Notes under the pieces: model-generated
Database searches by the model: none
What the model was told of the DNA's origin: nothing
Seen by the model: only the letters and a program-made list of their open reading frames with translations
Made by a program: the position numbers and the translations under genes
Shown here: positions 1 to 64,000 of the stretch, piece after piece
Layout: the number at the start of each line of letters is the position of its first letter
Position numbering within the stretch: position 1 is the first letter of the stretch
DNA from: Frondihabitans sp. 762G35
GTDB lineage: Bacteria > Actinomycetota > Actinomycetes > Actinomycetales > Microbacteriaceae
DNA: 64,000 nt
Assembly (NCBI RefSeq): GCF_002074055.1
Contig: NZ_CP014619.1
Span: 2,513,002 to 2,577,001, forward strand
Reading direction: 5' to 3'

Positions 1-881
1 TCGACGATGATCTCCTGCCGCGTCCCGTTGTTCTCGGCGCGGCCGATGGCCACGCCGGTCCGGCCGTCGAGGTTCGCCTGCCCCTCGGTCAGGGTCACCC
101 CGGGGATCATCGCCGCCGCCCGGTAGAGCGCCGCCCGCAGATCGGCGGGGACGATCCCGGAGCGGAGGGTGTCCGCGATGTACACCAGGGCCTCGCCGTC
201 CGGCGAGTTGCCGGAGCCCAGCGTCGTCCGGTAGATCCTGTTCAGCAGGAGCCGCGGGTCGCGCGGCAGCGCTGCGAGACCTTCCGGCGAGACCGCCGCG
301 GGGCTGTCGTAGAAGGCGCCCGCCGGAGCGCGCAGCGTCGTCGGGCCCGGATCCGTCTCCGCGAGCGAGGCCGCCCTCGCCGAGAGCGCACCGAAGGTCT
401 TGTCGACGCGCGACGGCCCCCGCACCCACACCCAGTCGTCAGCGGTGTCGGCCGGCACGTAGAGGGTGTCGTCCGCGGCCGCGAGATAGACGCCGTGCTG
501 CCCGCCTCCGGCGTCGGCGTCGGCGCTGTTCACGGACCGCGTGGAGATCTCGAGGTACTGCCCCGGGCCGACGACGGGATCGCTGTTCGAGATCGACGCT
601 CGGGCGGCCTCGTCCAGGGTGGCCGCCGCCGCGGCGTCGGCGCCGCCGCGCCAGCCGGCGAGGCCGACGACGTTGCCGACGACCAGCAGGGTCACCAGCC
701 CGGCCGCGACCACCGAGCCGCCGGTGATCCAGCCGGCCGTGCGGATCCTGCGGGCGACCGGCCTCGTCGTTGTCCGGGCCTCGATCTCCGCGAGCAGGAC
801 GCGGCGGCGGGCCGCCTGCTCGACGGCGTCGAACTCCTCCACGTCGTCACGGATAGTTCGGAGCGATGTCAGTTCGTCCAT
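1..881 (-). CDS. CU044_5270-type membrane protein, probable anti-sigma partner (partial)
   Basis: The 5' part of a gene that runs off the left edge of the window; about 293 codons are visible. The ATG is preceded by a strong AGGAGG site. The product starts MDELTSLRTIRDDVEEFDAV, has a basic stretch, then one hydrophobic segment at about residues 50-76, then a large domain that should lie outside the membrane. This layout matches the CU044_5270 family, which is commonly encoded directly after an ECF sigma factor. Its first 35 nt overlap the end of the sigma gene, so the two are probably translationally coupled. The role as a membrane partner of that sigma factor comes from position and topology. 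No zinc-binding anti-sigma motif is seen. Confidence 0.7.
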   Translation of the reverse strand, partial: MDELTSLRTIRDDVEEFDAVEQAARRRVLLAEIEARTTTRPVARRIRTAGWITGGSVVAAGLVTLLVVGNVVGLAGWRGGADAAAAATLDEAARASISNSDPVVGPGQYLEISTRSVNSADADAGGGQHGVYLAAADDTLYVPADTADDWVWVRGPSRVDKTFGALSARAASLAETDPGPTTLRAPAGAFYDSPAAVSPEGLAALPRDPRLLLNRIYRTTLGSGNSPDGEALVYIADTLRSGIVPADLRAALYRAAAMIPGVTLTEGQANLDGRTGVAIGRAENNGTRQEIIV

Positions 882-1428
882 GGTCCACCTCCTCGGCCGG
901 AAACCGGCCAGCCGCGATGCGCAGCGTGCGCCGCGCTCGATTCAAGCGTGAGCGGACGGTCCCGACGGGAACGCCCAGAGCGACCGCGACGCCCTCGTAG
1001 TCGAGGTCGCCCCAGGCGTAGAGGAGGAGGGCGTCGCGATCCCCCGCCGCCATCCCCCGCAGCGCACCGCGGAGCCGGGCGACGACGAGCGCGGCCTCGA
1101 GCGAGTCGTCGCCCGGCTGGTCGACCGCCTCCCGGGTCCGCGACGACAGGCCAGCGCGCCACTCGCGCGCCTCGAGTCGCCGGTGCTTCTTGAGAAGCGT
1201 GGTGACGATGCCGTACAGCCAGGGCAGGGCGTCCTCGCGGGACTCGTCGAACGTCCTCCGGCGCTCGAACGCCACCAGGAAGGTCTCCGACACCAGGTCG
1301 TCGGCCACCTGCGTGGTGAGACGGCGGGCGACGAACCGGTGGATCGCCTTCGCGTGCCGGTCGTACAGCTCGGCGAAGACCGCGGGGTTCTCCCGCGACC
1401 TCCGGATGACGTCTCTATCGGTGCTCAC
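847..1428 (-). CDS. ECF-type RNA polymerase sigma factor
   Basis: A 193-residue sigma-70 family protein with region 2 (FAELYDRHAKAIHRFVARR, then DDLVSETFLVAF) and a region 4 helix-turn-helix (LDYEGVAVALGVPVGTVRSR). Only these two regions are present, as is usual in ECF factors. It should direct RNA polymerase to a small stress or envelope regulon; the signal is unknown. GTG at 1428 (VSTDRDVIRR) is chosen because family similarity begins there. The open frame continues upstream to 1482, but the extra residues look non-coding. The gene is followed, with a 35-nt overlap, by a single-pass membrane protein that may control it. No convincing ribosome site is seen, so the start is less certain than the identity. 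Confidence 0.85.
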   Translation of the reverse strand: MSTDRDVIRRSRENPAVFAELYDRHAKAIHRFVARRLTTQVADDLVSETFLVAFERRRTFDESREDALPWLYGIVTTLLKKHRRLEAREWRAGLSSRTREAVDQPGDDSLEAALVVARLRGALRGMAAGDRDALLLYAWGDLDYEGVAVALGVPVGTVRSRLNRARRTLRIAAGRFPAEEVDHGRTDIAPNYP

Positions 1429-1503
1429 ACTGGCTATTGCGCAATCGAAGCAGTTAAGTTCGAAATCCGCCACGGCGACCACGTCTCGCCGACGGTGGGA
1501 GCG

Positions 1504-2829
1504 TCAGCCGGTGGGCGTCAGACGACCGGCGATGCGCCCGGCGCCGAGCCGGATCTCGGGCGAGGCCACCGTCTCCCAGAGCGCGCCCTTCAGGGCGGCA
1601 CCGACCGTGAAGACGCGGTCGGACGAGCGCCCGGAGGCGTCGAGCAGCGCGCCGTCCGCGTCGGCGTCGATGCCCAGCCCGGTCGGATCGGCGCGCAGGA
1701 TGCCCCGGCCGATCAGCGCGTCGACGAGAGGGCTCCAGCCTTCGGAGGCGACCGCGTGCGGCCCCGTGCAGAGGACGGCCACGTCGAAGGCGGCGTGATC
1801 GACCCGGGCTTCGAGCGTCAGGGTGCCGGCGTCGAGGAGGCCGGAGAGCTCGTCGGCCACGGGGACGGCCATCCGGTGCCGGGCGACGTCCCAGGGGCGG
1901 GCGACGTGGACGAGGAAACGCTGCCGGTCGGCGAGGGAGAGGCGCCGCCAGAGGGTCTGGACCTGCGGGCGGACGCCGTCGAGGACGCCCTGCCACGGGG
2001 CTCCTGCGCGGGAGGCCGCGCGGAGCTGATCGCGGAACGCCCGCATCATGGCGGGGAGGGTCTGCGGATCGTCGCCGAGCCCCGGCCCGCGCTCGGCGGG
2101 GGTCGCAGGATGCACGGCCGGCAGCAGCAGGTGACGGCTCGTCGCCACCATCCGGATGCCCGGGTGCCGGCGCGCCAGGGAGGTCGCGACGTCGACCATG
2201 GTGAGCCCGGTGCCCACGAGGAGCACGCGGTCCGACTCGTCGATCGCGTCGAGGGCCCCCGCGGCCCACGGGTCGACGACGACCCGCTCGGCGGCGCTCG
2301 GGACCTCGACGGGCGGCGGGTTCCCGAGTGCGAGGACCACCGCGCTCGCCTCCAGCGTCTCGCCGGTGGCGAGGGTGACCGCGACGGGCGCCGTGTCGGG
2401 GACGACGATGTCGGGGACGTCGATGTCGACGACCTCCCCCTGCCGGAACGCCACGCGCCCGTCGCTGCCGGCGACGAGGTCGCCGAAGGACTCGGCCAGG
2501 TAGTCACCGAAGACCACGCGGGGGGCGAACGACCAGGCCCGCGGCTCCTGCCCGTCCGTGTCTCGCCAGCCGCTCTCGCCGAGCCAGCGGACGAAGCCGT
2601 CGGGGTCTCCGGCGGACACGCTCATCGACCCGGCCGGGCTGTTCAGCCGGTGGTGCGCCTCGGCGGCGCCGTAGGCGAGGCCGCGACCGACGTCGGGGCG
2701 ATCACCGACCACGACGACGCGGGGTGCAGGATGCCCGGCCGACCGCGCCTCGTCGACGAGGGCCCGCACGACGAACACCGCCGCCGCTCCCCCGCCGACG
2801 ACGACGACGGGGGCGTCGATCCCCGTCAC
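1504..2829 (-). CDS. FAD/NAD(P)-binding oxidoreductase coupled to sufU
   Basis: A 441-residue flavoprotein. Near the N terminus VVVVGGGAAAVFVVRAL is a dinucleotide-binding glycine loop, followed by LAYGAAEAHHRLNSP, typical of the FAD-NAD(P)-binding family PF13454. A second nucleotide-binding stretch, VLLVGTGLTMVDVATSLA, lies near the middle. The C-terminal part carries CTGPHA and VGAALKGALWETVASPEIR. The substrate is unknown. The GTG start overlaps the sufU stop as GTGA, so it is translated together with the sulfur-transfer genes. That might mean it supplies electrons or redox repair to the SufS-SufU system, but it could simply be co-transcribed. The longer frame up to 2889 lies inside sufU and is rejected. 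Confidence 0.75.
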   Translation of the reverse strand: MTGIDAPVVVVGGGAAAVFVVRALVDEARSAGHPAPRVVVVGDRPDVGRGLAYGAAEAHHRLNSPAGSMSVSAGDPDGFVRWLGESGWRDTDGQEPRAWSFAPRVVFGDYLAESFGDLVAGSDGRVAFRQGEVVDIDVPDIVVPDTAPVAVTLATGETLEASAVVLALGNPPPVEVPSAAERVVVDPWAAGALDAIDESDRVLLVGTGLTMVDVATSLARRHPGIRMVATSRHLLLPAVHPATPAERGPGLGDDPQTLPAMMRAFRDQLRAASRAGAPWQGVLDGVRPQVQTLWRRLSLADRQRFLVHVARPWDVARHRMAVPVADELSGLLDAGTLTLEARVDHAAFDVAVLCTGPHAVASEGWSPLVDALIGRGILRADPTGLGIDADADGALLDASGRSSDRVFTVGAALKGALWETVASPEIRLGAGRIAGRLTPTG

Positions 2830-3277
2830 GCGCGAGCCGCGATCTTCGTGGAGCAGGCCTCGAGCGCGACCCACGAGAGCATGGCGCACTTCACGCGCAT
2901 GACGAACTTCGAGACGCCCTGGAAGACGACGGCGTCGCCGAGGACCTCCTCGTCGGGCTCGCCCTGCCCCTTCGAGCGCATCATGGCGCGGAACGTCTCC
3001 GTCACCTCGCCCATCTCCGCGAGCGTGCGACCCGTGGCGAGGTCGGTCAGGACGGACGCCGACGCCATCGAGATGCTGCAGCCGTCGCCCTCCCAGGCGA
3101 GCGCCTCGATCCGGTCGGAGCCGGAGGCGAGCCGGATGCGGACCGTGATCTCGTCCCCGCAGGTGGGGTTGCGCTCGAAGTGCTCGGCGGCGGCGTCCGG
3201 GAGCGGCCCCTCGCCGGTGCGGGCGCGCGAGTGGTCGAGGATGACCTGCTGGTACAGGCCGGCGAGAGCGTCGGGCA

Positions 3278-3278
<1 letters not shown>
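2826..3278 (-). CDS. sufU: SufU-type Fe-S assembly sulfurtransferase
   Basis: A 150-residue SufU/IscU-like protein. The three conserved cysteines are visible in NPTCGDEITVRI, GDGCSISMASAS and VKCAMLSW, and the aspartate next to the first is present. In Gram-positive bacteria SufU binds zinc and takes sulfur from the SufS persulfide, passing it on for Fe-S cluster assembly on SufBCD. The extra stretch between cysteines two and three is characteristic of SufU rather than IscU. The ATG overlaps the sufS stop by one base (TGATG), and the end overlaps the GTG of the downstream flavoprotein. sufB, sufC and sufD are not in this window. Confidence 0.93.
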
Positions 3279-5823
<2,545 letters not shown>

Positions 5824-5911
5824 TCGAGCAGTCAACTCTCCGACCCTTGGATTTTCCGCAACGGGGTCGGATTGCGCAGTCCGGAGGCGTTCTCCCGGCG
5901 GATGCCGAGGC

Positions 5912-6439
5912 TCAGAGCGGCTGCGCGGGAACCCCCACCACGGTCGTCCCGGGAGCGACGTCGTGCGTCACGACCGCATTGGCGCCGACCTGCGCGCCGT
6001 CGCCCACCGTGACGGCCCCGAGCACCTTCGCCCCGGCGCCCACGAGCACGCCGTCGCCGAGGTGCGGGTGGCGCCGGCCGGCCTGGCCGGTCCCCCGACC
6101 TCCGAGAGTGACGCCGTGGTAGATCAGGACGTCGTCGCCGATCACGGCGGTCTCGCCGATGACGACGCCCATGCCGTGGTCGATGAACAGACGCCGACCG
6201 ATGCGGGCTCCGGGGTGGATCTCGACCCCCGTCAACCAGCGCACGAGCTGCGACACGAACCGGGCGGCGAAACGCGCCCCCGGGAAGGGGCGCGTCCGCC
6301 AGAGTCGGCTGGTGAGACGGTAGGCCCAGACGGCGTGGAGCCCGGAGTACACGAGGACGATCTCGAGGGTGCCGCGGGCGGCCGGGTCGCTGCGGCGGAC
6401 CGCCGCGACATCGTCTCGCAGGCGCGCGAGGAGTGGCAC
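5912..6439 (-). CDS. cysE: Serine O-acetyltransferase (short form)
   Basis: A 175-residue serine acetyltransferase, making O-acetylserine from serine and acetyl-CoA for cysteine synthesis. A short helical N terminus ([20 protein letters not shown]) precedes the left-handed beta-helix of hexapeptide repeats. Conserved pieces are [40 protein letters not shown] and [18 protein letters not shown]. It is shorter than the E. coli enzyme at the N terminus, as is usual in Gram-positive bacteria. The GTG lies three bases after the cysK stop, so the two form an operon. The C terminus lacks an isoleucine like the one E. coli CysE uses to dock into CysK, so complex formation is uncertain. Confidence 0.92.
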
Positions 6440-6442
6440 CTC

Positions 6443-7417
6443 TTAGTCGAGGAGGTCGTTGAAGAGCACCGTCGAGAGGTACCGCTCACCGGTGTCGCAG
6501 ACGATGGCGACGATGCGCTTGCCCGCCATCTCCGGACGCTTCCCGATCTCGAGGGCCGCGTGGATGATCGCGCCGGTCGAGATGCCGCTCAGGATGCCCT
6601 CGTCGGTCGCGAGCGCCCGGGCGACGCGGAGTGCGTCGTCGAGCTCGACCGGGAAGACCTCGTCGTAGACGGTCGTGTCGAGGATGTCGGGGACGAAGTT
6701 CGCGCCGATGCCCTGGATCTTGTGCGGGCCGGCCTTGCCCTCGGAGAGGAGCGGCGAGTCGGCGGGCTCGACGGCGACGATGTGGACGCCGGGAACCTCC
6801 TCCTTCAGCACCTGGCCCACGCCGGTGATCGTGCCACCCGTGCCGACGCCGGCGATGAACACGTCGACCTTCCCGTCGGTGTCGCGCAGGATCTCGCGGG
6901 CCGTCGTCGCCCGGTGCACCTCGGCGTTGGCCTCGTTCTCGAACTGCTTGGCCCAGATGGCGCCGGGGGTCTCCTCGACGAGGGACTTCGCTCGCTCGAC
7001 GGCGCCGCGCATGCCCTCGCTGCCCGGGGTGAGGACGATCTCGGCCCCGTAGGCGCGGATGACGGCGCGGCGCTCGACGCTCATCGTCTCGGGCATCGTC
7101 AGGATGACGCGGTAGCCGCGGGCCGCCCCGACGAAGGCCAGCGCGATGCCGGTGTTGCCGCTCGTCCCCTCGACGATCGTGCCGCCCGGGAGCAGGGCGC
7201 CGGACTTCTCGGCGGCGTCGATGATCGCGATGCCGAGGCGGTCCTTGACACTGGCGGCCGGGTTGTAGAACTCGAGCTTCGCCAGGATCTCCGCCGTGCC
7301 CTCCTCGGGCAGGGTCGTGAGCCTCACCAGGGGCGTGTTGCCGAACGCCTCGGTGATGTTGCCGTAGATGTGGCCGGGGATCTCGCGCACGGCCGGGGTG
7401 CCCAGGGTTTCGCTCAT
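6443..7417 (-). CDS. cysK: Cysteine synthase A (O-acetylserine sulfhydrylase)
   Basis: A 324-residue PLP enzyme that joins O-acetylserine and sulfide to give cysteine. The PLP lysine is in FYNPAASVKDRLGIAII, the substrate loop in VEGTSGNTGIALAF, the phosphate-binding loop in GVGTGGTITGVGQ, and the C-terminal loop in GILSGISTGAI. The length is typical for CysK. The start follows a GAGAAGA ribosome site, and a good TAGAAT -10 box lies about 85 nt upstream. cysE follows after three bases. Confidence 0.96.
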   Translation of the reverse strand: MSETLGTPAVREIPGHIYGNITEAFGNTPLVRLTTLPEEGTAEILAKLEFYNPAASVKDRLGIAIIDAAEKSGALLPGGTIVEGTSGNTGIALAFVGAARGYRVILTMPETMSVERRAVIRAYGAEIVLTPGSEGMRGAVERAKSLVEETPGAIWAKQFENEANAEVHRATTAREILRDTDGKVDVFIAGVGTGGTITGVGQVLKEEVPGVHIVAVEPADSPLLSEGKAGPHKIQGIGANFVPDILDTTVYDEVFPVELDDALRVARALATDEGILSGISTGAIIHAALEIGKRPEMAGKRIVAIVCDTGERYLSTVLFNDLLD

Positions 7418-7501
7418 TCGATCTTCTCGTTCCGTCGTCGTCGAGGTGCGATGTGCCCGATGTCGGTCTCGGGGTCGAGCGGGATGCGCTCGGCGAGGTC
7501 G

Positions 7502-7507
7502 ATTCTA
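7502..7507 (-). promoter_or_regulatory. Candidate -10 box of cysK-cysE
   Basis: TAGAAT on the minus strand, five of six bases matching the consensus TATAAT, about 85 nt before the cysK ATG. No convincing -35 box is seen at the usual distance. Confidence 0.4.
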
Positions 7508-7699
7508 GGCGGCTGTCCCGGCGAGGACGCCGCGTGTTACGGCTCCTCCCGGCCAACTCCTGGTCGACGGGGAGGGTGAGTCACGGGCCGGACCGATCCA
7601 CCCCCTTCGGGGGATTCCGGCGGTCGGGCGGGGCCTCTAGAGTGACGTCCGGTCGCCGCTCCTCGGGGGATGACGGCACCGGACCACAAGGGGGATTCC

Positions 7700-7888
7700 A
7701 TGAGACCGCGCAGGATGCTCGCCTATCTGCTCCTCGTCGGGGCGGCCGTCGCGCTGACCGCCGACGGGATCCGACGCCTCGTGGTGGCGGACTACCTCGG
7801 CTGGACCATCGAGATCGTCGCCGCCGTCGCACTGGGTGTGCTCGCGTACCGCGTGCGACGCGGTCGCGACGACCGGTCCGAGGCCTGA
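7700..7888 (+). CDS. Small two-helix membrane protein
   Basis: A 62-residue protein of unknown function with two hydrophobic segments (MLAYLLLVGAAVALTADGI and WTIEIVAAVALGVLAYRV) and a charged tail (RRGRDDRSEA). ATG at 7700 is preferred because AAGGGGG lies six bases upstream; an in-frame ATG at 7670 is possible. A TAGAGT -10 candidate at 7638-7643 and a CCCCC-TTC-GGGGG hairpin at 7601-7613 lie upstream. It stands alone between cysK and a gene on the other strand. Confidence 0.55.
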   Translation: MRPRRMLAYLLLVGAAVALTADGIRRLVVADYLGWTIEIVAAVALGVLAYRVRRGRDDRSEA

Positions 7889-7961
7889 GCGGGCCGATCC
7901 GCGAGCACCGGCCCGATCCACGAGCATCGGCCGGGCCTGTGCGACCCGTCGGGGGCGAGGG

Positions 7962-8429
7962 TCAGAGGACCGCGAGCGACGCGATCTGGATGTCGAGGTC
8001 GATGACGAGCGAGAGCTGACGGCCCTCCACGAGGGTCCGGAACTCGTACTGCCGGTCGCCGATCTCCTGCGGCTCGCTCCATGCCAGGGCGAGGCGGCTG
8101 CGGTGGTCGAGGCCCGAGTGGATGGCGAGCCAGCGGATGATCGCGGCGCGCTCGTCGCGGATGGCCCGGCTTCGGATCGATCGCCGACGGCTCACCAGAG
8201 CCGCGACGACGACGAACGCCAGACCGACGGCCACGGCGACGGCCTTCAGGCTGCCCTCGAGGGGCAGGAGGGCTGCGATGACGACGGACTGCACCGCGGT
8301 GATGAGGAGGGTCGAGTCGATCATCGAGTGGCGGCGCACCGGCACTCCTCGACCGTTGCCGCTCCGGAGGGCGAAGCACGGCAATTCGATCTCGCGCAGC
8401 GCGTCGGTCGACGGATTGGCAATGGTCAC
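7962..8429 (-). CDS. Uncharacterised membrane-anchored protein
   Basis: A 155-residue protein of no recognised family. The N-terminal 40 residues are polar (VTIANPSTDALREIELPCF). Two hydrophobic helices follow (LLITAVQSVVIAALLPLEG and AVAVAVGLAFVVVAALV), then a basic stretch RRRSIRSRAIRDERAA and a C-terminal domain with alternating strands, ending IDLDIQIASLAVL. GTG at 8429 is chosen because GGGGAG lies seven bases upstream. Longer frames up to 9296 cross the NUDIX gene on the other strand and are shadows. Confidence 0.6.
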   Translation of the reverse strand: MTIANPSTDALREIELPCFALRSGNGRGVPVRRHSMIDSTLLITAVQSVVIAALLPLEGSLKAVAVAVGLAFVVVAALVSRRRSIRSRAIRDERAAIIRWLAIHSGLDHRSRLALAWSEPQEIGDRQYEFRTLVEGRQLSLVIDLDIQIASLAVL

Positions 8430-8666
8430 GATGAGACTCCCCTGGCCCGCCCGTCGGGCCTTCCACCATGCTGGCCGCTGCTCCGGTGGCCCGGGAGGCC
8501 CCCGTCCGGGGCAGGGGTACCCCAGTTCGCGGGGTGGAGGGGACGAACCACGACCGTGGGGCTCATGCGTCGAGCCTACGACGTGCCGGGGAGCGGGGGC
8601 GACCGCGGTGGAGGGCGACGGTGCGGGCCCGGTCGACCCGGGCATCCTGCGCTCGGCCCGGCTTGA

Positions 8667-8672
8667 TAGCCT
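8667..8672 (+). promoter_or_regulatory. Candidate -10 box for a leaderless NUDIX transcript
   Basis: TAGCCT six bases before the NUDIX ATG. There is no ribosome site between, so transcription probably starts at or beside the start codon. Confidence 0.45.
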
Positions 8673-8678
8673 TCCGCG

Positions 8679-9158
8679 ATGGCTACCCCCGACTTCGTCC
8701 TGGCCCTGCGCGAGAAGATCGGCCACGACCCGCTGTGGCTGGCCGGTGTGACGGCCGTGGTCGTCCGCGCAGGAGCCGCGGGAGACGAACTCCTGCTGGT
8801 GCGCCGGGCCGACAACGGCGCGTGGACGCCCGTGACGGGGATCATCGACCCCGGCGAGGAGCCCGCGGTGGCCGCCGCCCGCGAGGTCGCGGAGGAGGCG
8901 GACGTGACCGCCGTGCCGGAGCGGCTCGCGCGGGTCGGCGTCACCGCCGTGGCCGTCTACCCGAACGGCGACCGTTCGCAGTACCTCGACCTCACGTTCC
9001 GCTTCCGCTACGTCTCGGGAGAGCCGTTCCCCGCGGACGGCGAGAACACCGAGGCCGCGTGGTTCGCCCTCGACACGCTCCCGCCCCTCTCGGACGACAT
9101 GCGGGAGCGCATCGACGCGGCCCTCGACGAGCGCCCCGAGGCGCGATTCGCCGTCTGA
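8679..9158 (+). CDS. NUDIX hydrolase
   Basis: A 159-residue NUDIX hydrolase that should cleave a nucleoside diphosphate linked to another group. The NUDIX box is seen as GIIDPGEEPAVAAAREVAEEADV at about residues 52-74, with the REVAEE metal-binding core intact; the usual glycine near its end is replaced by aspartate. The substrate cannot be told. The ATG has no Shine-Dalgarno sequence but a TAGCCT box lies six bases upstream, so it is probably read from a leaderless mRNA. It converges on the aquaporin gene with 14 bases between the two stops. Confidence 0.88.
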   Translation: MATPDFVLALREKIGHDPLWLAGVTAVVVRAGAAGDELLLVRRADNGAWTPVTGIIDPGEEPAVAAAREVAEEADVTAVPERLARVGVTAVAVYPNGDRSQYLDLTFRFRYVSGEPFPADGENTEAAWFALDTLPPLSDDMRERIDAALDERPEARFAV

Positions 9159-9172
9159 TCGGGCGTCGCCCC

Positions 9173-9976
9173 TCAGCCTCGCGCGCCGGCCGGCGCACGC
9201 GCGGGGGACGATGCGATCGGGTCGGTCTCGAAGAGCATCCGGTGGACGAGGCCGGCCGCGATGCCACCGAGAGTCGGTGCCAGGAGGAAGACCCACACCT
9301 GGGCGATCCAGTCGCCACCGGCGAAGAGCGCCGTCGCCAGGGAGCGGGCCGGGTTGAGAGAGGCGTTGTCGACCGGGATCGTGACGAGGAGGAGGACGGT
9401 CAGGGTCGCCCCGATCGCGAGCGGCGCGAAGCCCTGCGCCGCCCGAGCGTGCGTGACCCCGAGGATGACGGTGACGAAGATCGCGGTCGCGACGACCTCC
9501 ACGGCGAGTGCGGAACCGAGCCCGAAGCCCGAGGGCGACAGATCGCCGAAGCCGTTCGACACGAATCCGCCCTCGACGGCGCCGGCGTGGGACTCCGGGC
9601 TCCCGCCGCGCGAGACCAGGAAGACGGTCGCGGCGCCGGCCGCCGCCCCGACCAGCTGCGCGACGACGTACGGGACCACGTCCCGCCCCGCGAAGCGCCC
9701 CGCCGCGGCGAGGCCCAGCGAGACGGCCGGGTTGAAGTGACCGCCGGAGATCGGACCGAAGGCGTACGCACCGATCATGACGGCGGCACCGAGAGCGATG
9801 GCGACGCCCAGCAGACCGACGCCGAGAGGGTTCCCCGCGTCGTCGCCCGGGAAGGCGGCGGTGAACGTCGCGGTCCCCACGACGGCGAACACGAGGAGGA
9901 ACGTGCCTGCCGCCTCCGCGGTGAGGCGCCCCCTCAGGGTGGGCAGGCTCGGGCTCGGGGGCGCTGTGGATGACAT
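9173..9976 (-). CDS. aqpZ: Aquaporin / MIP family channel
   Basis: A 267-residue major intrinsic protein with six predicted helices. Both pore motifs are present, GGHFNPAVSLG in the first half and SLNPARSLATALF in the second. The family N-terminal piece AEAAGTFLLVF is clear. The spacing of the second motif resembles water-selective AqpZ more than glycerol facilitators, which carry a longer insert with aspartate after NPAR, so water transport is the first guess. A non-conserved insert (about residues 125-160) lies between helices three and four. An AGAGGAG site precedes the ATG. Confidence 0.88.
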   Translation of the reverse strand: MSSTAPPSPSLPTLRGRLTAEAAGTFLLVFAVVGTATFTAAFPGDDAGNPLGVGLLGVAIALGAAVMIGAYAFGPISGGHFNPAVSLGLAAAGRFAGRDVVPYVVAQLVGAAAGAATVFLVSRGGSPESHAGAVEGGFVSNGFGDLSPSGFGLGSALAVEVVATAIFVTVILGVTHARAAQGFAPLAIGATLTVLLLVTIPVDNASLNPARSLATALFAGGDWIAQVWVFLLAPTLGGIAAGLVHRMLFETDPIASSPARAPAGARG

Positions 9977-10022
9977 GGTCGTGCTCCTCTTGGTACGGTG
10001 GGATCGAAACCGATACGTGACA

Positions 10023-10055
10023 TACCGGTACAGATCACACTAGGTATCGCTACCT
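10023..10055. promoter_or_regulatory. Palindromes upstream of the aquaporin gene
   Basis: Two palindromes lie between the aquaporin gene and the DinB-like gene. TACCGGTA is at 10023-10030. AGGTA-TCGC-TACCT is at 10042-10055 and covers the stop codon of the upstream gene. They sit where an operator for the aquaporin promoter would be expected. No regulator lies nearby. Confidence 0.3.
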
Positions 10056-10571
10056 GGGAGAGACGTCCGAGAGGTGGTGGATCGGATCGTGCACGAAGTA
10101 GAGCGCGAGCGTCTCGACCGTGAAGACGCTCCCGTCGGAGCGCGACCCCGCCCGGTCGAGCTGCGAGACGTCGACCGCCGCGAACGCGTCGGCGACCGAC
10201 TCCGCCGAGGCGACGAGCTCGCGGGCGACGACGCGCGGATCCTGCGAGCCGTAGTCGTCCTCGACGGCCGTGGCGTCCTGATCCCAGTTCGCGAAGCGCG
10301 GGGCGTCCTCGGCGAGCATCAGCGCGAGCCGCCCCTCGAAGACGCGGAAGACGTCGCGGACGTGGGCGCCGTACTCGAGCGGGGACCACGTCGAGTCGTC
10401 CGGGCGGTCGTCGGCTCCGGGCTCCTGCAGCCTCTCGGCGAAGGCGCGGGCCGTCGTGCGGACGAGGTCGGGCACCTCCCGGAAGGCGACCCGGGAGGCG
10501 TCGAAGAGGCACTCGGGGCACGGAGCCTCGAGGACGAAGGTCCAGTTCTTGGTGTCGGGCACGATCGGCAT
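10050..10571 (-). CDS. DinB-like domain protein
   Basis: A 173-residue protein resembling the DinB/YfiT-like putative metalloenzyme family. The four-helix fold is suggested by long amphipathic stretches, with possible metal-binding histidines in PLEYGAHVRDVFRVFEGR and in the C-terminal YFVHDPIHHLSDV. Members bind a divalent metal and many act as thiol transferases, but the substrate here is unknown. The N-terminal APCPECLFDASRVAF has a CxxC pair that may bind another metal. No ribosome site is present; TACCGT lies five bases before the ATG, so it may be leaderless. Confidence 0.7.
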   Translation of the reverse strand: MPIVPDTKNWTFVLEAPCPECLFDASRVAFREVPDLVRTTARAFAERLQEPGADDRPDDSTWSPLEYGAHVRDVFRVFEGRLALMLAEDAPRFANWDQDATAVEDDYGSQDPRVVARELVASAESVADAFAAVDVSQLDRAGSRSDGSVFTVETLALYFVHDPIHHLSDVSPR

Positions 10572-10587
10572 GCTCGACGGTACGACG

Positions 10588-10632
10588 GAGCCCCCGCCCG
10601 GCGCCGCGCGCGCGACTGCCAGACGGGGGCTC
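10588..10632 (-). terminator. Hairpin terminator of the secreted propeller gene
   Basis: GAGCCCCCG at 10588-10596 pairs perfectly with CGGGGGCTC at 10624-10632, just after the stop of the gene ending at 10645. No clear U run follows, as is common in GC-rich actinobacteria. Confidence 0.5.
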
Positions 10633-10644
10633 GGAACCGCCAGA

Positions 10645-12147
10645 TCAGGGCTTGGCGGGGAGGACGGTGTTCGCGTCCCCCGTCAGCTTCTGGTCGTGGT
10701 GGAACATCGGCCAGGCGCCCTTCTTGTTGACGTTGGCGCCGCTCACGCCGGCTCCGGAGAGCTGGTAATGCAGGATGATGCCGCTGTTCCGCGCGTTGTA
10801 GCCGGCGACCGTGATGCCGATCGAGCCGTTCGGGTCGTTCGTGATGAGCGCCGAGTTCTGGAACCCGTAGCCCTGGCCGAGGCGCGCGATCTGGTGCCCC
10901 GTCTTGCCGTCCAGGACGAAGACGCCGCCCGGCGTCGGCACGACGACGTCCTGGTAGCCCTTGCCGGTCAGGTCGGCGGTGACGATGCCGCCGTAGACGC
11001 CGCCGGCGATCGCCGTCTGCCAGATGACGTGGCCGTTCGACCCGTCGACCGAGTAGACGCGCCCGGACGAGGCGTTGATGAGCGTTCCCTGCACGATCGT
11101 CGGGTGGCCGTTGCCGCGGGTGTCCGCGAGGGCCGGGCTCGACTGCGTGCTTCCCGAGAGCGAGGCCTTCCAGGCGAGCTTGCAGTTCTGGTCGATCGCG
11201 ATGAGCTTGTTGGTGTCGGAGGCGCCCTTCCAGAAGGTGCCGGTGCCGACGACGGCCGCCCAGGCGTTCTTGCTGAGGACGTTCCCGACGGCGGGCGACG
11301 ACTGGACGACCTGCGTGGTGTTGTACTGGCACTTGAGGCCGCCCGAGGGGCTGCCCGAGCCGTTGTTGCCGGTGCGGTAGAGCAGGCGGATGTGGCCGCC
11401 GTTGGCGTAGCGGGTGCCGAACGCGACGCCCGCCGTGGAGTCGCCGCCCTCGATGATGATGTCGTGGTCGGACTTCCCCGACGTGTCGGCGACGGCCGGC
11501 GTGCTGAAGTTCGAGTCGGCCTGGAACCAGGGGAACCCGACACCGGTGCGGCCGGTCTGCGCGTTCATGACGTGCTGCATCTGACCCATCGAGCCGCCGA
11601 CGACGTCGTTGGCCGACTGCAGGGTCCCGATGGCCAGCGACGACATGACGCCGCGGGTGGCCGAGCCGGTCGGCTGCGCCTTGGGCTTGACGCTCCAGAC
11701 GGTCTTGCCCGAGGAGCTGATCGAGCGGTAGCCGCCCGCGGCGGGCGCGCCGCTCGTGCCCTCGCCGAAGAAGAGCCGCGCGGAGGTGCCCGACCCGAGG
11801 ACGGACGCGGTCGAGTCGACGGCGACGCCACCGGTGCTCGATTTGAAGACGACCGAGCCGTCGCTCAGGTGGAAGGCCGTCTCGTAGCCGCTGCGGTCGC
11901 CGATGACGACGGACGACCCCTTGCCGTCGAGCGTCGCGACCATCGGCGACGAGAGGGCGACCGGCTTGCCGGGCGACCCGAGCTCGTGCTGCCACTTGAG
12001 GGTGGCGGTGAAGGGGCTCGCCGCCTGGGCCGGAGCCGGGGTGGCGAGCGGGGCGGCGACGACGCCGCCCACGGCGATCAGCGAGCAGGCGACGAGGATG
12101 CCCCCGGCTCGCGTGCGATTCTTGACAGAGATGTTCTGTGAACTCAT
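10645..12147 (-). CDS. Secreted beta-propeller (FG-GAP/PQQ-like) protein
   Basis: A 500-residue exported protein. A signal peptide (basic start, ILVACSLIAVGGVVAAPL core) ends near the predicted cleavage site APAQA-A. The rest consists of repeats of the form SSPMVATLDGKGSSVVIG, STPAVADTSGKSDHDIIIEG, SSPALADTRGNGHPTIVQG and GGIVTADLTGKGYQDVVVPTP, which are FG-GAP/VCBS-like blades, with PQQ-like strands (VYSVDGSNGHVIWQTAI) between. No catalytic domain is seen, so it is probably a surface binding or structural protein. GGGA lies a few bases before the ATG. A strong hairpin follows the gene. Confidence 0.75.
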   Translation of the reverse strand: MSSQNISVKNRTRAGGILVACSLIAVGGVVAAPLATPAPAQAASPFTATLKWQHELGSPGKPVALSSPMVATLDGKGSSVVIGDRSGYETAFHLSDGSVVFKSSTGGVAVDSTASVLGSGTSARLFFGEGTSGAPAAGGYRSISSSGKTVWSVKPKAQPTGSATRGVMSSLAIGTLQSANDVVGGSMGQMQHVMNAQTGRTGVGFPWFQADSNFSTPAVADTSGKSDHDIIIEGGDSTAGVAFGTRYANGGHIRLLYRTGNNGSGSPSGGLKCQYNTTQVVQSSPAVGNVLSKNAWAAVVGTGTFWKGASDTNKLIAIDQNCKLAWKASLSGSTQSSPALADTRGNGHPTIVQGTLINASSGRVYSVDGSNGHVIWQTAIAGGVYGGIVTADLTGKGYQDVVVPTPGGVFVLDGKTGHQIARLGQGYGFQNSALITNDPNGSIGITVAGYNARNSGIILHYQLSGAGVSGANVNKKGAWPMFHHDQKLTGDANTVLPAKP

Positions 12148-12349
12148 GGATCCCGACCCTTACGTTGTCCCGAATACGAGCACGCGCCCGAAATACGCGT
12201 CCCCCGACCCTGTGCCTGTCCCCCGGCTCGGGTAACCGTACGTGGTCGACAGCCCAGATTCCACCCCCTGATTGAGGTGTCGGTCGAAAGGGGGACACGT
12301 TCGGAGACGCGTCGCGAGAGGCGGGATCACCCTGCTCCGGCCGTCGCGA

Positions 12350-12355
12350 TAGCCT
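12350..12355 (+). promoter_or_regulatory. Candidate -10 box of the gene at 12421
   Basis: TAGCCT on the plus strand in the 273-nt gap between two divergent genes, about 65 nt before the GTG at 12421. No clear operator is seen in the rest of the gap. Confidence 0.3.
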
Positions 12356-12420
12356 CGTCGAGGGAGAGGTCGGCTTCGTCCACGCGGCCTCCGGAAACGC
12401 GAGAGGGAGGCATCAGACCT

Positions 12421-12990
12421 GTGAAATCGAAGCCGAAGCCCGTGCCCCTCACCCCCGAGACCGTCGACCCGGAGATCGTCCGACCGGCGGTCGTCGACGG
12501 CCTCCTCATCGCCCGCTCGGCGGCGAGCATCGGCGTCGCCAACCGCATCATCGTCCGCGCCCTGCGCGAGCACGCGGCCTTCGACCACGACGAGACGGCC
12601 GACGATGTGCGAAGCGAACTGCGGCACCTCGCCGACGAGCAGCGGGCCCTCGCGGAGCGCATGGTCACGACCCGGACGCGCGCCCTCAAGTCGCGCGGAC
12701 GCTCCCGGCACCAGTTCGACTACCGGCCCGACGACAACGAGGCCCTGGCCCTCCGCGAGGCGATCTACACCACCATCGCCGACGAGCTCGCCCTCCTCGG
12801 CGACGACCCCGACTACGTGGACGCGATCGTGCTGAGCGCCCGCGACCGCGCCTGGAACGACATCGGCTCGGCCATCGTCAACCAGGTCCGCTCCGTCGTC
12901 GTCGAGGACGCCGACTACGCCGACGCCCGCGACGACCGCCTCCGACAGCTGGTCGAGGTCGACCTCGAGGGGCTCCGCACGGCCCGCTGA
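12421..12990 (+). CDS. Unknown soluble protein
   Basis: A 189-residue protein that I do not recognise. It has no signal peptide or membrane helix. It is rich in charged residues and predicted helices (LREHAAFDHDETADDVRSEL, LADEQRALAERMVTTRTRAL) and ends with the acidic stretch VVVEDADYADARDDRLRQLVEVDLEGL. GTG at 12421 is chosen because GGGAGG lies ten bases upstream; the longer frame to 12277 has no ribosome site. It converges on glpD with a strong hairpin between. Confidence 0.6.
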   Translation: MKSKPKPVPLTPETVDPEIVRPAVVDGLLIARSAASIGVANRIIVRALREHAAFDHDETADDVRSELRHLADEQRALAERMVTTRTRALKSRGRSRHQFDYRPDDNEALALREAIYTTIADELALLGDDPDYVDAIVLSARDRAWNDIGSAIVNQVRSVVVEDADYADARDDRLRQLVEVDLEGLRTAR

Positions 12991-13034
12991 CACGCGCTCC
13001 GCCGGCAGGATGCCCGTCCCGCCGACACGCGGGA

Positions 13035-13080
13035 GCGACCCCGCCGCACCACCCGGTCATGGGCGGTGCGACGGGGTCGC
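13035..13080. terminator. Bidirectional hairpin terminator
   Basis: Arms of 16 nt with one mismatch, GCGACCCCGCCGCACC at 13035-13050 and its complement at 13065-13080, with a 14-nt loop. It sits between two convergent genes and could serve both. Confidence 0.7.
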
Positions 13081-13094
13081 GGTCGTGCGAGGCG

Positions 13095-14867
13095 TCAGGC
13101 CTGGGCGAGCGTCTCCGCCTCGGCGGCGACGGCCGACGGGACGTGCTGCGAGGCCACCTCGACACCGTGGTAGGTGGCGAGGATGTGGAGGGTGTTCTCG
13201 ATCTCCGCGTCGCGGGTCTCGTCGCTCCAGCCGAGCGAGGTCTGGAGGACCCCGGCCAGCTCGGTGAGCAGCTCGATGGTGACGCCGCCGACGAAGGCGA
13301 TGTTCGTGCGGCGGAGCACGACGTCGACGAGGTGGACGGCGTCTTCGCGCTCGGCGAAGTAGGCGATCTCGGCGGTGGTGAAGGTCGGGTCGCTCTGGAG
13401 CGCCTCGGAGGGCTGGTCGATCAGCGTCTGGATGACGCTGTCGGCGCGGGTTCCGTAGCGGGTGAGGAGGCGGTCGACCTGGTCGCGCTCGAGGCCGTTC
13501 AGGTGCTCGGTGATCCAGCGGGCGCGGTCGCCGGGCAGCGTCGGGAAGTCCTTGCCGCCGCCGATCGCGAGCCCGGTCGTGTCGACCGTGCGCTGGACGC
13601 CGAGGCGCGTGGTGGCCTCGGTGGACAGGTGCGCGGCGAGGGCGCGGAACGTCGTCCACTTGCCACCGACGAGCGAGAGGACCTTGGACGACCCGAGGGC
13701 CGGGACCTGCGTCTCGACGATGCGGTAGTCGCGGGAGACGAAGCCGGCGGCGAGGTCGTCGTGCTTCGGCAGCGGGCGGACGCCCGAGTAGCGGTAGACG
13801 ATGTGCTCGCGAGTCACCGTGATCGTCGGGAAGACGTGCTTGACGAGGTCGAAGAAGTAGTCGACCTCCTCCTCCGTGCAGATCGCGGGCTGCGACATGT
13901 CGGCCTCGAGGTCGGTCGTGCCGATGAGCACGCGCCCCTTCAGCGGGTAGATCAGGACGATGCGGCCGTCGTTGTTCTCGAAGAACAGCTCGCGACCGTT
14001 GGTGGCCTTGAGCAGCTCGGGACTGTCGACCACGATGTGCGAGCCCTTGGTGCCGCCCATGTACTGCGACTTCGAGCCGAAGGCCTCGTTGGTGAGGTCG
14101 GTCCACGGCCCGGAGGCGTTGATGACGACGTCGGCCTTCACGACGAACTCGGTGCCGGAGACGACGTCGCGGAGGAGCACCCCGCCGTCGCGCGAGCCGA
14201 TCGCCTCGACGTAGTTGGCCGAGCGGGCGGTGCCCTTGTCGGCTCCTGCGGCCAGGCCGTCCTTCAGGACGTCGAGGGCGAGGCGCTCGGGCTCGTGAAC
14301 TGAGGCGTCGTAGTAGGTGCCGGTGTACTTGAGGCTCTTGTTGAGCGACGGCATGTCGCGGAGAGCGGCCTTGCGCGTGAGGAAGCGGTGGCGCGGGACC
14401 GTGCCGCCGTCGCGCGAGAAGGAGTCGTACAGGGTCATGCCCACCTTGATCAGGACCGCACCGCGCTCCTTGGTGGAGCGCTGCTTGTGGGTGAGCATGC
14501 GGAGCGGCGCGTTCATCAGACCGGAGAACGTCGAGAAGATCGGCATCGTGGTCTGGAGCGGCTTGACGTAGTGGGGGGCGATCTTGAGGAGGCCGTTGCG
14601 CTCCTCGACCGACTCGCGGACGAGACGGAACTCGCCGTTCTCGAGGTAGCGGATGCCACCGTGGATCATGTGCGACGAGGCGGCGGAGGCCCCGGAGCCG
14701 TAGTCGTTCCGCTCGACGAGCACGACGTCGACGCCCTGCAGGGCGAGGTCGCGGAACGTGGCGATCCCGTTGATGCCACCACCGACGATGAGGACCTGAG
14801 CGCTCGGGCGCCCCTGGATCTTCTCGACGTTGGCGCGCATGTCGCTTGTCTTCTTCGACGTAGTCAC
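13095..14867 (-). CDS. glpD: FAD-dependent glycerol-3-phosphate dehydrogenase
   Basis: A protein of about 590 residues that oxidises sn-glycerol 3-phosphate to dihydroxyacetone phosphate at the membrane and passes electrons to the quinone pool. Visible parts are the FAD loop QVLIVGGGINGIATFRDLAL, the GlpD segment GSGASAASSHMIHGGIRYLE, VINASGPWTD, the substrate-site region IYPLKGRVLIGTTDLEAD and YRYSGVRPLP, then the all-helical C-terminal domain. The start is uncertain. GTG at 14867 is used; ATG at 14840 and TTG at 14921 are in frame. It is divergent from a SorC-family regulator, with palindromes between, so repression relieved by a sugar phosphate is likely. Confidence 0.93.
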   Translation of the reverse strand: MTTSKKTSDMRANVEKIQGRPSAQVLIVGGGINGIATFRDLALQGVDVVLVERNDYGSGASAASSHMIHGGIRYLENGEFRLVRESVEERNGLLKIAPHYVKPLQTTMPIFSTFSGLMNAPLRMLTHKQRSTKERGAVLIKVGMTLYDSFSRDGGTVPRHRFLTRKAALRDMPSLNKSLKYTGTYYDASVHEPERLALDVLKDGLAAGADKGTARSANYVEAIGSRDGGVLLRDVVSGTEFVVKADVVINASGPWTDLTNEAFGSKSQYMGGTKGSHIVVDSPELLKATNGRELFFENNDGRIVLIYPLKGRVLIGTTDLEADMSQPAICTEEEVDYFFDLVKHVFPTITVTREHIVYRYSGVRPLPKHDDLAAGFVSRDYRIVETQVPALGSSKVLSLVGGKWTTFRALAAHLSTEATTRLGVQRTVDTTGLAIGGGKDFPTLPGDRARWITEHLNGLERDQVDRLLTRYGTRADSVIQTLIDQPSEALQSDPTFTTAEIAYFAEREDAVHLVDVVLRRTNIAFVGGVTIELLTELAGVLQTSLGWSDETRDAEIENTLHILATYHGVEVASQHVPSAVAAEAETLAQA

Positions 14868-14958
14868 TGGCTTGTCGCTTTCACTGCTCGGGGTGGATGC
14901 CGATGCGGAAGCCCCGGCCAACCGTTCACGGGTGGCGTGCTTCCGACGACACAGCCAT

Positions 14959-14987
14959 ACTTGACCCGTGCGCGCATACGGTCAAGT
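14959..14987. promoter_or_regulatory. Inverted repeat in the glpD/regulator intergenic region
   Basis: Perfect 8-nt arms ACTTGACC (14959-14966) and GGTCAAGT (14980-14987) around 13 nt. Each arm contains TTGACC, a good -35 match, one on each strand. The element may be part of the divergent promoters, an operator, or both. Confidence 0.5.
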
Positions 14988-14991
14988 GCTG

Positions 14992-15005
14992 TGCACATAT
15001 GTGCA
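14992..15005. promoter_or_regulatory. Probable operator of the SorC-type regulator
   Basis: TGCACATATGTGCA is a perfect 14-nt palindrome starting 27 nt before the regulator's GTG. Its TG-N3-CATATG-N3-CA form resembles operators described for SorC/DeoR-type sugar regulators. It should control the regulator itself and the divergent glpD. Confidence 0.65.
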
Positions 15006-15031
15006 GCAGCTTCCCGGCAGGAGACGGAACA

Positions 15032-15997
15032 GTGACGTTCGAGCAGACCCAGAACGACAAGACGCAGGATGCCCTGCGAGCGTCGCACCTCTACTACCTG
15101 CAGGACCTCACGATGGAGGCGATCGCCCGCGAGCTGGGCACCTCGCGCTCGTCCGTGTCGCGCCTGCTGAGTTTCGCGCGCGAAACCGGCCTCGTCGACA
15201 TCCAGATCCGCTCGCCCCTCGACCAGGCCACCGTCACCGGCGAGGCGCTCCACCGCCGGTTCAACGTCGTGGCGCACGTCGTGCCCGTGCCCGACCAGAC
15301 CACCGACGTCGACCGCCTCGACCGGGTGGCCCTCTCGGCTGCACGAATTCTCACGTCGTTCGTCGACTCGAACATGGTCATGGGCATCGCCTGGGGCTCG
15401 ACGATGAGCGCCATCAGCCGGTACCTGGTGCCGAAGGCGACGCACAACAGCGTCATCGTCCAGCTCAACGGGGCCGCGAACCCGCGCACGACCGGCATCG
15501 TCTACGCGAGCGAGATCCTGCGGAGGTTCGGCGACGCGTTCGGCGCGACGGTGCAGCAGTTCCCGGTGCCGGCGTTCTTCGACGACCCGGAGACGAAGAC
15601 GGCGCTCTGGCGGGAACGCAGCACGCGGCGCGTCCTCGAGCTGCAGGGGTCGATGGACCTCGTGCTGTTCGGGGTCGGCGCCCCGAACGCGCTCGTGCCG
15701 AGCCACGTCTACGCGGGCGGTTACCTCGAGGAGGCGGACTACGACGGGCTCGACCGCGACGGCGTGGTCGGCGACGTCGCGACCGTGTTCTTCCGGGCCG
15801 ACGGCTCCTCCACCGACGTGGCTCTCAACGAGAGGTCGTCCGGCCCGTCGCTGTCGACCATCCGGCGCGCACCCCGGCGCATCTGCGTCGTCGCCGGCGA
15901 CTCCAAGACGGAGAGCCTCCGCGGGGCCCTGGCCGCAGGCCTCATCACCGACCTCATCCTCGACGAGAGCACGGCCAGGGCGCTGCTGGCCGGCTGA
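15032..15997 (+). CDS. SorC-family sugar-binding transcriptional regulator
   Basis: A 321-residue regulator. An N-terminal helix-turn-helix (HLYYLQDLTMEAIARELG, then TSRSSVSRLLSFARETG) is followed by the SorC effector domain, with VMGIAWGSTMSAISRYL, VQLNGAANP, DLVLFGVGAP and the C-terminal VVAGDSKTESLRGALAAGLI. Effectors of the family are sugar phosphates. Its place opposite glpD suggests glycerol 3-phosphate or a related compound here, but that is inference. GTG at 15032 is chosen because GGAG lies nine bases upstream; the open frame extends further up through the operator region. Confidence 0.88.
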   Translation: MTFEQTQNDKTQDALRASHLYYLQDLTMEAIARELGTSRSSVSRLLSFARETGLVDIQIRSPLDQATVTGEALHRRFNVVAHVVPVPDQTTDVDRLDRVALSAARILTSFVDSNMVMGIAWGSTMSAISRYLVPKATHNSVIVQLNGAANPRTTGIVYASEILRRFGDAFGATVQQFPVPAFFDDPETKTALWRERSTRRVLELQGSMDLVLFGVGAPNALVPSHVYAGGYLEEADYDGLDRDGVVGDVATVFFRADGSSTDVALNERSSGPSLSTIRRAPRRICVVAGDSKTESLRGALAAGLITDLILDESTARALLAG

Positions 15998-16016
15998 GGA
16001 CCGTCGGGCCCGGACG

Positions 16017-16679
16017 CTACAGGACGTGCCCGAGCGGGTCGGGTGCTCGGCGGTCCTCGAGGCTCTCGCCGCCGATCGGCTCGCCCATCCAGCTCTCGAC
16101 CCGCCAGCCCGACTCCGGGGTGCCGACCACGACGATGAGCCCCGTGTTGTCGAGGCTGTGGCTCGAGGTGAACGCCGGATCGAGGTTCGTCGTGCGCCCC
16201 CCGATCCAGACCCGGATCGATCCGGCGTGACTCACGATCCCGACGGTCGACGCCTCGCCGTGGCGGGCCGCCACCTCGGCGACGGACCGGTCGAACCGCG
16301 ACAGGAAGTGCTCCCCGTCGAAGGCCCCCGGCACGCGGGCACCGAGGTCGCCGGCGCCCCACTTCAGCACGGGGGTCAGATAAGCGCGGAGCGACTCCTC
16401 GTCGGCCGTGCCCTCGAGGTCGCCGGCCTCGATCTCGTGCACGCCGTCCAGGAGACCCAGCTCGAGGCCCCGCTCCCGGGCGAGGGGCGCGGCGGTCTGG
16501 TGTGTGCGGGCCAGGGTCGACGCGTAGAGGGCGTCCAGGGGCTCCTGCCGGAGCGCCTCGGCGAGGGCCTCGGCCTGCTCGCGGCCGAGGTCGGTGAGGT
16601 CGGGCCCGGGAGCCGCGGTCGACAGCTCCCCCGAGGCGTTGGCGTGGCTCTGGGCGTGACGGATGAGTAGGAGTCGCAC
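16017..16679 (-). CDS. Histidine phosphatase family protein
   Basis: A 220-residue member of the histidine phosphatase (phosphoglycerate mutase-like) superfamily. The phosphohistidine motif is at the very start, VRLLLIRHAQSHANASG. The second catalytic histidine is in VGIVSHAGSIRVWIG, and the arginine plus glutamate positions are in YASTLARTHQTAAPL and HEIEAGDLEG. These small enzymes remove phosphate from many substrates, and nothing here tells which. GTG at 16679 is chosen since the catalytic motif follows at once. The GH127 gene ends 26 bases upstream on the same strand. Confidence 0.85.
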   Translation of the reverse strand: MRLLLIRHAQSHANASGELSTAAPGPDLTDLGREQAEALAEALRQEPLDALYASTLARTHQTAAPLARERGLELGLLDGVHEIEAGDLEGTADEESLRAYLTPVLKWGAGDLGARVPGAFDGEHFLSRFDRSVAEVAARHGEASTVGIVSHAGSIRVWIGGRTTNLDPAFTSSHSLDNTGLIVVVGTPESGWRVESWMGEPIGGESLEDRRAPDPLGHVL

Positions 16680-16705
16680 GGCGACAGGGTACGCCCGACC
16701 CGGTG

Positions 16706-18706
16706 TCAGTCCACCGGGATCCACACGCGCATCGAGCCCGCCCCGCGGTTGGCCCAGGCGTAGTACGGCACGAGCGTCAGAGGCACCGGCGCAGGAGCCT
16801 CGGGGGCGCGTTCCGGATCCGCCCCGGCGTAGCCCACCCCCTCGTCCGTCCGCACCGCCGCCGCGTCGCCCGCCCGGACCCGGCGGTACGGCCACGCCGT
16901 CTCGGCGTGCGCCGACGGTACCCGTCCGGCGGCCTCGAGGGTGACGATCCCGTCCAGGAGGTCGGGGCGCTCCGTCTCGGTGATGGCTCCCGCCAGATCG
17001 ATCGTTGCGTCGTCGATCGTGACGCCGGGCGAGTCGTGGGACTCGAGCGCGTAGACGAGCGGCCCGCGCTCGACGGCGACCGCACCGCGCGATGCGTCGA
17101 TGCGGGCGTCGGCCGCGTAGACGCGCGGCGTCAGATCGAGGTCGAGCCGGATGATGTCGCCGACCCGGAAGTCGCGCGTGATCCGGGCGTACGTGCCCGG
17201 TGCGGCGTCGACCGCCTCGCCGTTCACGGCGAGGCGCGTCTCGTCCGACCAGGCGGGGATCCGCAGGTCGAGACTCCAGGCGCCCTCCGACCGCGTCACC
17301 TCGATGCCGACGGAGCCGCTCCACGGATAGTCGGTCTCGACCCGGACCGCGCCGCCCGCGAAGTCGAAGGTCCCCGGCGCGAACTGGTGCAGCTGGAGGC
17401 CGCCCTCGCGCGTCGTCGCGAGGTACGCGTCGAGGCTCGCGAAGGTCCGCATGATGTTGGGCGGGCAGCAGGCGCAGTCGAACCAGCCGCGGCGCCCGTG
17501 CGCGGGCGACCGGTTCTCGTCGGCGTGGGCTCCCTCGCGCAGCTGGAGCGGGTTGACGTAGAAGTACTCCGTGCCGCGCAGCGAGACTCCTGGGAGGAAC
17601 GCGTTGAAGAGGAAGCGCTCGATCGCGTCGGCGTACACCGGCTTCCCGGTCGCCAGCAGGAGCCGCCAGGCCCACTGCACCCCGCCGATGGCCGCGCACG
17701 ACTCGGCGTAGCCCCGGTCGCCCGGCAGCTCGTACGGGTCGCCGAACGCCTCGAAGTCCCAGCGGGCACCGAGACCGCCCGTGATGAACGCCTTCGACGA
17801 CATCATCGCGGCGAACTGACCCTCGACGGCGCCCAGCAGGTCGGCGTCGCCCCGCTCGATCGCGACGTCCGTGGCTCCTGCGCCCAGGTAGACGGCGCGG
17901 ACGGCGTGCCCCTCGACGGTCACGGCCTCGCGCACCGGGACACGATCGGAGAAGTACGTGGACTCCTTGCCGAGACCGGCCGTGTAGCCGCGTCCGCGCG
18001 CCTCGACGAAGTGCGCGGCGAGGTCTAGGTAGCGGCGCTCACCGGTCTCGCGGGCGAGCTCGACGAGGCCCATCTCGACGACGGGGTGACCGTCGACGTC
18101 CTGGCGCTTGCCCGGGCCGAACGTCGCGTCGAGGTGATCGGCCAGCCGGACGGCGACGTCGAGGAGCGCCGTGTCGGACGTGGCGCGGACCTGGGCGACG
18201 GCGGCCTGGAACAGGTGGCCCGCGCAGTACATCTCGTGGCTCCACGGCAGGTCGGTGTAGCGGCCCTCGACCCCGCCGAGGATCTGCTGCACGGAGTCGA
18301 GATAGCCGTCGTCGGCCTGTGCCCGGGCGACCAGGTCGGTCACCTCGCGCTGCAGGCGGAGGAGGTCGTCGGCGGGCACCCTGCCGTACTCGAACGCGAC
18401 GGCCTCGAGCCACTTGTAGATGTCGGAGTCCATGAAGATCGGGCCGCGCGCCTGCCCCTCCTCGAGGCCGGCGGCGATGCGCAGATTGGCGAAGTTGCCG
18501 GCCTTCTCGAGCAGGTCGTAGGCCTCGCGGACGGCCGCGGCGCCGTTGCGCTCCTGGCGCAGCGCCCAGAAACCGCCGTCGATGCGGGCCGCTCCCGCGT
18601 CGAGGGGTCTGAGCGCGGTACGGGCGGTCCCGGTCGGGACGACCGGCTGAGCCCTGCGGGGCTCGCCCGGCGCGAGGATGGGGGCGGACGACGACGACGT
18701 GGTCAA
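16706..18706 (-). CDS. GH127 glycoside hydrolase, likely beta-L-arabinofuranosidase
   Basis: A 666-residue intracellular enzyme of glycoside hydrolase family 127. It has the (alpha/alpha)6 barrel region (residues about 30-430) and C-terminal beta-sandwich domains. The family signature GWFDCACCPPNIMRTFASLD carries cysteines that bind zinc and act as nucleophile in characterised members. SHEMYCAGHLFQAAVA and GGLGARWDFEAFGDPYELP are also typical. It probably releases L-arabinofuranose from beta-linked arabinosides. The start is TTG at 18706, chosen because AGGAG lies five bases upstream; no ATG or GTG fits. A LacI regulator is divergent, with a LacI-like operator between. Confidence 0.88.
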   Translation of the reverse strand: MTTSSSSAPILAPGEPRRAQPVVPTGTARTALRPLDAGAARIDGGFWALRQERNGAAAVREAYDLLEKAGNFANLRIAAGLEEGQARGPIFMDSDIYKWLEAVAFEYGRVPADDLLRLQREVTDLVARAQADDGYLDSVQQILGGVEGRYTDLPWSHEMYCAGHLFQAAVAQVRATSDTALLDVAVRLADHLDATFGPGKRQDVDGHPVVEMGLVELARETGERRYLDLAAHFVEARGRGYTAGLGKESTYFSDRVPVREAVTVEGHAVRAVYLGAGATDVAIERGDADLLGAVEGQFAAMMSSKAFITGGLGARWDFEAFGDPYELPGDRGYAESCAAIGGVQWAWRLLLATGKPVYADAIERFLFNAFLPGVSLRGTEYFYVNPLQLREGAHADENRSPAHGRRGWFDCACCPPNIMRTFASLDAYLATTREGGLQLHQFAPGTFDFAGGAVRVETDYPWSGSVGIEVTRSEGAWSLDLRIPAWSDETRLAVNGEAVDAAPGTYARITRDFRVGDIIRLDLDLTPRVYAADARIDASRGAVAVERGPLVYALESHDSPGVTIDDATIDLAGAITETERPDLLDGIVTLEAAGRVPSAHAETAWPYRRVRAGDAAAVRTDEGVGYAGADPERAPEAPAPVPLTLVPYYAWANRGAGSMRVWIPVD

Positions 18707-18752
18707 GGCGACTCCTGAGCGACGGTGCGGGTGGAGGGCCGGCGGAAAGCCG

Positions 18753-18764
18753 GAATACGTTTTC
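18753..18764. promoter_or_regulatory. LacI-type operator candidate
   Basis: GAATACGTTTTC, a 12-nt near-palindrome with the central CG typical of LacI-family sites; one pair of positions is mismatched. It lies between the GH127 gene and its divergent regulator. Confidence 0.5.
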
Positions 18765-18865
18765 TGTTGGTCAGAGTAGACCGTGGCTCCTGCGTCCGCA
18801 ATGTCTTTCACCGGAGGCACTATCGGTGGCCCTACCATCGGGAGACAGCCAGAAAGGAGCTTGCC

Positions 18866-19867
18866 GTGACCGCAGAGCAGAACCCGCCGTCCGTCGTCAG
18901 GATCACCGACGTCGCCGCGCTGGCCGGCGTGTCGATCGGCACCGCCTCGAAGGCCCTGAACGACACCGGCCAGCTCCGCGACGAGACGCGGGCCCGGGTG
19001 CGGGCGGCGGCCGAGAAGCTCGGATTCGTCATGGACGCCCGGGGCCGCGCCCTCTCCTCCGGCCGGAGCTTCACCGTCGGGATGATCACCACGGACTCCT
19101 TCGGCCGCTTCAGCATCCCCGTGATGCTCGGGGCCGAGGACGTCCTGAGCGCCGGGCAGATGGCCGTCTTCCTCTGCGACACCCGCGACGACCCCGTGCG
19201 GGAGCACCACTACGTCCGGTCGCTGTCGTCGCGGCGGGTCGACGGCATCATCGTCACGGGAAGGAGCTCCGACCCACGGCCGCCGATCGACGTCGGGATC
19301 CCGGTCGTCTACGCCTTCACCCCCTCGACCGACGACTCGGACGTCTCGATGGTCCTCGACGACGCGCGCGGGGCGGAGATCCTGGCCGAGCACGTCCTGT
19401 CGCTCGGCCGACGGCGGGTCGCCTACGTCTCCGGGCCGGTGCGGCACGCGGCCGCGTCGCGCCGGGCCCTCGCCGCTGCGGCGCGCTTCGGCGGAGCCCT
19501 CGTCGCCGAGCCGCTCTACGGCGAGTGGTCGGAGCAGTGGGGGCGCCAGGCGGTCGACCTCCTCCTGCGGACGCACCCCGACCTCGACGCGATCGCCTGC
19601 GGGAGCGACCAGATCGCCCGCGGGGTCTGCGACCGCCTCCGCGAGGTCGGGCGGGCGGTGCCGACCGATGTCGCCGTGACGGGCTTCGACGACTGGGACG
19701 TCATGGCGCTCGCCAGCCGGCCGCCCCTCACCACGGTCGACCTCCGCCTCGAGGATCTGGGGCGGCTCGCCGGGCGGGCGCTTCTCGAGCTCATCGCCGG
19801 GCAGACGCCCGCGTCGGCCTCGCTCGAGCCGACGCTCGTCATCCGCGCGTCGACGATCGGCGACTGA
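18866..19867 (+). CDS. LacI-family transcriptional regulator
   Basis: A 333-residue LacI/GalR regulator. The helix-turn-helix and hinge are at the N terminus (RITDVAALAGVSIGTASKAL, then RARVRAAAEKLGFVMDARGR), followed by a periplasmic-binding-protein-like domain (FTVGMITTDSFGRFSIPVML, VDGIIVTG, DAIACGSDQIARGV, VAVTGFDDWDVM). It should repress the divergent GH127 gene until a sugar, perhaps arabinose, binds. GTG at 18866 follows AAAGGAG. The longer frame upstream lies in the promoter region. Confidence 0.9.
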   Translation: MTAEQNPPSVVRITDVAALAGVSIGTASKALNDTGQLRDETRARVRAAAEKLGFVMDARGRALSSGRSFTVGMITTDSFGRFSIPVMLGAEDVLSAGQMAVFLCDTRDDPVREHHYVRSLSSRRVDGIIVTGRSSDPRPPIDVGIPVVYAFTPSTDDSDVSMVLDDARGAEILAEHVLSLGRRRVAYVSGPVRHAAASRRALAAAARFGGALVAEPLYGEWSEQWGRQAVDLLLRTHPDLDAIACGSDQIARGVCDRLREVGRAVPTDVAVTGFDDWDVMALASRPPLTTVDLRLEDLGRLAGRALLELIAGQTPASASLEPTLVIRASTIGD

Positions 19868-20023
19868 GGCGCGGGCGGGCGCGGCCCGCGGGCGCCGCCC
19901 GCATGTGCCGCCCGCAGGTGCCGCCCGCGCGTGCCGTCCGCGGATACCGCCCACGGATACCGGCCCAGCATCACACCGCCTCCCGGCCCTTGCTCCCCCT
20001 CCTTCCCACCTTCCCTCCCCCGC

Positions 20024-20105
20024 CGGCAACTCAGGAGTTCTGTCGCCGGGCAGCGCGCGGAGGCGCTCGGCGCCGCCCGCGCGCGACAGAACGCCTGATG
20101 TGCCG
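20024..20105. repeat. Palindromic repeat D, copy 1
   Basis: An 82-nt hairpin. The 23-nt left arm beginning CGGCAACTCAGGAGTTCTG pairs with the right arm ending TGATGTGCCG with three mismatches. The loop holds its own GC-rich stem. A linker of about 70 nt (GCGGCGCGACCCACCGAGCC and on) follows and recurs after copy 2. Confidence 0.85.
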
Positions 20106-20195
20106 ACGCGGCGCGACCCACCGAGCCGACCCGGCAGGCGCGCCAGCCCGAATAGGCCGGCGGGCGCCGCCCGCACCTCCCCTCGCCTCCCCCGC

Positions 20196-20276
20196 CGGCA
20201 ACTCAGGGGTTCTGTCGCCGGGCAGGCGCGAAGGCGCTCGACGCCGCCCGCGCGCGACAGAACGCCTGATGTGCCG
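20196..20276. repeat. Palindromic repeat D, copy 2
   Basis: An 81-nt copy of the same hairpin, nearly identical to copy 1 in both arms and followed by the same linker with only a few changes. Confidence 0.85.
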
Positions 20277-20345
20277 ACGCGGCGCGACCCACCGAGCCCA
20301 CCCGGCAGGCGCGCCAGCCCGAACAGGCCGGCGGGCGCTGCCCGC

Positions 20346-20425
20346 GGGCAACTCAGGGGTTCTGTCGCCGGGCAGCGAGCGGAGGCGCTCGGCGCCGCCC
20401 GCGCGCGACAGGACGCATGACTTGC
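20346..20425. repeat. Palindromic repeat D, copy 3
   Basis: An 80-nt, more diverged copy. The left arm matches copy 2, while the right arm has changed (ACAGGACGCATGACTTGCCG). No full linker follows, so this is the end of the array. Confidence 0.8.
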
Positions 20426-20606
20426 CGACACCGGGTGAAGGTAGTCGGGTCGGGCGGGGCAGGGTGTGGGCGGGGCCTGGGGCTGGGCGGCATGGCCGAC
20501 GGGGCGACTGGCTCAGCGGGCGGGGCGGCGGCGAGTGGGGCGGGGCGGTTGGCTCAGCGGGGCGGCGGGGGCGAGTGGCGCGGGGCGGGCGGGGCCGCCG
20601 GGCGGC

Positions 20607-21353
20607 TCAGCGTGAGGCGGGCGGGGCCGCGCGCTTCCAGCGCGACCCCGACCGGCGGAGCGAGACGCGAGTGCGATCGGCGCGGAAGAAGTCGTGCGAG
20701 AACTCGAGCGGCCTGTCGCCGGCGTCGACGGTCACGCGCCAGATCTCGAAGAGCGGCGCCCCCTCGTCCACCCCGAGGATCGCCGCCTGCTCCGCCGTCG
20801 CCGCCGTCACGTCGATCGTCTCGTCGGCGTGGGCCGTCTCGAGGCGGTACTCCTCGGCCAGGAGCCGGTAGATCGACCCGGCGTGGTCGTGCCGCTCGAA
20901 TCCCGGCACGAGTCGCATCGGCAGCACCATCGTGTCGAGCGACAGCGGGATGCCCGCGGCGTCGCGCCGTCTCCGCAGGCGGAACACGCTCTCGCCGTCG
21001 GCGAGCCCCAGATTCCTCTGCTCCGACGCCGTCGCGAGCCCGAGCTCCTCGTCGAGGACGACGGTCTCCGAGACGTAGCCCTGCTGACGCAGCATGTCGG
21101 GCACGCCCGTCACCGTGTTCAGCTGCCGCTCGATCTTGCCGTCGGCCACGAAGACGCCGCCCGTGCGGCCCATGGTCCGGCGGATCTCGTCGCGCGACTC
21201 CAGCTCCTCGAGCGCTTCGCGGAGGGCCGACCTCGGCACGTCGAGCTGCTCGGCCATACCGCGCTCCGAACCGATCCGGTCGCCGACGCGCAGCTCGGAG
21301 CGGGCGATGACTCGCCGGATTCGCTCGACGAGTTCGGAGGGGTCTCGGGCCAC
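20607..21353 (-). CDS. GntR/HutC-family transcriptional regulator
   Basis: A 248-residue regulator with a winged helix at the N terminus (LVERIRRVIARSELRVGDRI, then LDVPRSALREALEELESRD) and a UTRA effector domain at the C terminus (ILGVDEGAPLFEIWRVTVDA). HutC-type members sense small molecules such as sugars or histidine derivatives. The GTG start follows GTGAGG. It stands next to the PucR regulator and the polyamine genes, but no target is evident, and membership of the polyamine system is only positional. Confidence 0.82.
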   Translation of the reverse strand: MARDPSELVERIRRVIARSELRVGDRIGSERGMAEQLDVPRSALREALEELESRDEIRRTMGRTGGVFVADGKIERQLNTVTGVPDMLRQQGYVSETVVLDEELGLATASEQRNLGLADGESVFRLRRRRDAAGIPLSLDTMVLPMRLVPGFERHDHAGSIYRLLAEEYRLETAHADETIDVTAATAEQAAILGVDEGAPLFEIWRVTVDAGDRPLEFSHDFFRADRTRVSLRRSGSRWKRAAPPASR

Positions 21354-21406
21354 GGGTCCTCACTGCTTCGGGGGTCCCGCCATGCTACCGAGCGGACGGC
21401 GGCGGC

Positions 21407-22921
21407 CTACGCGCGAGACGCCTGCAGCAGGGCCCAGAGCTCGGCCCGCCCGGCGAACGTCTCCAGGTCGAGCCCGAGGAGCGTGCCGACGCGGCCGATC
21501 CGCGCCTTGAGCGTGTGGCGGTGGAGGCCCGCCTCCCGCGCCGCCGACTCCCAGTGGCCGTTGTGGTCGAGCCACAGGCGCGAGCACGCGACCAGGTCGC
21601 CCGTCTCGCCGTCGAGGGCGGCGAGCCTCCGTCGGGCGAGGCTCTCGGCCGCGGGTGACCAGAGATCGTCGAGGAGACCCCCGTCGGCGCCGCCGAACGC
21701 GCGCAGCCCGGGCTCGCGCGACTGCGAGAGCACGCGCGTCGCCTGCGCCAGCCCGGCACCGGCCTCCGACGGGGCCAGGGGCGCTGAGACGCCGACGCTC
21801 ACGCCCTCGAGGACGGGGGCCGCGTCGACGAGCTCTCGCAGGCGGTCCGTGCCGGACGCCGCCAGGACGAGCACGAGCGTCTCGCCCCGGTCGTCGACGA
21901 AGGCCAGCCGGTCGCGGGTCACTGCGTCGACGAGGCGCGCGCGGTCCGTCGACGACAGGCCGTCGGGCAGGATCGCCAGCCCCACGCGGATCGTGTCGGG
22001 CAGCGGCACCGAGAACTCCTCGGCGAGCGCCGCGGCCGAGCGCACCTCCGACGCGAGGAGCAGCCGCACGATCACGCCGCCGAGCCGCTGCTCCAGGTGC
22101 CGCTCCGAGTCGCCGTACCCGAGGAGCACCTCCGCGATGGCGATCGCGCCGGTGACCACGGCCTGCGTGGCCACGTCGTGCGCTCCTTCGCCCACCACCC
22201 CGATGGCGCCGCGGAGCGACCCGCGCTGGCCCAGGGTCTGCACCGTGGCGAAGCCCGGCCAGGTGGGGAGGGCCACGTCGAGGCTGGCGCGCGACCCGCG
22301 GGCGAGCATCCTGCGCGCCTCGACCTCGAGCGGGGCGACGTCGACCGGCTCGGCGCTCTCGAGGAGCACCACGTCGCCGGTCGCGGAGAGCACCACGACG
22401 GCGCCGCGGACCTGCTCGGCCAGGGCTCGGGCGACGCTCGACAGGGTCCCGTGCGTCAGGGCGGCGATGGAGACGGCGCGCTGGGCGCGGAGGGTCCAGG
22501 AGTCGCGCTCCCGCTCGCGCGCGGAGATGCGGTCGGCGACCCAGCGGATGAGGGCGATGAAGGGGATCTCGTAGGGGACTTCCACGAGCGTGATCCCGCG
22601 CTCGGCGCAGGCCTCGACGAGCGGTGCGGGTGTCCCCTCGCGGATCACCTCGAGGCCGAATCCGACAGCGATGACTCCGGCGGCGGCGAGGCGGTCGACG
22701 TAGGCGGCGTAGTAGCCGTCGTCGTCGTCCTCGGCCGGGAACTGGGTCCCGGTGGTCAGCAGCATCGAGCCGCCGGTGAGGAACGGCGACGGGTCGTGGA
22801 GGTCGGAGCTGTGCACCCAGTCGATGGGCCGGGCGAGGCTCGCGCCGGTGAGGCGGGGCCGGAGCCGCAGGGCCGATTCGGCCAGCAGGCCGCCGACGGT
22901 GGGCGGTGACGTGGTCTGCAC
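21407..22921 (-). CDS. PucR-family regulator, probable control of the polyamine/GABA operon
   Basis: A 504-residue PucR-type regulator. The N-terminal purine-catabolism/PucR domain is at about residues 8-130 (MLLTTGTQFPAEDDDDGYYA, GVIAVGFGLEVIREGTP), a middle domain follows, and the C-terminal helix-turn-helix (LWLDHNGHWESAAREAGLHR, then HTLKARIGRVGTLLGL) is typical. PucR-like proteins in Gram-positive bacteria activate purine or polyamine/GABA catabolism. It is divergent from gabT, with TGCCG-GAA-CGGCA between them, so it is the best candidate activator of the operon at 23066-30430. Confidence 0.85.
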   Translation of the reverse strand: MQTTSPPTVGGLLAESALRLRPRLTGASLARPIDWVHSSDLHDPSPFLTGGSMLLTTGTQFPAEDDDDGYYAAYVDRLAAAGVIAVGFGLEVIREGTPAPLVEACAERGITLVEVPYEIPFIALIRWVADRISARERERDSWTLRAQRAVSIAALTHGTLSSVARALAEQVRGAVVVLSATGDVVLLESAEPVDVAPLEVEARRMLARGSRASLDVALPTWPGFATVQTLGQRGSLRGAIGVVGEGAHDVATQAVVTGAIAIAEVLLGYGDSERHLEQRLGGVIVRLLLASEVRSAAALAEEFSVPLPDTIRVGLAILPDGLSSTDRARLVDAVTRDRLAFVDDRGETLVLVLAASGTDRLRELVDAAPVLEGVSVGVSAPLAPSEAGAGLAQATRVLSQSREPGLRAFGGADGGLLDDLWSPAAESLARRRLAALDGETGDLVACSRLWLDHNGHWESAAREAGLHRHTLKARIGRVGTLLGLDLETFAGRAELWALLQASRA

Positions 22922-22972
22922 TCCCGAAGGCTATCCGGATCCTGCCGCTTCGGACAGCCGCCTCGGGTGAAT

Positions 22973-22985
22973 TGCCGGAACGGCA
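22973..22985. promoter_or_regulatory. Candidate PucR operator
   Basis: TGCCG-GAA-CGGCA, a perfect 5-3-5 inverted repeat about 24 nt before a TACATT -10 box of gabT, between the divergent regulator and the operon it may control. Confidence 0.45.
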
Positions 22986-23008
22986 TCACCGCGGAGTCAG
23001 GCACTGCC

Positions 23009-23014
23009 TACATT
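23009..23014 (+). promoter_or_regulatory. Candidate -10 box of the gabT operon
   Basis: TACATT, 51 nt before the gabT ATG. No good -35 box is seen, which fits a promoter needing an activator such as the divergent PucR protein. Confidence 0.4.
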
Positions 23015-23065
23015 GGCGGGTAACCGATCACGCAGCCCGTGACGAGACCCCAGGGAGGGCAACCG

Positions 23066-24427
23066 ATGACCATCGTCGAATCGAACGCCACAGGACGCGC
23101 CGTCGGCGGGCCCGGCCTGCCGCAGCGCCGCCACCTCGTGACGGAGATCCCGGGGCCGAAGTCCCGCGCCCTCCTCGAGCGCAAGTCGAGCGCCGTGGCC
23201 CGCGGTGTGGGCATCACCCTGCCCGTCTTCACCGACGTCGCCGGGGGTGGCGTGCTGGTCGACGTGGACGGCAACAGCTTCATCGACTTCGGCACGGGCA
23301 TCGCCGTCACGGGCATCGGCAACGCCGCGCCCGCCGTGGTCGCCGCCGTGCAGGAGCAGGTCGAGCGCTTCACGCACACCTGCTTCATGATCACCGGCTA
23401 CGACTCCTACGTCGGCGTGGCGGAGGCCCTGAACCGTCTGACGCCCGGTGACCACGACAAGCGCACCGCCCTCTTCAACACCGGCGCCGAGGCCGTCGAG
23501 AACGCGGTCAAGATCGCGCGCTCCTACACGGGCCGCCAGGCCGTCATCGCGTTCGACCACGCCTACCACGGTCGCACGAACCTCACTATGGCCCTCACGG
23601 CCAAGGCCATGCCCTACAAGTCGGGCTTCGGGCCGTTCGCGCCCGAGATCTACCGCGCTCCCCTCTCCTACCCGTTCCGCGACGGACTCGACGGCCCCGC
23701 GGCCGCCAAGAAGGCCATCGCCGTGATCGAGAAGCAGGTCGGGGCCTCGTCGACGGCCGCGATCATCATCGAGCCGATCCAGGGCGAGGGCGGCTTCATC
23801 GTCCCCGCGCCTGGCTTCCTCACGACCCTGCAGGAGTGGGCGACCGCGAACGGCGTCGTGTTCATCGCCGACGAGGTGCAGACCGGCTTCGCGCGGACGG
23901 GGCGCATGTTCGCCTCCGAGCACGAGGGCCTCGTTCCCGACCTCGTCGTCACGGCGAAGGGCATCGCGGGCGGTCTCCCCCTCTCCGCGGTCACCGGCCG
24001 CGCCGAGATCATGGACGCCCCGCACGTCGGCGGACTCGGCGGCACCTACGGCGGCAACCCGCTCGCCTGCGCCGCCGCCCTCGCGGCCATCGACTCGTAT
24101 GAGAACGACGGTCTGCTGGAGCGCGCCCGCGAGATCGAGACGCTCATGCTCTCCCGTCTCCGCGAGCTCCAGGCGTCCGACCCGCGCATCGGCGACGTCC
24201 GCGGGCGCGGCGCCATGATCGCCGTCGAGATCGTCGACCCGGTCACCGGCGAGCCCGACGCCGCCCTCACCTCGAAGATCGCCGCGGGCAGCCACGCGAA
24301 CGGCGTCATCCTTCTCACCTGCGGCACCTACGGGAACGTCATCCGCTTCCTGCCGCCGCTCTCGATCAGCGACGACCTGCTCCACGACGGGCTCGACGTC
24401 GTGCGACAGGCTCTGGAGGCCGCATGA
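23066..24427 (+). CDS. gabT: 4-aminobutyrate aminotransferase
   Basis: A 453-residue class III aminotransferase. It moves the amino group of 4-aminobutyrate (GABA) to 2-oxoglutarate, giving succinate semialdehyde and glutamate. Visible motifs are FIDFGTGIAVTGIGN, LFNTGAEAVENAVKIAR, FDHAYHGRTNLTMALT, EPIQGEGGF, IADEVQTGFARTG and the PLP lysine in VVTAKGIAGGLPLSA. ATG at 23066 follows GGGAGGG; a few extra upstream codons are open but unlikely. The stop overlaps the next ATG (ATGA), so gabT and gabD are translationally coupled. Confidence 0.95.
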   Translation: MTIVESNATGRAVGGPGLPQRRHLVTEIPGPKSRALLERKSSAVARGVGITLPVFTDVAGGGVLVDVDGNSFIDFGTGIAVTGIGNAAPAVVAAVQEQVERFTHTCFMITGYDSYVGVAEALNRLTPGDHDKRTALFNTGAEAVENAVKIARSYTGRQAVIAFDHAYHGRTNLTMALTAKAMPYKSGFGPFAPEIYRAPLSYPFRDGLDGPAAAKKAIAVIEKQVGASSTAAIIIEPIQGEGGFIVPAPGFLTTLQEWATANGVVFIADEVQTGFARTGRMFASEHEGLVPDLVVTAKGIAGGLPLSAVTGRAEIMDAPHVGGLGGTYGGNPLACAAALAAIDSYENDGLLERAREIETLMLSRLRELQASDPRIGDVRGRGAMIAVEIVDPVTGEPDAALTSKIAAGSHANGVILLTCGTYGNVIRFLPPLSISDDLLHDGLDVVRQALEAA

Positions 24428-25896
24428 CCGTCACCGCATCCCGCGAGCAGGAGCTGCTCGCCGACGTCCCGACGGGCCTCCTGATCGGCGACTCCTGGCG
24501 CGCGTCCTCGTCCTCGGCCACCTTCGCCGTGATCGACCCCGCCACGGGCGTCGAGCTCGCGCAGATCGCCGACGGCACGCCCGAGGACGGCATCAGCGCC
24601 CTCGACGCGGCCGTGGCGGCGGGCGACGAGTGGGCGGCGACCGCGCCGCGCGTGCGGGGCGAGATCCTGCGCCGCGCCTTCGACCTGGCCGTCGAGCACC
24701 GGGAGGATCTGGCGCTCCTCATGACCATGGAGATGGGGAAGTCCCTGCAGGAGGCCCGGGGCGAGGTCACCTACGGGGCCGAGTTCCTCCGCTGGTTCTC
24801 CGAGGAGGCCGTCCGGATCTCGGGTCGCTACGGCGCCAACCCCGAGGGCACCGGCACGACGATCGTGTCGCACCGCCCCGTTGGCCCGTGCCTGCTCATC
24901 ACGCCCTGGAACTTCCCGCTGGCGATGGCCACCCGCAAGATCGCGCCGGCCCTGGCGGCGGGATGCACGATCGTGCTCAAGCCCGCGGAGCTCACGCCCC
25001 TGACGAGCCTCTACTTCGTCGAGCTGCTCCGCGAGGCCGGAGTGCCCGACGGCGTCGTCAACGTCGTGACGACGACCGACGCCAAGGGCTTCTCCTCGAA
25101 GGTCATGGCCGATCCCCGCCTCCGCAAGGTGAGCTTCACCGGATCCACCCCGGTCGGGCAGACGCTCCTCAAGCAGGCCGCCGAGAACGTGCTGCGGACC
25201 TCGATGGAACTCGGCGGGAACGCCCCGTTCCTGGTCTTCGAGGACGCCGACGTCGACGCCGCGGTGACGGGGGCCATGCTGGCCAAGTTCCGGAATATCG
25301 GCGAGGCCTGCACCGCGGCCAACCGCTTCTTCGTCCACTCCGCCGTCGCCGAGGAGTTCGGCCGCAAGCTGACCGAGAAGGTCCGGGAGCTCCGCGTGGG
25401 CCGCGGCACCGAGGACGGCGTGGCCATCGGCCCGCTGATCAACGCGGCCGCCGTCGACAAGAGCGCCGATCTCGTCGGCGACGCCCTCGAGCGCGGCGCG
25501 TCCGTCCTCACCGGCGGCTCGGCGATCGACGGGCCGGGCACGTTCTTCGAACCGACCGTCCTGACCGGGATCACGGCGGGGACGCGGCTCCTGCGGGAGG
25601 AGATCTTCGGACCGGTCGCCGCGATCGCGACCTTCGACACGGAGGACGAGGCCGTCGCCCTGGCGAACGACACGGAGTTCGGGCTGGTCGCCTACGCGTT
25701 CACGACCGATCTCGCTCGCGGCCACCGCCTCATGAACCGCCTGAAGTCGGGCATGCTGGGGCTGAACACGGGTGTCGTCTCGAACGCCTCGGCCCCCTTC
25801 GGCGGCGTGAAGTCGTCGGGCCTCGGCCGCGAGGGCGGTTCCGAGGGCATCCACGAGTACCTCGACACCATGTACACCCTGATCCCGGCGAGCTAG
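24424..25896 (+). CDS. gabD: Succinate-semialdehyde dehydrogenase
   Basis: A 490-residue NAD(P)-dependent aldehyde dehydrogenase, finishing GABA breakdown by oxidising succinate semialdehyde to succinate. The catalytic cysteine is in NIGEACTAANRFFVH, the general base in MELGGNAPFLVF, the cofactor lysine in CTIVLKPAELTPL, and FTGSTPVGQTLLKQAA is the nucleotide-binding segment. The EACTAANR context is typical of GabD rather than generic aldehyde dehydrogenases. It overlaps gabT by four bases and is followed after 48 nt by a second aldehyde dehydrogenase. Confidence 0.94.
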   Translation: MTVTASREQELLADVPTGLLIGDSWRASSSSATFAVIDPATGVELAQIADGTPEDGISALDAAVAAGDEWAATAPRVRGEILRRAFDLAVEHREDLALLMTMEMGKSLQEARGEVTYGAEFLRWFSEEAVRISGRYGANPEGTGTTIVSHRPVGPCLLITPWNFPLAMATRKIAPALAAGCTIVLKPAELTPLTSLYFVELLREAGVPDGVVNVVTTTDAKGFSSKVMADPRLRKVSFTGSTPVGQTLLKQAAENVLRTSMELGGNAPFLVFEDADVDAAVTGAMLAKFRNIGEACTAANRFFVHSAVAEEFGRKLTEKVRELRVGRGTEDGVAIGPLINAAAVDKSADLVGDALERGASVLTGGSAIDGPGTFFEPTVLTGITAGTRLLREEIFGPVAAIATFDTEDEAVALANDTEFGLVAYAFTTDLARGHRLMNRLKSGMLGLNTGVVSNASAPFGGVKSSGLGREGGSEGIHEYLDTMYTLIPAS

Positions 25897-25944
25897 CCAC
25901 CCCCACCGCACCCGGCCCCGCGCCGGCCCACCGAGGAGAGTTCG

Positions 25945-27375
25945 ATGCCGAACCCGACCCTGAACAACTACATCGACGGGGAGTTCGTGCCCGCCCACGG
26001 CACCGGCACCCTCGACGTCGTCGACCCTCGCACGGAGCGGATCGTCGCGGTGTCCCCGGTGTCGGACGCCGCCGACGTCGACGCCGCCATGGCGGCGGCC
26101 GAGCGCGCCTTCCCGGCCTGGAAGCGCGCCACGCCCGGCGAGCGGCAGAAGGCGCTCCTCGCCCTCGCCGACGCGCTCGAGGCGGCGTCCGACCAGCTCG
26201 TCGAGGCGCAGCACCGCAACACCGGCCAGCCGATGGCGACCATCGCCTCCGAGGAGGTGGCTGTCGGCGCCGACCAGATCCGATTCTTCGCAGGAGCAGC
26301 CCGCCGCCTCGACGGGATCGCCTCCGGCGAGTACCTCGGGGGCCTCACGTCGAGCGTCCGCCGCGAGCCGATCGGGGTCGTCGCCCAGGTGACGCCGTGG
26401 AACTACCCGCTGATGATGGCCCTCTGGAAGATCGGCCCCGCACTCGCCGCGGGCAACACCATCGTGCTGAAGCCGAGCGACACGACACCCGAGTCGACGC
26501 TCGTCCTGGCGGAGGTGACCCGGGGCATCCTGCCCGACGGCGTCTTCAACGTGGTGCTCGGCGACGCGTCGACCGGCGCGCTGCTCACCGAGCACCCGGT
26601 GCCGGGTCTCGTCGCGATCACCGGCAGCGTCCGCGCCGGTCGTGCCGTGGCGCAGTCGGGGGCGAACGGCCTGAAGCGCGTCCACCTCGAGCTCGGCGGG
26701 AAGGCGCCCGTCGTCGTCTTCCCCGACGTCGACATCGACGCGACGGCCGCGGCCATCGCGGAGGCGGGCTTCTTCAACGCCGGCCAGGACTGCACTGCGG
26801 CGACGCGGGTCATCGTGCACGAGTCGATCCACGACGCCTTCGTCGACGCCCTGGTGAAGGCCGCCGAGGCGACGGTCACCGGTGACGTCGACGGCGCCTT
26901 CTACGGCCCCCTCAACAACGCCCGCCACTTCGCGGCGGTCACCGCCGCCGTCGAGGCGCTGCCGGAGCACGCCACGATCCGCACCGGCGGTTTCCGCGTG
27001 GGCGACAGCGGCTTCTACTACGCGCCGACCGTGATCGCCGACGTGCGCCAGGACGACCCGATCGTGCAGGACGAGGTCTTCGGGCCGGTCCTGACCGTCC
27101 AGTCGTTCTCGACCGCCGACGAGGCGCTCGAGCTCGCCAACGGGGTGCGCTACGCGCTCGCCTCGAGCGTCTGGACCGACAGCCACACGACGGCGGAGCG
27201 GTTCGCGCGCGACCTCGACTTCGGCTGCGTGTGGATCAACACGCACATCCCGCTCGCCGCCGAGATGCCCCACGGCGGCTTCAAGCAGTCCGGCTACGGC
27301 AAGGACCTCTCGGCCTACTCGATCGACGACTACACGCGTGTGAAGCACGTCATGAGCGCCCACGGGCGCTCATGA
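25945..27375 (+). CDS. Probable 4-aminobutanal (gamma-aminobutyraldehyde) dehydrogenase
   Basis: A 476-residue aldehyde dehydrogenase with the catalytic cysteine in NAGQDCTAATRVIVH, the glutamate in LELGGKAPVVVF and the lysine in NTIVLKPSDTTPE. The NAGQDC/AATR context and overall pattern resemble PatD/YdcW-type 4-aminobutanal dehydrogenases. The next gene encodes a putrescine oxidase whose product is 4-aminobutanal, which strongly supports this substrate. It would give GABA for the upstream gabT. AGGAGAG precedes the ATG. Confidence 0.88.
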   Translation: MPNPTLNNYIDGEFVPAHGTGTLDVVDPRTERIVAVSPVSDAADVDAAMAAAERAFPAWKRATPGERQKALLALADALEAASDQLVEAQHRNTGQPMATIASEEVAVGADQIRFFAGAARRLDGIASGEYLGGLTSSVRREPIGVVAQVTPWNYPLMMALWKIGPALAAGNTIVLKPSDTTPESTLVLAEVTRGILPDGVFNVVLGDASTGALLTEHPVPGLVAITGSVRAGRAVAQSGANGLKRVHLELGGKAPVVVFPDVDIDATAAAIAEAGFFNAGQDCTAATRVIVHESIHDAFVDALVKAAEATVTGDVDGAFYGPLNNARHFAAVTAAVEALPEHATIRTGGFRVGDSGFYYAPTVIADVRQDDPIVQDEVFGPVLTVQSFSTADEALELANGVRYALASSVWTDSHTTAERFARDLDFGCVWINTHIPLAAEMPHGGFKQSGYGKDLSAYSIDDYTRVKHVMSAHGRS

Positions 27376-27454
27376 CCAGCAAGCACCGATGAGCGCCCCC
27401 CTGAGCGCCTCCTCCCTCCCCCACCGCACCCCCCGAAGCAAAGGCTCGCACCCC

Positions 27455-28834
27455 ATGTCCGAAACACTCACCGCCGACGTCGTCGTCATCGGCGCCGGCG
27501 CGACGGGTCTCACCGCCGCGTCCGACCTCGTCAAGGCCGGCCACTCCGTGATCGTCCTCGAGGCGCGCGACCGCGTCGGGGGGCGCCTCTGGACCAACGC
27601 CATCGAGGGTCAGATGTACGAGATCGGCGGCCAGTGGGTCTCGCCCGATCAGACGGCTCTGATCGCCACGCTCGACGAGCTGGGCCTCGAGACGTACTCG
27701 CGCTTCCGCGACGGCGAGAGCGTCTACGTCGGTCGCGACGGCGTCGCGAAGCGTTTCACGGGCGACATCTTCCCGGCGTCGAAGGAGACCGAGTCGGAGA
27801 TCGAGCGGCTCATCGCCGTCATGGACGGACTCACGGCGGAGATCGACCCGGACGCACCCTGGAACCACCCGCGCGCCCAGGAGCTCGACGCGGTGTCGTT
27901 CAAGGAGTGGCTCGCCCGCGAGTCGGACGACGAGGAGGCCCGCGACAACATCGCCCTCTTCATCGCCGACGCGATGCTGACGAAGCCCGCCCACGCCTTC
28001 TCCACCCTCCAGGCTCTCCTCATGTCGGCGAGCGCCGGCAGCTTCTCGAACCTCGTGGAGGCCGACTTCATCCTCGACAAGCGCGTCGTCGGCGGCCTCC
28101 AGGGCGTCCCGGTGGCTCTCGCGGCGCAGCTCGGCGACCGCGTGCGTCTCGAGCAGGTCGTGCACACTCTCGCCTGGTCGGACGAGGGCGTCGTCGCCAC
28201 CACGGACACCCTGCGGGTCGAGGCCAAGCGCGCGCTCGTCGCCGTGCCGCCGAACCTCTACGGCCGGATCACCTACGAGCCGCCGCTGCCCCGCAAGCGC
28301 CACCAGCTCCAGCAGCACCTGTCGCTCGGGCTCGTCATCAAGGTCCACGCGACCTACGAGACGCCGTTCTGGCGCGACAAGGGCCTGTCGGGGACGGCGT
28401 TCAGCCCGTACCAGCTCGTCCACGAGTCCTACGACAACAGCAACTTCGGCGAGTCCCGGGGCACGCTCGTCGGCTTCGTGTCGGACGAGAAGGCCGACCG
28501 CCTCCTCGCGCTCGACCCCGCGGAGCGGAAGGCGCGCATCCTGGCGTCGCTGGCGACGTACTACGGGGCCGAGGCCGAGCATCCTGCGGTCTACTACGAG
28601 AGCGACTGGGCCGCCGAGGAGTGGACGCAGGGCGCGTACGCGGCGAGCTACGACGTCGGCGGTCTGAGCCGCTACGGCGCCGATCAGAATCTGCCGGTCG
28701 GGGCGGTGCGGTTCGGCTCCAGCGACCTCGCGGGGCTGGGCTACCAGCACGTCGACGGGGCCATCCGCGTCGGGCACCGCATCGGCGCCGAGATCCTCAC
28801 CGAGCTGATGGCGATGACTGTAACCGCGCCGTAA
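27455..28834 (+). CDS. puo: Flavin monoamine oxidase, probable putrescine oxidase
   Basis: A 459-residue FAD-dependent amine oxidase. The FAD fold is at the N terminus (VVVIGAGATGLTAASDLVKA, EARDRVGGRLWTN), followed by EIGGQWVSPDQ, and the C-terminal FAD segment is GLGYQHVDGAIRVGHRIGAE. It is close in pattern to actinobacterial putrescine oxidases (Kocuria, Rhodococcus), which turn putrescine into 4-aminobutanal, ammonia and hydrogen peroxide. A downstream aldehyde dehydrogenase step is encoded just before it. ATG at 27455 is preferred; the site AAAGG lies ten bases upstream. The peroxide by-product would need a catalase, and none is in the window. Confidence 0.88.
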   Translation: MSETLTADVVVIGAGATGLTAASDLVKAGHSVIVLEARDRVGGRLWTNAIEGQMYEIGGQWVSPDQTALIATLDELGLETYSRFRDGESVYVGRDGVAKRFTGDIFPASKETESEIERLIAVMDGLTAEIDPDAPWNHPRAQELDAVSFKEWLARESDDEEARDNIALFIADAMLTKPAHAFSTLQALLMSASAGSFSNLVEADFILDKRVVGGLQGVPVALAAQLGDRVRLEQVVHTLAWSDEGVVATTDTLRVEAKRALVAVPPNLYGRITYEPPLPRKRHQLQQHLSLGLVIKVHATYETPFWRDKGLSGTAFSPYQLVHESYDNSNFGESRGTLVGFVSDEKADRLLALDPAERKARILASLATYYGAEAEHPAVYYESDWAAEEWTQGAYAASYDVGGLSRYGADQNLPVGAVRFGSSDLAGLGYQHVDGAIRVGHRIGAEILTELMAMTVTAP

Positions 28835-28847
28835 CGCGACCCTGGGC

Positions 28848-28853
28848 TAACCT
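28848..28853 (+). promoter_or_regulatory. Candidate internal promoter before the permease
   Basis: TAACCT, a -10-like hexamer in the 75-nt gap before the permease gene. It could give the transporter its own promoter. Confidence 0.25.
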
Positions 28854-28909
28854 GCCGAGACCTGCACCGAATCCCCCTGATCGCTTCCCCGAAAGAGGCT
28901 CGGAATTCC

Positions 28910-30430
28910 ATGGCACTCGACATCGACACCCCCCACCTCGCCCCGGCGGCTACGGAGAGCAGCAAGCTCAAACGCCACTTCGGACGCTTCGACATCCTGT
29001 TCTTCCTGATCTGCACGATCGTGGGGGTCGACACGATCTCCACGGTCGCGGCAGCCGGGGGCCAGGCATTCACCTTCATGGTGATCCTGGCGGTCGTCTT
29101 CTTCATCCCCCAGGCCCTGCTCTTCTCCGAGCTCGGCACCGCCTTCCCCCAGGAGGGCGGGCCGTACATCTGGACGCGCATGGCCTTCGGCCACCTCGCG
29201 GGAGCCGTCAACAACTTCCTCTACTGGGTCACGAACCCGGTGTGGCTGGGCGGCACCCTGGCCTTCTCGGGGGCCTACGCCCTGCAGGTCTTCTTCAACG
29301 ACGGCAAGGCGTTCTCGACCCTGGTCTTCTACCTGATCACGATCCCGTTCATCTGGGTCGCCGTCCTGGCCGCGGTCCTCTCGTTCCGGATCGGCAAGTG
29401 GATCACGACCGTCGGGGCGTTCGCCCGATTCGTGCTCCTCGGGGTCTTCGTCGTCACGGTGGCGGTGTACGGCCTTCAGAACGGCGTGCACGGGCTGGGG
29501 GCCTCGTCGTTCACGCCGACGATCGGCGGGTTCGTCGCGCTGGTCGGCGTGCTCCTGTTCAACTACGTGGGCTTCGAACTGCCGAACAGCGCCGGCGAGG
29601 AGATGAAGGACTCCACCCGCGACGTGCCGTTCGCCATCGCCCGGTCGGCGGTCTTCTCGTTCCTCCTCTACGCCGTCCCGATCCTGGGCATCCTGCTGGT
29701 GCTCCCGACCGACGCCGTGACGAACTTCGGCGGCCTCGTCGACGCGATCAAGCAGGTCTTCGGCGTCTACGGCGGGCTCGCCCCGGTGATGGGCGGCCTC
29801 GCCGGCATCGTCTTCGTGCTCTGCGTGCTCACCTCGGGCGTCACCTGGATCATGGGCTCCGACCGGGCCCTCGCCGTCTCCGGCTACGACGGCGCGGCCC
29901 CGCGCTCGCTCGGCGTGATCAACGCGAAGCTCGGCACGCCCGTCCGGGTGAACATCTTCAGCGGCGTCGTCTCGACGATCGTCCTGGTGCTGGCGTACAC
30001 GATCACCGAGGGCAGCGCGGCGAAGTTCTTCATCGCCGTCCTCGGCGTCACGATCTCGACGACGCTGATCAGCTACCTGCTGATCTTCCCGTCGCTCTGG
30101 AAGCTCCGCAGGAGCCACCCCGACGTCGCCCGGCCCTTCCGCATGCCCGCCTACCGCGTCCTCACGGTGGTGCTGATGCTCCTGCTCGCGTTCACGGTCG
30201 TGCAGCTCGTGGCGCCCGGCGCGTTCTTCGACTGGTTCGGCAGCGACTTCCGGCCCGACGGGTGGGACGCCTCGGAGAGCGTGACGTACCTCCTCACGGA
30301 GCTGGTCCCCGTCGTGGTGTTCATGCTGATCGGAGTCCTGTTCTGGGCTCTCGGCACGAAGACCCGGAGAGAGAACGCCGCCCTCGCCCGCGAGCTCGAC
30401 GAAGCCGCCGCCTCGACGAGCGGACGATAG
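28910..30430 (+). CDS. APC-family amino acid/polyamine permease, probable putrescine importer
   Basis: A 506-residue transporter with about twelve hydrophobic helices. The APC signature is early: LKRHFGRFDILFFLICTIVG, then EGGPYIWTRMAFGHLAG, and later FNYVGFELPNSAGEEMKDST. Its place directly after putrescine oxidase suggests uptake of putrescine or a related amine by proton symport. The specificity is inferred from neighbours, since APC substrates cannot be read from sequence alone. GAAAGAGG precedes the ATG. Confidence 0.85.
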   Translation: MALDIDTPHLAPAATESSKLKRHFGRFDILFFLICTIVGVDTISTVAAAGGQAFTFMVILAVVFFIPQALLFSELGTAFPQEGGPYIWTRMAFGHLAGAVNNFLYWVTNPVWLGGTLAFSGAYALQVFFNDGKAFSTLVFYLITIPFIWVAVLAAVLSFRIGKWITTVGAFARFVLLGVFVVTVAVYGLQNGVHGLGASSFTPTIGGFVALVGVLLFNYVGFELPNSAGEEMKDSTRDVPFAIARSAVFSFLLYAVPILGILLVLPTDAVTNFGGLVDAIKQVFGVYGGLAPVMGGLAGIVFVLCVLTSGVTWIMGSDRALAVSGYDGAAPRSLGVINAKLGTPVRVNIFSGVVSTIVLVLAYTITEGSAAKFFIAVLGVTISTTLISYLLIFPSLWKLRRSHPDVARPFRMPAYRVLTVVLMLLLAFTVVQLVAPGAFFDWFGSDFRPDGWDASESVTYLLTELVPVVVFMLIGVLFWALGTKTRRENAALARELDEAAASTSGR

Positions 30431-30465
30431 CGATCCCGGCGGGCGCGGCGCGGCCCGGGCGGCGA

Positions 30466-31248
30466 CTGGACGAGGTCGCCCCCGGGGTCCTCGTCGCGAC
30501 CGGTCGGCACGACGTCACCACGAGCACCGTCGTGCGCGCGGCCGCCGGCTCCGACCGGGTGCTGCTCGTCGACCCGGCGTGGGAGGTCGACGAGCTGGAG
30601 TCGCTGGCGGACGCCCTCGACGAGCGCTCGCTCCGGCCCGTCGCCGGCTTCTCCACGCACGCGCACCACGACCACCTGCTCTGGCACCCGCGGTTCGGCG
30701 ACGTCCCGCGCTGGTCGTCGGCGGAGACGGCCCGCCTGGCCGCCGGGGAGCGGGCGGCGCTCCTGACGATGCTCGGGCCGTGGCCCGACGACCTCGTCCC
30801 CCTCGTCGGAGCCGTGACCGCGGTGGACGGCGACCTGATCCCCTGGGCGGGGCAGGAGGCCCGGCTGGTGGTGCACGACGCGCACGTGCCGGGCCACACG
30901 GCGGTCTGGCTGCCCGGGCCGCGGATCCTGCTGGCCGGCGACCTGCTCAGCGACGTCGAGCTCCCGCTGCCGGACGAGCCGCCGGGAGCCCTCGAGCGGT
31001 ACGCCCTCGGCCTCGACGCGCTGGCCCCCTTCGTCGCCCGGGCGAGGCTCGTCGTGCCGGGGCACGGCTCCCCCGGTACCGACGCCCGGGCGCGGCTGGA
31101 CCGGGACCGGCGGTACCTCGACGCGGTCTCGCGCGGCCTCGAACCCGACGACGAGCGTCTGGCCGACGAGGCGATGCGCCTGACGCACGCGGAGACCGTG
31201 CGGCTGCACGGCCGAGGCGCGGGCCGGACCCCCGCCTCGGACGACTAG
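30466..31248 (+). CDS. MBL-fold metallo-hydrolase of unknown substrate
   Basis: A protein of about 260 residues with the metallo-beta-lactamase fold. The metal motif THAHHDHLLW is intact, the third histidine is in HVPGHTAVWLPG, the bridging aspartate is in LLAGDLLSDVELPLP, and the last histidine is in LVVPGHGSPG. The reading frame shows no ATG, GTG or TTG between the permease end and the first strands. CTG at 30466 is given only as a placeholder; ATA at 30427 or GTG at 30532, which would lose the first strands, are alternatives. Last gene of the putrescine run, role unknown. Its stop shares CTAG with the convergent aguA stop. Confidence 0.65.
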   Translation: MDEVAPGVLVATGRHDVTTSTVVRAAAGSDRVLLVDPAWEVDELESLADALDERSLRPVAGFSTHAHHDHLLWHPRFGDVPRWSSAETARLAAGERAALLTMLGPWPDDLVPLVGAVTAVDGDLIPWAGQEARLVVHDAHVPGHTAVWLPGPRILLAGDLLSDVELPLPDEPPGALERYALGLDALAPFVARARLVVPGHGSPGTDARARLDRDRRYLDAVSRGLEPDDERLADEAMRLTHAETVRLHGRGAGRTPASDD

Positions 31249-32276
31249 AGAGCCGGCTGCTGCTGCGTGATGCAGTGGATGCCGCCGCCCCGGGCGAAGA
31301 TCGCCCGGGCGTCGACCGTCACCACGCGCCGACCGGGGTAGACGTCGGCGAGGATCGACGCCGCCCGCTCGTCGGAGGCAGGATCGTCGAACCCGCACGC
31401 GATCACGCCGCCGTTCACGACGAGGTGGTTCACGTAGCTGTGGTCGACGAAGCCGACCTCGTCGCGCAGGGCGGACGGCGCCGGGAGGTCCACGATGCGC
31501 CACTCGCGTCCGGCGGCGTCGCGCGTCCCGGCGAGGAACTCCCTCAGCCCGCGGCTCACCTCGAAGTCGGGGTGCGCGGGGTCGGTCTGCGCATGCAGGA
31601 GCAGGACGCCGGGCGACGGGATGGACGCCACCATGTCGACGTGGCCGCGGGTGCCGAACTCCTCGTAGTCGCGCGTCAGCCCGCGCGGCAGCCAGATCAC
31701 GTGCCGGGCCCCGATCGTGCGGGCCAGCTCCGCCTCGACCCGCGCGCGGTCGGCGTGCGGGTTGCGGCCGGCGTCGAGCTGCACCGTCTCCGTGACGAGG
31801 ACCGTCCCCTCGCCGTCCACGTGGATCGCCCCGCCCTCGTTGACGAGGAGTGAGGGGACGACTTCCGCGCCGGCGCTCGTCGCCACGAAGCGCCCGATCT
31901 CCAGGTCGGCCTCCCACGACGCCCACTCCTGCGCGCCCCAGCCGTTGAAGATCCAGTCGACGGCGCCGAGGCGCGGCACGGGGCCGCTCCGGTCGACGAC
32001 GAAGGTGGGGCCCGAGTCGCGGATCCAGGAGTCGTCGAGCGGCGCCTCGACGACGTCCACCGCCCCGCCGAGGTAGTCGGCCGCCTCCTGCCTCGCCGTC
32101 GGGTCGACCACCATCGTGACGGGTTCGAACTCGGCGGTCGCCCGGGCGACGGCCGACCAGGCCGAGCGCGCCTCGTGCGCCGAGGCGGCGTCGTCGCCGA
32201 GCGTGTAGCCGTCGCGCGGGAAGGCCATCCAGGTGCGCTCGTGCGGGGCCGTCTCCGACGGCATCAGCCAGGTCAC
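31245..32276 (-). CDS. aguA: Agmatine deiminase
   Basis: A 343-residue agmatine deiminase (agmatine iminohydrolase), converting agmatine to N-carbamoylputrescine and ammonia. Family motifs are all present: MPSETAPHERTWMAFP at the start, DDSWIRDSGPTFVV, FNGWGAQEW, NEGGAIHVDGEGT, RGHVDMVASIPS and the catalytic cysteine in GGGIHCITQQQPAL at the C terminus. GTG at 32276 (VTWLMPSE) is chosen: it overlaps the aguB stop as GTGA, and GGAG lies eight bases upstream. It forms an operon with aguB, probably under the divergent TetR regulator. Confidence 0.95.
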   Translation of the reverse strand: MTWLMPSETAPHERTWMAFPRDGYTLGDDAASAHEARSAWSAVARATAEFEPVTMVVDPTARQEAADYLGGAVDVVEAPLDDSWIRDSGPTFVVDRSGPVPRLGAVDWIFNGWGAQEWASWEADLEIGRFVATSAGAEVVPSLLVNEGGAIHVDGEGTVLVTETVQLDAGRNPHADRARVEAELARTIGARHVIWLPRGLTRDYEEFGTRGHVDMVASIPSPGVLLLHAQTDPAHPDFEVSRGLREFLAGTRDAAGREWRIVDLPAPSALRDEVGFVDHSYVNHLVVNGGVIACGFDDPASDERAASILADVYPGRRVVTVDARAIFARGGGIHCITQQQPAL

Positions 32277-33268
32277 GACAGCGACTCCGCGATCGCCTCG
32301 AACGCGCCGTAGGAGTCCCGCTCCCGGTCGACCGGCTCGACGAGCGACCCGTAGAGGTCGGGGCGCCTCGTCACGTAGAAGGGGAACAGCTTCAGCCACT
32401 CCTCCCGCTGCGCCAGGTCGAGATCGGCCACGAGGACAGCCGAGGCGTCGCGCGGGGCCTCCACGAGGATCCTGCCGAACGGGTCGGAGATGAACGACGA
32501 GCCGTAGAAGGTGATCGCCCCCTCGTCGCCCCAGCGGTTGGGGACCACCAGGAAGAGGCCGCTCGTGATCCCGTTCGCGACGATGACGTGCCGCCAGATG
32601 TCGCGGGTGTCGAAGTCGGGGAAGGTCGGTTCGGAGCCGATCGCGGTCGGGTAGGCGAGTATCTCCGCCCCGGCGAGGCCGTAGGCGCGGGCCAGCTCGG
32701 GGAACCACTCGTCCCAGCAGGTGGGGAGCCCGACGCGCGCCCCGAGGCCCGCGGGCGCGTAGACCGGATGGGCGTCCCCGGCCGGGCCGGGGCGGAAGAA
32801 GGTGTCCTCGTAGTAGCCGGCGCTGATCGGGATGTGCGTCTTGCGGGTCCGCCCGACGAGCTCTCCCTCGGGGCTCACGAGGATCGCGGTGTTGTAGCCG
32901 CGGGGGTCGTCGGGGGCGTCGTCCGCGGCCGGCCGCTCGAAGAGCGACGCGTGCACGAAGACGCCGTGCCGCCGGGCCGCCTCGCGGGCGAAGGTCGTCG
33001 TGGGGCCCGTCTCGAGATCCTCGGCGGTGTCCTTCACGCGGCCCGCCGCCGGGGTGTCGCCGGGGTAGCGGCCGAGCGTCAGCTCGGGGAGGAACACCAC
33101 GCCGGCGCCGGCCTCGGCCGCGAGGCGCACGCCCTCGTCGAGCTCCGCTCGGTGGCGAGCAGGATCCTCGTGCCAGCGCATCTGGACCAGCGCGACGCGC
33201 ACCGGCTCCCGTGTCGCGGGCGTGACCCGGAGCGGAGCGGTGGCGGCGGGAGCGACCAGGACCTGCAT
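32273..33268 (-). CDS. aguB: N-carbamoylputrescine amidase
   Basis: A 331-residue nitrilase-superfamily enzyme that turns N-carbamoylputrescine into putrescine, ammonia and carbon dioxide. The Glu-Lys-Cys triad is visible in VVFLPELTLGRYPG, RTRKTHIPISAGYYE and GLPTCWDEWFPELARAY. A poorly conserved N-terminal stretch of about 22 residues (APAATAPLRVTPATREP) precedes the domain. The ATG follows GGAGG. It comes first in the aguB-aguA operon and is divergent from the TetR gene; GTTGATC-ATAC-GATCAAC lies just upstream. Confidence 0.95.
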   Translation of the reverse strand: MQVLVAPAATAPLRVTPATREPVRVALVQMRWHEDPARHRAELDEGVRLAAEAGAGVVFLPELTLGRYPGDTPAAGRVKDTAEDLETGPTTTFAREAARRHGVFVHASLFERPAADDAPDDPRGYNTAILVSPEGELVGRTRKTHIPISAGYYEDTFFRPGPAGDAHPVYAPAGLGARVGLPTCWDEWFPELARAYGLAGAEILAYPTAIGSEPTFPDFDTRDIWRHVIVANGITSGLFLVVPNRWGDEGAITFYGSSFISDPFGRILVEAPRDASAVLVADLDLAQREEWLKLFPFYVTRRPDLYGSLVEPVDRERDSYGAFEAIAESLS

Positions 33269-33293
33269 GACTGCCTCCTCGGCGTCGAGTTTT

Positions 33294-33311
33294 GTTGATC
33301 ATACGATCAAC
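33294..33311. promoter_or_regulatory. Probable TetR operator
   Basis: GTTGATC-ATAC-GATCAAC, perfect 7-nt arms with a 4-nt centre, between aguB and the tetR-like gene. It overlaps the expected -35 region of the regulator's promoter, so it could control both directions. Confidence 0.65.
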
Positions 33312-33328
33312 GAGCGTCGAAAACCACC

Positions 33329-33334
33329 TACACT
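33329..33334 (+). promoter_or_regulatory. Candidate -10 box for a leaderless TetR transcript
   Basis: TACACT six bases before the regulator's ATG, with no ribosome site between. Confidence 0.45.
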
Positions 33335-33340
33335 CGGCGC

Positions 33341-33961
33341 ATGAGCACCGAGAGACCCCGCGCCGCCCGCAAGGCGCCCGCCGAGCGCCGCACCGAGATC
33401 GGCCTCGCCGCCCGGAACCTCGCCCTCGACGAGGGGCTCGGCGCGCTGACCCTGCGGGGCGTGGCCGCGAGGGTCGGCGTCGCCTCCGGGCTCGTGGCCC
33501 ACTACGAACCGTCGATGGAGGTGCTCGTGGCGCGCACGTTCTCCGAGCTCGTGCACGCCGAGTTCGACGATGTCCGGGCCGCGGTCGGGGAGTCGGCCTC
33601 TCCGACGTCGCGCCTCACCGCACTCGTCGCGACGCTCCTCGACGGGACCCGCGACGACGTCTCCAGCCTCTGGGCCGACGCCTGGAGCCTCGGCCGATCG
33701 CTCCCGCTCCTCGCGGCGGCGGCCCGGGAGCACATGGACGAGTGGCACGCGTTCGCGGCGGGCATCCTGCGGGACGGCGTCGCCCGGGGCGAGTTCCGCG
33801 CGCCGGAGCCGGATGTCGTGGCGCTGCAGCTCTTCGCCCTCGTCGACAGCACGGCCGCCTACTCGCTCGTCGACTACCGCACCGGTCGGGAGCGCACGCA
33901 CCTCGTCCGGCAGTCGCTCGAGTCGTCGCTCGCTCTCCCTCCGGGCCGCCTCACCCCCTGA
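33341..33961 (+). CDS. TetR-family regulator, probable repressor of aguBA
   Basis: A 206-residue TetR/AcrR regulator. The N-terminal helix-turn-helix is in LGALTLRGVAARVGVASGLV, followed by AHYEPSMEVLVARTFSEL. The C-terminal half (LVATLLDGTRDDVSSLWADA and on) is the ligand domain and resembles BetI-type C-terminal domains. It is divergent from the agmatine operon, with a palindrome between, so agmatine or putrescine is a plausible effector. The ATG has no ribosome site; TACACT lies six bases upstream, suggesting a leaderless mRNA. Confidence 0.85.
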   Translation: MSTERPRAARKAPAERRTEIGLAARNLALDEGLGALTLRGVAARVGVASGLVAHYEPSMEVLVARTFSELVHAEFDDVRAAVGESASPTSRLTALVATLLDGTRDDVSSLWADAWSLGRSLPLLAAAAREHMDEWHAFAAGILRDGVARGEFRAPEPDVVALQLFALVDSTAAYSLVDYRTGRERTHLVRQSLESSLALPPGRLTP

Positions 33962-34040
33962 CCCCGCCCCTCCCCGCACCTCCCCCGTCCCCCGCCCCGC
34001 CCCGTCCCCCGCACCTCCCCCACCCCTCCCCCGTTTCCCC

Positions 34041-34094
34041 GAGTGGACAGCTGTCGACGCCGAGGGGCCGTTTTCCGTCGAGAAGTGTCCACTC
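34041..34094. repeat. 54-bp palindromic repeat A, copy 1
   Basis: Outer arms GAGTGGACA and TGTCCACTC pair perfectly, with TCGAC/GTCGA pairing further in. It overlaps the stop codon of the sulP gene. Copy 2 lies at 35834-35887 and matches at 42 of 54 positions without gaps. Confidence 0.8.
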
Positions 34095-35724
34095 ACCGGC
34101 CCGGGTCGGCGTGCGAGCGGGCGTGCTCGAGCGCGAGGTCGAAGTCGTCGAAGAGGTGGTTCCGGTGCCGGAGCGCCGCGACGACGCCGACGCGGGTGGC
34201 GAGCCGGAGGTGCCGCGGCTGGATGCCCTTGAGGAGCACGGTGACACCCCGGCGCTCCAGGGTCGTGACCATCTCGCTGATGACCCGGGCGCCGGTGGCG
34301 TCGAGCACCTCCAGCTGCGAGAGGCGGACGATCACCACGGTGACGCCGGTGATGCGCGTGACGCGGTCGAGCATCCGGTCGGCCGCCCCGAAGATGAGCG
34401 CCCCGTCGAGACGGAACACGGCGATGTGGTCGTCTCCCTCGTGCGCTTCTCCGGGGATCTCCTCGCGGTGGACACCGCCCGACGACGCGAGCTGCCGGAG
34501 CGCGAAGAACGCGGCGACGGCGATGCCGACCCCGACCGCCACGATGAGGTCGAACGACACGGTCACGACGGCCGTGATGACGAACACCGCGGCATCGGAG
34601 CGGCTGGAGCCGGCGACGCTCCTCACGGTGGCGACGGAGATCATGCGCGCCGCGGTGACCATGAGCACCCCGGAGAGCGCTGCGAGCGGCACCTGCGAGA
34701 CCACGGTCGCCGCGAGGGAGACGACCCCGAGGAGCACGGCCGCGTGGACGATCGCGGAGATCCGCGAGCGGCCGCCAGCCCGGACGTTGACGGCGGTCCG
34801 CGCGATGGCTCCGGTGGCCGGCATCCCCCCGAAGAGACCGGACGCGACGGATGCCAGCCCCTGCCCGACGAGCTCGCGGTCGGCGTCGTAGGGGCCGGTG
34901 TCGGCGAGCGACGACGCGACGCGCGCCGACAGCAGCGACTCGATCGCGGCGAGCGCGGCGACCGTGAGTGCGGGCCCGACGAGCTCCGAGACCGTGGCGA
35001 CCGAGAACACCGGGAGCGACGGCGCCGGCAGGTGGCCGGGCAGGGCTCCGATCCGGGGGAGGTGGAGCCCGGTGAGCGCGACCACCGCCGACACGACGAC
35101 GATCGCGAGGAGCGAGCCGGGCAGGTTCCGGTGGATCCGCGGCGCGACGAGCATGACCACGGCCACCGCCACGACCGCGACGAGGGGCCCGATGACGCTC
35201 GCGGGGGTCGTGGTCAGCGCGGCCTGCACGGCCGACACGACCGCGTTGCTGCTCGGTCCCGGCGACGTGCCGATCGCCGCGGGGACCTGCTGCAGGAAGA
35301 TGATGACCGCGATGCCGAGGGTGAACCCCTCGATGACCGGCCACGGGATGAACGAGACGATCCTGCCGAGCCGCAGCGCGCCTCCTGCGAGCACCACCAG
35401 CCCCGCCATGACGCTGACGAGCGCGACGACACCCGGCCCGCGGGCGGCGACGATCGGACCGAGGACCACGACCATGGCCCCGGTCGGCCCCGAGACCTGC
35501 ACGTTCGAGCCGCCGAAGACCGCCGCCACGACACCGGCGACGATGGCGGTGACGATGCCGCTCTCGGCGCCGGCCCCGGAGCTCACCCCGAAGGCCAGGG
35601 CGAGCGGGAGAGCGACGATCCCGACGGTGACACCCGCCACGACGTCGCCGCGCCAGGTGCGGCGGGCCGACCCGTAGTCGCGCCAGGAGGGCAGGAGCGA
35701 CCGGAGACCCGCGAGGCGCGTCAC
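34093..35724 (-). CDS. SulP-family anion permease with STAS domain
   Basis: A 543-residue transporter of the SulP (SLC26-like) family, which carries sulfate, bicarbonate or other anions. The N-terminal piece SWRDYGSARRTWRGDVVAGV leads into about ten to twelve hydrophobic helices, including the family motif LALAFGVSSGAGAESGI. The STAS domain lies at the C terminus (HIAVFRLDGALIFGAADRML, VIVRLSQLEVLDATGARVI). The substrate is unknown. GTG at 35724 is preferred because it overlaps the stop of a tiny upstream frame; TTG at 35781 is in frame but sits in what looks like the 5' leader. Repeat A copies flank the gene. Confidence 0.85.
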   Translation of the reverse strand: MTRLAGLRSLLPSWRDYGSARRTWRGDVVAGVTVGIVALPLALAFGVSSGAGAESGIVTAIVAGVVAAVFGGSNVQVSGPTGAMVVVLGPIVAARGPGVVALVSVMAGLVVLAGGALRLGRIVSFIPWPVIEGFTLGIAVIIFLQQVPAAIGTSPGPSSNAVVSAVQAALTTTPASVIGPLVAVVAVAVVMLVAPRIHRNLPGSLLAIVVVSAVVALTGLHLPRIGALPGHLPAPSLPVFSVATVSELVGPALTVAALAAIESLLSARVASSLADTGPYDADRELVGQGLASVASGLFGGMPATGAIARTAVNVRAGGRSRISAIVHAAVLLGVVSLAATVVSQVPLAALSGVLMVTAARMISVATVRSVAGSSRSDAAVFVITAVVTVSFDLIVAVGVGIAVAAFFALRQLASSGGVHREEIPGEAHEGDDHIAVFRLDGALIFGAADRMLDRVTRITGVTVVIVRLSQLEVLDATGARVISEMVTTLERRGVTVLLKGIQPRHLRLATRVGVVAALRHRNHLFDDFDLALEHARSHADPGR

Positions 35725-35759
35725 GCGGTCACGGGAGAGGACGTGGCTCCTAGGTTCAC
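35721..35759 (-). CDS. Possible 12-residue leader peptide of sulP
   Basis: A small frame, GTG then NLGATSSPVTA and TGA, preceded by GGGAGG seven bases upstream. Its stop overlaps the GTG of sulP as GTGA. sulP has no ribosome site of its own at this GTG, so translation of the leader may be needed to start sulP. The frame is too short for any coding statistics. Confidence 0.35.
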   Translation of the reverse strand: MNLGATSSPVTA

Positions 35760-35793
35760 TGCCGTGCCTCCCATCTGTCAACTTTACCTTTTC

Positions 35794-35799
35794 ATCATA
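35794..35799 (-). promoter_or_regulatory. Candidate -10 box of sulP
   Basis: TATGAT on the minus strand, close to the TATAAT consensus, about 35 nt before the leader frame. It lies in an unusually AT-rich patch for this genome. No clear -35 box is seen. Confidence 0.45.
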
Positions 35800-35833
35800 T
35801 GCTCATGTCACCCTCGTCTCCCGAACGCCCGGC

Positions 35834-35887
35834 GAGTGGACAGGCATCGACATCAGGGGCGCGATTTCCGTCGAGAAGCGTCCATTC
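35834..35887. repeat. 54-bp palindromic repeat A, copy 2
   Basis: The same length and ends as copy 1 (GAGTGGACA, and CGTCCATTC in place of TGTCCACTC). Here it lies upstream of sulP, between divergent genes, so it is not acting as a terminator. Confidence 0.8.
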
Positions 35888-36042
35888 GAGGCCGGGCGGG
35901 CGGGGATACGACGTGTTACGAACGTGAAACATGTGACGGGTGGGACTCGTTCGGGGGGTGTACATCGACTCACCCGGTGATTAGCCTCATCAGGTCTGGC
36001 CGGGCGTACTAGGGGTGCGTCGGGGCTATCTCAGGGAGACCC

Positions 36043-37803
36043 ATGACCTCACTCATCCGTTCGTCCATCGGCGCCGGGGCCACTCTGGCCCTCGTCGCCG
36101 GTCTGACCGTCGGCGTCGCGTCGGGTGCCGCACCGGCCGAGGCCGCGAGCGCCTCGCCGACGGCCACCGCGACGCCCACCGCACCCGCGACTCCTGCGGA
36201 CTCCGCGACGGCCTCACCGACCGCCGCGCCCGCACCGACCACCGCGCCGGCACCGACCACCACCGGCACGCCGACCCCCGCCGCCAAGGCGCCCGCCGCC
36301 GCGAGCGCCGCGGGGTCGACGTCGGTCGCGACCGACCCGTCGCTCGCCGCCATGAACGCGAGCGGCAACCACTCGATGGGATCGACGATCCCCGATGCGG
36401 CGGCGGCCGCGGCCGCTCCCAAGAGCAGGATGCTCCTCCAGGCCCAGGCGGCGAGCACCGGCCCCGCGGGCCTCAAGGGGCTCGACGTCAGCGCTTACCA
36501 GCCGTCGGTGAACTGGCAGGCCGTCTACAACCAGGGCGCCCGCTTCGCGTACATCAAGTCGACCGAGGGCACCGGCTACAAGAGCTCGACGTTCGCCTCG
36601 CAGTACGCGGGCTCCTTCACCGTCGGCATGAGCCACGGCGCCTACCACTTCGCCACGCCCAACACGTCGTCCGGTGCCACCCAGGCCCGCTTCTTCGTCG
36701 CGAACGGCGGCGGCTGGAAGGCGGACGGCCGCACGCTCCCGCCGCTCCTCGACATCGAGTACGGCTACAACGGCACCTGCTGGGGGCTCAGCCAGCCGGC
36801 GATGGTCTCCTGGATCCGCGACTTCACCTCGACGGTCAAGGGCCTGACCGGCATCCAGCCCGCGATCTACACCACGACCGACTGGTGGACCCGCTGCACC
36901 GGCAACAGCAACGCGTTCTCCGCCAACCCGCTCTTCGTGGCCCGCTACACGGCCAATGCGACGCCGGGCACCCTCGGGGCGAGCTGGCGCACCTACAACT
37001 TCTGGCAGTGGTCGAGCACCGGCCCGTTCCCGGGCGACTCCGACGTCTTCAACGGGACCGCGGCCACGCTGCAGGCCCTGACGCTCGGCGGCCTCGGCAC
37101 CCCGCTGAACACGCAGCCCGCGACTCCCGCGGCGATGGTCCGCGCAGGAGCCACGCTCAAGTCGGGCGCGACCGTCACGTCGTCGAACAAGCAGTACACC
37201 CTGACGCTCCAGACGGACGGGAACATGGTGCTCCGCGGCAACGGACGCATCCTGTGGCAGTCGAAGACGTCGCGGAACCCGGGAGCCTGGTTCAGCATGC
37301 AGACCGACGGCAACGCCGTGCTCTACTCGGCCGCGAACAAGCCGATCTGGAACACCGGCACCTCCGGGACCGGCTCGGCCGGCTCCTTCGTCGTCCAGTC
37401 GAACGGCGACCTGGCCCTGACCAACTCGTCGGGAGTCACCTGGAAGGCCCCGGTCACCGGGTTCGACCTGCTGATGCCGAACTCCACCCTCAAGGGCGGG
37501 CAGCTGCTCCACGACGTCTCCGGCCAGGTGCAGGCGATCATGCAGGGCGACGGCAACTTCGTCCTCTACATCGGCGGCCGCGCCCGCTGGAGCACCAAGA
37601 CGTCGGGCTTCCCCGGGTCGGTCCTGAAGCTCCAGACCGACGGCAACCTCGTGGTCTACGACACCGCCGGCAAGGCCCGCTGGAACAGCCGCACCCCGAA
37701 GGTCGGAAACGGCACGCACCTCATCATGAGGGCCGACGGCAAGCTGGTCCTGTACAAGGGCGCCACGGGCGTCTGGGACAGCGGCACGTCGCTGACGCGC
37801 TAG
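36043..37803 (+). CDS. Secreted GH25 muramidase with B-lectin repeats
   Basis: A 586-residue exported protein. The signal peptide ends near APAEA-A. An Ala/Thr/Pro-rich linker covers about residues 35-95. The glycoside hydrolase 25 domain (about 145-345) shows GLDVSAYQPSVNWQAV, FAYIKSTEGTGYKSS, PPLLDIEYGYNG and YNFWQWSSTG, with the catalytic Asp-Glu pair in DIE. The C-terminal 220 residues carry bulb-lectin repeats of the QxDGNxVxY type (LQTDGNMVLRGNG, MQGDGNFVLYIGG, LQTDGNLVVYDTAG). It probably cleaves peptidoglycan in the organism's own wall or in competitors, the lectin part holding it to sugars. AGGGAG precedes the ATG. Confidence 0.92.
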   Translation: MTSLIRSSIGAGATLALVAGLTVGVASGAAPAEAASASPTATATPTAPATPADSATASPTAAPAPTTAPAPTTTGTPTPAAKAPAAASAAGSTSVATDPSLAAMNASGNHSMGSTIPDAAAAAAAPKSRMLLQAQAASTGPAGLKGLDVSAYQPSVNWQAVYNQGARFAYIKSTEGTGYKSSTFASQYAGSFTVGMSHGAYHFATPNTSSGATQARFFVANGGGWKADGRTLPPLLDIEYGYNGTCWGLSQPAMVSWIRDFTSTVKGLTGIQPAIYTTTDWWTRCTGNSNAFSANPLFVARYTANATPGTLGASWRTYNFWQWSSTGPFPGDSDVFNGTAATLQALTLGGLGTPLNTQPATPAAMVRAGATLKSGATVTSSNKQYTLTLQTDGNMVLRGNGRILWQSKTSRNPGAWFSMQTDGNAVLYSAANKPIWNTGTSGTGSAGSFVVQSNGDLALTNSSGVTWKAPVTGFDLLMPNSTLKGGQLLHDVSGQVQAIMQGDGNFVLYIGGRARWSTKTSGFPGSVLKLQTDGNLVVYDTAGKARWNSRTPKVGNGTHLIMRADGKLVLYKGATGVWDSGTSLTR

Positions 37804-37830
37804 GCGCGAGCGCAGCGCAGGAGATACGAG

Positions 37831-37858
37831 GAGGCCGGGCCGGCTACGGCCCGGCCTC
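37831..37858 (+). terminator. Rho-independent terminator of the GH25 gene
   Basis: Perfect 11-nt arms GAGGCCGGGCC and GGCCCGGCCTC around a 6-nt loop, followed by a short T run, 27 nt after the stop. It may also serve the convergent gene. Confidence 0.8.
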
Positions 37859-37866
37859 TTCTCGCG

Positions 37867-38739
37867 TCAGGAGGCGGCGACCACCTCGAGGCGGTTCGCC
37901 CAGGGGTCGTCGAAGCCGAGGATCCGGCCGTCGTGGCGGGTCGCGACACCGAAGTGGTCGAGGCGCTCGGACAGGGCGCCGAGGTCGTCCGCCGTCGGGA
38001 CCTCGATGCGGACGAGGCCGAGCCCGAGCGCGAGTCGGCGGCGACCGGCTCCGGCGCTGTTCCAGGTGTTCATCGCCATGTGGTGGTGGTAGCCGCCCGC
38101 GCTGACGAAGAGCGCCGACGGGCCGAAGTTCGCGGTCGCCTCGAAGCCGAGCCGGTCGACGTAGAAGCTGCGGGCGGTGGCGACGTCGCCCACGCTGAGG
38201 TGCACGTGACCGACCGTCGCGTTCGTCGAAGCGGCCCCGGCGACGGCGGCCTCGTCGAGGTTCTGCCGGAGGAAGTCGTTGGGGTCGAGCGCCAGGGTCG
38301 CCATCTCGACCTGGCCGTGGGCCCAGCTCCAGGCCGTGCGATCGCGGTCCCAGTAGAGCTCGATGCCGTTGCCCTCCGGGTCGGAGAAGTAGAAGGCCTT
38401 CGACACGAGGTGGTCGGCGCTCCCGGTGAACGAGGAGGGGTCCCGGCGCGCCACGGACCAGACGGCGGTGGCGAGGTCGGCCTCGGTCTCGAAGAGGATG
38501 GCCGTGTGGAAGAGGCCGGCCGCGCGGGGGGCCGCGTGCTTCAGCTCGGGGGCGTGCTCGAGGATCACGATCGGGGTCGCGCCCCGGCCGAGGATGCTGC
38601 GGCCCGGTTCCTGCGCCAGGAGGCTCAGAGTGACGGCGTCGCGGTAGTACGCGGTCATGCCGTCGAGGTCTCCGACGCGGAGCGTCACGGCTCCCATGTG
38701 CGTGTCGGCGGCGAGCAGGTCGCCCGGGGTGGTGGTCAT
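37867..38739 (-). CDS. Two-domain VOC protein, possible extradiol dioxygenase
   Basis: A 290-residue protein with two vicinal-oxygen-chelate modules. Metal ligands expected of a CatE/MhqO-like dioxygenase are visible as H in VGHVHLSVGD, H in GGYHHHMAMNTW and E in WANRLEVV, all in the second module. The first module has DTHMGAVTLRVGDLDGM and DPEGNGIELYWDRD. Such proteins act on catechols, hydroquinones or related electrophiles; the substrate is unknown. The ATG has no ribosome site. TACGCT lies six bases upstream, so it is probably leaderless. An inverted repeat covers its -35 box, suggesting repression by a MarR- or TetR-type factor not in this window. Confidence 0.82.
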   Translation of the reverse strand: MTTTPGDLLAADTHMGAVTLRVGDLDGMTAYYRDAVTLSLLAQEPGRSILGRGATPIVILEHAPELKHAAPRAAGLFHTAILFETEADLATAVWSVARRDPSSFTGSADHLVSKAFYFSDPEGNGIELYWDRDRTAWSWAHGQVEMATLALDPNDFLRQNLDEAAVAGAASTNATVGHVHLSVGDVATARSFYVDRLGFEATANFGPSALFVSAGGYHHHMAMNTWNSAGAGRRRLALGLGLVRIEVPTADDLGALSERLDHFGVATRHDGRILGFDDPWANRLEVVAAS

Positions 38740-38745
38740 GGGGCG

Positions 38746-38774
38746 AGCGTATCAGCCAATAGTTGTAGCGACAA
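38746..38774 (-). promoter_or_regulatory. Promoter of the VOC gene
   Basis: On the minus strand TTGTCG at 38769-38774 and TACGCT at 38746-38751 are separated by 17 nt. Only six bases separate the -10 box from the ATG. This is the best complete promoter in the set of leaderless genes. Confidence 0.6.
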
Positions 38775-38775
38775 C
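38762..38775. promoter_or_regulatory. Candidate operator over the VOC promoter
   Basis: GTTGT-AGCG-ACAAC, a perfect inverted repeat with 5-nt arms that covers the -35 box of the VOC gene. It lies between this gene and the divergent aldo/keto reductase, so a redox or quinone-sensing repressor might control both. Confidence 0.55.
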
Positions 38776-38880
38776 CATTTCGCGCCCGGCGGAATTCGAG
38801 CGATCGGGAACGACGGCCGGGTGGGAGGCGTTAGGTGAAGTGTCCGCCAGACGCGCGGACGAGAGAAGGGACACCCCCAC

Positions 38881-39747
38881 ATGACTACAGAAGCCCTCCC
38901 GGCCCAGGCGGCCGGCACCTTCGCCCTCGGCGGCGACCTGACCGTCAATCGCCTCGGCTACGGGAGCATGCAGCTCACCGGCCCCGGGGTCTGGGGCCCG
39001 CCGAAGGACGAGCAGGAGGCCATCCGCGTCCTCCGCCGCTCCATCGAGCTCGGCGTCAACTTCATCGACACGGCCGACTCCTACGGCCCGGCCGTCGCCG
39101 AGCCCCTCATCGCCAAGGCCCTGAAGCCCTACGCCGACGACCTCGTCATCGCCACCAAGGGCGGTCTCACCCGCACCGGCCCGAACGAGTGGCCGCCGGT
39201 CGGACGCCCCGAGTACCTCCGCCAGGAGGCCGAGATGAGCCTCCGCTGGCTCGGCCTCGAGACCATCGACCTCTACCAGCTGCACCGCGTCGACCCGCAG
39301 GTGCCGCTGGAGGACCAGGTCGGCGAGCTCAAGAAGCTCCAGGACGAGGGCAAGATCCGCCACATCGGTCTGAGCGAGGTCACCATCCAGCAGGTCCAGC
39401 AGGCCCAGAAGGTCGCCGAGATCGTCTCCGTGCAGAATCTCTTCAACCTCACCGACCGCTCCGCCGAGAAGCTCCTCGACTGGTCGACCGAGCAGGGCAT
39501 CGCGTTCATCCCGTGGTTCCCGCTCGCCACCGGCTCGCTCGCCAAGGAGGGCAGCCCGCTGACGGAGCTCTCGAAGAAGCACGACGCGACTCCGGCTCAG
39601 CTCGCCCTCGCGTGGCTCCTCAAGCGCTCGCCCGTCATGCTGCCGATCCCGGGCACGTCGACCGTCGCGCACCTCGAGGACAACATGCACGGTGCCGAGA
39701 TCGAGCTGACCGACGCGGAGTTCGCCGACCTCTCGGCCATCGCGTAG
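38881..39747 (+). CDS. Aldo/keto reductase
   Basis: A 288-residue NADPH-dependent aldo/keto reductase. The catalytic tetrad can be placed: D and Y in FIDTADSYGPAVAE, K in VIATKGGLTRTG, H in LYQLHRVDPQVP. The C-terminal PIPGTSTVAHLEDNM is the NADP-binding end. It is divergent from the VOC gene, with a shared control region, which hints at joint detoxification of quinones or reactive carbonyls. The aldehyde or ketone substrate is unknown. Confidence 0.9.
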   Translation: MTTEALPAQAAGTFALGGDLTVNRLGYGSMQLTGPGVWGPPKDEQEAIRVLRRSIELGVNFIDTADSYGPAVAEPLIAKALKPYADDLVIATKGGLTRTGPNEWPPVGRPEYLRQEAEMSLRWLGLETIDLYQLHRVDPQVPLEDQVGELKKLQDEGKIRHIGLSEVTIQQVQQAQKVAEIVSVQNLFNLTDRSAEKLLDWSTEQGIAFIPWFPLATGSLAKEGSPLTELSKKHDATPAQLALAWLLKRSPVMLPIPGTSTVAHLEDNMHGAEIELTDAEFADLSAIA

Positions 39748-39821
39748 TCGAGGCCTCTGATCACCGGGGGTTCCGGTCGCTCGCCTTCTCTAGACTGAGC
39801 GGCGAGCGATTGGAACCACCC

Positions 39822-40601
39822 GTGACAGACATGAGCCTCCGACTCCCGACGACGCGATTCCAGGCGGTGCTGGACCTCGGCCCGAAGAACGCCGCGGCCG
39901 TCCCGCCGCCCGCGAGCCTCGGGCACCCCGACCTCTACGCCGACTTCGACGACGAGACCGGTCAGTCGAGCCTGGCCGTCGAGTTCGCGAGCGGGCAGAT
40001 CCACCTCGAGACCGTCGACGACGGGATCGACTACCACTTCCACCGCGGCAACGGCAGCGACACCGACAGGAGCCCCTGGCCGGCGTCGACGACGGACCCC
40101 GTCGTGACCTGGGCCTCGACCCTCCTGGCCGACTTCCACCTCCGGATGCCCGACCTCCTCGAAGACCTGGAGGACGCCGCCGCCTGGCACGACGAGGGCT
40201 ACGACCTCTACATCTGCGAGGTCGAGGAGCCCACGAAGCTCGACCTCCTCACCGTCGACATCGAGGGCGAGCTGCTCACGCTGCCCTGGCTCGGCAGCGG
40301 CCACGTCGACCACGCGCACATCGACGGCGACAACCACCCCATCGCCCTGCTCTGGACCGCAGGAGACGGCGAACCCGACCTCCCCATCGCCGAGGCGCGC
40401 CTCGACCCGGTCACCGAACTCCCCGTCACCAGCGCCCTCCCGGGCATCGACTGGACCGCGGTGGGGCTGCCCGCCAACGAGGTCGTGTCGTGGCTGGAGG
40501 GCATCTACCTCAACCACCACGTCCTGCCGGACGCCGTGGGCACGCTCCTGACCGCCGTCCTGGAGCGACTCGGCGGGCTCGAGCCCGCCGAGTCGGTCTA
40601 G
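39822..40601 (+). CDS. Unknown acidic soluble protein
   Basis: A 259-residue protein with no recognised domain, no signal peptide and no membrane helix. It is strongly acidic (DLLEDLEDAAAWHDEGYDLY, CEVEEPTKLDLLTVDIEGEL) with an alternating strand pattern in the second half and several tryptophans. GTG at 39822 is used; ATG three codons later is equally possible. TAGACT at 39791-39796 is a -10 candidate. It converges on a membrane protein gene with 12 bases between. Confidence 0.6.
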   Translation: MTDMSLRLPTTRFQAVLDLGPKNAAAVPPPASLGHPDLYADFDDETGQSSLAVEFASGQIHLETVDDGIDYHFHRGNGSDTDRSPWPASTTDPVVTWASTLLADFHLRMPDLLEDLEDAAAWHDEGYDLYICEVEEPTKLDLLTVDIEGELLTLPWLGSGHVDHAHIDGDNHPIALLWTAGDGEPDLPIAEARLDPVTELPVTSALPGIDWTAVGLPANEVVSWLEGIYLNHHVLPDAVGTLLTAVLERLGGLEPAESV

Positions 40602-40613
40602 CGCCGGAGGGAT

Positions 40614-41168
40614 CTACTGCTGCGCCGGCGGGGGCGTCTGCGGGTAGCCGCCACCGAGGGCGCCGCGCTTGCGATCGCGGACCGCGCGGAAGTACTCGGA
40701 GGAGGGGCGGAGGAACATGAGGATCGTCGCGACGACTCCCGCGATGACGCCGACGGCACCGACGCCGTAGCTTCCCGCGATGCCGAAGAGCGACAGGACC
40801 GTCAGGACCAGCAGGACGATGCGCGCCCAATTGGCACCTCGTCGCATGAACAGGTCGAAGATCACGAACGCGATCAGCGACACGACGCCGATGACGACGG
40901 CGAGGATGACTCCGGCTTGGACGACCGTGTCGATCTGCGACGCGCTGAGGGCGGAGCCGCCCTGGGACTCGGCCGCGCGCTTCGCCTGCTCGGTCGCCGC
41001 CGGAATGGACGCGATCGTGACGAAGATCCCCACGAGGTGCGTCAACGCGACAAGCAGGAACAGGTAGAACGCGTTGTTCACGAAGCGGGGCGGCGTGGTC
41101 GGCCCGCCACCGGTGTAGCCGGGCGGGTTCTGGCCGGGGCTCTGGGGGTAGGGCTCGGAATACGTCAT
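40614..41168 (-). CDS. Unknown four-helix membrane protein
   Basis: A 184-residue membrane protein of unknown function. A Pro/Gly/Tyr-rich cytoplasmic N terminus (PYPQSPGQNPPGYTGGGPTT) precedes four hydrophobic helices, beginning AFYLFLLVALTHLVGIFVTI and VVQAGVILAVVIGVVSLIAF. A short outer loop between helices one and two is charged (ATEQAKRAAESQGG). The tail is again Pro/Gly-rich. ATG at 41168 follows AAGGAGGA, so the longer frame to 41216 is rejected. Confidence 0.65.
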   Translation of the reverse strand: MTYSEPYPQSPGQNPPGYTGGGPTTPPRFVNNAFYLFLLVALTHLVGIFVTIASIPAATEQAKRAAESQGGSALSASQIDTVVQAGVILAVVIGVVSLIAFVIFDLFMRRGANWARIVLLVLTVLSLFGIAGSYGVGAVGVIAGVVATILMFLRPSSEYFRAVRDRKRGALGGGYPQTPPPAQQ

Positions 41169-41397
41169 GGTGATCCTCCTTCGGCGGGGGCGGTCCGCGC
41201 CACCGTGTGTGAGCACCTCTCCCCCTGTCGCGAGCGTACTGACGACCCGCCGGATTGTCCGTCGGACGCGCTAGGCGTGACGCTCGCACCGTGCCAAACT
41301 GTCCGCGGACGACTCCCCGCAGGGCGGGGCGACGACCCGGACCACAGCCGTTCCGTCCTCCTCCTTCTCTCCACCTCCGAAGGGATCCCCAGGCTCC

Positions 41398-42180
41398 GTG
41401 TCCCCTGACGCTCTTCGAGACGCCACGCGTCTCTCGTCGCTCCGTGCCCTGCTGTTCGACCTCGACGGAGTCCTGACTCCGACCGCCGAGGTGCACATGC
41501 GGGCCTGGTCGCGCCTCTTCACCGACTACCTGACCTCGCGCGACGCGGAGCCCTACTCGGAGGCCGACTACTTCCGGTACGTCGACGGCAAGCCGCGCTA
41601 CGACGGGGTCCGCGACCTCCTCGCCTCGCGGGGGATCACGATCCCCGAGGGCACGCCCGACGACTCCCCCGACCTCGAGACCGTCTGCGGCCTCGGCAAC
41701 CGGAAGAACAGCGTCTTCGCGGCGGAGCTCCGGGAGAACGGCGTCACCGCCTACCCCGGTTCGGTCGCGTTCCTCGAGCGGGCCGTCGAGGCGGGCATCC
41801 TGGTGGCCGTCGTGTCGAGCTCGCGCAACGCCGTTCCCGTCCTGGAGGCGGCCGGGCTCCGCGACCGCTTCGAGGTGATCGTCGACGGCGTGGTCGCCGC
41901 CGCCGAGCACCTGACCGGCAAGCCCGCGCCGGACACCTACATCGAGGGCGCGCGCCGCCTCGGGCTGACCCCCGCGGAGTGCGTCGTCGTCGAGGACGCC
42001 CAGTCCGGCGTCGAGGCCGGTCGACGGGGGGCGTTCGGCCTCGTCGTCGGCGTCGACCGCGGCGTCGGCCCCCAGGCCCTTCTCGACTTCGGGGCGGACT
42101 TCGTCGTCGACGATCTCGGCGACCTCGTCGGCTCCCTCCCCACCACCCCGTCTTCCCCCACCCCGGAGCTCGACTCATGA
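41398..42180 (+). CDS. HAD-family beta-phosphoglucomutase
   Basis: A 260-residue haloacid dehalogenase-superfamily enzyme. The nucleophile motif is LLFDLDGVLTPTAEVH, motif II is VVSSSRNAVPVL, motif III lies in LTGKPAPDTYIEGA, and the metal-binding acids are in VVVEDAQSGVEAGR. The cap domain and the coupling to a GH65 phosphorylase point to beta-phosphoglucomutase, which turns beta-glucose 1-phosphate into glucose 6-phosphate. The GTG has only a weak ribosome site (AAGGGA, 12 bases). Its stop overlaps the next start (ATGA). Confidence 0.85.
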   Translation: MSPDALRDATRLSSLRALLFDLDGVLTPTAEVHMRAWSRLFTDYLTSRDAEPYSEADYFRYVDGKPRYDGVRDLLASRGITIPEGTPDDSPDLETVCGLGNRKNSVFAAELRENGVTAYPGSVAFLERAVEAGILVAVVSSSRNAVPVLEAAGLRDRFEVIVDGVVAAAEHLTGKPAPDTYIEGARRLGLTPAECVVVEDAQSGVEAGRRGAFGLVVGVDRGVGPQALLDFGADFVVDDLGDLVGSLPTTPSSPTPELDS

Positions 42181-44684
42181 CCGTCATCACCTCGGACCCC
42201 CTCGACCGGAACCGCTTCCCCGTCGACGAGTGGGCGCTCGTCGAGACCGAGTTCGCCCCCGACGACCAGGGCATGGCGGAGACGATCTTCGCGGTCGGGA
42301 ACGGCTACCTCGGGATGCGCGGCAACCTCGACGAGGGCCGCGGCGGTGCCGCGTACGGCACGTTCATCAACGGCTTCCACGAGACCTGGCCGATCCGTCA
42401 CGCCGAGGAGGCCTTCGGCTTCGCCCGCGTCGGCCAGACGATCGTCAACGTGCCCGACGCGAAGGTCATCCGCCTCTACATCGACGACGAGCCGTTCGTG
42501 GTGGCCGAGGCCGACATCCTCCGCTACTCGCGCCGCGTCGACTTCCGCGACGGCGTCCTCGTCCGCGAGCTGGAGTGGCGCACGCCCTCCGGCAAGCGCG
42601 TGCTCATCCGCAGCCGCCGCCTGGTCTCGTTCACCGACCGGCACCTCGCCGTCGTGGAGTACGAGGTGACCATGCTCGACGCCGACGCGTCCGTGCTCAT
42701 CTCCAGCCAGATCCTGAACCGCCAGGACCTCGGCGACGAGTACCACGCGGGCATGCGCGCCGCGGCGACCTTCGACCCGCGCAAGGCGGAGTCGTTCGCC
42801 GACCGGGTGCTCCAGCCGGCCCTCAAGCGGGCCCACGGGACGCGCTACGTCCTCGGCTACCAGACCACCAACTCCGGCATGACGATCGCCGTGGGCGCCG
42901 AGCACGACCTCGAGACCGACAACGAGTGGCAGCAGTCCTCGCAGATCGAGGACGATCTCGCCAAGCACGTCTACCGCATTCAGGCGAAGGCGGGGCGCCG
43001 GATCCGGGTGGTCAAGACGATCACGTACCACACGTCCCGCGGCGTCCCCCCGCGCGAGCTCGCGGACCGCTGCGACCGCACGCTCGACCGCGCCCTCGAG
43101 ATGGCGCCGGAGGAGATCTTCGACACCCAGCGCGACTGGCTCGACGACTTCTGGGAGCGCAGCGACGTCGAGCTGCCGGGGCACCCGATCCTGCAGCAGG
43201 CCATCCGCTGGAACATCTTCCAGCTCGCGCAGGCGACGGCCCGCACCGACGGCCAGGGCGTCGCGGCCAAGGGCGTCACCGGCTCGGGCTATGGCGGGCA
43301 CTACTTCTGGGACACCGAGATCTACGTGCTCCCGTTCCTCTCGTACACGGCGCCCAACGTCGCCCGGAACGCCCTGCGCTTCCGCCAGGGCATGCTCGAC
43401 GCCGCCCGCGAGCGCGCGACCGAGCTGAACCAGCGCGGCGCGCTCTTCCCGTGGCGCACCATCAACGGCCTGGAGTCGTCGGCCTACTACGCCGCCGGCA
43501 CGGCGCAGTACCACATCGACGCCGACATCACCCACGCCCTGATGCAGTACGTCGCGGCCACCGGCGACGAGGACTTCCTCGCCCGCGGCGCGATCGACAT
43601 CCTCGTCGAGACCGCGCGCCTCTGGGCCGACCTCGGATTCTGGCGCTCGAACGGCGACCAGAAGTTCCACATCGACGGCGTCACCGGCCCCGACGAATAC
43701 ACGACCGTCGTCGACGACAACCTCTACACGAACGTCATGGCGCGCGCGAACCTCTGGTCGGCCGTCCGGATGTGCGAAGAGCTCATGGTGAAGAACCCCA
43801 CGGCCTACGCCCGGATGGTGACGCGCCTCGGCCTCGAGGAGCACGAGCTCCGCGGCTGGACCGCCGCCGCCGACGCGATGGAGATCCCCTTCGACGCGCA
43901 CCGCGGGATCCACCCGCAGGACGCCCAGTTCCTCGACAAGGAGCTGTGGGACCTCGACTCGACGCCGGAGTCGAAGCGCCCGCTCCTGCTGCACTACCAC
44001 CCGCTGGTGATCTACCGCTTCCAGGTGCTGAAGCAGGCCGACGTCGTGCTGGCGCTGTTCCTCCAGGGCGCCGAGTTCACGCCCGCCGAGAAGCGCCGCA
44101 ACTTCGAGTACTACGACGCTCTGACGACCGGCGACTCCACGCTCTCCGCGGTGGTCCAGTCGATCATCGCGGCCGAGGTGGGCCACCACCGCCTGGCGCG
44201 GAGCTACTTCCTGTCGTCGCTCTTCGTCGACCTCGCCGACCTCCACCACAACACCGCCGACGGCGTGCACGTGGCGTCGACCGGCGGCATCTGGAGCTCG
44301 CTCGTCTCGGGCTTCGGCGGCATGCGCGACCACGACGGCCGCATCACGTTCAACCCGCGCCTCCCGGAGGACTGGGAGAAGCTCGTCTTCCGCATGACGA
44401 TCAAGGGGTCGCGCGTCCGGGTCACGGTCGAGCAGGAGTCGATCACGTTCACCATCGAGGAGGGCGAGGGCGTGACCGTCCACGTCGGCCACGAGAAGTA
44501 CGAGGTCGCCCGGAGCGCCCCCGTGGTCGTGCCGCTCTCGGATCAGGGTCCGCGGATCGAGACCCCGCCGCCCACGACGAGCGACCTGCGAGGGATGCTG
44601 CGGGCCGACGGCTCCGTCGTGACGGCGTCGATCCCGATGATCTCGCTCGATCGCACCGAGATCGACGTCGACGTGCAGGCGTAG
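42177..44684 (+). CDS. GH65 disaccharide phosphorylase
   Basis: An 835-residue glycoside hydrolase family 65 protein. An N-terminal beta-sandwich (FAVGNGYLGMRGNLDEG) leads to the (alpha/alpha)6 catalytic barrel, with GSGYGGHYFWDTEIYVLPFL, the general-acid glutamate in GVTGPDEYTTVVDDNLYTN, and the phosphate-site region STGGIWSSLVSGFGGM. Family members split trehalose, maltose or kojibiose with phosphate into glucose and beta-glucose 1-phosphate; which sugar is used cannot be decided here. It overlaps the phosphoglucomutase gene by four bases, so both products enter glycolysis together. Confidence 0.92.
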   Translation: MTVITSDPLDRNRFPVDEWALVETEFAPDDQGMAETIFAVGNGYLGMRGNLDEGRGGAAYGTFINGFHETWPIRHAEEAFGFARVGQTIVNVPDAKVIRLYIDDEPFVVAEADILRYSRRVDFRDGVLVRELEWRTPSGKRVLIRSRRLVSFTDRHLAVVEYEVTMLDADASVLISSQILNRQDLGDEYHAGMRAAATFDPRKAESFADRVLQPALKRAHGTRYVLGYQTTNSGMTIAVGAEHDLETDNEWQQSSQIEDDLAKHVYRIQAKAGRRIRVVKTITYHTSRGVPPRELADRCDRTLDRALEMAPEEIFDTQRDWLDDFWERSDVELPGHPILQQAIRWNIFQLAQATARTDGQGVAAKGVTGSGYGGHYFWDTEIYVLPFLSYTAPNVARNALRFRQGMLDAARERATELNQRGALFPWRTINGLESSAYYAAGTAQYHIDADITHALMQYVAATGDEDFLARGAIDILVETARLWADLGFWRSNGDQKFHIDGVTGPDEYTTVVDDNLYTNVMARANLWSAVRMCEELMVKNPTAYARMVTRLGLEEHELRGWTAAADAMEIPFDAHRGIHPQDAQFLDKELWDLDSTPESKRPLLLHYHPLVIYRFQVLKQADVVLALFLQGAEFTPAEKRRNFEYYDALTTGDSTLSAVVQSIIAAEVGHHRLARSYFLSSLFVDLADLHHNTADGVHVASTGGIWSSLVSGFGGMRDHDGRITFNPRLPEDWEKLVFRMTIKGSRVRVTVEQESITFTIEEGEGVTVHVGHEKYEVARSAPVVVPLSDQGPRIETPPPTTSDLRGMLRADGSVVTASIPMISLDRTEIDVDVQA

Positions 44685-44720
44685 CGCGGGGCCTCGTCGT
44701 CGGAGGCGCGGCGCGGGGGG

Positions 44721-45677
44721 TCAGCCCTCGGGCCCCGCGAACACCCCGGTGGTGAGCTTGCGACCCTGGGAGCCCTGGAGCCCGACGCTGTCGGGCACTC
44801 CATCCGCCACCAGCGCCGCGAACATGTCCTGGACGCCCACCGCCGCGGCGGCCGAGTCCTCCTGCGGGTTCTCGTCGACCGCGCAGCTCGTGGCGAGTCC
44901 GCCGTCATTCGCGACCACGAGGCACGCGTGCCCCCTCGTGTCCACGCCGACCCAGATCTTCGCCGCGCGGTAGGCACCGGCGTAGCGCACGGTCGAGGTG
45001 ACGATCTGCGTGCCGGTGGATGCGTCCTCATCGAGTGACTTCGGCGGCGCATCCTGCGCAGTGCGGTCGCGCCGGAGGATCGCGAAGTCGGAGTACGGTT
45101 TCGCCCTGGGGAAGGCGGCCGGGTCGGAGAACGTGCTGCGCGCTACCGGCGCGGCTTTCGCCGACGTGTGCGGCTGGAGCCAGACGTTGGGGGCGATCTG
45201 CCGGTAGCCGGCCGGCACCGCACCGACTGCGGGGGTACCATCGGCCACGATCGCGAATCCGGCCTCGCCGAGCGCACCGTCGCCGATCGCGCTCCCGGGG
45301 GCCGCGCTCGTGACGCCGGAGCACAGCGATGCCGAACCTGTCTTGCCGGGCCCGATGGAGAGGATGCAGACCTCGTTCGTCGCGTCGACGGCGATCCAGA
45401 GGCCGTCCCCGCCGATCGTGCCCAGGCGGCGGGCCGACTCGGGCACGAGGCGCGTGTCGACCGAGAGGAACCCGGCGGGCAGCACGTCGTCCGACATCCG
45501 CTGCTGCCGCAGGACCGCCAGCTGCGAGTAGGGGAACCCCGACGGCGTGATGGGCTCGAGGACCGGCACCGGATGCGCCGCCTCCACCTCCGCCTGCCTC
45601 GGCCCGAAGAGCAGGATGCCCGTCACCGCGAGCACCCCGACGGCGATCGCCGCCCCCGCCACACGTTCGATCCTCAC
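44721..45677 (-). CDS. Unknown anchored or exported protein with an internal duplication
   Basis: A 318-residue protein with one N-terminal hydrophobic segment ([20 protein letters not shown]), either a signal peptide or an anchor. The exported part has two related halves. [21 protein letters not shown] (about 50-70) matches [21 protein letters not shown] (about 195-215), and [18 protein letters not shown] matches [19 protein letters not shown], each followed by a short loop with a further cysteine ([15 protein letters not shown]). The paired cysteines could form disulfides. I do not recognise the family. Confidence 0.65.
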
Positions 45678-45794
45678 GGCTCCCCCTTCGTCGTCGAGCC
45701 GATCCTAGGGGCTCCGGCGCAACCGGCGCTCGCCCCCTCTCGGGTGACCGTCGGGTCGCGGCGCCGCGCGTCGACCCGGCAGAAAGTCTCTCGA

Positions 45795-45827
45795 ATTGTC
45801 GGACAATCTGCTAGATTGCCGGTCAAT
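45795..45827. promoter_or_regulatory. Twin GntR operators over the lldR start
   Basis: ATTGTC-G-GACAAT (45795-45807) is a perfect palindrome, and ATTG-CCGGT-CAAT (45815-45827) repeats its outer bases 20 nt further on. The second covers the ATG. The 20-nt spacing, about two helical turns, would put two dimers on one face of the DNA. Autorepression is expected. Confidence 0.65.
45812..45817 (+). promoter_or_regulatory. Candidate -10 box for a leaderless lldR-lldD transcript
   Basis: TAGATT eight bases before the ATG, between the two operator palindromes. Confidence 0.45.
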
Positions 45828-46533
45828 GTCACTTCCTCTCGCGACCAGCAGCGGTGCCGAGATCTCGCGCGCCCCCGCCGAGGTCGCCCAGGTGCTGCGC
45901 GCCGACGTCGTGTCGGTCCGCATCGGCCCGGGCGAGGCCGTCACCGAGGCCGCCGTGGCGAGCCGCTTCGGGGTGTCGCGCTCGACCGCGCGGCTCGCCA
46001 TCGACCAGCTCGTCGGGGCGGGGCTCCTGCGGCGCGAAGCGAACCGCGGTGCGCGGGTGCCGATCCTGAGCCGCGCCGACATCGTCGACCTCTACGACAA
46101 TCGCGCCCTCGTCGAGGCCGCCGCCCTCCGGGCGCTGGCCGAGCGGGGCTCCGTCCCGCCCGACGCGGTGCGTCACAACCGCTCTCTCGCCACCGCGCCC
46201 GACTCCGCACCCTTCGCCGCCGACGACATCGCCTTCCACCGCGCCCTCGTCGCCAGCCAGTCGAGCCCGCGCCTGACGCGGATGCACGAGAGCCTCCTCG
46301 GCGAGATCGAGCTGTGCATCGGTCAGGTCGACGCGAACGCCCTCTGGCGCCCCGCCGACATCGCCCGGCAGCACGCCCATGTGCTCGACGCCGTCGTCGC
46401 CGCCGACGCCGACCTCGCCGCGCGCCTCGTCCGCGAGCACATCGTCACCTCGCGCGACCGGCTCCTCGAGCACGTCGACGCGGCCCGCCCCACGACTTCC
46501 ACCCCCCGACCCCACCAGGAGACACAGCGATGA
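45826..46533 (+). CDS. lldR: GntR/FadR-family regulator of lactate use
   Basis: A 235-residue GntR regulator with an N-terminal winged helix ([36 protein letters not shown]) and an FCD effector domain ([55 protein letters not shown]) with the metal-binding histidines expected. It is coupled to lldD by an ATGA overlap, so it most likely senses L-lactate and represses its own operon. The ATG lies inside an operator and has no ribosome site; TAGATT lies eight bases upstream, so it looks leaderless. Confidence 0.83.
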
Positions 46534-47774
46534 CGCAGCGTCAGTTCCCCAAGCCGGCCGAGCTCCTCGAGTACATGCAGTTCAAGAAGCCGCAGCTCGA
46601 CGGAAAGAAGCGGCGTCTCGACGCGGCGCTCACGATCGACGACCTCCGTTCGATCGCGAAGCGACGCACCCCGAAGGCCGCCTTCGACTACACCGACGGC
46701 TCGGCCGAGGGCGAGATCTCGATCACGAGGGCCCGCCAGGCCTTCCAGGACGTCGAGTTCCACCCGCAGGTGCTCCGCGACGTGGCGAACGTCGACACGA
46801 CCGCGACCGTGTTCGGCGGCACGTCGGCGCTGCCGTTCGGCATCGCCCCGACGGGCTTCACTCGCCTGATGCAGACCGAGGGCGAGATCGCGGGGGCAGG
46901 AGCCGCCCGCGCGGCCGGCATCCCCTTCTCGCTCTCCACCCTCGGCACGACCTCCATCGAGGACGTCGCCCGGGCCAACTCCGGCGGCCGCAACTGGTTC
47001 CAGCTCTACGTCATGCGCGACCGCGAGGTCTCCTACGGCCTCGTGGAGCGGGCTGCTAAGGCCGGCTTCGACACGCTCCTCTTCACGGTCGACACCCCCG
47101 TGGCCGGAGCCCGGCTCCGCGACAAGCGCAACGGGTTCTCGATCCCGCCGCAGCTCACTCCGGGCACCGTGCTCAACGCGATCCCGCGACCGTGGTGGTG
47201 GATCGACTTCCTCACGACGCCCAAGCTCGAGTTCGCCTCGCTGGCCTCGACCGGCGGGACGGTGGGCGACCTCCTCGACTCGGCCATGGACCCGACCATC
47301 AGCTTCGACGACCTGCGGGTGATCCGCGACATGTGGCCGGGCAAGCTCGTCATCAAGGGCGTGCAGAACGTCGACGACGCCCGGAAGTTCGCCGACTTCG
47401 GGGTCGACGGCATCGTCCTGTCCAACCACGGCGGCCGCCAGCTCGACCGCGCGCCCATCCCGTTCCACCTGCTGCCGGAGGTCGTGCGCGAGGTCGGCTC
47501 CGACCTCGACGTCGTCGTCGACACGGGCATCATGAACGGCGCCGACATCGTCGCGTCGATCGCGCTCGGCGCGAGCTTCACCCTGGTCGGGCGCGCGTAC
47601 CTCTACGGCCTCATGGCCGGCGGACGCGAGGGGGTCGACCGGATGATCGCGATCCTCTCCGACCAGATCGTCCGCACGATGAAGCTGCTCGGGGCGCACT
47701 CCCTCGAGGAGCTGACGCCCGCGCACGTGACGCAGCTCGAGCGCATGGCGCCGCGCGCTCGCTCGCGCAGCTAG
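46530..47774 (+). CDS. lldD: FMN-dependent L-lactate dehydrogenase
   Basis: A 414-residue alpha-hydroxy-acid oxidising flavoprotein. It oxidises L-lactate to pyruvate, most likely passing electrons to the quinone pool. Markers are [56 protein letters not shown], the FMN lysine in [14 protein letters not shown] and the catalytic histidine in [19 protein letters not shown] lies nine bases before the ATG, which overlaps the lldR stop. The stop shares CTAG with the convergent rhaB stop. The neighbouring rhamnose pathway should produce its substrate. Confidence 0.92.
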
Positions 47775-49255
47775 CGCCGGGCGGGCGTCGCCCGCGGCTC
47801 GTACACGACGGGCGGGTGAGCCGCCCGGACGAGCGCGCGGAGCGACTCCAGGCTCCCCCGCACGAGGCCGGCGGCCCGCGCCTGCACGAGCACGTTCCCG
47901 ATGGCCGTCGCCTCGACGGGGCCGGCGAGGACCGTGCGGCCGGAGCGGTCGGCCGTGAGGCGGCAGAGCAGCTCGTTGAGCGAGCCGCCGCCGACGACGT
48001 GGACCGTCGTGATCCGCCGTCCCGACAGCCGCTCGGCGGTGTCGAGCGTCGAGGCGTACGCGGCGGCCAGCGACTCCAGGATGCTGCGCACGACCTCGGC
48101 GCGCGTCTCGGGGGGCCGGACCGAGTGCTCGACGCACCACTCCCGGATCCTGCCGGGGATGTCGCCCGGGGGCGTGAACCGGTCGTCGGCCGCGTCGAAG
48201 ACCGCCACGGGCCCGGCGACCTCGGCGGCGGCGGCCAGGAGCGAGGCGAGGTCGCTGCTGCGCGCGGAGTCGTTCGTCGCGGCGTCGTCCCAGAAGCGCA
48301 TCGACTCGCTCAGGAGCCACAGCCCGGAGATGTTCTTGAGGAACCGCACGCGCCCGTCGACCCCGCCCTCGTTGGTGAAGTTCGCCGCCCGGGCGTCCTC
48401 CGTCACGATCGGGGCGTCGAGTTCGACGCCGACCAGCGACCAGGTGCCGCTCGAGATGTAAGCGGAGCCCTCGTCGACCAGCGGGACGCCGACGACCGCC
48501 GAGGCCGTGTCGTGCGACCCGACGGTCGTGACGGGGACGGCCCGGGCGACGCCGATCCTGCGTCCGAGCTCCGGCAGGAGTCCGCCGATCGTCGTCCCGG
48601 GGTCGACGAGCGGCGCGAAGAGGCTCGTGGGCAGGCCGAGTCGCTCGAACAGCACCGGGTCCCAGTCCCGCGTTACGGCCGACAGCAGCCCCGTGGTCGA
48701 GGCGTTCGTGCGCTCGGTCGCGTCGACGCCGGTCAGCCAGCGGCCGAGGAGATCCGGCACGAGGAGGGCGCGGTCGGCCAGCCCGAGGGTGCCCGCCTCC
48801 CGGTCGGCGACGAGCTGGAAGAGCGTGTTGAACGGCAGGTGCGCGAGCCCCGTCCGGCGGTACGCTTCCTTCGCCGACAGCGACTCCTGCGCGGCCCGCA
48901 CGCCGAGGGCCGTCCGCTCGTCGCGGTAGTGGTACGGCATCCCGACGAGCCGCCCCGACCGCAGGAGCCCGTAGTCCACCGCCCACGAGTCGATCCCGAT
49001 CGAGGCGAGCGCAGGAGCCGCCCGCACGGCCTCGCCGAGCCCGTCGCCGATCGCGGTCCACAGCCCGAGGAGGTCCCAGTGCAGCCCGAGGCGCCCGTCC
49101 TCCTCCGGCACCGCCACCGGGCGGTTCGGGAACCGGGCCACGTGCTGCAGCCGGAGCTCGTCCCGGCCGACGTGCCCGACGACGACCCGGCCGCTCGTGG
49201 CTCCGAGGTCGACGGCCGCGACGGATCCCGACGACCCGGGAGAGCGCGCGGTCAC
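47771..49255 (-). CDS. rhaB: Rhamnulokinase
   Basis: A 494-residue FGGY-family sugar kinase, phosphorylating L-rhamnulose at C1 with ATP. The N-terminal phosphate loop is [17 protein letters not shown], followed by [19 protein letters not shown] and [10 protein letters not shown], typical of RhaB. The second domain has [25 protein letters not shown] and the adenosine motif [22 protein letters not shown] at 49255 overlaps the stop of the upstream gene (GTGA). It is the last gene of the rha operon. Confidence 0.92.
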
Positions 49256-51300
49256 CGCAGGAAGGCCGCTGCGACCCCCGCGTCGACCGGGATGTGGAGC
49301 CCGGTCGTGTGCGACAGGTCGCCGGCGGTGAGGACGAAGACGGCGTTGGCGACGTTCTCGGGCAGCACCTCGCGCTTCAGCAGCGTGCGCTGCGCGTAGT
49401 AGGCGCCGAGCTCCTCCTCCGGCACCCCGTAGACGGCCGCGCGCTTGGCGCCCCAGCCGCCGGCGAAGATGCCGGAGCCGCGGACGACGCCGTCGGGGTT
49501 GATCCCGTTGACGCGCACGCCGTACTCCCCGAGCTCGGCCGCGAGCAGCCGCACCTGGTGCGCCTGGTCGGCCTTCGTCGCCGAGTAGGCGATGTTGTTG
49601 GGCCCGGCGAACACCGAGTTCTTCGACGAGATGTAGACGATGTCGCCGCCGAGGTCCTGATCGATGAGGACGCGCGCGGCGGCGCGGCTCACGAGGAACG
49701 ACCCCTTCGCCATCACGTCGTGCTGGAGGTCCCAGTCGGCGACCGTCGTCTCGAGGAGCGACTTCGACAGGCTCAGCCCGGCGTTGTTGACGACGAGGTC
49801 GAGGCCGCCGAAGGCGAGGAGGGCCTCCTGGATCGCCGCGGCGATGTCGTCCTCGCTCGTCACGTTCGCTCTCACGCCGATCGCGACGTCCGAGGAGCCG
49901 AGCTCCGCAGCGGCGGCCCGCGCCTTCTCGAGGTCGAGGTCGGCGATGACGACGCAGGCGCCCTCCGCCGCGAGCCGGGTCGCGATGGCCTTGCCGATGC
50001 CCGAGGCGGCGCCCGTGACGAGGGCGATGCGCGTGGCGAGCGGCTTCGGCGCAGGACGCCGGGCGAGCTTCGCCTCCTCCAGAGCCCAGTACTCGATGCG
50101 GAACTTCTCGCTCTCGTCGATCGGTGCGTACGAGGAGATCGCCTCCGCACCGCGCATGACGTTGATGGCGTTGAGGTAGAACTCCCCCGCCACGCGCGCG
50201 GTCTGCTTGTCCGCCCCGTAGGAGAACATCCCCACGCCCGGGACGAGCACGATCGCGGGGTCGCCGCCGCGGATCGCGGGCGACTCGGGCGTCGCGTGCC
50301 GGTCGTAGTAGGCCTGGTAGTCGGCGCGGTACTCGCCGTGGAGCTCCCGGAGCCGAGCGATCGACTCCTCGACGGTGGCCGTCGGCGGCAGGTCGAGCAG
50401 GAGCGGCTTCACCTTCGTCCGCAGGAAGTGGTCGGGGCAGCTCGTCCCCAGGGCCGCGAGACGCGGGTGCTCGGCGCTCGACAGGAACTCGAGGACCTCG
50501 GGGGCGTCGGAGAAGTGCCCGACCTGAGCCCTGTCCGTGGAGACGAGGCCGCGCATCGCGGGGGCGAGGGCCGCCGCCCGCTCGCGCCGTGACTCCTGCG
50601 GGAGCGCGGCGAAGCCGTCGAGGGCCGGGCCGAACGGCTCCGGTCGACCGTGCTTCTCGATGTAGGCGGCGGCCGCGGCGATGATGGAGAGGGAGTTGGC
50701 CTCCGCCTCGTCGGAGGTGTCGCCCCAGGCGGTGATGCCGTGCCCGCCGAGGATCGTCCCGATCGCCTGCGGGTTCGCGGCCCGGATCGCGGCGATGTCC
50801 TCGCCGAGCTGCCAGCCGGGGCGCCGCCACGGCACCCAGACGACGCGGTCGCCGAAGATCGTCGACGTCAGCGCCTCCCCGTCGGCGCTCGTCGCGAGGG
50901 CGATGCCGGAGTCGGGGTGCAGGTGGTCGACGTGGCGCGCGTCGACGAGGCCGTGCATGGCCGTGTCGATCGACGGGGCCGCGCCTCCGGCGCCGTGGAG
51001 GACGTAGTCGAAAGCCGCGACCATCTCGTCCTCGCGCTCGACGCCGGGGTAGACGTCGCGGAGCGCGCGGAGGCGGTCGAGCCGCAGGACGGCCAGCCCC
51101 TTCTCGGTCAGCGTGCCGAGGTCGCCGCCGGAGCCCTTGACCCAGAGCAGCTCGACCTCCTCGCCGGTCACCGGGTCGATCCCCGGGCCCTTGGCGGACG
51201 TGTTGCCGCCGGCGTAGTTCGTGGTGCGCGGATCCGCGCCGAGGCGATTGGAGCGGGCGATCAGGTCGGCGCTGGCGGTGGTCGTGGTGGTGTCCGTCAT
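49252..51300 (-). CDS. rhaEW: Fused rhamnulose-1-phosphate aldolase / lactaldehyde dehydrogenase
   Basis: A 682-residue two-domain enzyme. The N-terminal part (about 1-420) is a class II aldolase with TTNYAGGNTSAKG and the metal histidines in VDHLHPDSGIALA and ILGGHGITAWG. The C-terminal part (about 425-682) is a short-chain dehydrogenase with VTGAASGIGKAIATRLA, VVNNAG and the catalytic YSATK. Such fusions split rhamnulose 1-phosphate into dihydroxyacetone phosphate and L-lactaldehyde, and oxidise the latter to L-lactate. It lies three bases after rhaI and overlaps rhaB by four, so all three are one operon. Confidence 0.92.
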   Translation of the reverse strand: MTDTTTTTASADLIARSNRLGADPRTTNYAGGNTSAKGPGIDPVTGEEVELLWVKGSGGDLGTLTEKGLAVLRLDRLRALRDVYPGVEREDEMVAAFDYVLHGAGGAAPSIDTAMHGLVDARHVDHLHPDSGIALATSADGEALTSTIFGDRVVWVPWRRPGWQLGEDIAAIRAANPQAIGTILGGHGITAWGDTSDEAEANSLSIIAAAAAYIEKHGRPEPFGPALDGFAALPQESRRERAAALAPAMRGLVSTDRAQVGHFSDAPEVLEFLSSAEHPRLAALGTSCPDHFLRTKVKPLLLDLPPTATVEESIARLRELHGEYRADYQAYYDRHATPESPAIRGGDPAIVLVPGVGMFSYGADKQTARVAGEFYLNAINVMRGAEAISSYAPIDESEKFRIEYWALEEAKLARRPAPKPLATRIALVTGAASGIGKAIATRLAAEGACVVIADLDLEKARAAAAELGSSDVAIGVRANVTSEDDIAAAIQEALLAFGGLDLVVNNAGLSLSKSLLETTVADWDLQHDVMAKGSFLVSRAAARVLIDQDLGGDIVYISSKNSVFAGPNNIAYSATKADQAHQVRLLAAELGEYGVRVNGINPDGVVRGSGIFAGGWGAKRAAVYGVPEEELGAYYAQRTLLKREVLPENVANAVFVLTAGDLSHTTGLHIPVDAGVAAAFLR

Positions 51301-51303
51301 CGC

Positions 51304-52470
51304 TCAGGCGCTCCAGCTCAGCTGCTTGCCACCGACGCGCTCCTCGGCCAGCTTCCGCTGGTGGCCCGAGGCGAGATAGGCGGCCATGGGGTCCGCGGGG
51401 AGGCCGCGGGCGGCACGCCACTCCGCGAGCGCCGGCCGGACGTCGGTGTAGAAGGCGTCCATCAGGATGCCGTTGGCGCCGAGGACGTCGTGCTGCTCCT
51501 GCGCGGCCGTCAGCGCGACCCGGTCGACGAGGAGCGCGCGGGCCGTCATCTCCTGCACGTTGAGGACCGAGCGGATCTGACCGGGGATCTTGTCCTCGAC
51601 GTTGTGGCACTGGTCGAGCATGAAGGCGACCGGCGAGTCGGGATCGAGGCCGCCGCCGTTGACGACCTCGAACAGGATGCGGAAGAGCTGGAACGGGTCC
51701 GCCGCCCCCACGATGAGGTCGTCGTCGGCGTAGAAGCGCGAGTTGAAGTCGAACGAGCCGAGTTTGCCGAGGCGCAGGAGCTGCATGACGATGAACTCGA
51801 TGTTGGTGCCCGGAGCGTGGTGACCGGTGTCGAGGCAGGTGTACGCCTTGGGGCCGAGGGCCGAGACCTGGGCAAAGCTCGTCCCCCAGTCGGGGACGTC
51901 GGTGTGATAGAACGCCGGCTCGAAGAACTTGTACTCGAGAACGAGTCGCTGGTCGTCGCCGAGGCGGTCGTAGATCGCGGCGAGGGACTCCGCGAGGTGG
52001 TCCTGCCTCGAGCGGAGCGAATCCTGCCCCGGGTAGTTCGAGCCGTCGGCCAGCCAGATCTTGAGGTCGCGGGAGCCCGTGGCGTCCATGACGTCGATGC
52101 AGCGGAAGTGGTGGTCGATCGCCTCCTGCCGGACGCTCCGGTCGGAATGCGCCAGGCTGCCGAACTTGTACCGGTCGTCCTGGAAGGTGTTGCTGTTGAT
52201 CGTCCCGAGGCTGACGCCGAGGCCCTCCGCGTGGGAGCGGAGCTCCGAGAAGTCGTCGACCAGGTCCCACGGGATGTGGAGCGCGACCGACGGCGCGAGC
52301 CCGGTGTAGTCGTTCACGGTGGCGGCGTCGGCGATCTTCTCCTCCGCGGTGCGGGGCGTGCCCGCCGTGCCGAAGACCTTGAAGCGGGTCCCGGAGTTGC
52401 CGAAGGCCCAGCTGGGCAGCTCGATGGCCTGTCGCTCCAGCACGGGGGCGATGTCGGCGAAGGTGGTCAT
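51304..52470 (-). CDS. rhaI: L-rhamnose isomerase (RhaI type)
   Basis: A 388-residue TIM-barrel isomerase of the RhaI family found in actinobacteria and Pseudomonas, converting L-rhamnose to L-rhamnulose. Metal-binding and substrate residues are visible in LKIWLADGSNYPGQDSLRSR, LVLEYKFFEPAFYHTDVPDW, CLDTGHHAPGTNIEFIVMQL and FDFNSRFYADDDLIVGAADP. The ATG follows AGGAG. It is the first gene of the rha operon, with a LacI-type operator and a divergent LacI regulator upstream. No rhamnose transporter or mutarotase lies in the window. Confidence 0.94.
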   Translation of the reverse strand: MTTFADIAPVLERQAIELPSWAFGNSGTRFKVFGTAGTPRTAEEKIADAATVNDYTGLAPSVALHIPWDLVDDFSELRSHAEGLGVSLGTINSNTFQDDRYKFGSLAHSDRSVRQEAIDHHFRCIDVMDATGSRDLKIWLADGSNYPGQDSLRSRQDHLAESLAAIYDRLGDDQRLVLEYKFFEPAFYHTDVPDWGTSFAQVSALGPKAYTCLDTGHHAPGTNIEFIVMQLLRLGKLGSFDFNSRFYADDDLIVGAADPFQLFRILFEVVNGGGLDPDSPVAFMLDQCHNVEDKIPGQIRSVLNVQEMTARALLVDRVALTAAQEQHDVLGANGILMDAFYTDVRPALAEWRAARGLPADPMAAYLASGHQRKLAEERVGGKQLSWSA

Positions 52471-52557
52471 GCCTGGTTCTCCTCACAACTCTGTGATCGG
52501 CTCGTGTGTCGGTCGTCGTGGAACTGTTCCGTGAGCGGTGCTGATGAACAGCGCGCG

Positions 52558-52569
52558 TGAATCGTTTCA
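52558..52569. promoter_or_regulatory. LacI-type operator of the rhamnose operon
   Basis: TGAATCGTTTCA, a 12-nt near-palindrome with central CG; ten of twelve positions pair. It lies about 90 nt before rhaI and 130 nt before the divergent lacI-like gene. Confidence 0.55.
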
Positions 52570-52698
52570 ATGCGACGTGAGATCACAGTAGGGGCTGCGG
52601 GCGGGGCGCGCAAGCGACCCCGGCGCCGTCGGCGACTCTGGCATGATCGGCGTGGGTGGTCCGGGTCGGACGACCCGTGCCCCGGAGAGGAGCCGGCC

Positions 52699-53721
52699 GT
52701 GTCCACCATCAGCGTGCGCGACGTGGCGGCCCTCGCGGGCGTCTCGGTCGGGACCGTCTCCAACGTCCTCAACCGCCCCGACAAGGTGTCCGAGGGTACG
52801 GTCCGTCGCGTGCAGGACGCCATCGACTCGCTCGGCTTCATCCGCAACGACGCCGCGCGCCAGCTCCGTGCCGGCCGGAGCCACAGCTTCGGCCTCATCG
52901 TCCTCGACGCCGGCAACCCGTTCTTCTCCGATCTGGCGCGCGGCGCCGAGGATCGCGCCGCCGAGGAGGGCCTGAGCGTCCTCCTCGGGAACAGCGGCGA
53001 CGACCTCGACCGCGAGGCCGCCTACATCGACCTGTTCGAGCAGCAGCGCGTCAGCGGCGTCCTCCTCTCCCCGATCGGCGACCGGGTCGGCCGACTGGAG
53101 CGGCTCCGCAGCCGCGGGATCGCGGCCGTCCTCGTCGACCGCGCCGTCGACGGGTCGGCGTTCTCGTCCGTGTCGGTCGACGACGTCGCGGGCGGCCGGA
53201 TCGCCGCGACGCACCTCCTCGACATCGGCCGCCGCCGGCTGGCCTTCGTCGGCGGCCCGAGCACGACCGCCCAGGTCGCCGACCGGCTCGACGGCGCGCA
53301 GGATGCGGTGGGCCGCGTGACCGGGGCGACCCTCGAGATCCTGCCCACCGCCGCCCTCACCGTGCTCGAGGGCCGAAGCGCCGGAGAGGCGATCGCGGCC
53401 CGCCCCCGGTCCGACCGGCCCGACGCGATCTTCTGCGCCAACGACCTCGTGGCGGTGGGCGTGCTGCAGGGCCTCGGGATCCTCGGCGGCGTCGAGGTGC
53501 CGGGCGAGATCGCCCTGATCGGCTACGACGACATCGCCTTCGCGCAGGCGACGGTCGTGCCGCTGTCGTCGGTGCGGCAGCCGGCCGAGCTGATCGGTCG
53601 GACGGGGCTGGAGCTCCTGCTGGCCGAATCGGTCGAGGGGTGGGCGGGCGAGCCGCAGCGGGTGGTGTACCAGCCGGAGCTGGTCGTGCGGGGGTCGACC
53701 GTGTCCGACGCCGGGCGCTGA
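52699..53721 (+). CDS. LacI-family regulator of rhamnose genes
   Basis: A 340-residue LacI/GalR regulator. The helix-turn-helix and hinge are clear (SVRDVAALAGVSVGTVSNVL, VQDAIDSLGFIRNDAARQLR), followed by the effector domain (FGLIVLDAGNPFFSDLARGA, VSGVLLSPIG, DAIFCANDLVAVGVLQ, IALIGYDDIAFAQATVVPLS). Close family members next to rhaI repress rhamnose use until rhamnose or rhamnulose binds. GTG at 52699 follows GGAGAGGAG. A LacI-like operator lies in the shared upstream region. Confidence 0.9.
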   Translation: MSTISVRDVAALAGVSVGTVSNVLNRPDKVSEGTVRRVQDAIDSLGFIRNDAARQLRAGRSHSFGLIVLDAGNPFFSDLARGAEDRAAEEGLSVLLGNSGDDLDREAAYIDLFEQQRVSGVLLSPIGDRVGRLERLRSRGIAAVLVDRAVDGSAFSSVSVDDVAGGRIAATHLLDIGRRRLAFVGGPSTTAQVADRLDGAQDAVGRVTGATLEILPTAALTVLEGRSAGEAIAARPRSDRPDAIFCANDLVAVGVLQGLGILGGVEVPGEIALIGYDDIAFAQATVVPLSSVRQPAELIGRTGLELLLAESVEGWAGEPQRVVYQPELVVRGSTVSDAGR

Positions 53722-53760
53722 CGCCCGTCGGGGGCTGTCCGCGGCCGCACGCGGCAGCCC

Positions 53761-53816
53761 GAGACTCCACGTTCGGCCACGTTTCCCGAAAGTGAGTGGC
53801 GTGTCGTGGAGTCTCG
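53761..53816. repeat. 56-bp palindromic repeat C, copy 1
   Basis: Outer arms GAGACTCCACG and its complement near CGTGGAGTCTC pair, with a second inner pairing GCCAC and GTGGC around TTTCCCGAAAG. It lies between two convergent genes. Copy 2 follows after 26 nt. Confidence 0.85.
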
Positions 53817-53842
53817 CCCGGGCGTGGCGCAACAGCGCCCGC

Positions 53843-53898
53843 GAGACTCCACGATTGGCCACGTTTCCCGAAAGTGAGTGGCGTGTTGTGGAGTCTCG
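53843..53898. repeat. 56-bp palindromic repeat C, copy 2
   Basis: Identical to copy 1 at 53 of 56 positions, in the same orientation. Two of the three changes lie between the outer and inner arms, and the third leaves the outer arm pairing almost intact. Confidence 0.85.
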
Positions 53899-53930
53899 CG
53901 GGGCGAGAGGCCGGGCCGGGCCGGGCCGGG

Positions 53931-54860
53931 CTACGGGAGCTGGTGACCCGCGGCGGTGAAGAGGCGGTACCACTCCGGGCGGGTCAGGGGCACGTCGGAG
54001 CCCGCCGCCGACGCCCGGAGGTGGTCGACGTTCGTGGTGCCGAGCACGACCTGCATGTTCGCGGGGTGGCGCGTGATCCACGCGACGGCGATGGCCGCCG
54101 GCTCGACGTCGTACTTCGCCGCGAGCTCGTCGAGCGCCGTGTTGAGGGCGCCGTAGTTCTCGCGGTCGCCGAGGAACACGCCGTCGAAGAAGCCCTTCTG
54201 GAACGGCGACCACGCCTGCAGCACGATGTCGTTGATCCGGGCGTACTCGACGAGCTGGTTGTCGCGGTCGATCGACTGGTCGAGACCGGCCATGTTCGCG
54301 GCGACGCCCTGCGCGAGGATCGGCGCGTGCGTGATGCTGAGCTGCACCTGGTTCACGATGAGCGGCTGTCGCACGGAGCGCTTCAGCAGCTCGACCTGGA
54401 GCGGCATCTGGTTGGAGACGCCGAAGTTCTTCACCTTGCCGGCCGATTCGAGGGCGTCGAACGCCGCGGCGACCTCGTCGGGCTCGACCAGGATGTCGGG
54501 GCGGTGGAGCAGCAGGATGTCGAGGTGGTCGGTCTTCAGCGCCTTCAGCGACTCGTCGACCGACTCCAGGATGTGCTCGGTCGAGAAGTCCCAGTAGCCG
54601 TCGCGGATCCCGACCTTCGACTGCAGAACGACGTCGTCGCGCTCGGACGACGTCAGGGTCACGGCGTCGCCGAAGCGGCGCTCGCACTCGTGCGGCGTGT
54701 CGCCGTAGACGTCGGCGTGGTCGAAGAAGTTGATCCCGAGGTCGCGGGCGCTCCCCCAGAGGGCGCGGATCTGGTCGTCCGTCAGCGGCGCGATGCGCAT
54801 CAGGCCCAGGATGATGTTCGAGGAGTCGTGGGTGGAATTCGGCAACGTCATCGTCTTCAT
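53931..54860 (-). CDS. Aldo/keto reductase (YdhF-like)
   Basis: A 309-residue aldo/keto reductase. The tetrad is visible: D and Y in NFFDHADVYGDTPHECE, K in VVLQSKVGIRDG, H in ILLLHRPDILVEPDEV. NFGVSNQMPLQVELL and VVLGTTNVDHLRASA are typical of the E. coli YdhF group. The physiological substrate is unknown. ATG at 54860 is used; ATG at 54851 has a better-spaced GGGGG upstream and is equally likely. It is divergent from a DadA-like oxidoreductase. Confidence 0.88.
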   Translation of the reverse strand: MKTMTLPNSTHDSSNIILGLMRIAPLTDDQIRALWGSARDLGINFFDHADVYGDTPHECERRFGDAVTLTSSERDDVVLQSKVGIRDGYWDFSTEHILESVDESLKALKTDHLDILLLHRPDILVEPDEVAAAFDALESAGKVKNFGVSNQMPLQVELLKRSVRQPLIVNQVQLSITHAPILAQGVAANMAGLDQSIDRDNQLVEYARINDIVLQAWSPFQKGFFDGVFLGDRENYGALNTALDELAAKYDVEPAAIAVAWITRHPANMQVVLGTTNVDHLRASAAGSDVPLTRPEWYRLFTAAGHQLP

Positions 54861-54879
54861 CCCCCAAGTCTGCTCCCTG

Positions 54880-54885
54880 TAGCGT
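54880..54885 (+). promoter_or_regulatory. Candidate -10 box for a leaderless oxidoreductase transcript
   Basis: TAGCGT seven bases before the GTG at 54893, with no ribosome site. Confidence 0.45.
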
Positions 54886-54892
54886 GAGCGGT

Positions 54893-56266
54893 GTGACGGT
54901 CAACGGTGCGGTGTCGTTCTGGTTCCGGGGTGGCGGGCTGCCCGCCCAGCGCCCTCCGCTCGACGGCGACGAGACCTGCGATGTGGCGATCGTCGGAGCC
55001 GGGTTCACCGGCCTGTGGACCGCCTACTACCTGAGTGCGCTCGACCCGGCCCTGCGGATCCTGCTGCTCGAGAGCCGCTTCGCCGGCTACGGGGCGTCGG
55101 GCCGCAACGGCGGCTGGCTCACCAACAGCATCACGGGCGGGCGGGAGCACTACCTCCGCGAGCACGGCCGCGAGGCCGTCGGGCGCTTCCAGCTCGCGGC
55201 CAACGAGACGGTCGACGAGGTGATCCGGGTCGCCGCCGCCGAGGGGATCGACGCCGACATCGTCAAGGGCGGTGAGCTCACCGTGGCGCGGACCCCGGCG
55301 CAGCTCGCCCGGCTCCGCGCCTTCGCCGCGGCGGAGGCCGCCTGGCCGGAGGCGGGTGCGACGCTCCTCTCGGCCGACGAGTCGGCGAGCAGGATCCGCA
55401 TCGCCGGCACCCTGGGCGGCCTCCACCACCCGCACGCCGCTCGCATCCAGCCGGCCAAGCTCGTCCGCGGTCTGGCCGAGGCCGTCGAGCGCCGCGGCGT
55501 CCGCATCGTCGAGGGCACGACGGTGCGCGAGATCCGGCCCGGAGCGGCGGTGACGGACAGGGGGACGGTCACGGCCCGCCACATCCTGCGCGCCACCGAG
55601 GGCTTCACGGCCGACCTCCGGGGGCACCACCGCGACTGGGTCCCGCTCAACTCGTCGATGATCGTGACCGAGCCGCTCCCCGCGAGTGCCTGGGCGGAGC
55701 TCGGCTGGCAGGGCCGCGACGTCGTCGGCGACCTGGCTCACGTCTACATGTACGCGCAGCGCACCGCGGACGACCGCATCGCGCTCGGCGGCCGCGGCGT
55801 GCCCTACCGCTTCGGGTCGCGGGTCGACGTCGACGGGGCGACGGCTCCGGCGACCGTCGACGCGCTCCGCAGGATTCTCGCCGAGATGTTCCCCGCCGCG
55901 AGCGCGGCCCGCATCGACCACGCCTGGTCGGGCGTGCTCGGCGTCCCCCGCGACTGGCGGGCGACCGTGACCCTCGATGCCCGGACCGGCCTCGGCTGGG
56001 CGGGTGGCTACGTCGGGACCGGCGTCACGTCGACGAACCTGGCGGGCCGGACGCTCGCCGACCTCGTCCTCGGCCGCGACACCGAGCTGACGCGCCTGCC
56101 CTGGGTCGGTCACCGCGTGAGGCCCTGGGAGGTCGAGCCGCTCCGCTTCGCCGGCGTCCGTGGCCTCTACGCGGCCTACCGGCTGGCCGATCGGCAGGAG
56201 GATCGGGGCGTCTCCGCCCGGACCTCGCCCCTCGCCCTCCTCGCCGATCGCGTGTCGGGCCACTGA
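54893..56266 (+). CDS. FAD-dependent amine/amino-acid oxidoreductase (DadA-like)
   Basis: A 457-residue flavoprotein of the DAO/DadA superfamily. A short N-terminal segment with SFWFRGGGL precedes the FAD fold (CDVAIVGAGFTGLWTAYYLS, then GYGASGRNGGWLTNS). RIALGGRGVPYRFGSRVD and GYVGTGVTSTNLAGRTLADL are the C-terminal FAD contacts. The family pattern resembles gamma-glutamylputrescine oxidase and glycine oxidase-like enzymes; the substrate is not known. GTG at 54893 is preferred because TAGCGT lies seven bases upstream and no ribosome site exists; GTG at 54884 is in frame. Confidence 0.82.
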   Translation: MTVNGAVSFWFRGGGLPAQRPPLDGDETCDVAIVGAGFTGLWTAYYLSALDPALRILLLESRFAGYGASGRNGGWLTNSITGGREHYLREHGREAVGRFQLAANETVDEVIRVAAAEGIDADIVKGGELTVARTPAQLARLRAFAAAEAAWPEAGATLLSADESASRIRIAGTLGGLHHPHAARIQPAKLVRGLAEAVERRGVRIVEGTTVREIRPGAAVTDRGTVTARHILRATEGFTADLRGHHRDWVPLNSSMIVTEPLPASAWAELGWQGRDVVGDLAHVYMYAQRTADDRIALGGRGVPYRFGSRVDVDGATAPATVDALRRILAEMFPAASAARIDHAWSGVLGVPRDWRATVTLDARTGLGWAGGYVGTGVTSTNLAGRTLADLVLGRDTELTRLPWVGHRVRPWEVEPLRFAGVRGLYAAYRLADRQEDRGVSARTSPLALLADRVSGH

Positions 56267-56295
56267 TGCGGAGCGCGACGCCAAGGCGCGCCGTG

Positions 56296-56301
56296 TAGCG
56301 T
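56296..56301 (+). promoter_or_regulatory. Candidate -10 box for a small leaderless gene
   Basis: TAGCGT seven bases before the ATG at 56309; no ribosome site. Confidence 0.45.
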
Positions 56302-56308
56302 TCTCGAC

Positions 56309-56506
56309 ATGCTCTGGGCCGTCCTCCTCGTCGTCGTCGGGCTCGTCGCGCTCGTGACGGGCATGGTCGGCCTGCTGGTCGTCCAGGGGCGCCGCAAGTC
56401 GGAGGACCTCACCGTGCGGTTCCGCTACGCGGCGCTCGGCGGCGTGCTCGTCGGCCTGATCGGTCTCGGGATCTTCGCCGCGACCGGCGGTTTCACCGGG
56501 TCCTAG
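56309..56506 (+). CDS. Small two-helix membrane protein
   Basis: A 65-residue protein with two hydrophobic helices (LLVVVGLVALVTGMVGLLVV and ALGGVLVGLIGLGIFAA) joined by a charged loop (QGRRKSEDLTVRFRY). The family is not recognised. The ATG has no ribosome site but a TAGCGT box lies seven bases upstream. Its stop shares the CTAG at 56503-56506 with the convergent anti-sigma gene, leaving no gap. Confidence 0.6.
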   Translation: MLWAVLLVVVGLVALVTGMVGLLVVQGRRKSEDLTVRFRYAALGGVLVGLIGLGIFAATGGFTGS

Positions 56507-57327
56507 CTCGGCACGGGGCTCGACAGCGTCCCGCGCATGATCGACGCGCCCGAGTGCGTCGGATCGCCGTCGTCCGGCTCGGCCGAGACGTCCACGAGCG
56601 GGAAGCGCCGCACGTCGACGCCGACGGGGACCGTGAAGGTCCCGTGCGTGCCGTCCATCAGGCCCACGCTCACGAGCCCCGACAGGTCGGAGCGCATCAG
56701 CCAGACCTCCCGGAGCGGCTCGCCCGCGGGGGCGGTCCCGGTGCCGGGTCGCATGTCGACGACGAGGGTCAGAGCGCCGTCACGGGCCCTCTCGAGGGTC
56801 GCGGTGCCCTTCGCGCCCGGCCATCCGGGGAGGGCCTCGAGGCGGGCCTCGGAGACGACCTTCTGCCCGGGTGTGCCGACGGCGTCGCGCAGGAGCCCCG
56901 ATCCGGCGATCCCGCCCAGAACGCCGAGCACGGCCGCCGCCGCCGTGATCGGCAGCCAGAGCGCCAGGCGGAGCGACCGGCGCCGTGGACGCAGCGCGGC
57001 GGCGCGCTCGGGCGCGGCGGGCAGCTCGGGCGCGGCGGCGCGCTCGGGCGCGGCGGGCAGCTCGGCGACCCCAGCAGTCTCGGCGGCGACGGGCGTCGTC
57101 GCGACGGGCTCGAAGCCGAGCTCGTCGCGGATCCTGCCCCAGACCTCGGGGCCGGGACGGTCGAGATCGACTCCGCGGGACGACCGTCCGAGCGCGACCG
57201 TGCGGCGCAGCTCGTCCAGATCGGCGGAGCACGTGGGGCAGGAGGACAGGTGCTCGCGCTGGGCGGGCAGAGCCGCCGCGTCGTCGAGCGCGACGATCGC
57301 GAGGGTCTCCTCGTCGATGTGTGTCAT
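56503..57327 (-). CDS. rskA: RskA-like anti-sigma factor
   Basis: A 274-residue single-pass membrane anti-sigma factor. The N-terminal cytoplasmic domain has the zinc-type pattern [17 protein letters not shown]. An Ala/Pro/Glu linker repeats [11 protein letters not shown] twice, and the DNA shows the same duplication near 57000-57065. A helix follows ([20 protein letters not shown]), then the outer RskA domain ([40 protein letters not shown]). It should hold the SigK-like factor inactive until a signal triggers proteolysis. It overlaps the sigma gene by four bases. Confidence 0.88.
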
Positions 57328-57866
57328 TCGGTCACCTCCAGTCGTGTTCGGAGCCGAGCCAGACTTCGACGGATGTGACTTTTCACGGTGCCGAGGGGCA
57401 AACCGAGAGTATCCGCGATCTGGGTGTGGGTGAGGTCGTCATAGAAGGCCAGGTGCATGACCCGGCGGGGCACCTCGTCGAGGCGGTCGAGCTCCGAGGC
57501 CACCATGAGGCGCTCGGCGACGTCGAGCCCGACGTCGGGGGCGGGGGGCGGCTCCTGCGCGACGGCCTCCTCGAGGCGGAGTCTCCTCGCCCGCTCGGCG
57601 TGGACGTCGGCGATGCAGTTCCTGGTGATCCCGACGAGCCAGGCCGACAGCGGACCTCGGTCGGCGTCGAACGTCGCCCGTCCGCGCCAGGCCCGGACGA
57701 AGACCTTCTGCGTGACGTCCTCCGCCTCGCCCACGTCGGCGAGGGCGCGGAGAGCGAGGGTGTAGACGAGGGGCGACCACCGCGTGTACGCCTCTTCCAG
57801 AGCGCGCTCGTCGCCGTCGCCGAAGGCGTCGAACAGGCGATTGTCGTCCGGGGAGGTCGTGGTCAC
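57324..57866 (-). CDS. sigK: SigK-like ECF sigma factor
   Basis: A 180-residue ECF sigma factor with region 2 ([39 protein letters not shown]) and region 4 ([37 protein letters not shown]). Pairing with an RskA-type anti-sigma factor points to the SigK group. GTG at 57866 is preferred; the frame to 57935 runs into sequence resembling a promoter (TACCAT at about 57909-57914). It belongs to a run DUF4397, sortase, sigma, anti-sigma on one strand, and a SigK-like promoter lies ahead of that run, so positive autoregulation is likely. Confidence 0.85.
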
Positions 57867-57941
57867 GTCGTCGTGGGGCCTTTCCACGGCCGGTCGGGGC
57901 CGATCGATCGATGGTAGTGCGCGCACCGTCGTCACCGCTGG

Positions 57942-58613
57942 TCACACCGGGCTGGCCGTGATGACGAGGTTGCTCAGGTAGTGGTGCGTCCGGTAGTCGA
58001 ACTCGCCGCCGCAGGTGACGAGGACGAGCCGCCGTGCCCCCGAGGTGTCGAAGATCGACTTCCACGGCACCGCCGTCTTCGTGATCATCGTCGCGGAGTC
58101 GACGGCGAAGACCTTCCGGGAGCCGTCGGTGTCCGTCAGCGTGATGCGCGTCCCCTTCGGCACGTCGACGAGGTGCGAGAACGGACCGATGCCGTAGCCG
58201 ACGGCGTCGACGTGGGCCCCGAGGACGGTCGTGCCCGATGGGGCCGACGGTGCCGCGCTGAAGCGGTACCAGCCGGCGATCTTCGGATCGGCGGGAAGGT
58301 CCATCTCCCCCCTGGCGTCGACGCCCTTGGCCTCGACCGGCACGTCGATGCCGGCCCAGTCGACCGCGAGTCGCGCGGGCGACGCCGGTGCGGGGGCGAT
58401 CGGGGGCACCGTCGCCACGACCTGCGGGATCTCCGGGTCGGTGGTGCCGCTCGAGGGGGTCGCCGTCGGGGAGGGCGTCGGCGTGGCCGACGGGACGGGG
58501 GCGGGAGCCACGGCGGCGGGCTGCGAGGTCACCGCCGTGCATCCTGCGAGCAGCACCAGGGCCGCCGCCGAGGCCGCGAGGCCCCGGGCGACGGCCGCGG
58601 TGAGGCGGGGCAT
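57942..58613 (-). CDS. Class F sortase, lipoprotein-like
   Basis: A 223-residue exported transpeptidase of the sortase superfamily, class F. A signal sequence ends in the lipobox LLAGC at about residues 20-24, so it may be a lipoprotein. A Pro/Thr/Ala linker follows. The catalytic histidine is in VLGAHVDAVGYGIGPFSHLV and the cysteine in LVLVTCGGEFDYRTHHYLSN. The expected arginine is probably the one in DYRTHHY, which is less certain. It should join or trim surface proteins. It starts two bases after the DUF4397 stop, so that protein is the natural substrate candidate. Confidence 0.87.
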   Translation of the reverse strand: MPRLTAAVARGLAASAAALVLLAGCTAVTSQPAAVAPAPVPSATPTPSPTATPSSGTTDPEIPQVVATVPPIAPAPASPARLAVDWAGIDVPVEAKGVDARGEMDLPADPKIAGWYRFSAAPSAPSGTTVLGAHVDAVGYGIGPFSHLVDVPKGTRITLTDTDGSRKVFAVDSATMITKTAVPWKSIFDTSGARRLVLVTCGGEFDYRTHHYLSNLVITASPV

Positions 58614-58615
58614 GG

Positions 58616-59464
58616 TCAGCGCTTCTCCTCGAGCACCGACTCCTGCCGGAGGGCGGTGCGGCGACGCACCGTCAGGACGCCCGCGGCGCCGAGGGCGAGG
58701 AGCGCGGCGAGCGCGCCCGCGATCCACGGGGTGTCGGTCGGACGGTTCGTGGCGACGAGGCCCTCGTTACCCGCGGGCACACCGTTCGGGCCGGTGCCGA
58801 GGCCGCCGATCGTCTGCGTGGCGAGAGCGAGGGTCTTGTCGTTCAGGCTGCCCCACGCGTAGACGATCGTGTCGGCGCCTTCGGCCACCTTCACGTCGGC
58901 CGGGCCGATGACCGGCGCCGTCGTGCCGGCGGCGGCCACGGAGGCCGAGACCGTCCCGGCGGGAAGGGTGAGCGCCTTCTCGTTCGGGTTCGTGAGACCC
59001 GAGATCACGGCCTTGCCGCCCGCGAGGACGTCGACGGCCGGAGCCGCGGCGACGTGGCGGACGATCAGGCGACCCTGACCGGCCGGGATCGTCGAGGTGT
59101 CGTTCGTGAAGAGCGTGGCGGTCGGGCTCCCGTCGGTCTTGTCGTGGGCGACGGCGGTGTAGTTTCCGCCGGCCGCGAGGTCGACCGTGATGGGTCCGAT
59201 GATCGGCTTCGAGGCGTCGGTGGCGTCGCCGGCCGTGATGGCGATCTCGTGGGATCCCGCGGGGACGTCGAGCGGGCCGGCCATCATTCCGGGCGTGAAG
59301 TCGTCGATGGCGCGCTTGCCGTCGAGGTAGACGTCGACGGTGACCTTCGGGACCGCGTGCAGCACGGTCAGGGTGGCGTCTCCGGTGGCCGCCGAGGCGG
59401 GAACGGCGCTCGCCAGCGCGACGAGTGCGCCGGCGGCGAGGCCGGCGATGAGGGTCTTTCGCAT
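58616..59464 (-). CDS. Secreted DUF4397 surface protein with a C-terminal anchor
   Basis: A 282-residue exported protein. A signal peptide ends at VPASA-A. Two DUF4397-type repeats follow, starting TLTVLHAVPKVTVDVYLDGK (about 31-115) and RLIVRHVAAAPAVDVLAGGK (about 133-210). The C terminus has a helix (PWIAGALAALLALGAAGVLTV) followed by RRR and a short charged tail, the layout of a sortase sorting signal, but the motif before the helix (NRPTDT) is not LPxTG. AGGAGG precedes the ATG, and an ECF-type promoter lies about 80 nt upstream. Confidence 0.85.
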   Translation of the reverse strand: MRKTLIAGLAAGALVALASAVPASAATGDATLTVLHAVPKVTVDVYLDGKRAIDDFTPGMMAGPLDVPAGSHEIAITAGDATDASKPIIGPITVDLAAGGNYTAVAHDKTDGSPTATLFTNDTSTIPAGQGRLIVRHVAAAPAVDVLAGGKAVISGLTNPNEKALTLPAGTVSASVAAAGTTAPVIGPADVKVAEGADTIVYAWGSLNDKTLALATQTIGGLGTGPNGVPAGNEGLVATNRPTDTPWIAGALAALLALGAAGVLTVRRRTALRQESVLEEKR

Positions 59465-59535
59465 GGTGGGAATCCTCCTGATGGCCCGAGGGCCGGACGA
59501 GTGATGCGGCTGCCGGCTCTGGCAGTCGTGTGTAC

Positions 59536-59562
59536 TACTCGTCGGAGGGTGCTCCCGGATGC
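59536..59562 (-). promoter_or_regulatory. SigK-like promoter of the DUF4397-sortase-sigma operon
   Basis: On the minus strand GCATCC (59557-59562) and CGAGTA (59536-59541) are 15 nt apart. The published M. tuberculosis SigK promoter pattern is CCATCC and CCGAAT at similar spacing. It lies 72 nt before the DUF4397 ATG. Confidence 0.55.
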
Positions 59563-59606
59563 ACCCGGCCCGAAAAAAGTTCCGGAGCGGGTGCGGACGC
59601 CGCGAT

Positions 59607-60797
59607 TCAGACCGGCACGGCCCGGAGCTCGCGCTGGATCGCGAGCGCGAAGTCGCGCAGGAGCCGCAGGTCGACCGAGTCGGCGTCCCGCGGCTCCCGG
59701 TCGAAGACGCAGAGGGCCCCGACCCGCGTGCCGTCAGCCGCCTCGACCGGGTACCCGGCGTAGAAGTGCCAGTCGGAGTCGAGGTGCGCGGCTCGCGGGT
59801 CGCTCCGGGCGTCGCCGACGACGAACGGCTCCGCGCGCGACACCGTCGTCGCGCAGAACGACCGGTCGAGCGGCACCTCCCGGATGTCCACTCCGGCGAC
59901 GGCCTTGTTCCACTGGCGGTCCTCGTCGATCACGCTGAAAGCGGCTCCGCCGGTGCCGAAGAGCGTCCTGGCGCGCCCGACGATCTCGTCGAAGCGCCGC
60001 TCGGCCGGGGTGTCGACGAGCCGGAGCTCCCAGAGGGTGGCGAGCCGTCGCTCCTCGGCCTGCGGCCGGTTGCGGGCCGCTCGGGCGAGGCGGTCGCCCT
60101 CGGCGACGTCGTCGAGGAGCGGGGCCAGAGAGGTCGCCACGACGACACCCCACTCGAAGAAGCGGTGCGACGCGAGGGAGGCCTCGACCTCGACCGGCGG
60201 TGCGACGTAGCGGGCCCGGGCGTCGAGAGAGCAGATCCGGCGCGTCACCGCGTTGAGGCGCTCCGCCCAGGTGTCCGAGAGGGCGGCGGCGCGGGTCCGG
60301 TAGGCCGGGAGCGAGGACGGCGGCTGGATCCCGACGACGACGACGGGCGTGTGCGGCGCGGAGAGGCGGGAGACCCGGGCGAGGAGGCGGCGGAGCGACG
60401 CGGCCCAGCGCTGCTCGGGCAGGAACCGGAAGGCGTCGCTCCCGCCGACGGCGATCACGACGGCGTCGTAACCGCGGAGGTCGCGCTCCCCGAGGTGGCG
60501 CGCCACGGCGTCGATGTCCCAGGACGGGTCCGCGAGCACGTCGACGTCGGCACCCCGTGACGTCCGGCCGCTGACCGCTCGCGCGAGATGGCCGGCGACG
60601 GCGAGGTCCTGGCAGGTGACCCCGGCTCCGACGGCCGGATCTCCCCCGCCGATGACGAGCACCCGGTCGGGGTCGATCCCGGGTGCATGGGCCCGCGACG
60701 CCCCCGAGGGGTGAGGCGCGCGCGCGAGCGACGTCTCGATGAGGCGCGCGTGCTGCCGCCGGGGCAGCCGCAGGAGGGCAGGGAGGAGCGACGTCAT
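59607..60797 (-). CDS. GDSL/SGNH-like domain fused to a GAF domain, catalytic residues altered
   Basis: A 396-residue fusion. The N-terminal half (about 35-225) has the SGNH hydrolase fold pattern: VLVIGGGDPAVGAGV stands where GDSxxxGxG is expected, and VVIAVGGSDAFRFLP where GxND is expected, so the serine nucleophile and the asparagine of the oxyanion hole appear replaced by Pro and Ser. The C-terminal half (about 245-396) is a GAF domain (FGTGGAAFSVIDEDRQWNKA, FCATTVSRAEPFVVGDARSD, FYAGYPVEAADGTRVGALCV). It may act as a sensor rather than an esterase. ATG at 60797 follows GGAG. Confidence 0.75.
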   Translation of the reverse strand: MTSLLPALLRLPRRQHARLIETSLARAPHPSGASRAHAPGIDPDRVLVIGGGDPAVGAGVTCQDLAVAGHLARAVSGRTSRGADVDVLADPSWDIDAVARHLGERDLRGYDAVVIAVGGSDAFRFLPEQRWAASLRRLLARVSRLSAPHTPVVVVGIQPPSSLPAYRTRAAALSDTWAERLNAVTRRICSLDARARYVAPPVEVEASLASHRFFEWGVVVATSLAPLLDDVAEGDRLARAARNRPQAEERRLATLWELRLVDTPAERRFDEIVGRARTLFGTGGAAFSVIDEDRQWNKAVAGVDIREVPLDRSFCATTVSRAEPFVVGDARSDPRAAHLDSDWHFYAGYPVEAADGTRVGALCVFDREPRDADSVDLRLLRDFALAIQRELRAVPV

Positions 60798-60963
60798 GGT
60801 GATCTCCGAGTGGTGGGTTCGGCGCACCGGCGAGGTCGTGCAGCGTCGTCCTGATCCGTGGACGACCGACCGCGCAGTGCCTGATGCACCCACCCTAGGT
60901 GGGGCATTAGGAGGACACCACCCTCCCGAAGAGGGGCCGCGATCGGCCGCGGCGGCGGCCCGC

Positions 60964-61257
60964 CTAGAGCTCGATGCCCGTGCTGAAGACGCGCGTGACG
61001 GGCGGCTTCGCGAGGATCTGGCCGAGGCGGTTCGCGCCCTCCGGCGTGGCGCGCCAGGCGACGTAGGCGTCGTGCGCGGCCGTCGTCTCCCAGGTCTCGA
61101 TGACGACGAGGCTCGTCGGGTCGGCGTCGTCGCGGACCACCCGGAGGGCCTCGCAGCCGTCGAACTCGATGGTCTGGGCGAGGGTCTCGCGGACGATCTC
61201 GTCGACTCCCTCGGCGTCGTCTTTCAGGGTGGTCTCGAGGAACACGATCGTCGACAT
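60964..61257 (-). CDS. Antibiotic biosynthesis monooxygenase (ABM) family protein
   Basis: A 97-residue ferredoxin-like protein of the ABM/quinol monooxygenase family. It has VFLETTLKDDAEGVDEIVRE at the start, GCEALRVVRDDADPTSLVVI in the middle, and ETWETTAAHDAYVAWRATPE, the family core. Such dimeric proteins oxidise quinols or act on polyketide-like molecules without cofactors; the substrate is unknown. It precedes the esterase gene at 61322-62287 on the map, on the same strand, so it would be downstream of that gene in a shared transcript. Confidence 0.85.
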   Translation of the reverse strand: MSTIVFLETTLKDDAEGVDEIVRETLAQTIEFDGCEALRVVRDDADPTSLVVIETWETTAAHDAYVAWRATPEGANRLGQILAKPPVTRVFSTGIEL

Positions 61258-61321
61258 GGTCGGCCTTTCGTCGGGGGGGGTGGTGGTGGGGTGCAGGATG
61301 CCCGGGGCGATGCCCCTCGCG

Positions 61322-62287
61322 TCAGCGCGCGAACAGCTCGGCGAGCCGGGCGAGGTCGTCCTCGTCGGAGAACTCGCCGCCGCCCTCGTGCCCGTTGTAC
61401 GGCCAGACGCGGATGCTCTTCTCGCCCGCGTAGGCGTTGAACGCGCCGAACACGGTGGACGGCGGGCACACCGAATCCATCAGGGCCGTCGTGAACCACG
61501 CCGGGGCGGTGGCGCGTCGCGCGAAGTTGACCCCGTCGAAGTACGCCAGGGTCTCGTGCACTCTGTCCGCCTTGCCCCGGTGGACGGCGAGGTAGCGGCC
61601 GATCTCCTTGTAGGGGTCGCTGTCGGTGATGACCGTGGCGCGCGGGAAATCGCAGAGGAACGGCACCCGGGGGAAGACCCCGGCGAGCCCCTCGACGAGA
61701 CCGGCCACGGCCAGCGAGATGCCGCCGCCCTGGCTTCCCCCGAGTACGGCGATGCGGCCTCCGTCGACGACGTCGAGCGAGCGCGCGAGGTCGACGGCGC
61801 GCACGGCGTCAGTGAACACGCGGCGGTAGTAGTAGGTGTCGCGGTCGTCGATGCCGCGGGTCATGAAGCCGGGGCCCTGGGGGCCGCTGCCGGCAGGATC
61901 CGGAGTGTCGCCACCGCCCCAGACCGAGCCCTGGCCGCGGGTGTCGACGAGCAGGTGGGCGTAGCCGGCCGAGGCCCAGAGGAGGTCGCTGATCGCTCGG
62001 CCTCGCCCGCCGCCGTAGCCCTGGTACTGGACGACCGTCGGCAGCGGTCCGGTGGCCCCGTGCGGGACCCGGAGCCAGGCGCGGACCCGGTCGCCGCGGT
62101 AGCCGGAGAACGTCACGTCGTGGACGTCGATCGTGGTGAGGCCGGTGTCGACGAGGACGATCTCGGGGTCGAGGTCGAATCCCCGGCTCTCGTCGAGGGT
62201 GGTCCGCCAGAACGAGTCGAAGTCGGCGGGATCGGTCTGCGAGCTCCGGTACGCACGGAGATCTTCTTCGGCCAGGTCGACGAACAT
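61322..62287 (-). CDS. Acetylxylan esterase / cephalosporin-C deacetylase family hydrolase
   Basis: A 321-residue alpha/beta hydrolase of the AXE1/carbohydrate esterase 7 family. The nucleophile serine is in IAVLGGSQGGGISLAVAGL, the aspartate in FTTALMDSVCPPSTVFGAFN, and the histidine in YNGHEGGGEF. FDSFWRTTLDES, YQGYGGGRG and DTRGQGSVWGGGDTPD are family markers. It lacks a signal peptide, so it should remove acetyl groups from imported xylo-oligosaccharides inside the cell. The start is the first ATG; no strong ribosome site is obvious. Confidence 0.9.
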   Translation of the reverse strand: MFVDLAEEDLRAYRSSQTDPADFDSFWRTTLDESRGFDLDPEIVLVDTGLTTIDVHDVTFSGYRGDRVRAWLRVPHGATGPLPTVVQYQGYGGGRGRAISDLLWASAGYAHLLVDTRGQGSVWGGGDTPDPAGSGPQGPGFMTRGIDDRDTYYYRRVFTDAVRAVDLARSLDVVDGGRIAVLGGSQGGGISLAVAGLVEGLAGVFPRVPFLCDFPRATVITDSDPYKEIGRYLAVHRGKADRVHETLAYFDGVNFARRATAPAWFTTALMDSVCPPSTVFGAFNAYAGEKSIRVWPYNGHEGGGEFSDEDDLARLAELFAR

Positions 62288-62303
62288 GGTCCGAGCTTAG
62301 GAG

Positions 62304-62816
62304 CTAGCGGCCCGCACCGCCCGCGCGTCGCCGCGCCTGGGCCCACCCGGATCCGGCCCCCATGTGCTCGATGCCCGAGAGGTGGTCGAAGACGATGTTG
62401 GTCTGGGTCGACGCGACCGAGGTGTCCATGCTGAGCTGCTGCGCCACGAAGTCGCGGAGCTGCGCCGTCGACGAGCACGCGACGTGGATGAAGAAGTCGT
62501 CGGCCCCGCCGAGGAAGAAGACGTTGAGCACGTTCGGCAGTGTGATGACGCGCTGCGCGTAGGTCTCGATCTCGCCACGGGCCTGCGCCCGCAGGCGGAC
62601 CGCGACGATCGCCTCGACCGAGAGCCCGAGGGCGGCCCAGTCGGGATGCGCGTGGTACGACCGGATGACCCGCGACTCCTGCAGGGCCCGGACTCGGACG
62701 AGGCAGGTCGACGGGGCGAGGCCGACCCGGTCGGCGAGCTCCTTGTTGCTGAGGCGGGCGTTGCGCGTCAGCTCCCAGACGATGCGCTCGTCGACGTCGT
62801 CGAGGGTGATCTCCAC
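62304..62816 (-). CDS. aldR: Lrp/AsnC-family regulator, probable AldR
   Basis: A 170-residue leucine-responsive-type regulator with the N-terminal helix-turn-helix (LDDVDERIVWELTRNARLSN, KELADRVGLAPSTCLVRVRA) and the RAM ligand domain (LGLSVEAIVAVRLRAQARGE, VLNVFFLGGADDFFIHVACS). It is divergent from alanine dehydrogenase, as is AldR in mycobacteria, so it probably controls ald in response to alanine or other amino acids. GTG at 62816 follows GGGAG. Frames to 63284 run through the promoter and into ald and are rejected. The C-terminal 20 residues (GSGWAQARRRAGGAGR) are atypical. Confidence 0.87.
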   Translation of the reverse strand: MEITLDDVDERIVWELTRNARLSNKELADRVGLAPSTCLVRVRALQESRVIRSYHAHPDWAALGLSVEAIVAVRLRAQARGEIETYAQRVITLPNVLNVFFLGGADDFFIHVACSSTAQLRDFVAQQLSMDTSVASTQTNIVFDHLSGIEHMGAGSGWAQARRRAGGAGR

Positions 62817-62890
62817 TGGTGCTCCCGGGGTCGAAGGACGTTCGACGGGCGCGCCTCCCTTAGGAGTCGACTCGAACGACGATGGTGATT

Positions 62891-62907
62891 TTCGGCCTCG
62901 TGCCGAA
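62891..62907. promoter_or_regulatory. Candidate AldR binding site
   Basis: TTCGG-N7-CCGAA, with ATTTTCGG on the left and a further TTCGGATTTT at 62913-62922, in an AT-richer patch of the aldR/ald intergenic region. Lrp-type sites are degenerate, so this is tentative. Confidence 0.35.
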
Positions 62908-63012
62908 TTCTCTTCGGATTTTACCCGTCGGAGACACATTCCCAGCACGATAGGGCTCATTCGACGTCGATTCGTCGAGACCAGTCCAGCAGCGAAGACG
63001 AGGAGAGCCGCC

Positions 63013-64000
63013 GTGATCGTCGGGGTACCGAAAGAGACCAAGAACCACGAGAACCGGGTCGGACTGACGCCGTCCGGCGTCTTCGAGCTCACCCGCCGCG
63101 GACACACCGTCCGCGTCGAGCGCGGTGCCGGCCTCGGGGCGGCCGTGCCCGACGAAGAGTATGTCCGGGCAGGAGCCGAGCTCGTCGACGTCGAGGCGGC
63201 CTGGGGCGCCGAGATGGTCGTCAAGGTCAAGGAGCCGGTCGCCTCGGAGTACCGCCACCTTCGACCCGGCCTCACCCTCTTCACCTATCTCCACCTCGCG
63301 GCCGACCGCGCGCTGACCGAGGCGCTCGTCGCCTCCGGCACCACGTCGATCGCCTACGAGACGGTCCAGCTCGCGGACGGCTCGCTGCCGCTCCTCGCTC
63401 CGATGAGCGAGGTCGCCGGGCGCATGTCCGTCATGGTGGGCAGCTACCACCTGATGGGCGCTCACGGCGGTCGAGGCGTCCTGCTCGGAGGCGTCCCCGG
63501 GGTGCGCCCCGCGAAGGTGACCATCATCGGTGCGGGCCAGGCCGGCACGAACGCTCTCGGGCAGGCCTACGCCTCGGGCGCCGACGTGACGATCCTCGAC
63601 CTGTCGATCCCGCGGCTCCGGCACCTCGACGAGGTCTACGGCGGCAAGGTCAAGACCGTGGTCTCGAACGCCTTCGAGATCGAGCGGAGCGTGCTCGAGG
63701 CCGACCTGGTCATCGGCGCGGTGCTCCTGCCCGGCAAGAAGGCCCCGAAGCTCGTCTCTCACGACCTCGTCTCGCGGATGAAGCCGGGCTCCGTGCTGGT
63801 CGACATCGCGATCGACCAGGGCGGCTGCTTCGAGGACAGCCGGCCGACGACGCACGACGACCCCACCTACCCGGTCGAGCGGTCGACGTTCTACTGCGTG
63901 GCGAACATGCCGGGCGGCTTCGCGTCGACGTCGACGCTGGCGCTCACCAACGCGACGCTCCCCTACGTGGTCGAGCTGGCCGACCGCGGCTGGCAGGAGG
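63013..64000 (+). CDS. ald: Alanine dehydrogenase (partial, right edge)
   Basis: The first 329 codons of an NAD-dependent alanine dehydrogenase, which interconverts alanine and pyruvate plus ammonia. The start [20 protein letters not shown] is characteristic and includes the substrate arginine. The substrate lysine is in [13 protein letters not shown], the catalytic histidine in [13 protein letters not shown], the nucleotide loop in [19 protein letters not shown], and the second catalytic aspartate in [19 protein letters not shown] at 63013 follows AGGAGA. The last part is outside the window. Confidence 0.95.

Follow-up and report, generated by a model that had tools for sequence, protein, structure and literature searches.

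Helically phased palindromes in Frondihabitans and other Microbacteriaceae and their linkage to a putative nuclease gene family

The array between two regulator genes

Few bacterial repeats are as common as REP-like palindromes. In Frondihabitans sp. 762G35, three large palindromes stand in tandem between two genes, which raises the question of whether they are a local duplication, a structured RNA, or part of a mobile REP/BIME-like family, the last two having been suggested in a preliminary description of this DNA. The window analysed is a stretch of 64,000 nucleotides (NZ_CP014619.1, 2,513,002 to 2,577,001; G000:C1:2513002-2577001, G000 being this genome), and the coordinates of the array are given within it.

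The three tandem palindromes were confirmed, with lengths of 82, 81 and 82 bp and with starts 172 and then 150 nt apart, no strand being assigned to them or to their linkers. Copy 1 (20024-20105) has outer arms CGGCAACTCAGG (20024-20035) and CCTGATGTGCCG (20094-20105) and inner arms GTTCTGTCGC (20037-20046) and GCGACAGAAC (20083-20092). It is followed by a linker (20106-20195), copy 2 (20196-20276), a second linker (20277-20345), and copy 3 (20346-20427), the right arm of which is degenerate (CATGACTTGCCG). The array sits in a convergent gap between a gene on the + strand (18866-19867) and a gene on the - strand (20607-21353), both with their 3' ends towards it, which we take from sequence and general knowledge to encode a LacI-type and a GntR-type regulator, respectively. 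The linker is conserved, as had been described: behind copies 1 and 2 it is 96% identical over 120 nt, and the array therefore grew by recent tandem duplication. Short GC-rich tandem repeats are present on both flanks, of 13 bp GCCCGCAGGTGCC-like units at 19884-19951 and of approximately 40 bp GGCGGGGCGG-like units at 20486-20598.

All three copies fold better than shuffled sequence (z of -3.0, -5.3, and -2.9 for copies 1, 2, and 3), because of the palindrome itself. Copies 1 and 2 do differ, but not in the compensatory way that had been read as preserving the pairing: the changes are at a position that is unpaired in both (A.G versus G.G beside CAGG) and in the apical part, where the predicted pairing is unlike between the two copies.

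A dispersed family of palindromes

Further copies exist both in this genome and in its relatives, which rules out a mere local duplication. Indeed, the three palindromes are members of a family whose paired DNA sites, of 60-92 bp, are dispersed over the genomes of actinobacteria and take the form of CGGCAACTCAGG-(variable)-CCTGAGTTGCCG DNA dyads in many Microbacteriaceae. BLASTN of the whole unit, which had been proposed as a check, returned mostly noise from the GC-rich interior; the usable signature is the arms and their fixed spacing. With a TCAGG..CCTGA search and a two-arm scan, 14-15 elements were identified at 2420273-2533428 (113 kb) of the 3.41 Mb genome, nearly all of them 82 bp with outer arms CGGCAACTCAGG and CCTGAGTTGCCG, and a second group, which differs in its inner arms, at 3145541-3155879. 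The interiors of the elements in this genome are unrelated, even from neighbour to neighbour, and gave no alignment.

The pattern AACTCAGG-N44..74-CCTGAGTT is present in 52 of 299 Microbacteriaceae genomes and in 29 of 85 genera, among them Frondihabitans, Salinibacterium, Yonghaparkia, Microbacterium, and Rhodoglobus. The highest copy number, 57, is in genome G292, and in the same scan strict-pattern copies are missing in many members of the Microbacteriaceae. The reversed-pattern control was almost empty, which, with 14-15 same-length copies in 113 kb, excludes chance. Matches in Paraglaciecola and Mycobacterium from the genome scan were taken as chance. The arms are GGCAACTCAGG and variants, in which CAGG is invariant.

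Across 39 gaps in Frondihabitans and G292, the elements favour convergent gaps (odds ratio 5.7) and are depleted in divergent ones (0.14), with some copies nevertheless in divergent gaps and others inside genes. Copies are kept at orthologous sites across species, and at some orthologous sites a filled gap has a counterpart that is nearly absent (141 bp against 9 bp at one site, 222 bp against 18 bp at another).

Spacing and pairing of the arms

The lengths of the 96 exact copies listed fall at 61-64, 73-76, and 84-86 bp, with just two outside these classes (66 and 88 bp). Spacings of about 62, 74, and 85 bp are whole helical turns; the best period is 11 bp, with a resultant of 0.87 that was reached in none of 5000 random sets, and the periodicity persists when the data are collapsed to one value per genus and length. 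In a second set, with other arms (AATTCAGG), 70 of 75 copies are within the same three length classes, also with a period of 11. At orthologous gaps the element is retained and its length shifts by one turn (81 bp in G003, 80 bp in G005, 92 bp in G006), the spacing of the arms being kept at whole turns while the interior drifts. Five 66-bp copies of a repeat (AATTCAGGAATTCCTGAAGCTGGCCTC..) in G001 (C1:628800, 831516, 920787, 1609936, and 1884751) fit the arm pattern and look like a separate family.

Pairing in G292 is complete over arms of 12-13 bp and is at chance in the interior (0.32 versus 0.27 expected), while in the Frondihabitans elements it reaches approximately 20 bp. Most of the exact copies in G292 are themselves paired, as [63]-20-[63], placing four half-sites in about 146 bp. 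The helical-turn spacing and the arm-limited pairing mark a pair of inverted half-sites that are read from a single face of the DNA duplex, and not the stem of an RNA. The whole-turn spacing predicts that an addition of 5 bp kills a site and that one of 10-11 bp rescues it.

The structured RNA of the preliminary description finds no support: there is no Rfam match to the array copies up to E 1, and the spacing by helical turns, the restriction of pairing in G292 to the arms, and the presence of copies within conserved coding sequence all speak against it. Bidirectional terminators or mRNA-stabilising hairpins that are repetitive by coincidence would have stable predicted folds and would be enriched in convergent gaps, as is seen here 5.7-fold. 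This is nevertheless very unlikely, as the helical-turn spacing of the DNA is kept whatever the interior, pairing in G292 ends at 12-13 nt, copies are also found in divergent gaps and within genes, and neither function gives a reason for the matched pair of palindromes around one gene family that is described below.

A putative nuclease gene linked to the palindromes

Every Frondihabitans cluster that was read holds one gene of the same nuclease family. In this genome, nuclease A (C1:2485732-2486721) is 46 kb from the array in the window, the second gene, in cluster B (3146858), was overlooked by the gene finder and read from the translation, and a third, more distant paralogue is at C1:2129424-2130257. 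The protein, of approximately 310-350 aa, matches profiles for an N-terminal AbiEi_4-like winged helix and a C-terminal MTES_1575/DUF559 domain, the former of these names having been described as a Vsr-type REase domain (PMC3710099). These profile matches are weak to moderate and point to a putative assignment as AbiEi-like and Vsr/DUF559: the best DUF559 match has an E of 1.9e-9 and is above cut-off in the Yonghaparkia and G292 homologues, MTES_1575 matches are below cut-off in most homologues, and the protein of this genome itself matches MTES_1575 with an E of just 0.01 and AbiEi models with values down to 4e-6. The catalytic pattern D..E-x-D..H..DR..D is invariant in an alignment of eight rows and was found in 25 of 33 of the proteins by pattern search. 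The nearest PDB sequence is 3hrl (E 0.011), and a single-sequence AlphaFold2 model, with a pLDDT of 37, was unusable.

Two palindromes of its own type bracket the nuclease gene at 36 of 69 Microbacteriaceae loci and at 9 of 27 loci class-wide, compared with 4 of 460 control genes, a count that includes one gene of the nuclease itself. The loci were drawn from a profile search of 27 genomes. No arm sequence was assumed in this test, for which both sides had to carry a palindrome, the two having matching arms with four A/T within the arm; this A/T threshold was chosen after a looser version had failed, any arm composition being unspecific in GC-rich DNA (110 of 300 controls by chance), and the controls were run with the identical setting. 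Some of the class-wide loci that passed are outside the Microbacteriaceae, with arms such as AAACACAAAC or CACCACAGTG. When the known CAGG core was used instead, palindromes stood on both sides of 24 of the 69 loci and on one side or more of 40; for the 465 controls, many of which came from element-rich clusters, the counts were 5 and approximately 43. Examples with both flanks occupied are G003, cluster B of this genome, G292, G153, Yonghaparkia, G077, G144, and G246. Approximately one nuclease locus in two gave no matching palindrome pair with the criteria used. Most of these loci are distant paralogues, including the third paralogue in this genome; nuclease A has two palindromes upstream and none recognised downstream.

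The palindromes are also concentrated around these genes. Of the copies listed for eight genomes, 60-100% are no more than 100 kb from their cognate nuclease. The expectation is 5-12% for seven of these genomes and 49% for G003, where the contig is short, and permutation gave p of 0.003-0.06 per genome; for G000 and G003 the scan was more sensitive close to the clusters than away from them, making their figures upper estimates. Genome-wide pattern searches give the same concentration near nuclease genes.

Co-variation of the arms with the nuclease

Outer arms differ by 0.07 within a locus and by 0.41 between loci, and arm distance tracks nuclease distance (Mantel r 0.43, 0 of 5000 permutations). 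Shared ancestry contributes to this correlation, and paralogues within a genome are therefore the better evidence. In G292 and in G153 the paralogues of each genome bear different arms. Those in G292 are TCGCAACTCAGG and CAGAAATGCAGG, with dispersed CAGAAATGCAGG copies also in that genome, and the orthologues in the two genomes agree on CAGAAATGCAGG (loci L249 and L253). In the AACTCAGG-poor genomes G001, G002, and G004 there are AATTCAGG arms at the nuclease together with dispersed AATTCAGG palindromes.

Were the palindromes sites of chromosome architecture or insulation, a nucleoid protein would sit on the dyad and the nuclease-like gene would encode a domesticated binder in which catalysis is unimportant. 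The constancy of the helical phase, the clustering by region, the conservation of orthologous positions, the composite arrays of four half-sites in G292, and the enrichment in convergent gaps would all be in keeping with this. That paralogues of one genome differ in their arms, each set tracking its own nuclease, does not follow from it, nor do the mostly conserved catalytic residues or the many family members without strict-pattern copies, which makes architecture sites quite unlikely.

The palindromes of the array are instead probably dispersed sites that a dedicated endonuclease, nuclease A (C1:2485732-2486721), recognises, and that have spread outward from its gene. A homodimer of the nuclease would bind the two inverted half-sites from one DNA face, with the winged helix on the arms and the nuclease domain towards the middle of the site. 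It would then nick or cut, and repair would copy the palindrome into nearby sites, so that the family would grow outward from the nuclease gene in much the way that REPs spread from the gene of a RAYT. Palindromes already present would be multiplied by tandem duplication of the kind seen in the window, and elements would persist mostly in convergent gaps, where promoters are least disturbed. This mobility is what we infer from the sequences; the conservation of copies at orthologous sites would also be expected of stable host sites that are not actively spreading.

Copies inside coding sequences

The crtI gene (phytoene desaturase) carries an element within its coding sequence in five Frondihabitans species (G000 C1:3004612-3004696; G002 C1:540800-540884; G003 C2:670899-670983; G004 C2:2063758-2063842; G005 C1:449385-449469). 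In each case, the copy bears the arm type of its own genome, AACTCAGG in G000, G003, and G005 and AATTCAGG in G002 and G004. The interiors of the crtI copies and of a copy in an ABC ATPase gene encode host protein, which is conserved in crtI, and the half-sites therefore did not arrive as one insertion.

In genus g52 there are elements at corresponding places in different genomes (G193 C1:2888889, G064 C1:2002307, and G284 C44:56906; G193 C1:3502275 and G284 C20:43120; G064 C1:2512672 and G284 C26:16041), which look like conserved coding sequence. The element downstream of the nuclease gene, which is of the 92-bp class, extends into the 3' end of the ORF, where its translation reads GNSG..PELP (G003 C2:707972; G005 C1:534132; G006 C4:376534; G000 C1:3147710).

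Copies of this kind bear on whether palindrome, nuclease gene, and palindrome are simply an ordinary transposon, with the nuclease as a transposase for excision and insertion and the solo palindromes as MITEs. The matching pair around the gene, the dispersal of copies, and the filled and nearly absent gaps at orthologous sites would be expected of a transposon. This reading is unlikely, given that at least two coding copies (crtI and ABC ATPase) have an interior that encodes host protein, that interiors are unrelated even in neighbouring copies, that nuclease genes A and B hold the same neighbourhood in several Frondihabitans species, and that no target-site duplication was noticed in the sequences read.

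Comparison with known systems

In its organisation the family is REP-like, as the preliminary description suggested: the elements are intergenic, multi-copy, and in tandem clusters, and two of them bracket a dedicated nuclease gene. Membership of the REP/RAYT family is nevertheless rejected, the palindromes having elements of another size with other arms, and there being no Y1 HUH transposase (PF01797) in this genome or 25 relatives, a search in which control genomes were positive. REP/RAYT systems likewise have short, dispersed, mostly extragenic palindromes in clusters and tandem arrays, and a dedicated nuclease gene flanked by two copies whose arms co-vary with the enzyme (PMC2817692). The gammaproteobacterial enzyme is a Y1 HUH transposase, whereas here a putative winged-helix and Vsr/DUF559-type nuclease is found in actinobacterial hosts; the GTAG/GGAG head is lacking, with GGCAACTCAGG and variants as arms; and each site consists of two half-sites of 10-13 bp in dyad symmetry with quantised spacing, where a REP is a small single-strand hairpin. 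RAYT-driven REP, REPIN, or BIME elements would account for the flanking palindromes, co-evolution, and clusters, which are as described for RAYTs (PMC2817692), but are refuted at the sensitivity of the Y1_Tnp search, and with units of 60-92 bp, separated half-sites, and no GTAG head they can be given next to no weight.

Integron attC-like recombination sites, which are also imperfect palindromes of 60-90 nt in arrays with AAC/GTT near the ends, may be set aside almost entirely, as RYYYAAC/GTTRRRY boxes were unmatched by eye, no cassettes lie between the sites, the spacing is quantised, and the enzyme encoded close by is a nuclease from a different superfamily. E. coli BIME/RIB elements occur as inverted pairs at the 3' ends of transcription units. 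The elements described here are similarly placed, with a central motif in some genomes, but have no sequence relation to them. The EDxHD homing endonucleases are homologous to Vsr. Like the protein proposed here, they combine a Vsr-like nuclease with extra DNA-binding domains, and one of them, I-Bth0305I, dimerises on a target nearly 60 bp long (PMC3943268), as the present nuclease may do. They are encoded in phage introns and have a single cognate site, in contrast to a free-standing gene that is bracketed by complete palindromes and has many dispersed copies. AbiEi antitoxins bind inverted repeats cooperatively and autoregulate (PMC7319586), and the resemblance to them is limited to the N-terminal AbiEi_4-type winged helix, the C-terminal domain here being a putative nuclease.

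Some REP families have no known enzyme, and the CGTC-tagged REPs are likewise palindromic repeat families without a RAYT link (PMC3733652); they differ in sequence, size, and hosts, and no enzyme was assignable to them, whereas a candidate enzyme is linked here. In a literature search that had most subscription journals outside its scope, no earlier description of these palindromes was found, nothing pairing DUF559 or MTES_1575 with palindromes, and nothing on the arm sequence concerning bacterial repeats. We incline, if only slightly, to the broader proposal that a class of actinobacterial AbiEi-like/DUF559 genes may encode selfish or domesticated nucleases, each with its private dispersed and helically phased palindromes, as a second, independent REP-RAYT-like invention that works on double-stranded DNA through a Vsr-type nuclease dimer. 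If another class of enzyme is indeed flanked by palindromes of its own that change along with it, the arrangement would have had more than one origin. The many uncharacterised nucleases of this large actinobacterial family would then have a testable target, the nucleases with their arm types forming a natural series of DNA-recognition variants.

Variant forms of the palindrome

Many elements of the MAGs G041 and G044 have a central AAGCGCTT palindrome (G041 C8:24121, C8:229610, and C10:74664; G044 C72:69582), and the 84-bp class of genus g52 has a central CCGCG-N-CGCGG motif. Could these central motifs be a third binding site? In G107 (C1:187558-187619 and 2507365-2507448) and G265 (C8:506641) there are long perfect palindromes of CAACTCAGGAG direct repeats, with a period of 21-22 bp, which is two helical turns. 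Three tandem 60-bp elements with a CTCCAAGCCGC inner arm, about 100 bp apart, are present in G005 (C1:625777-626036), one helical turn below the main class and 92 kb from the nuclease.
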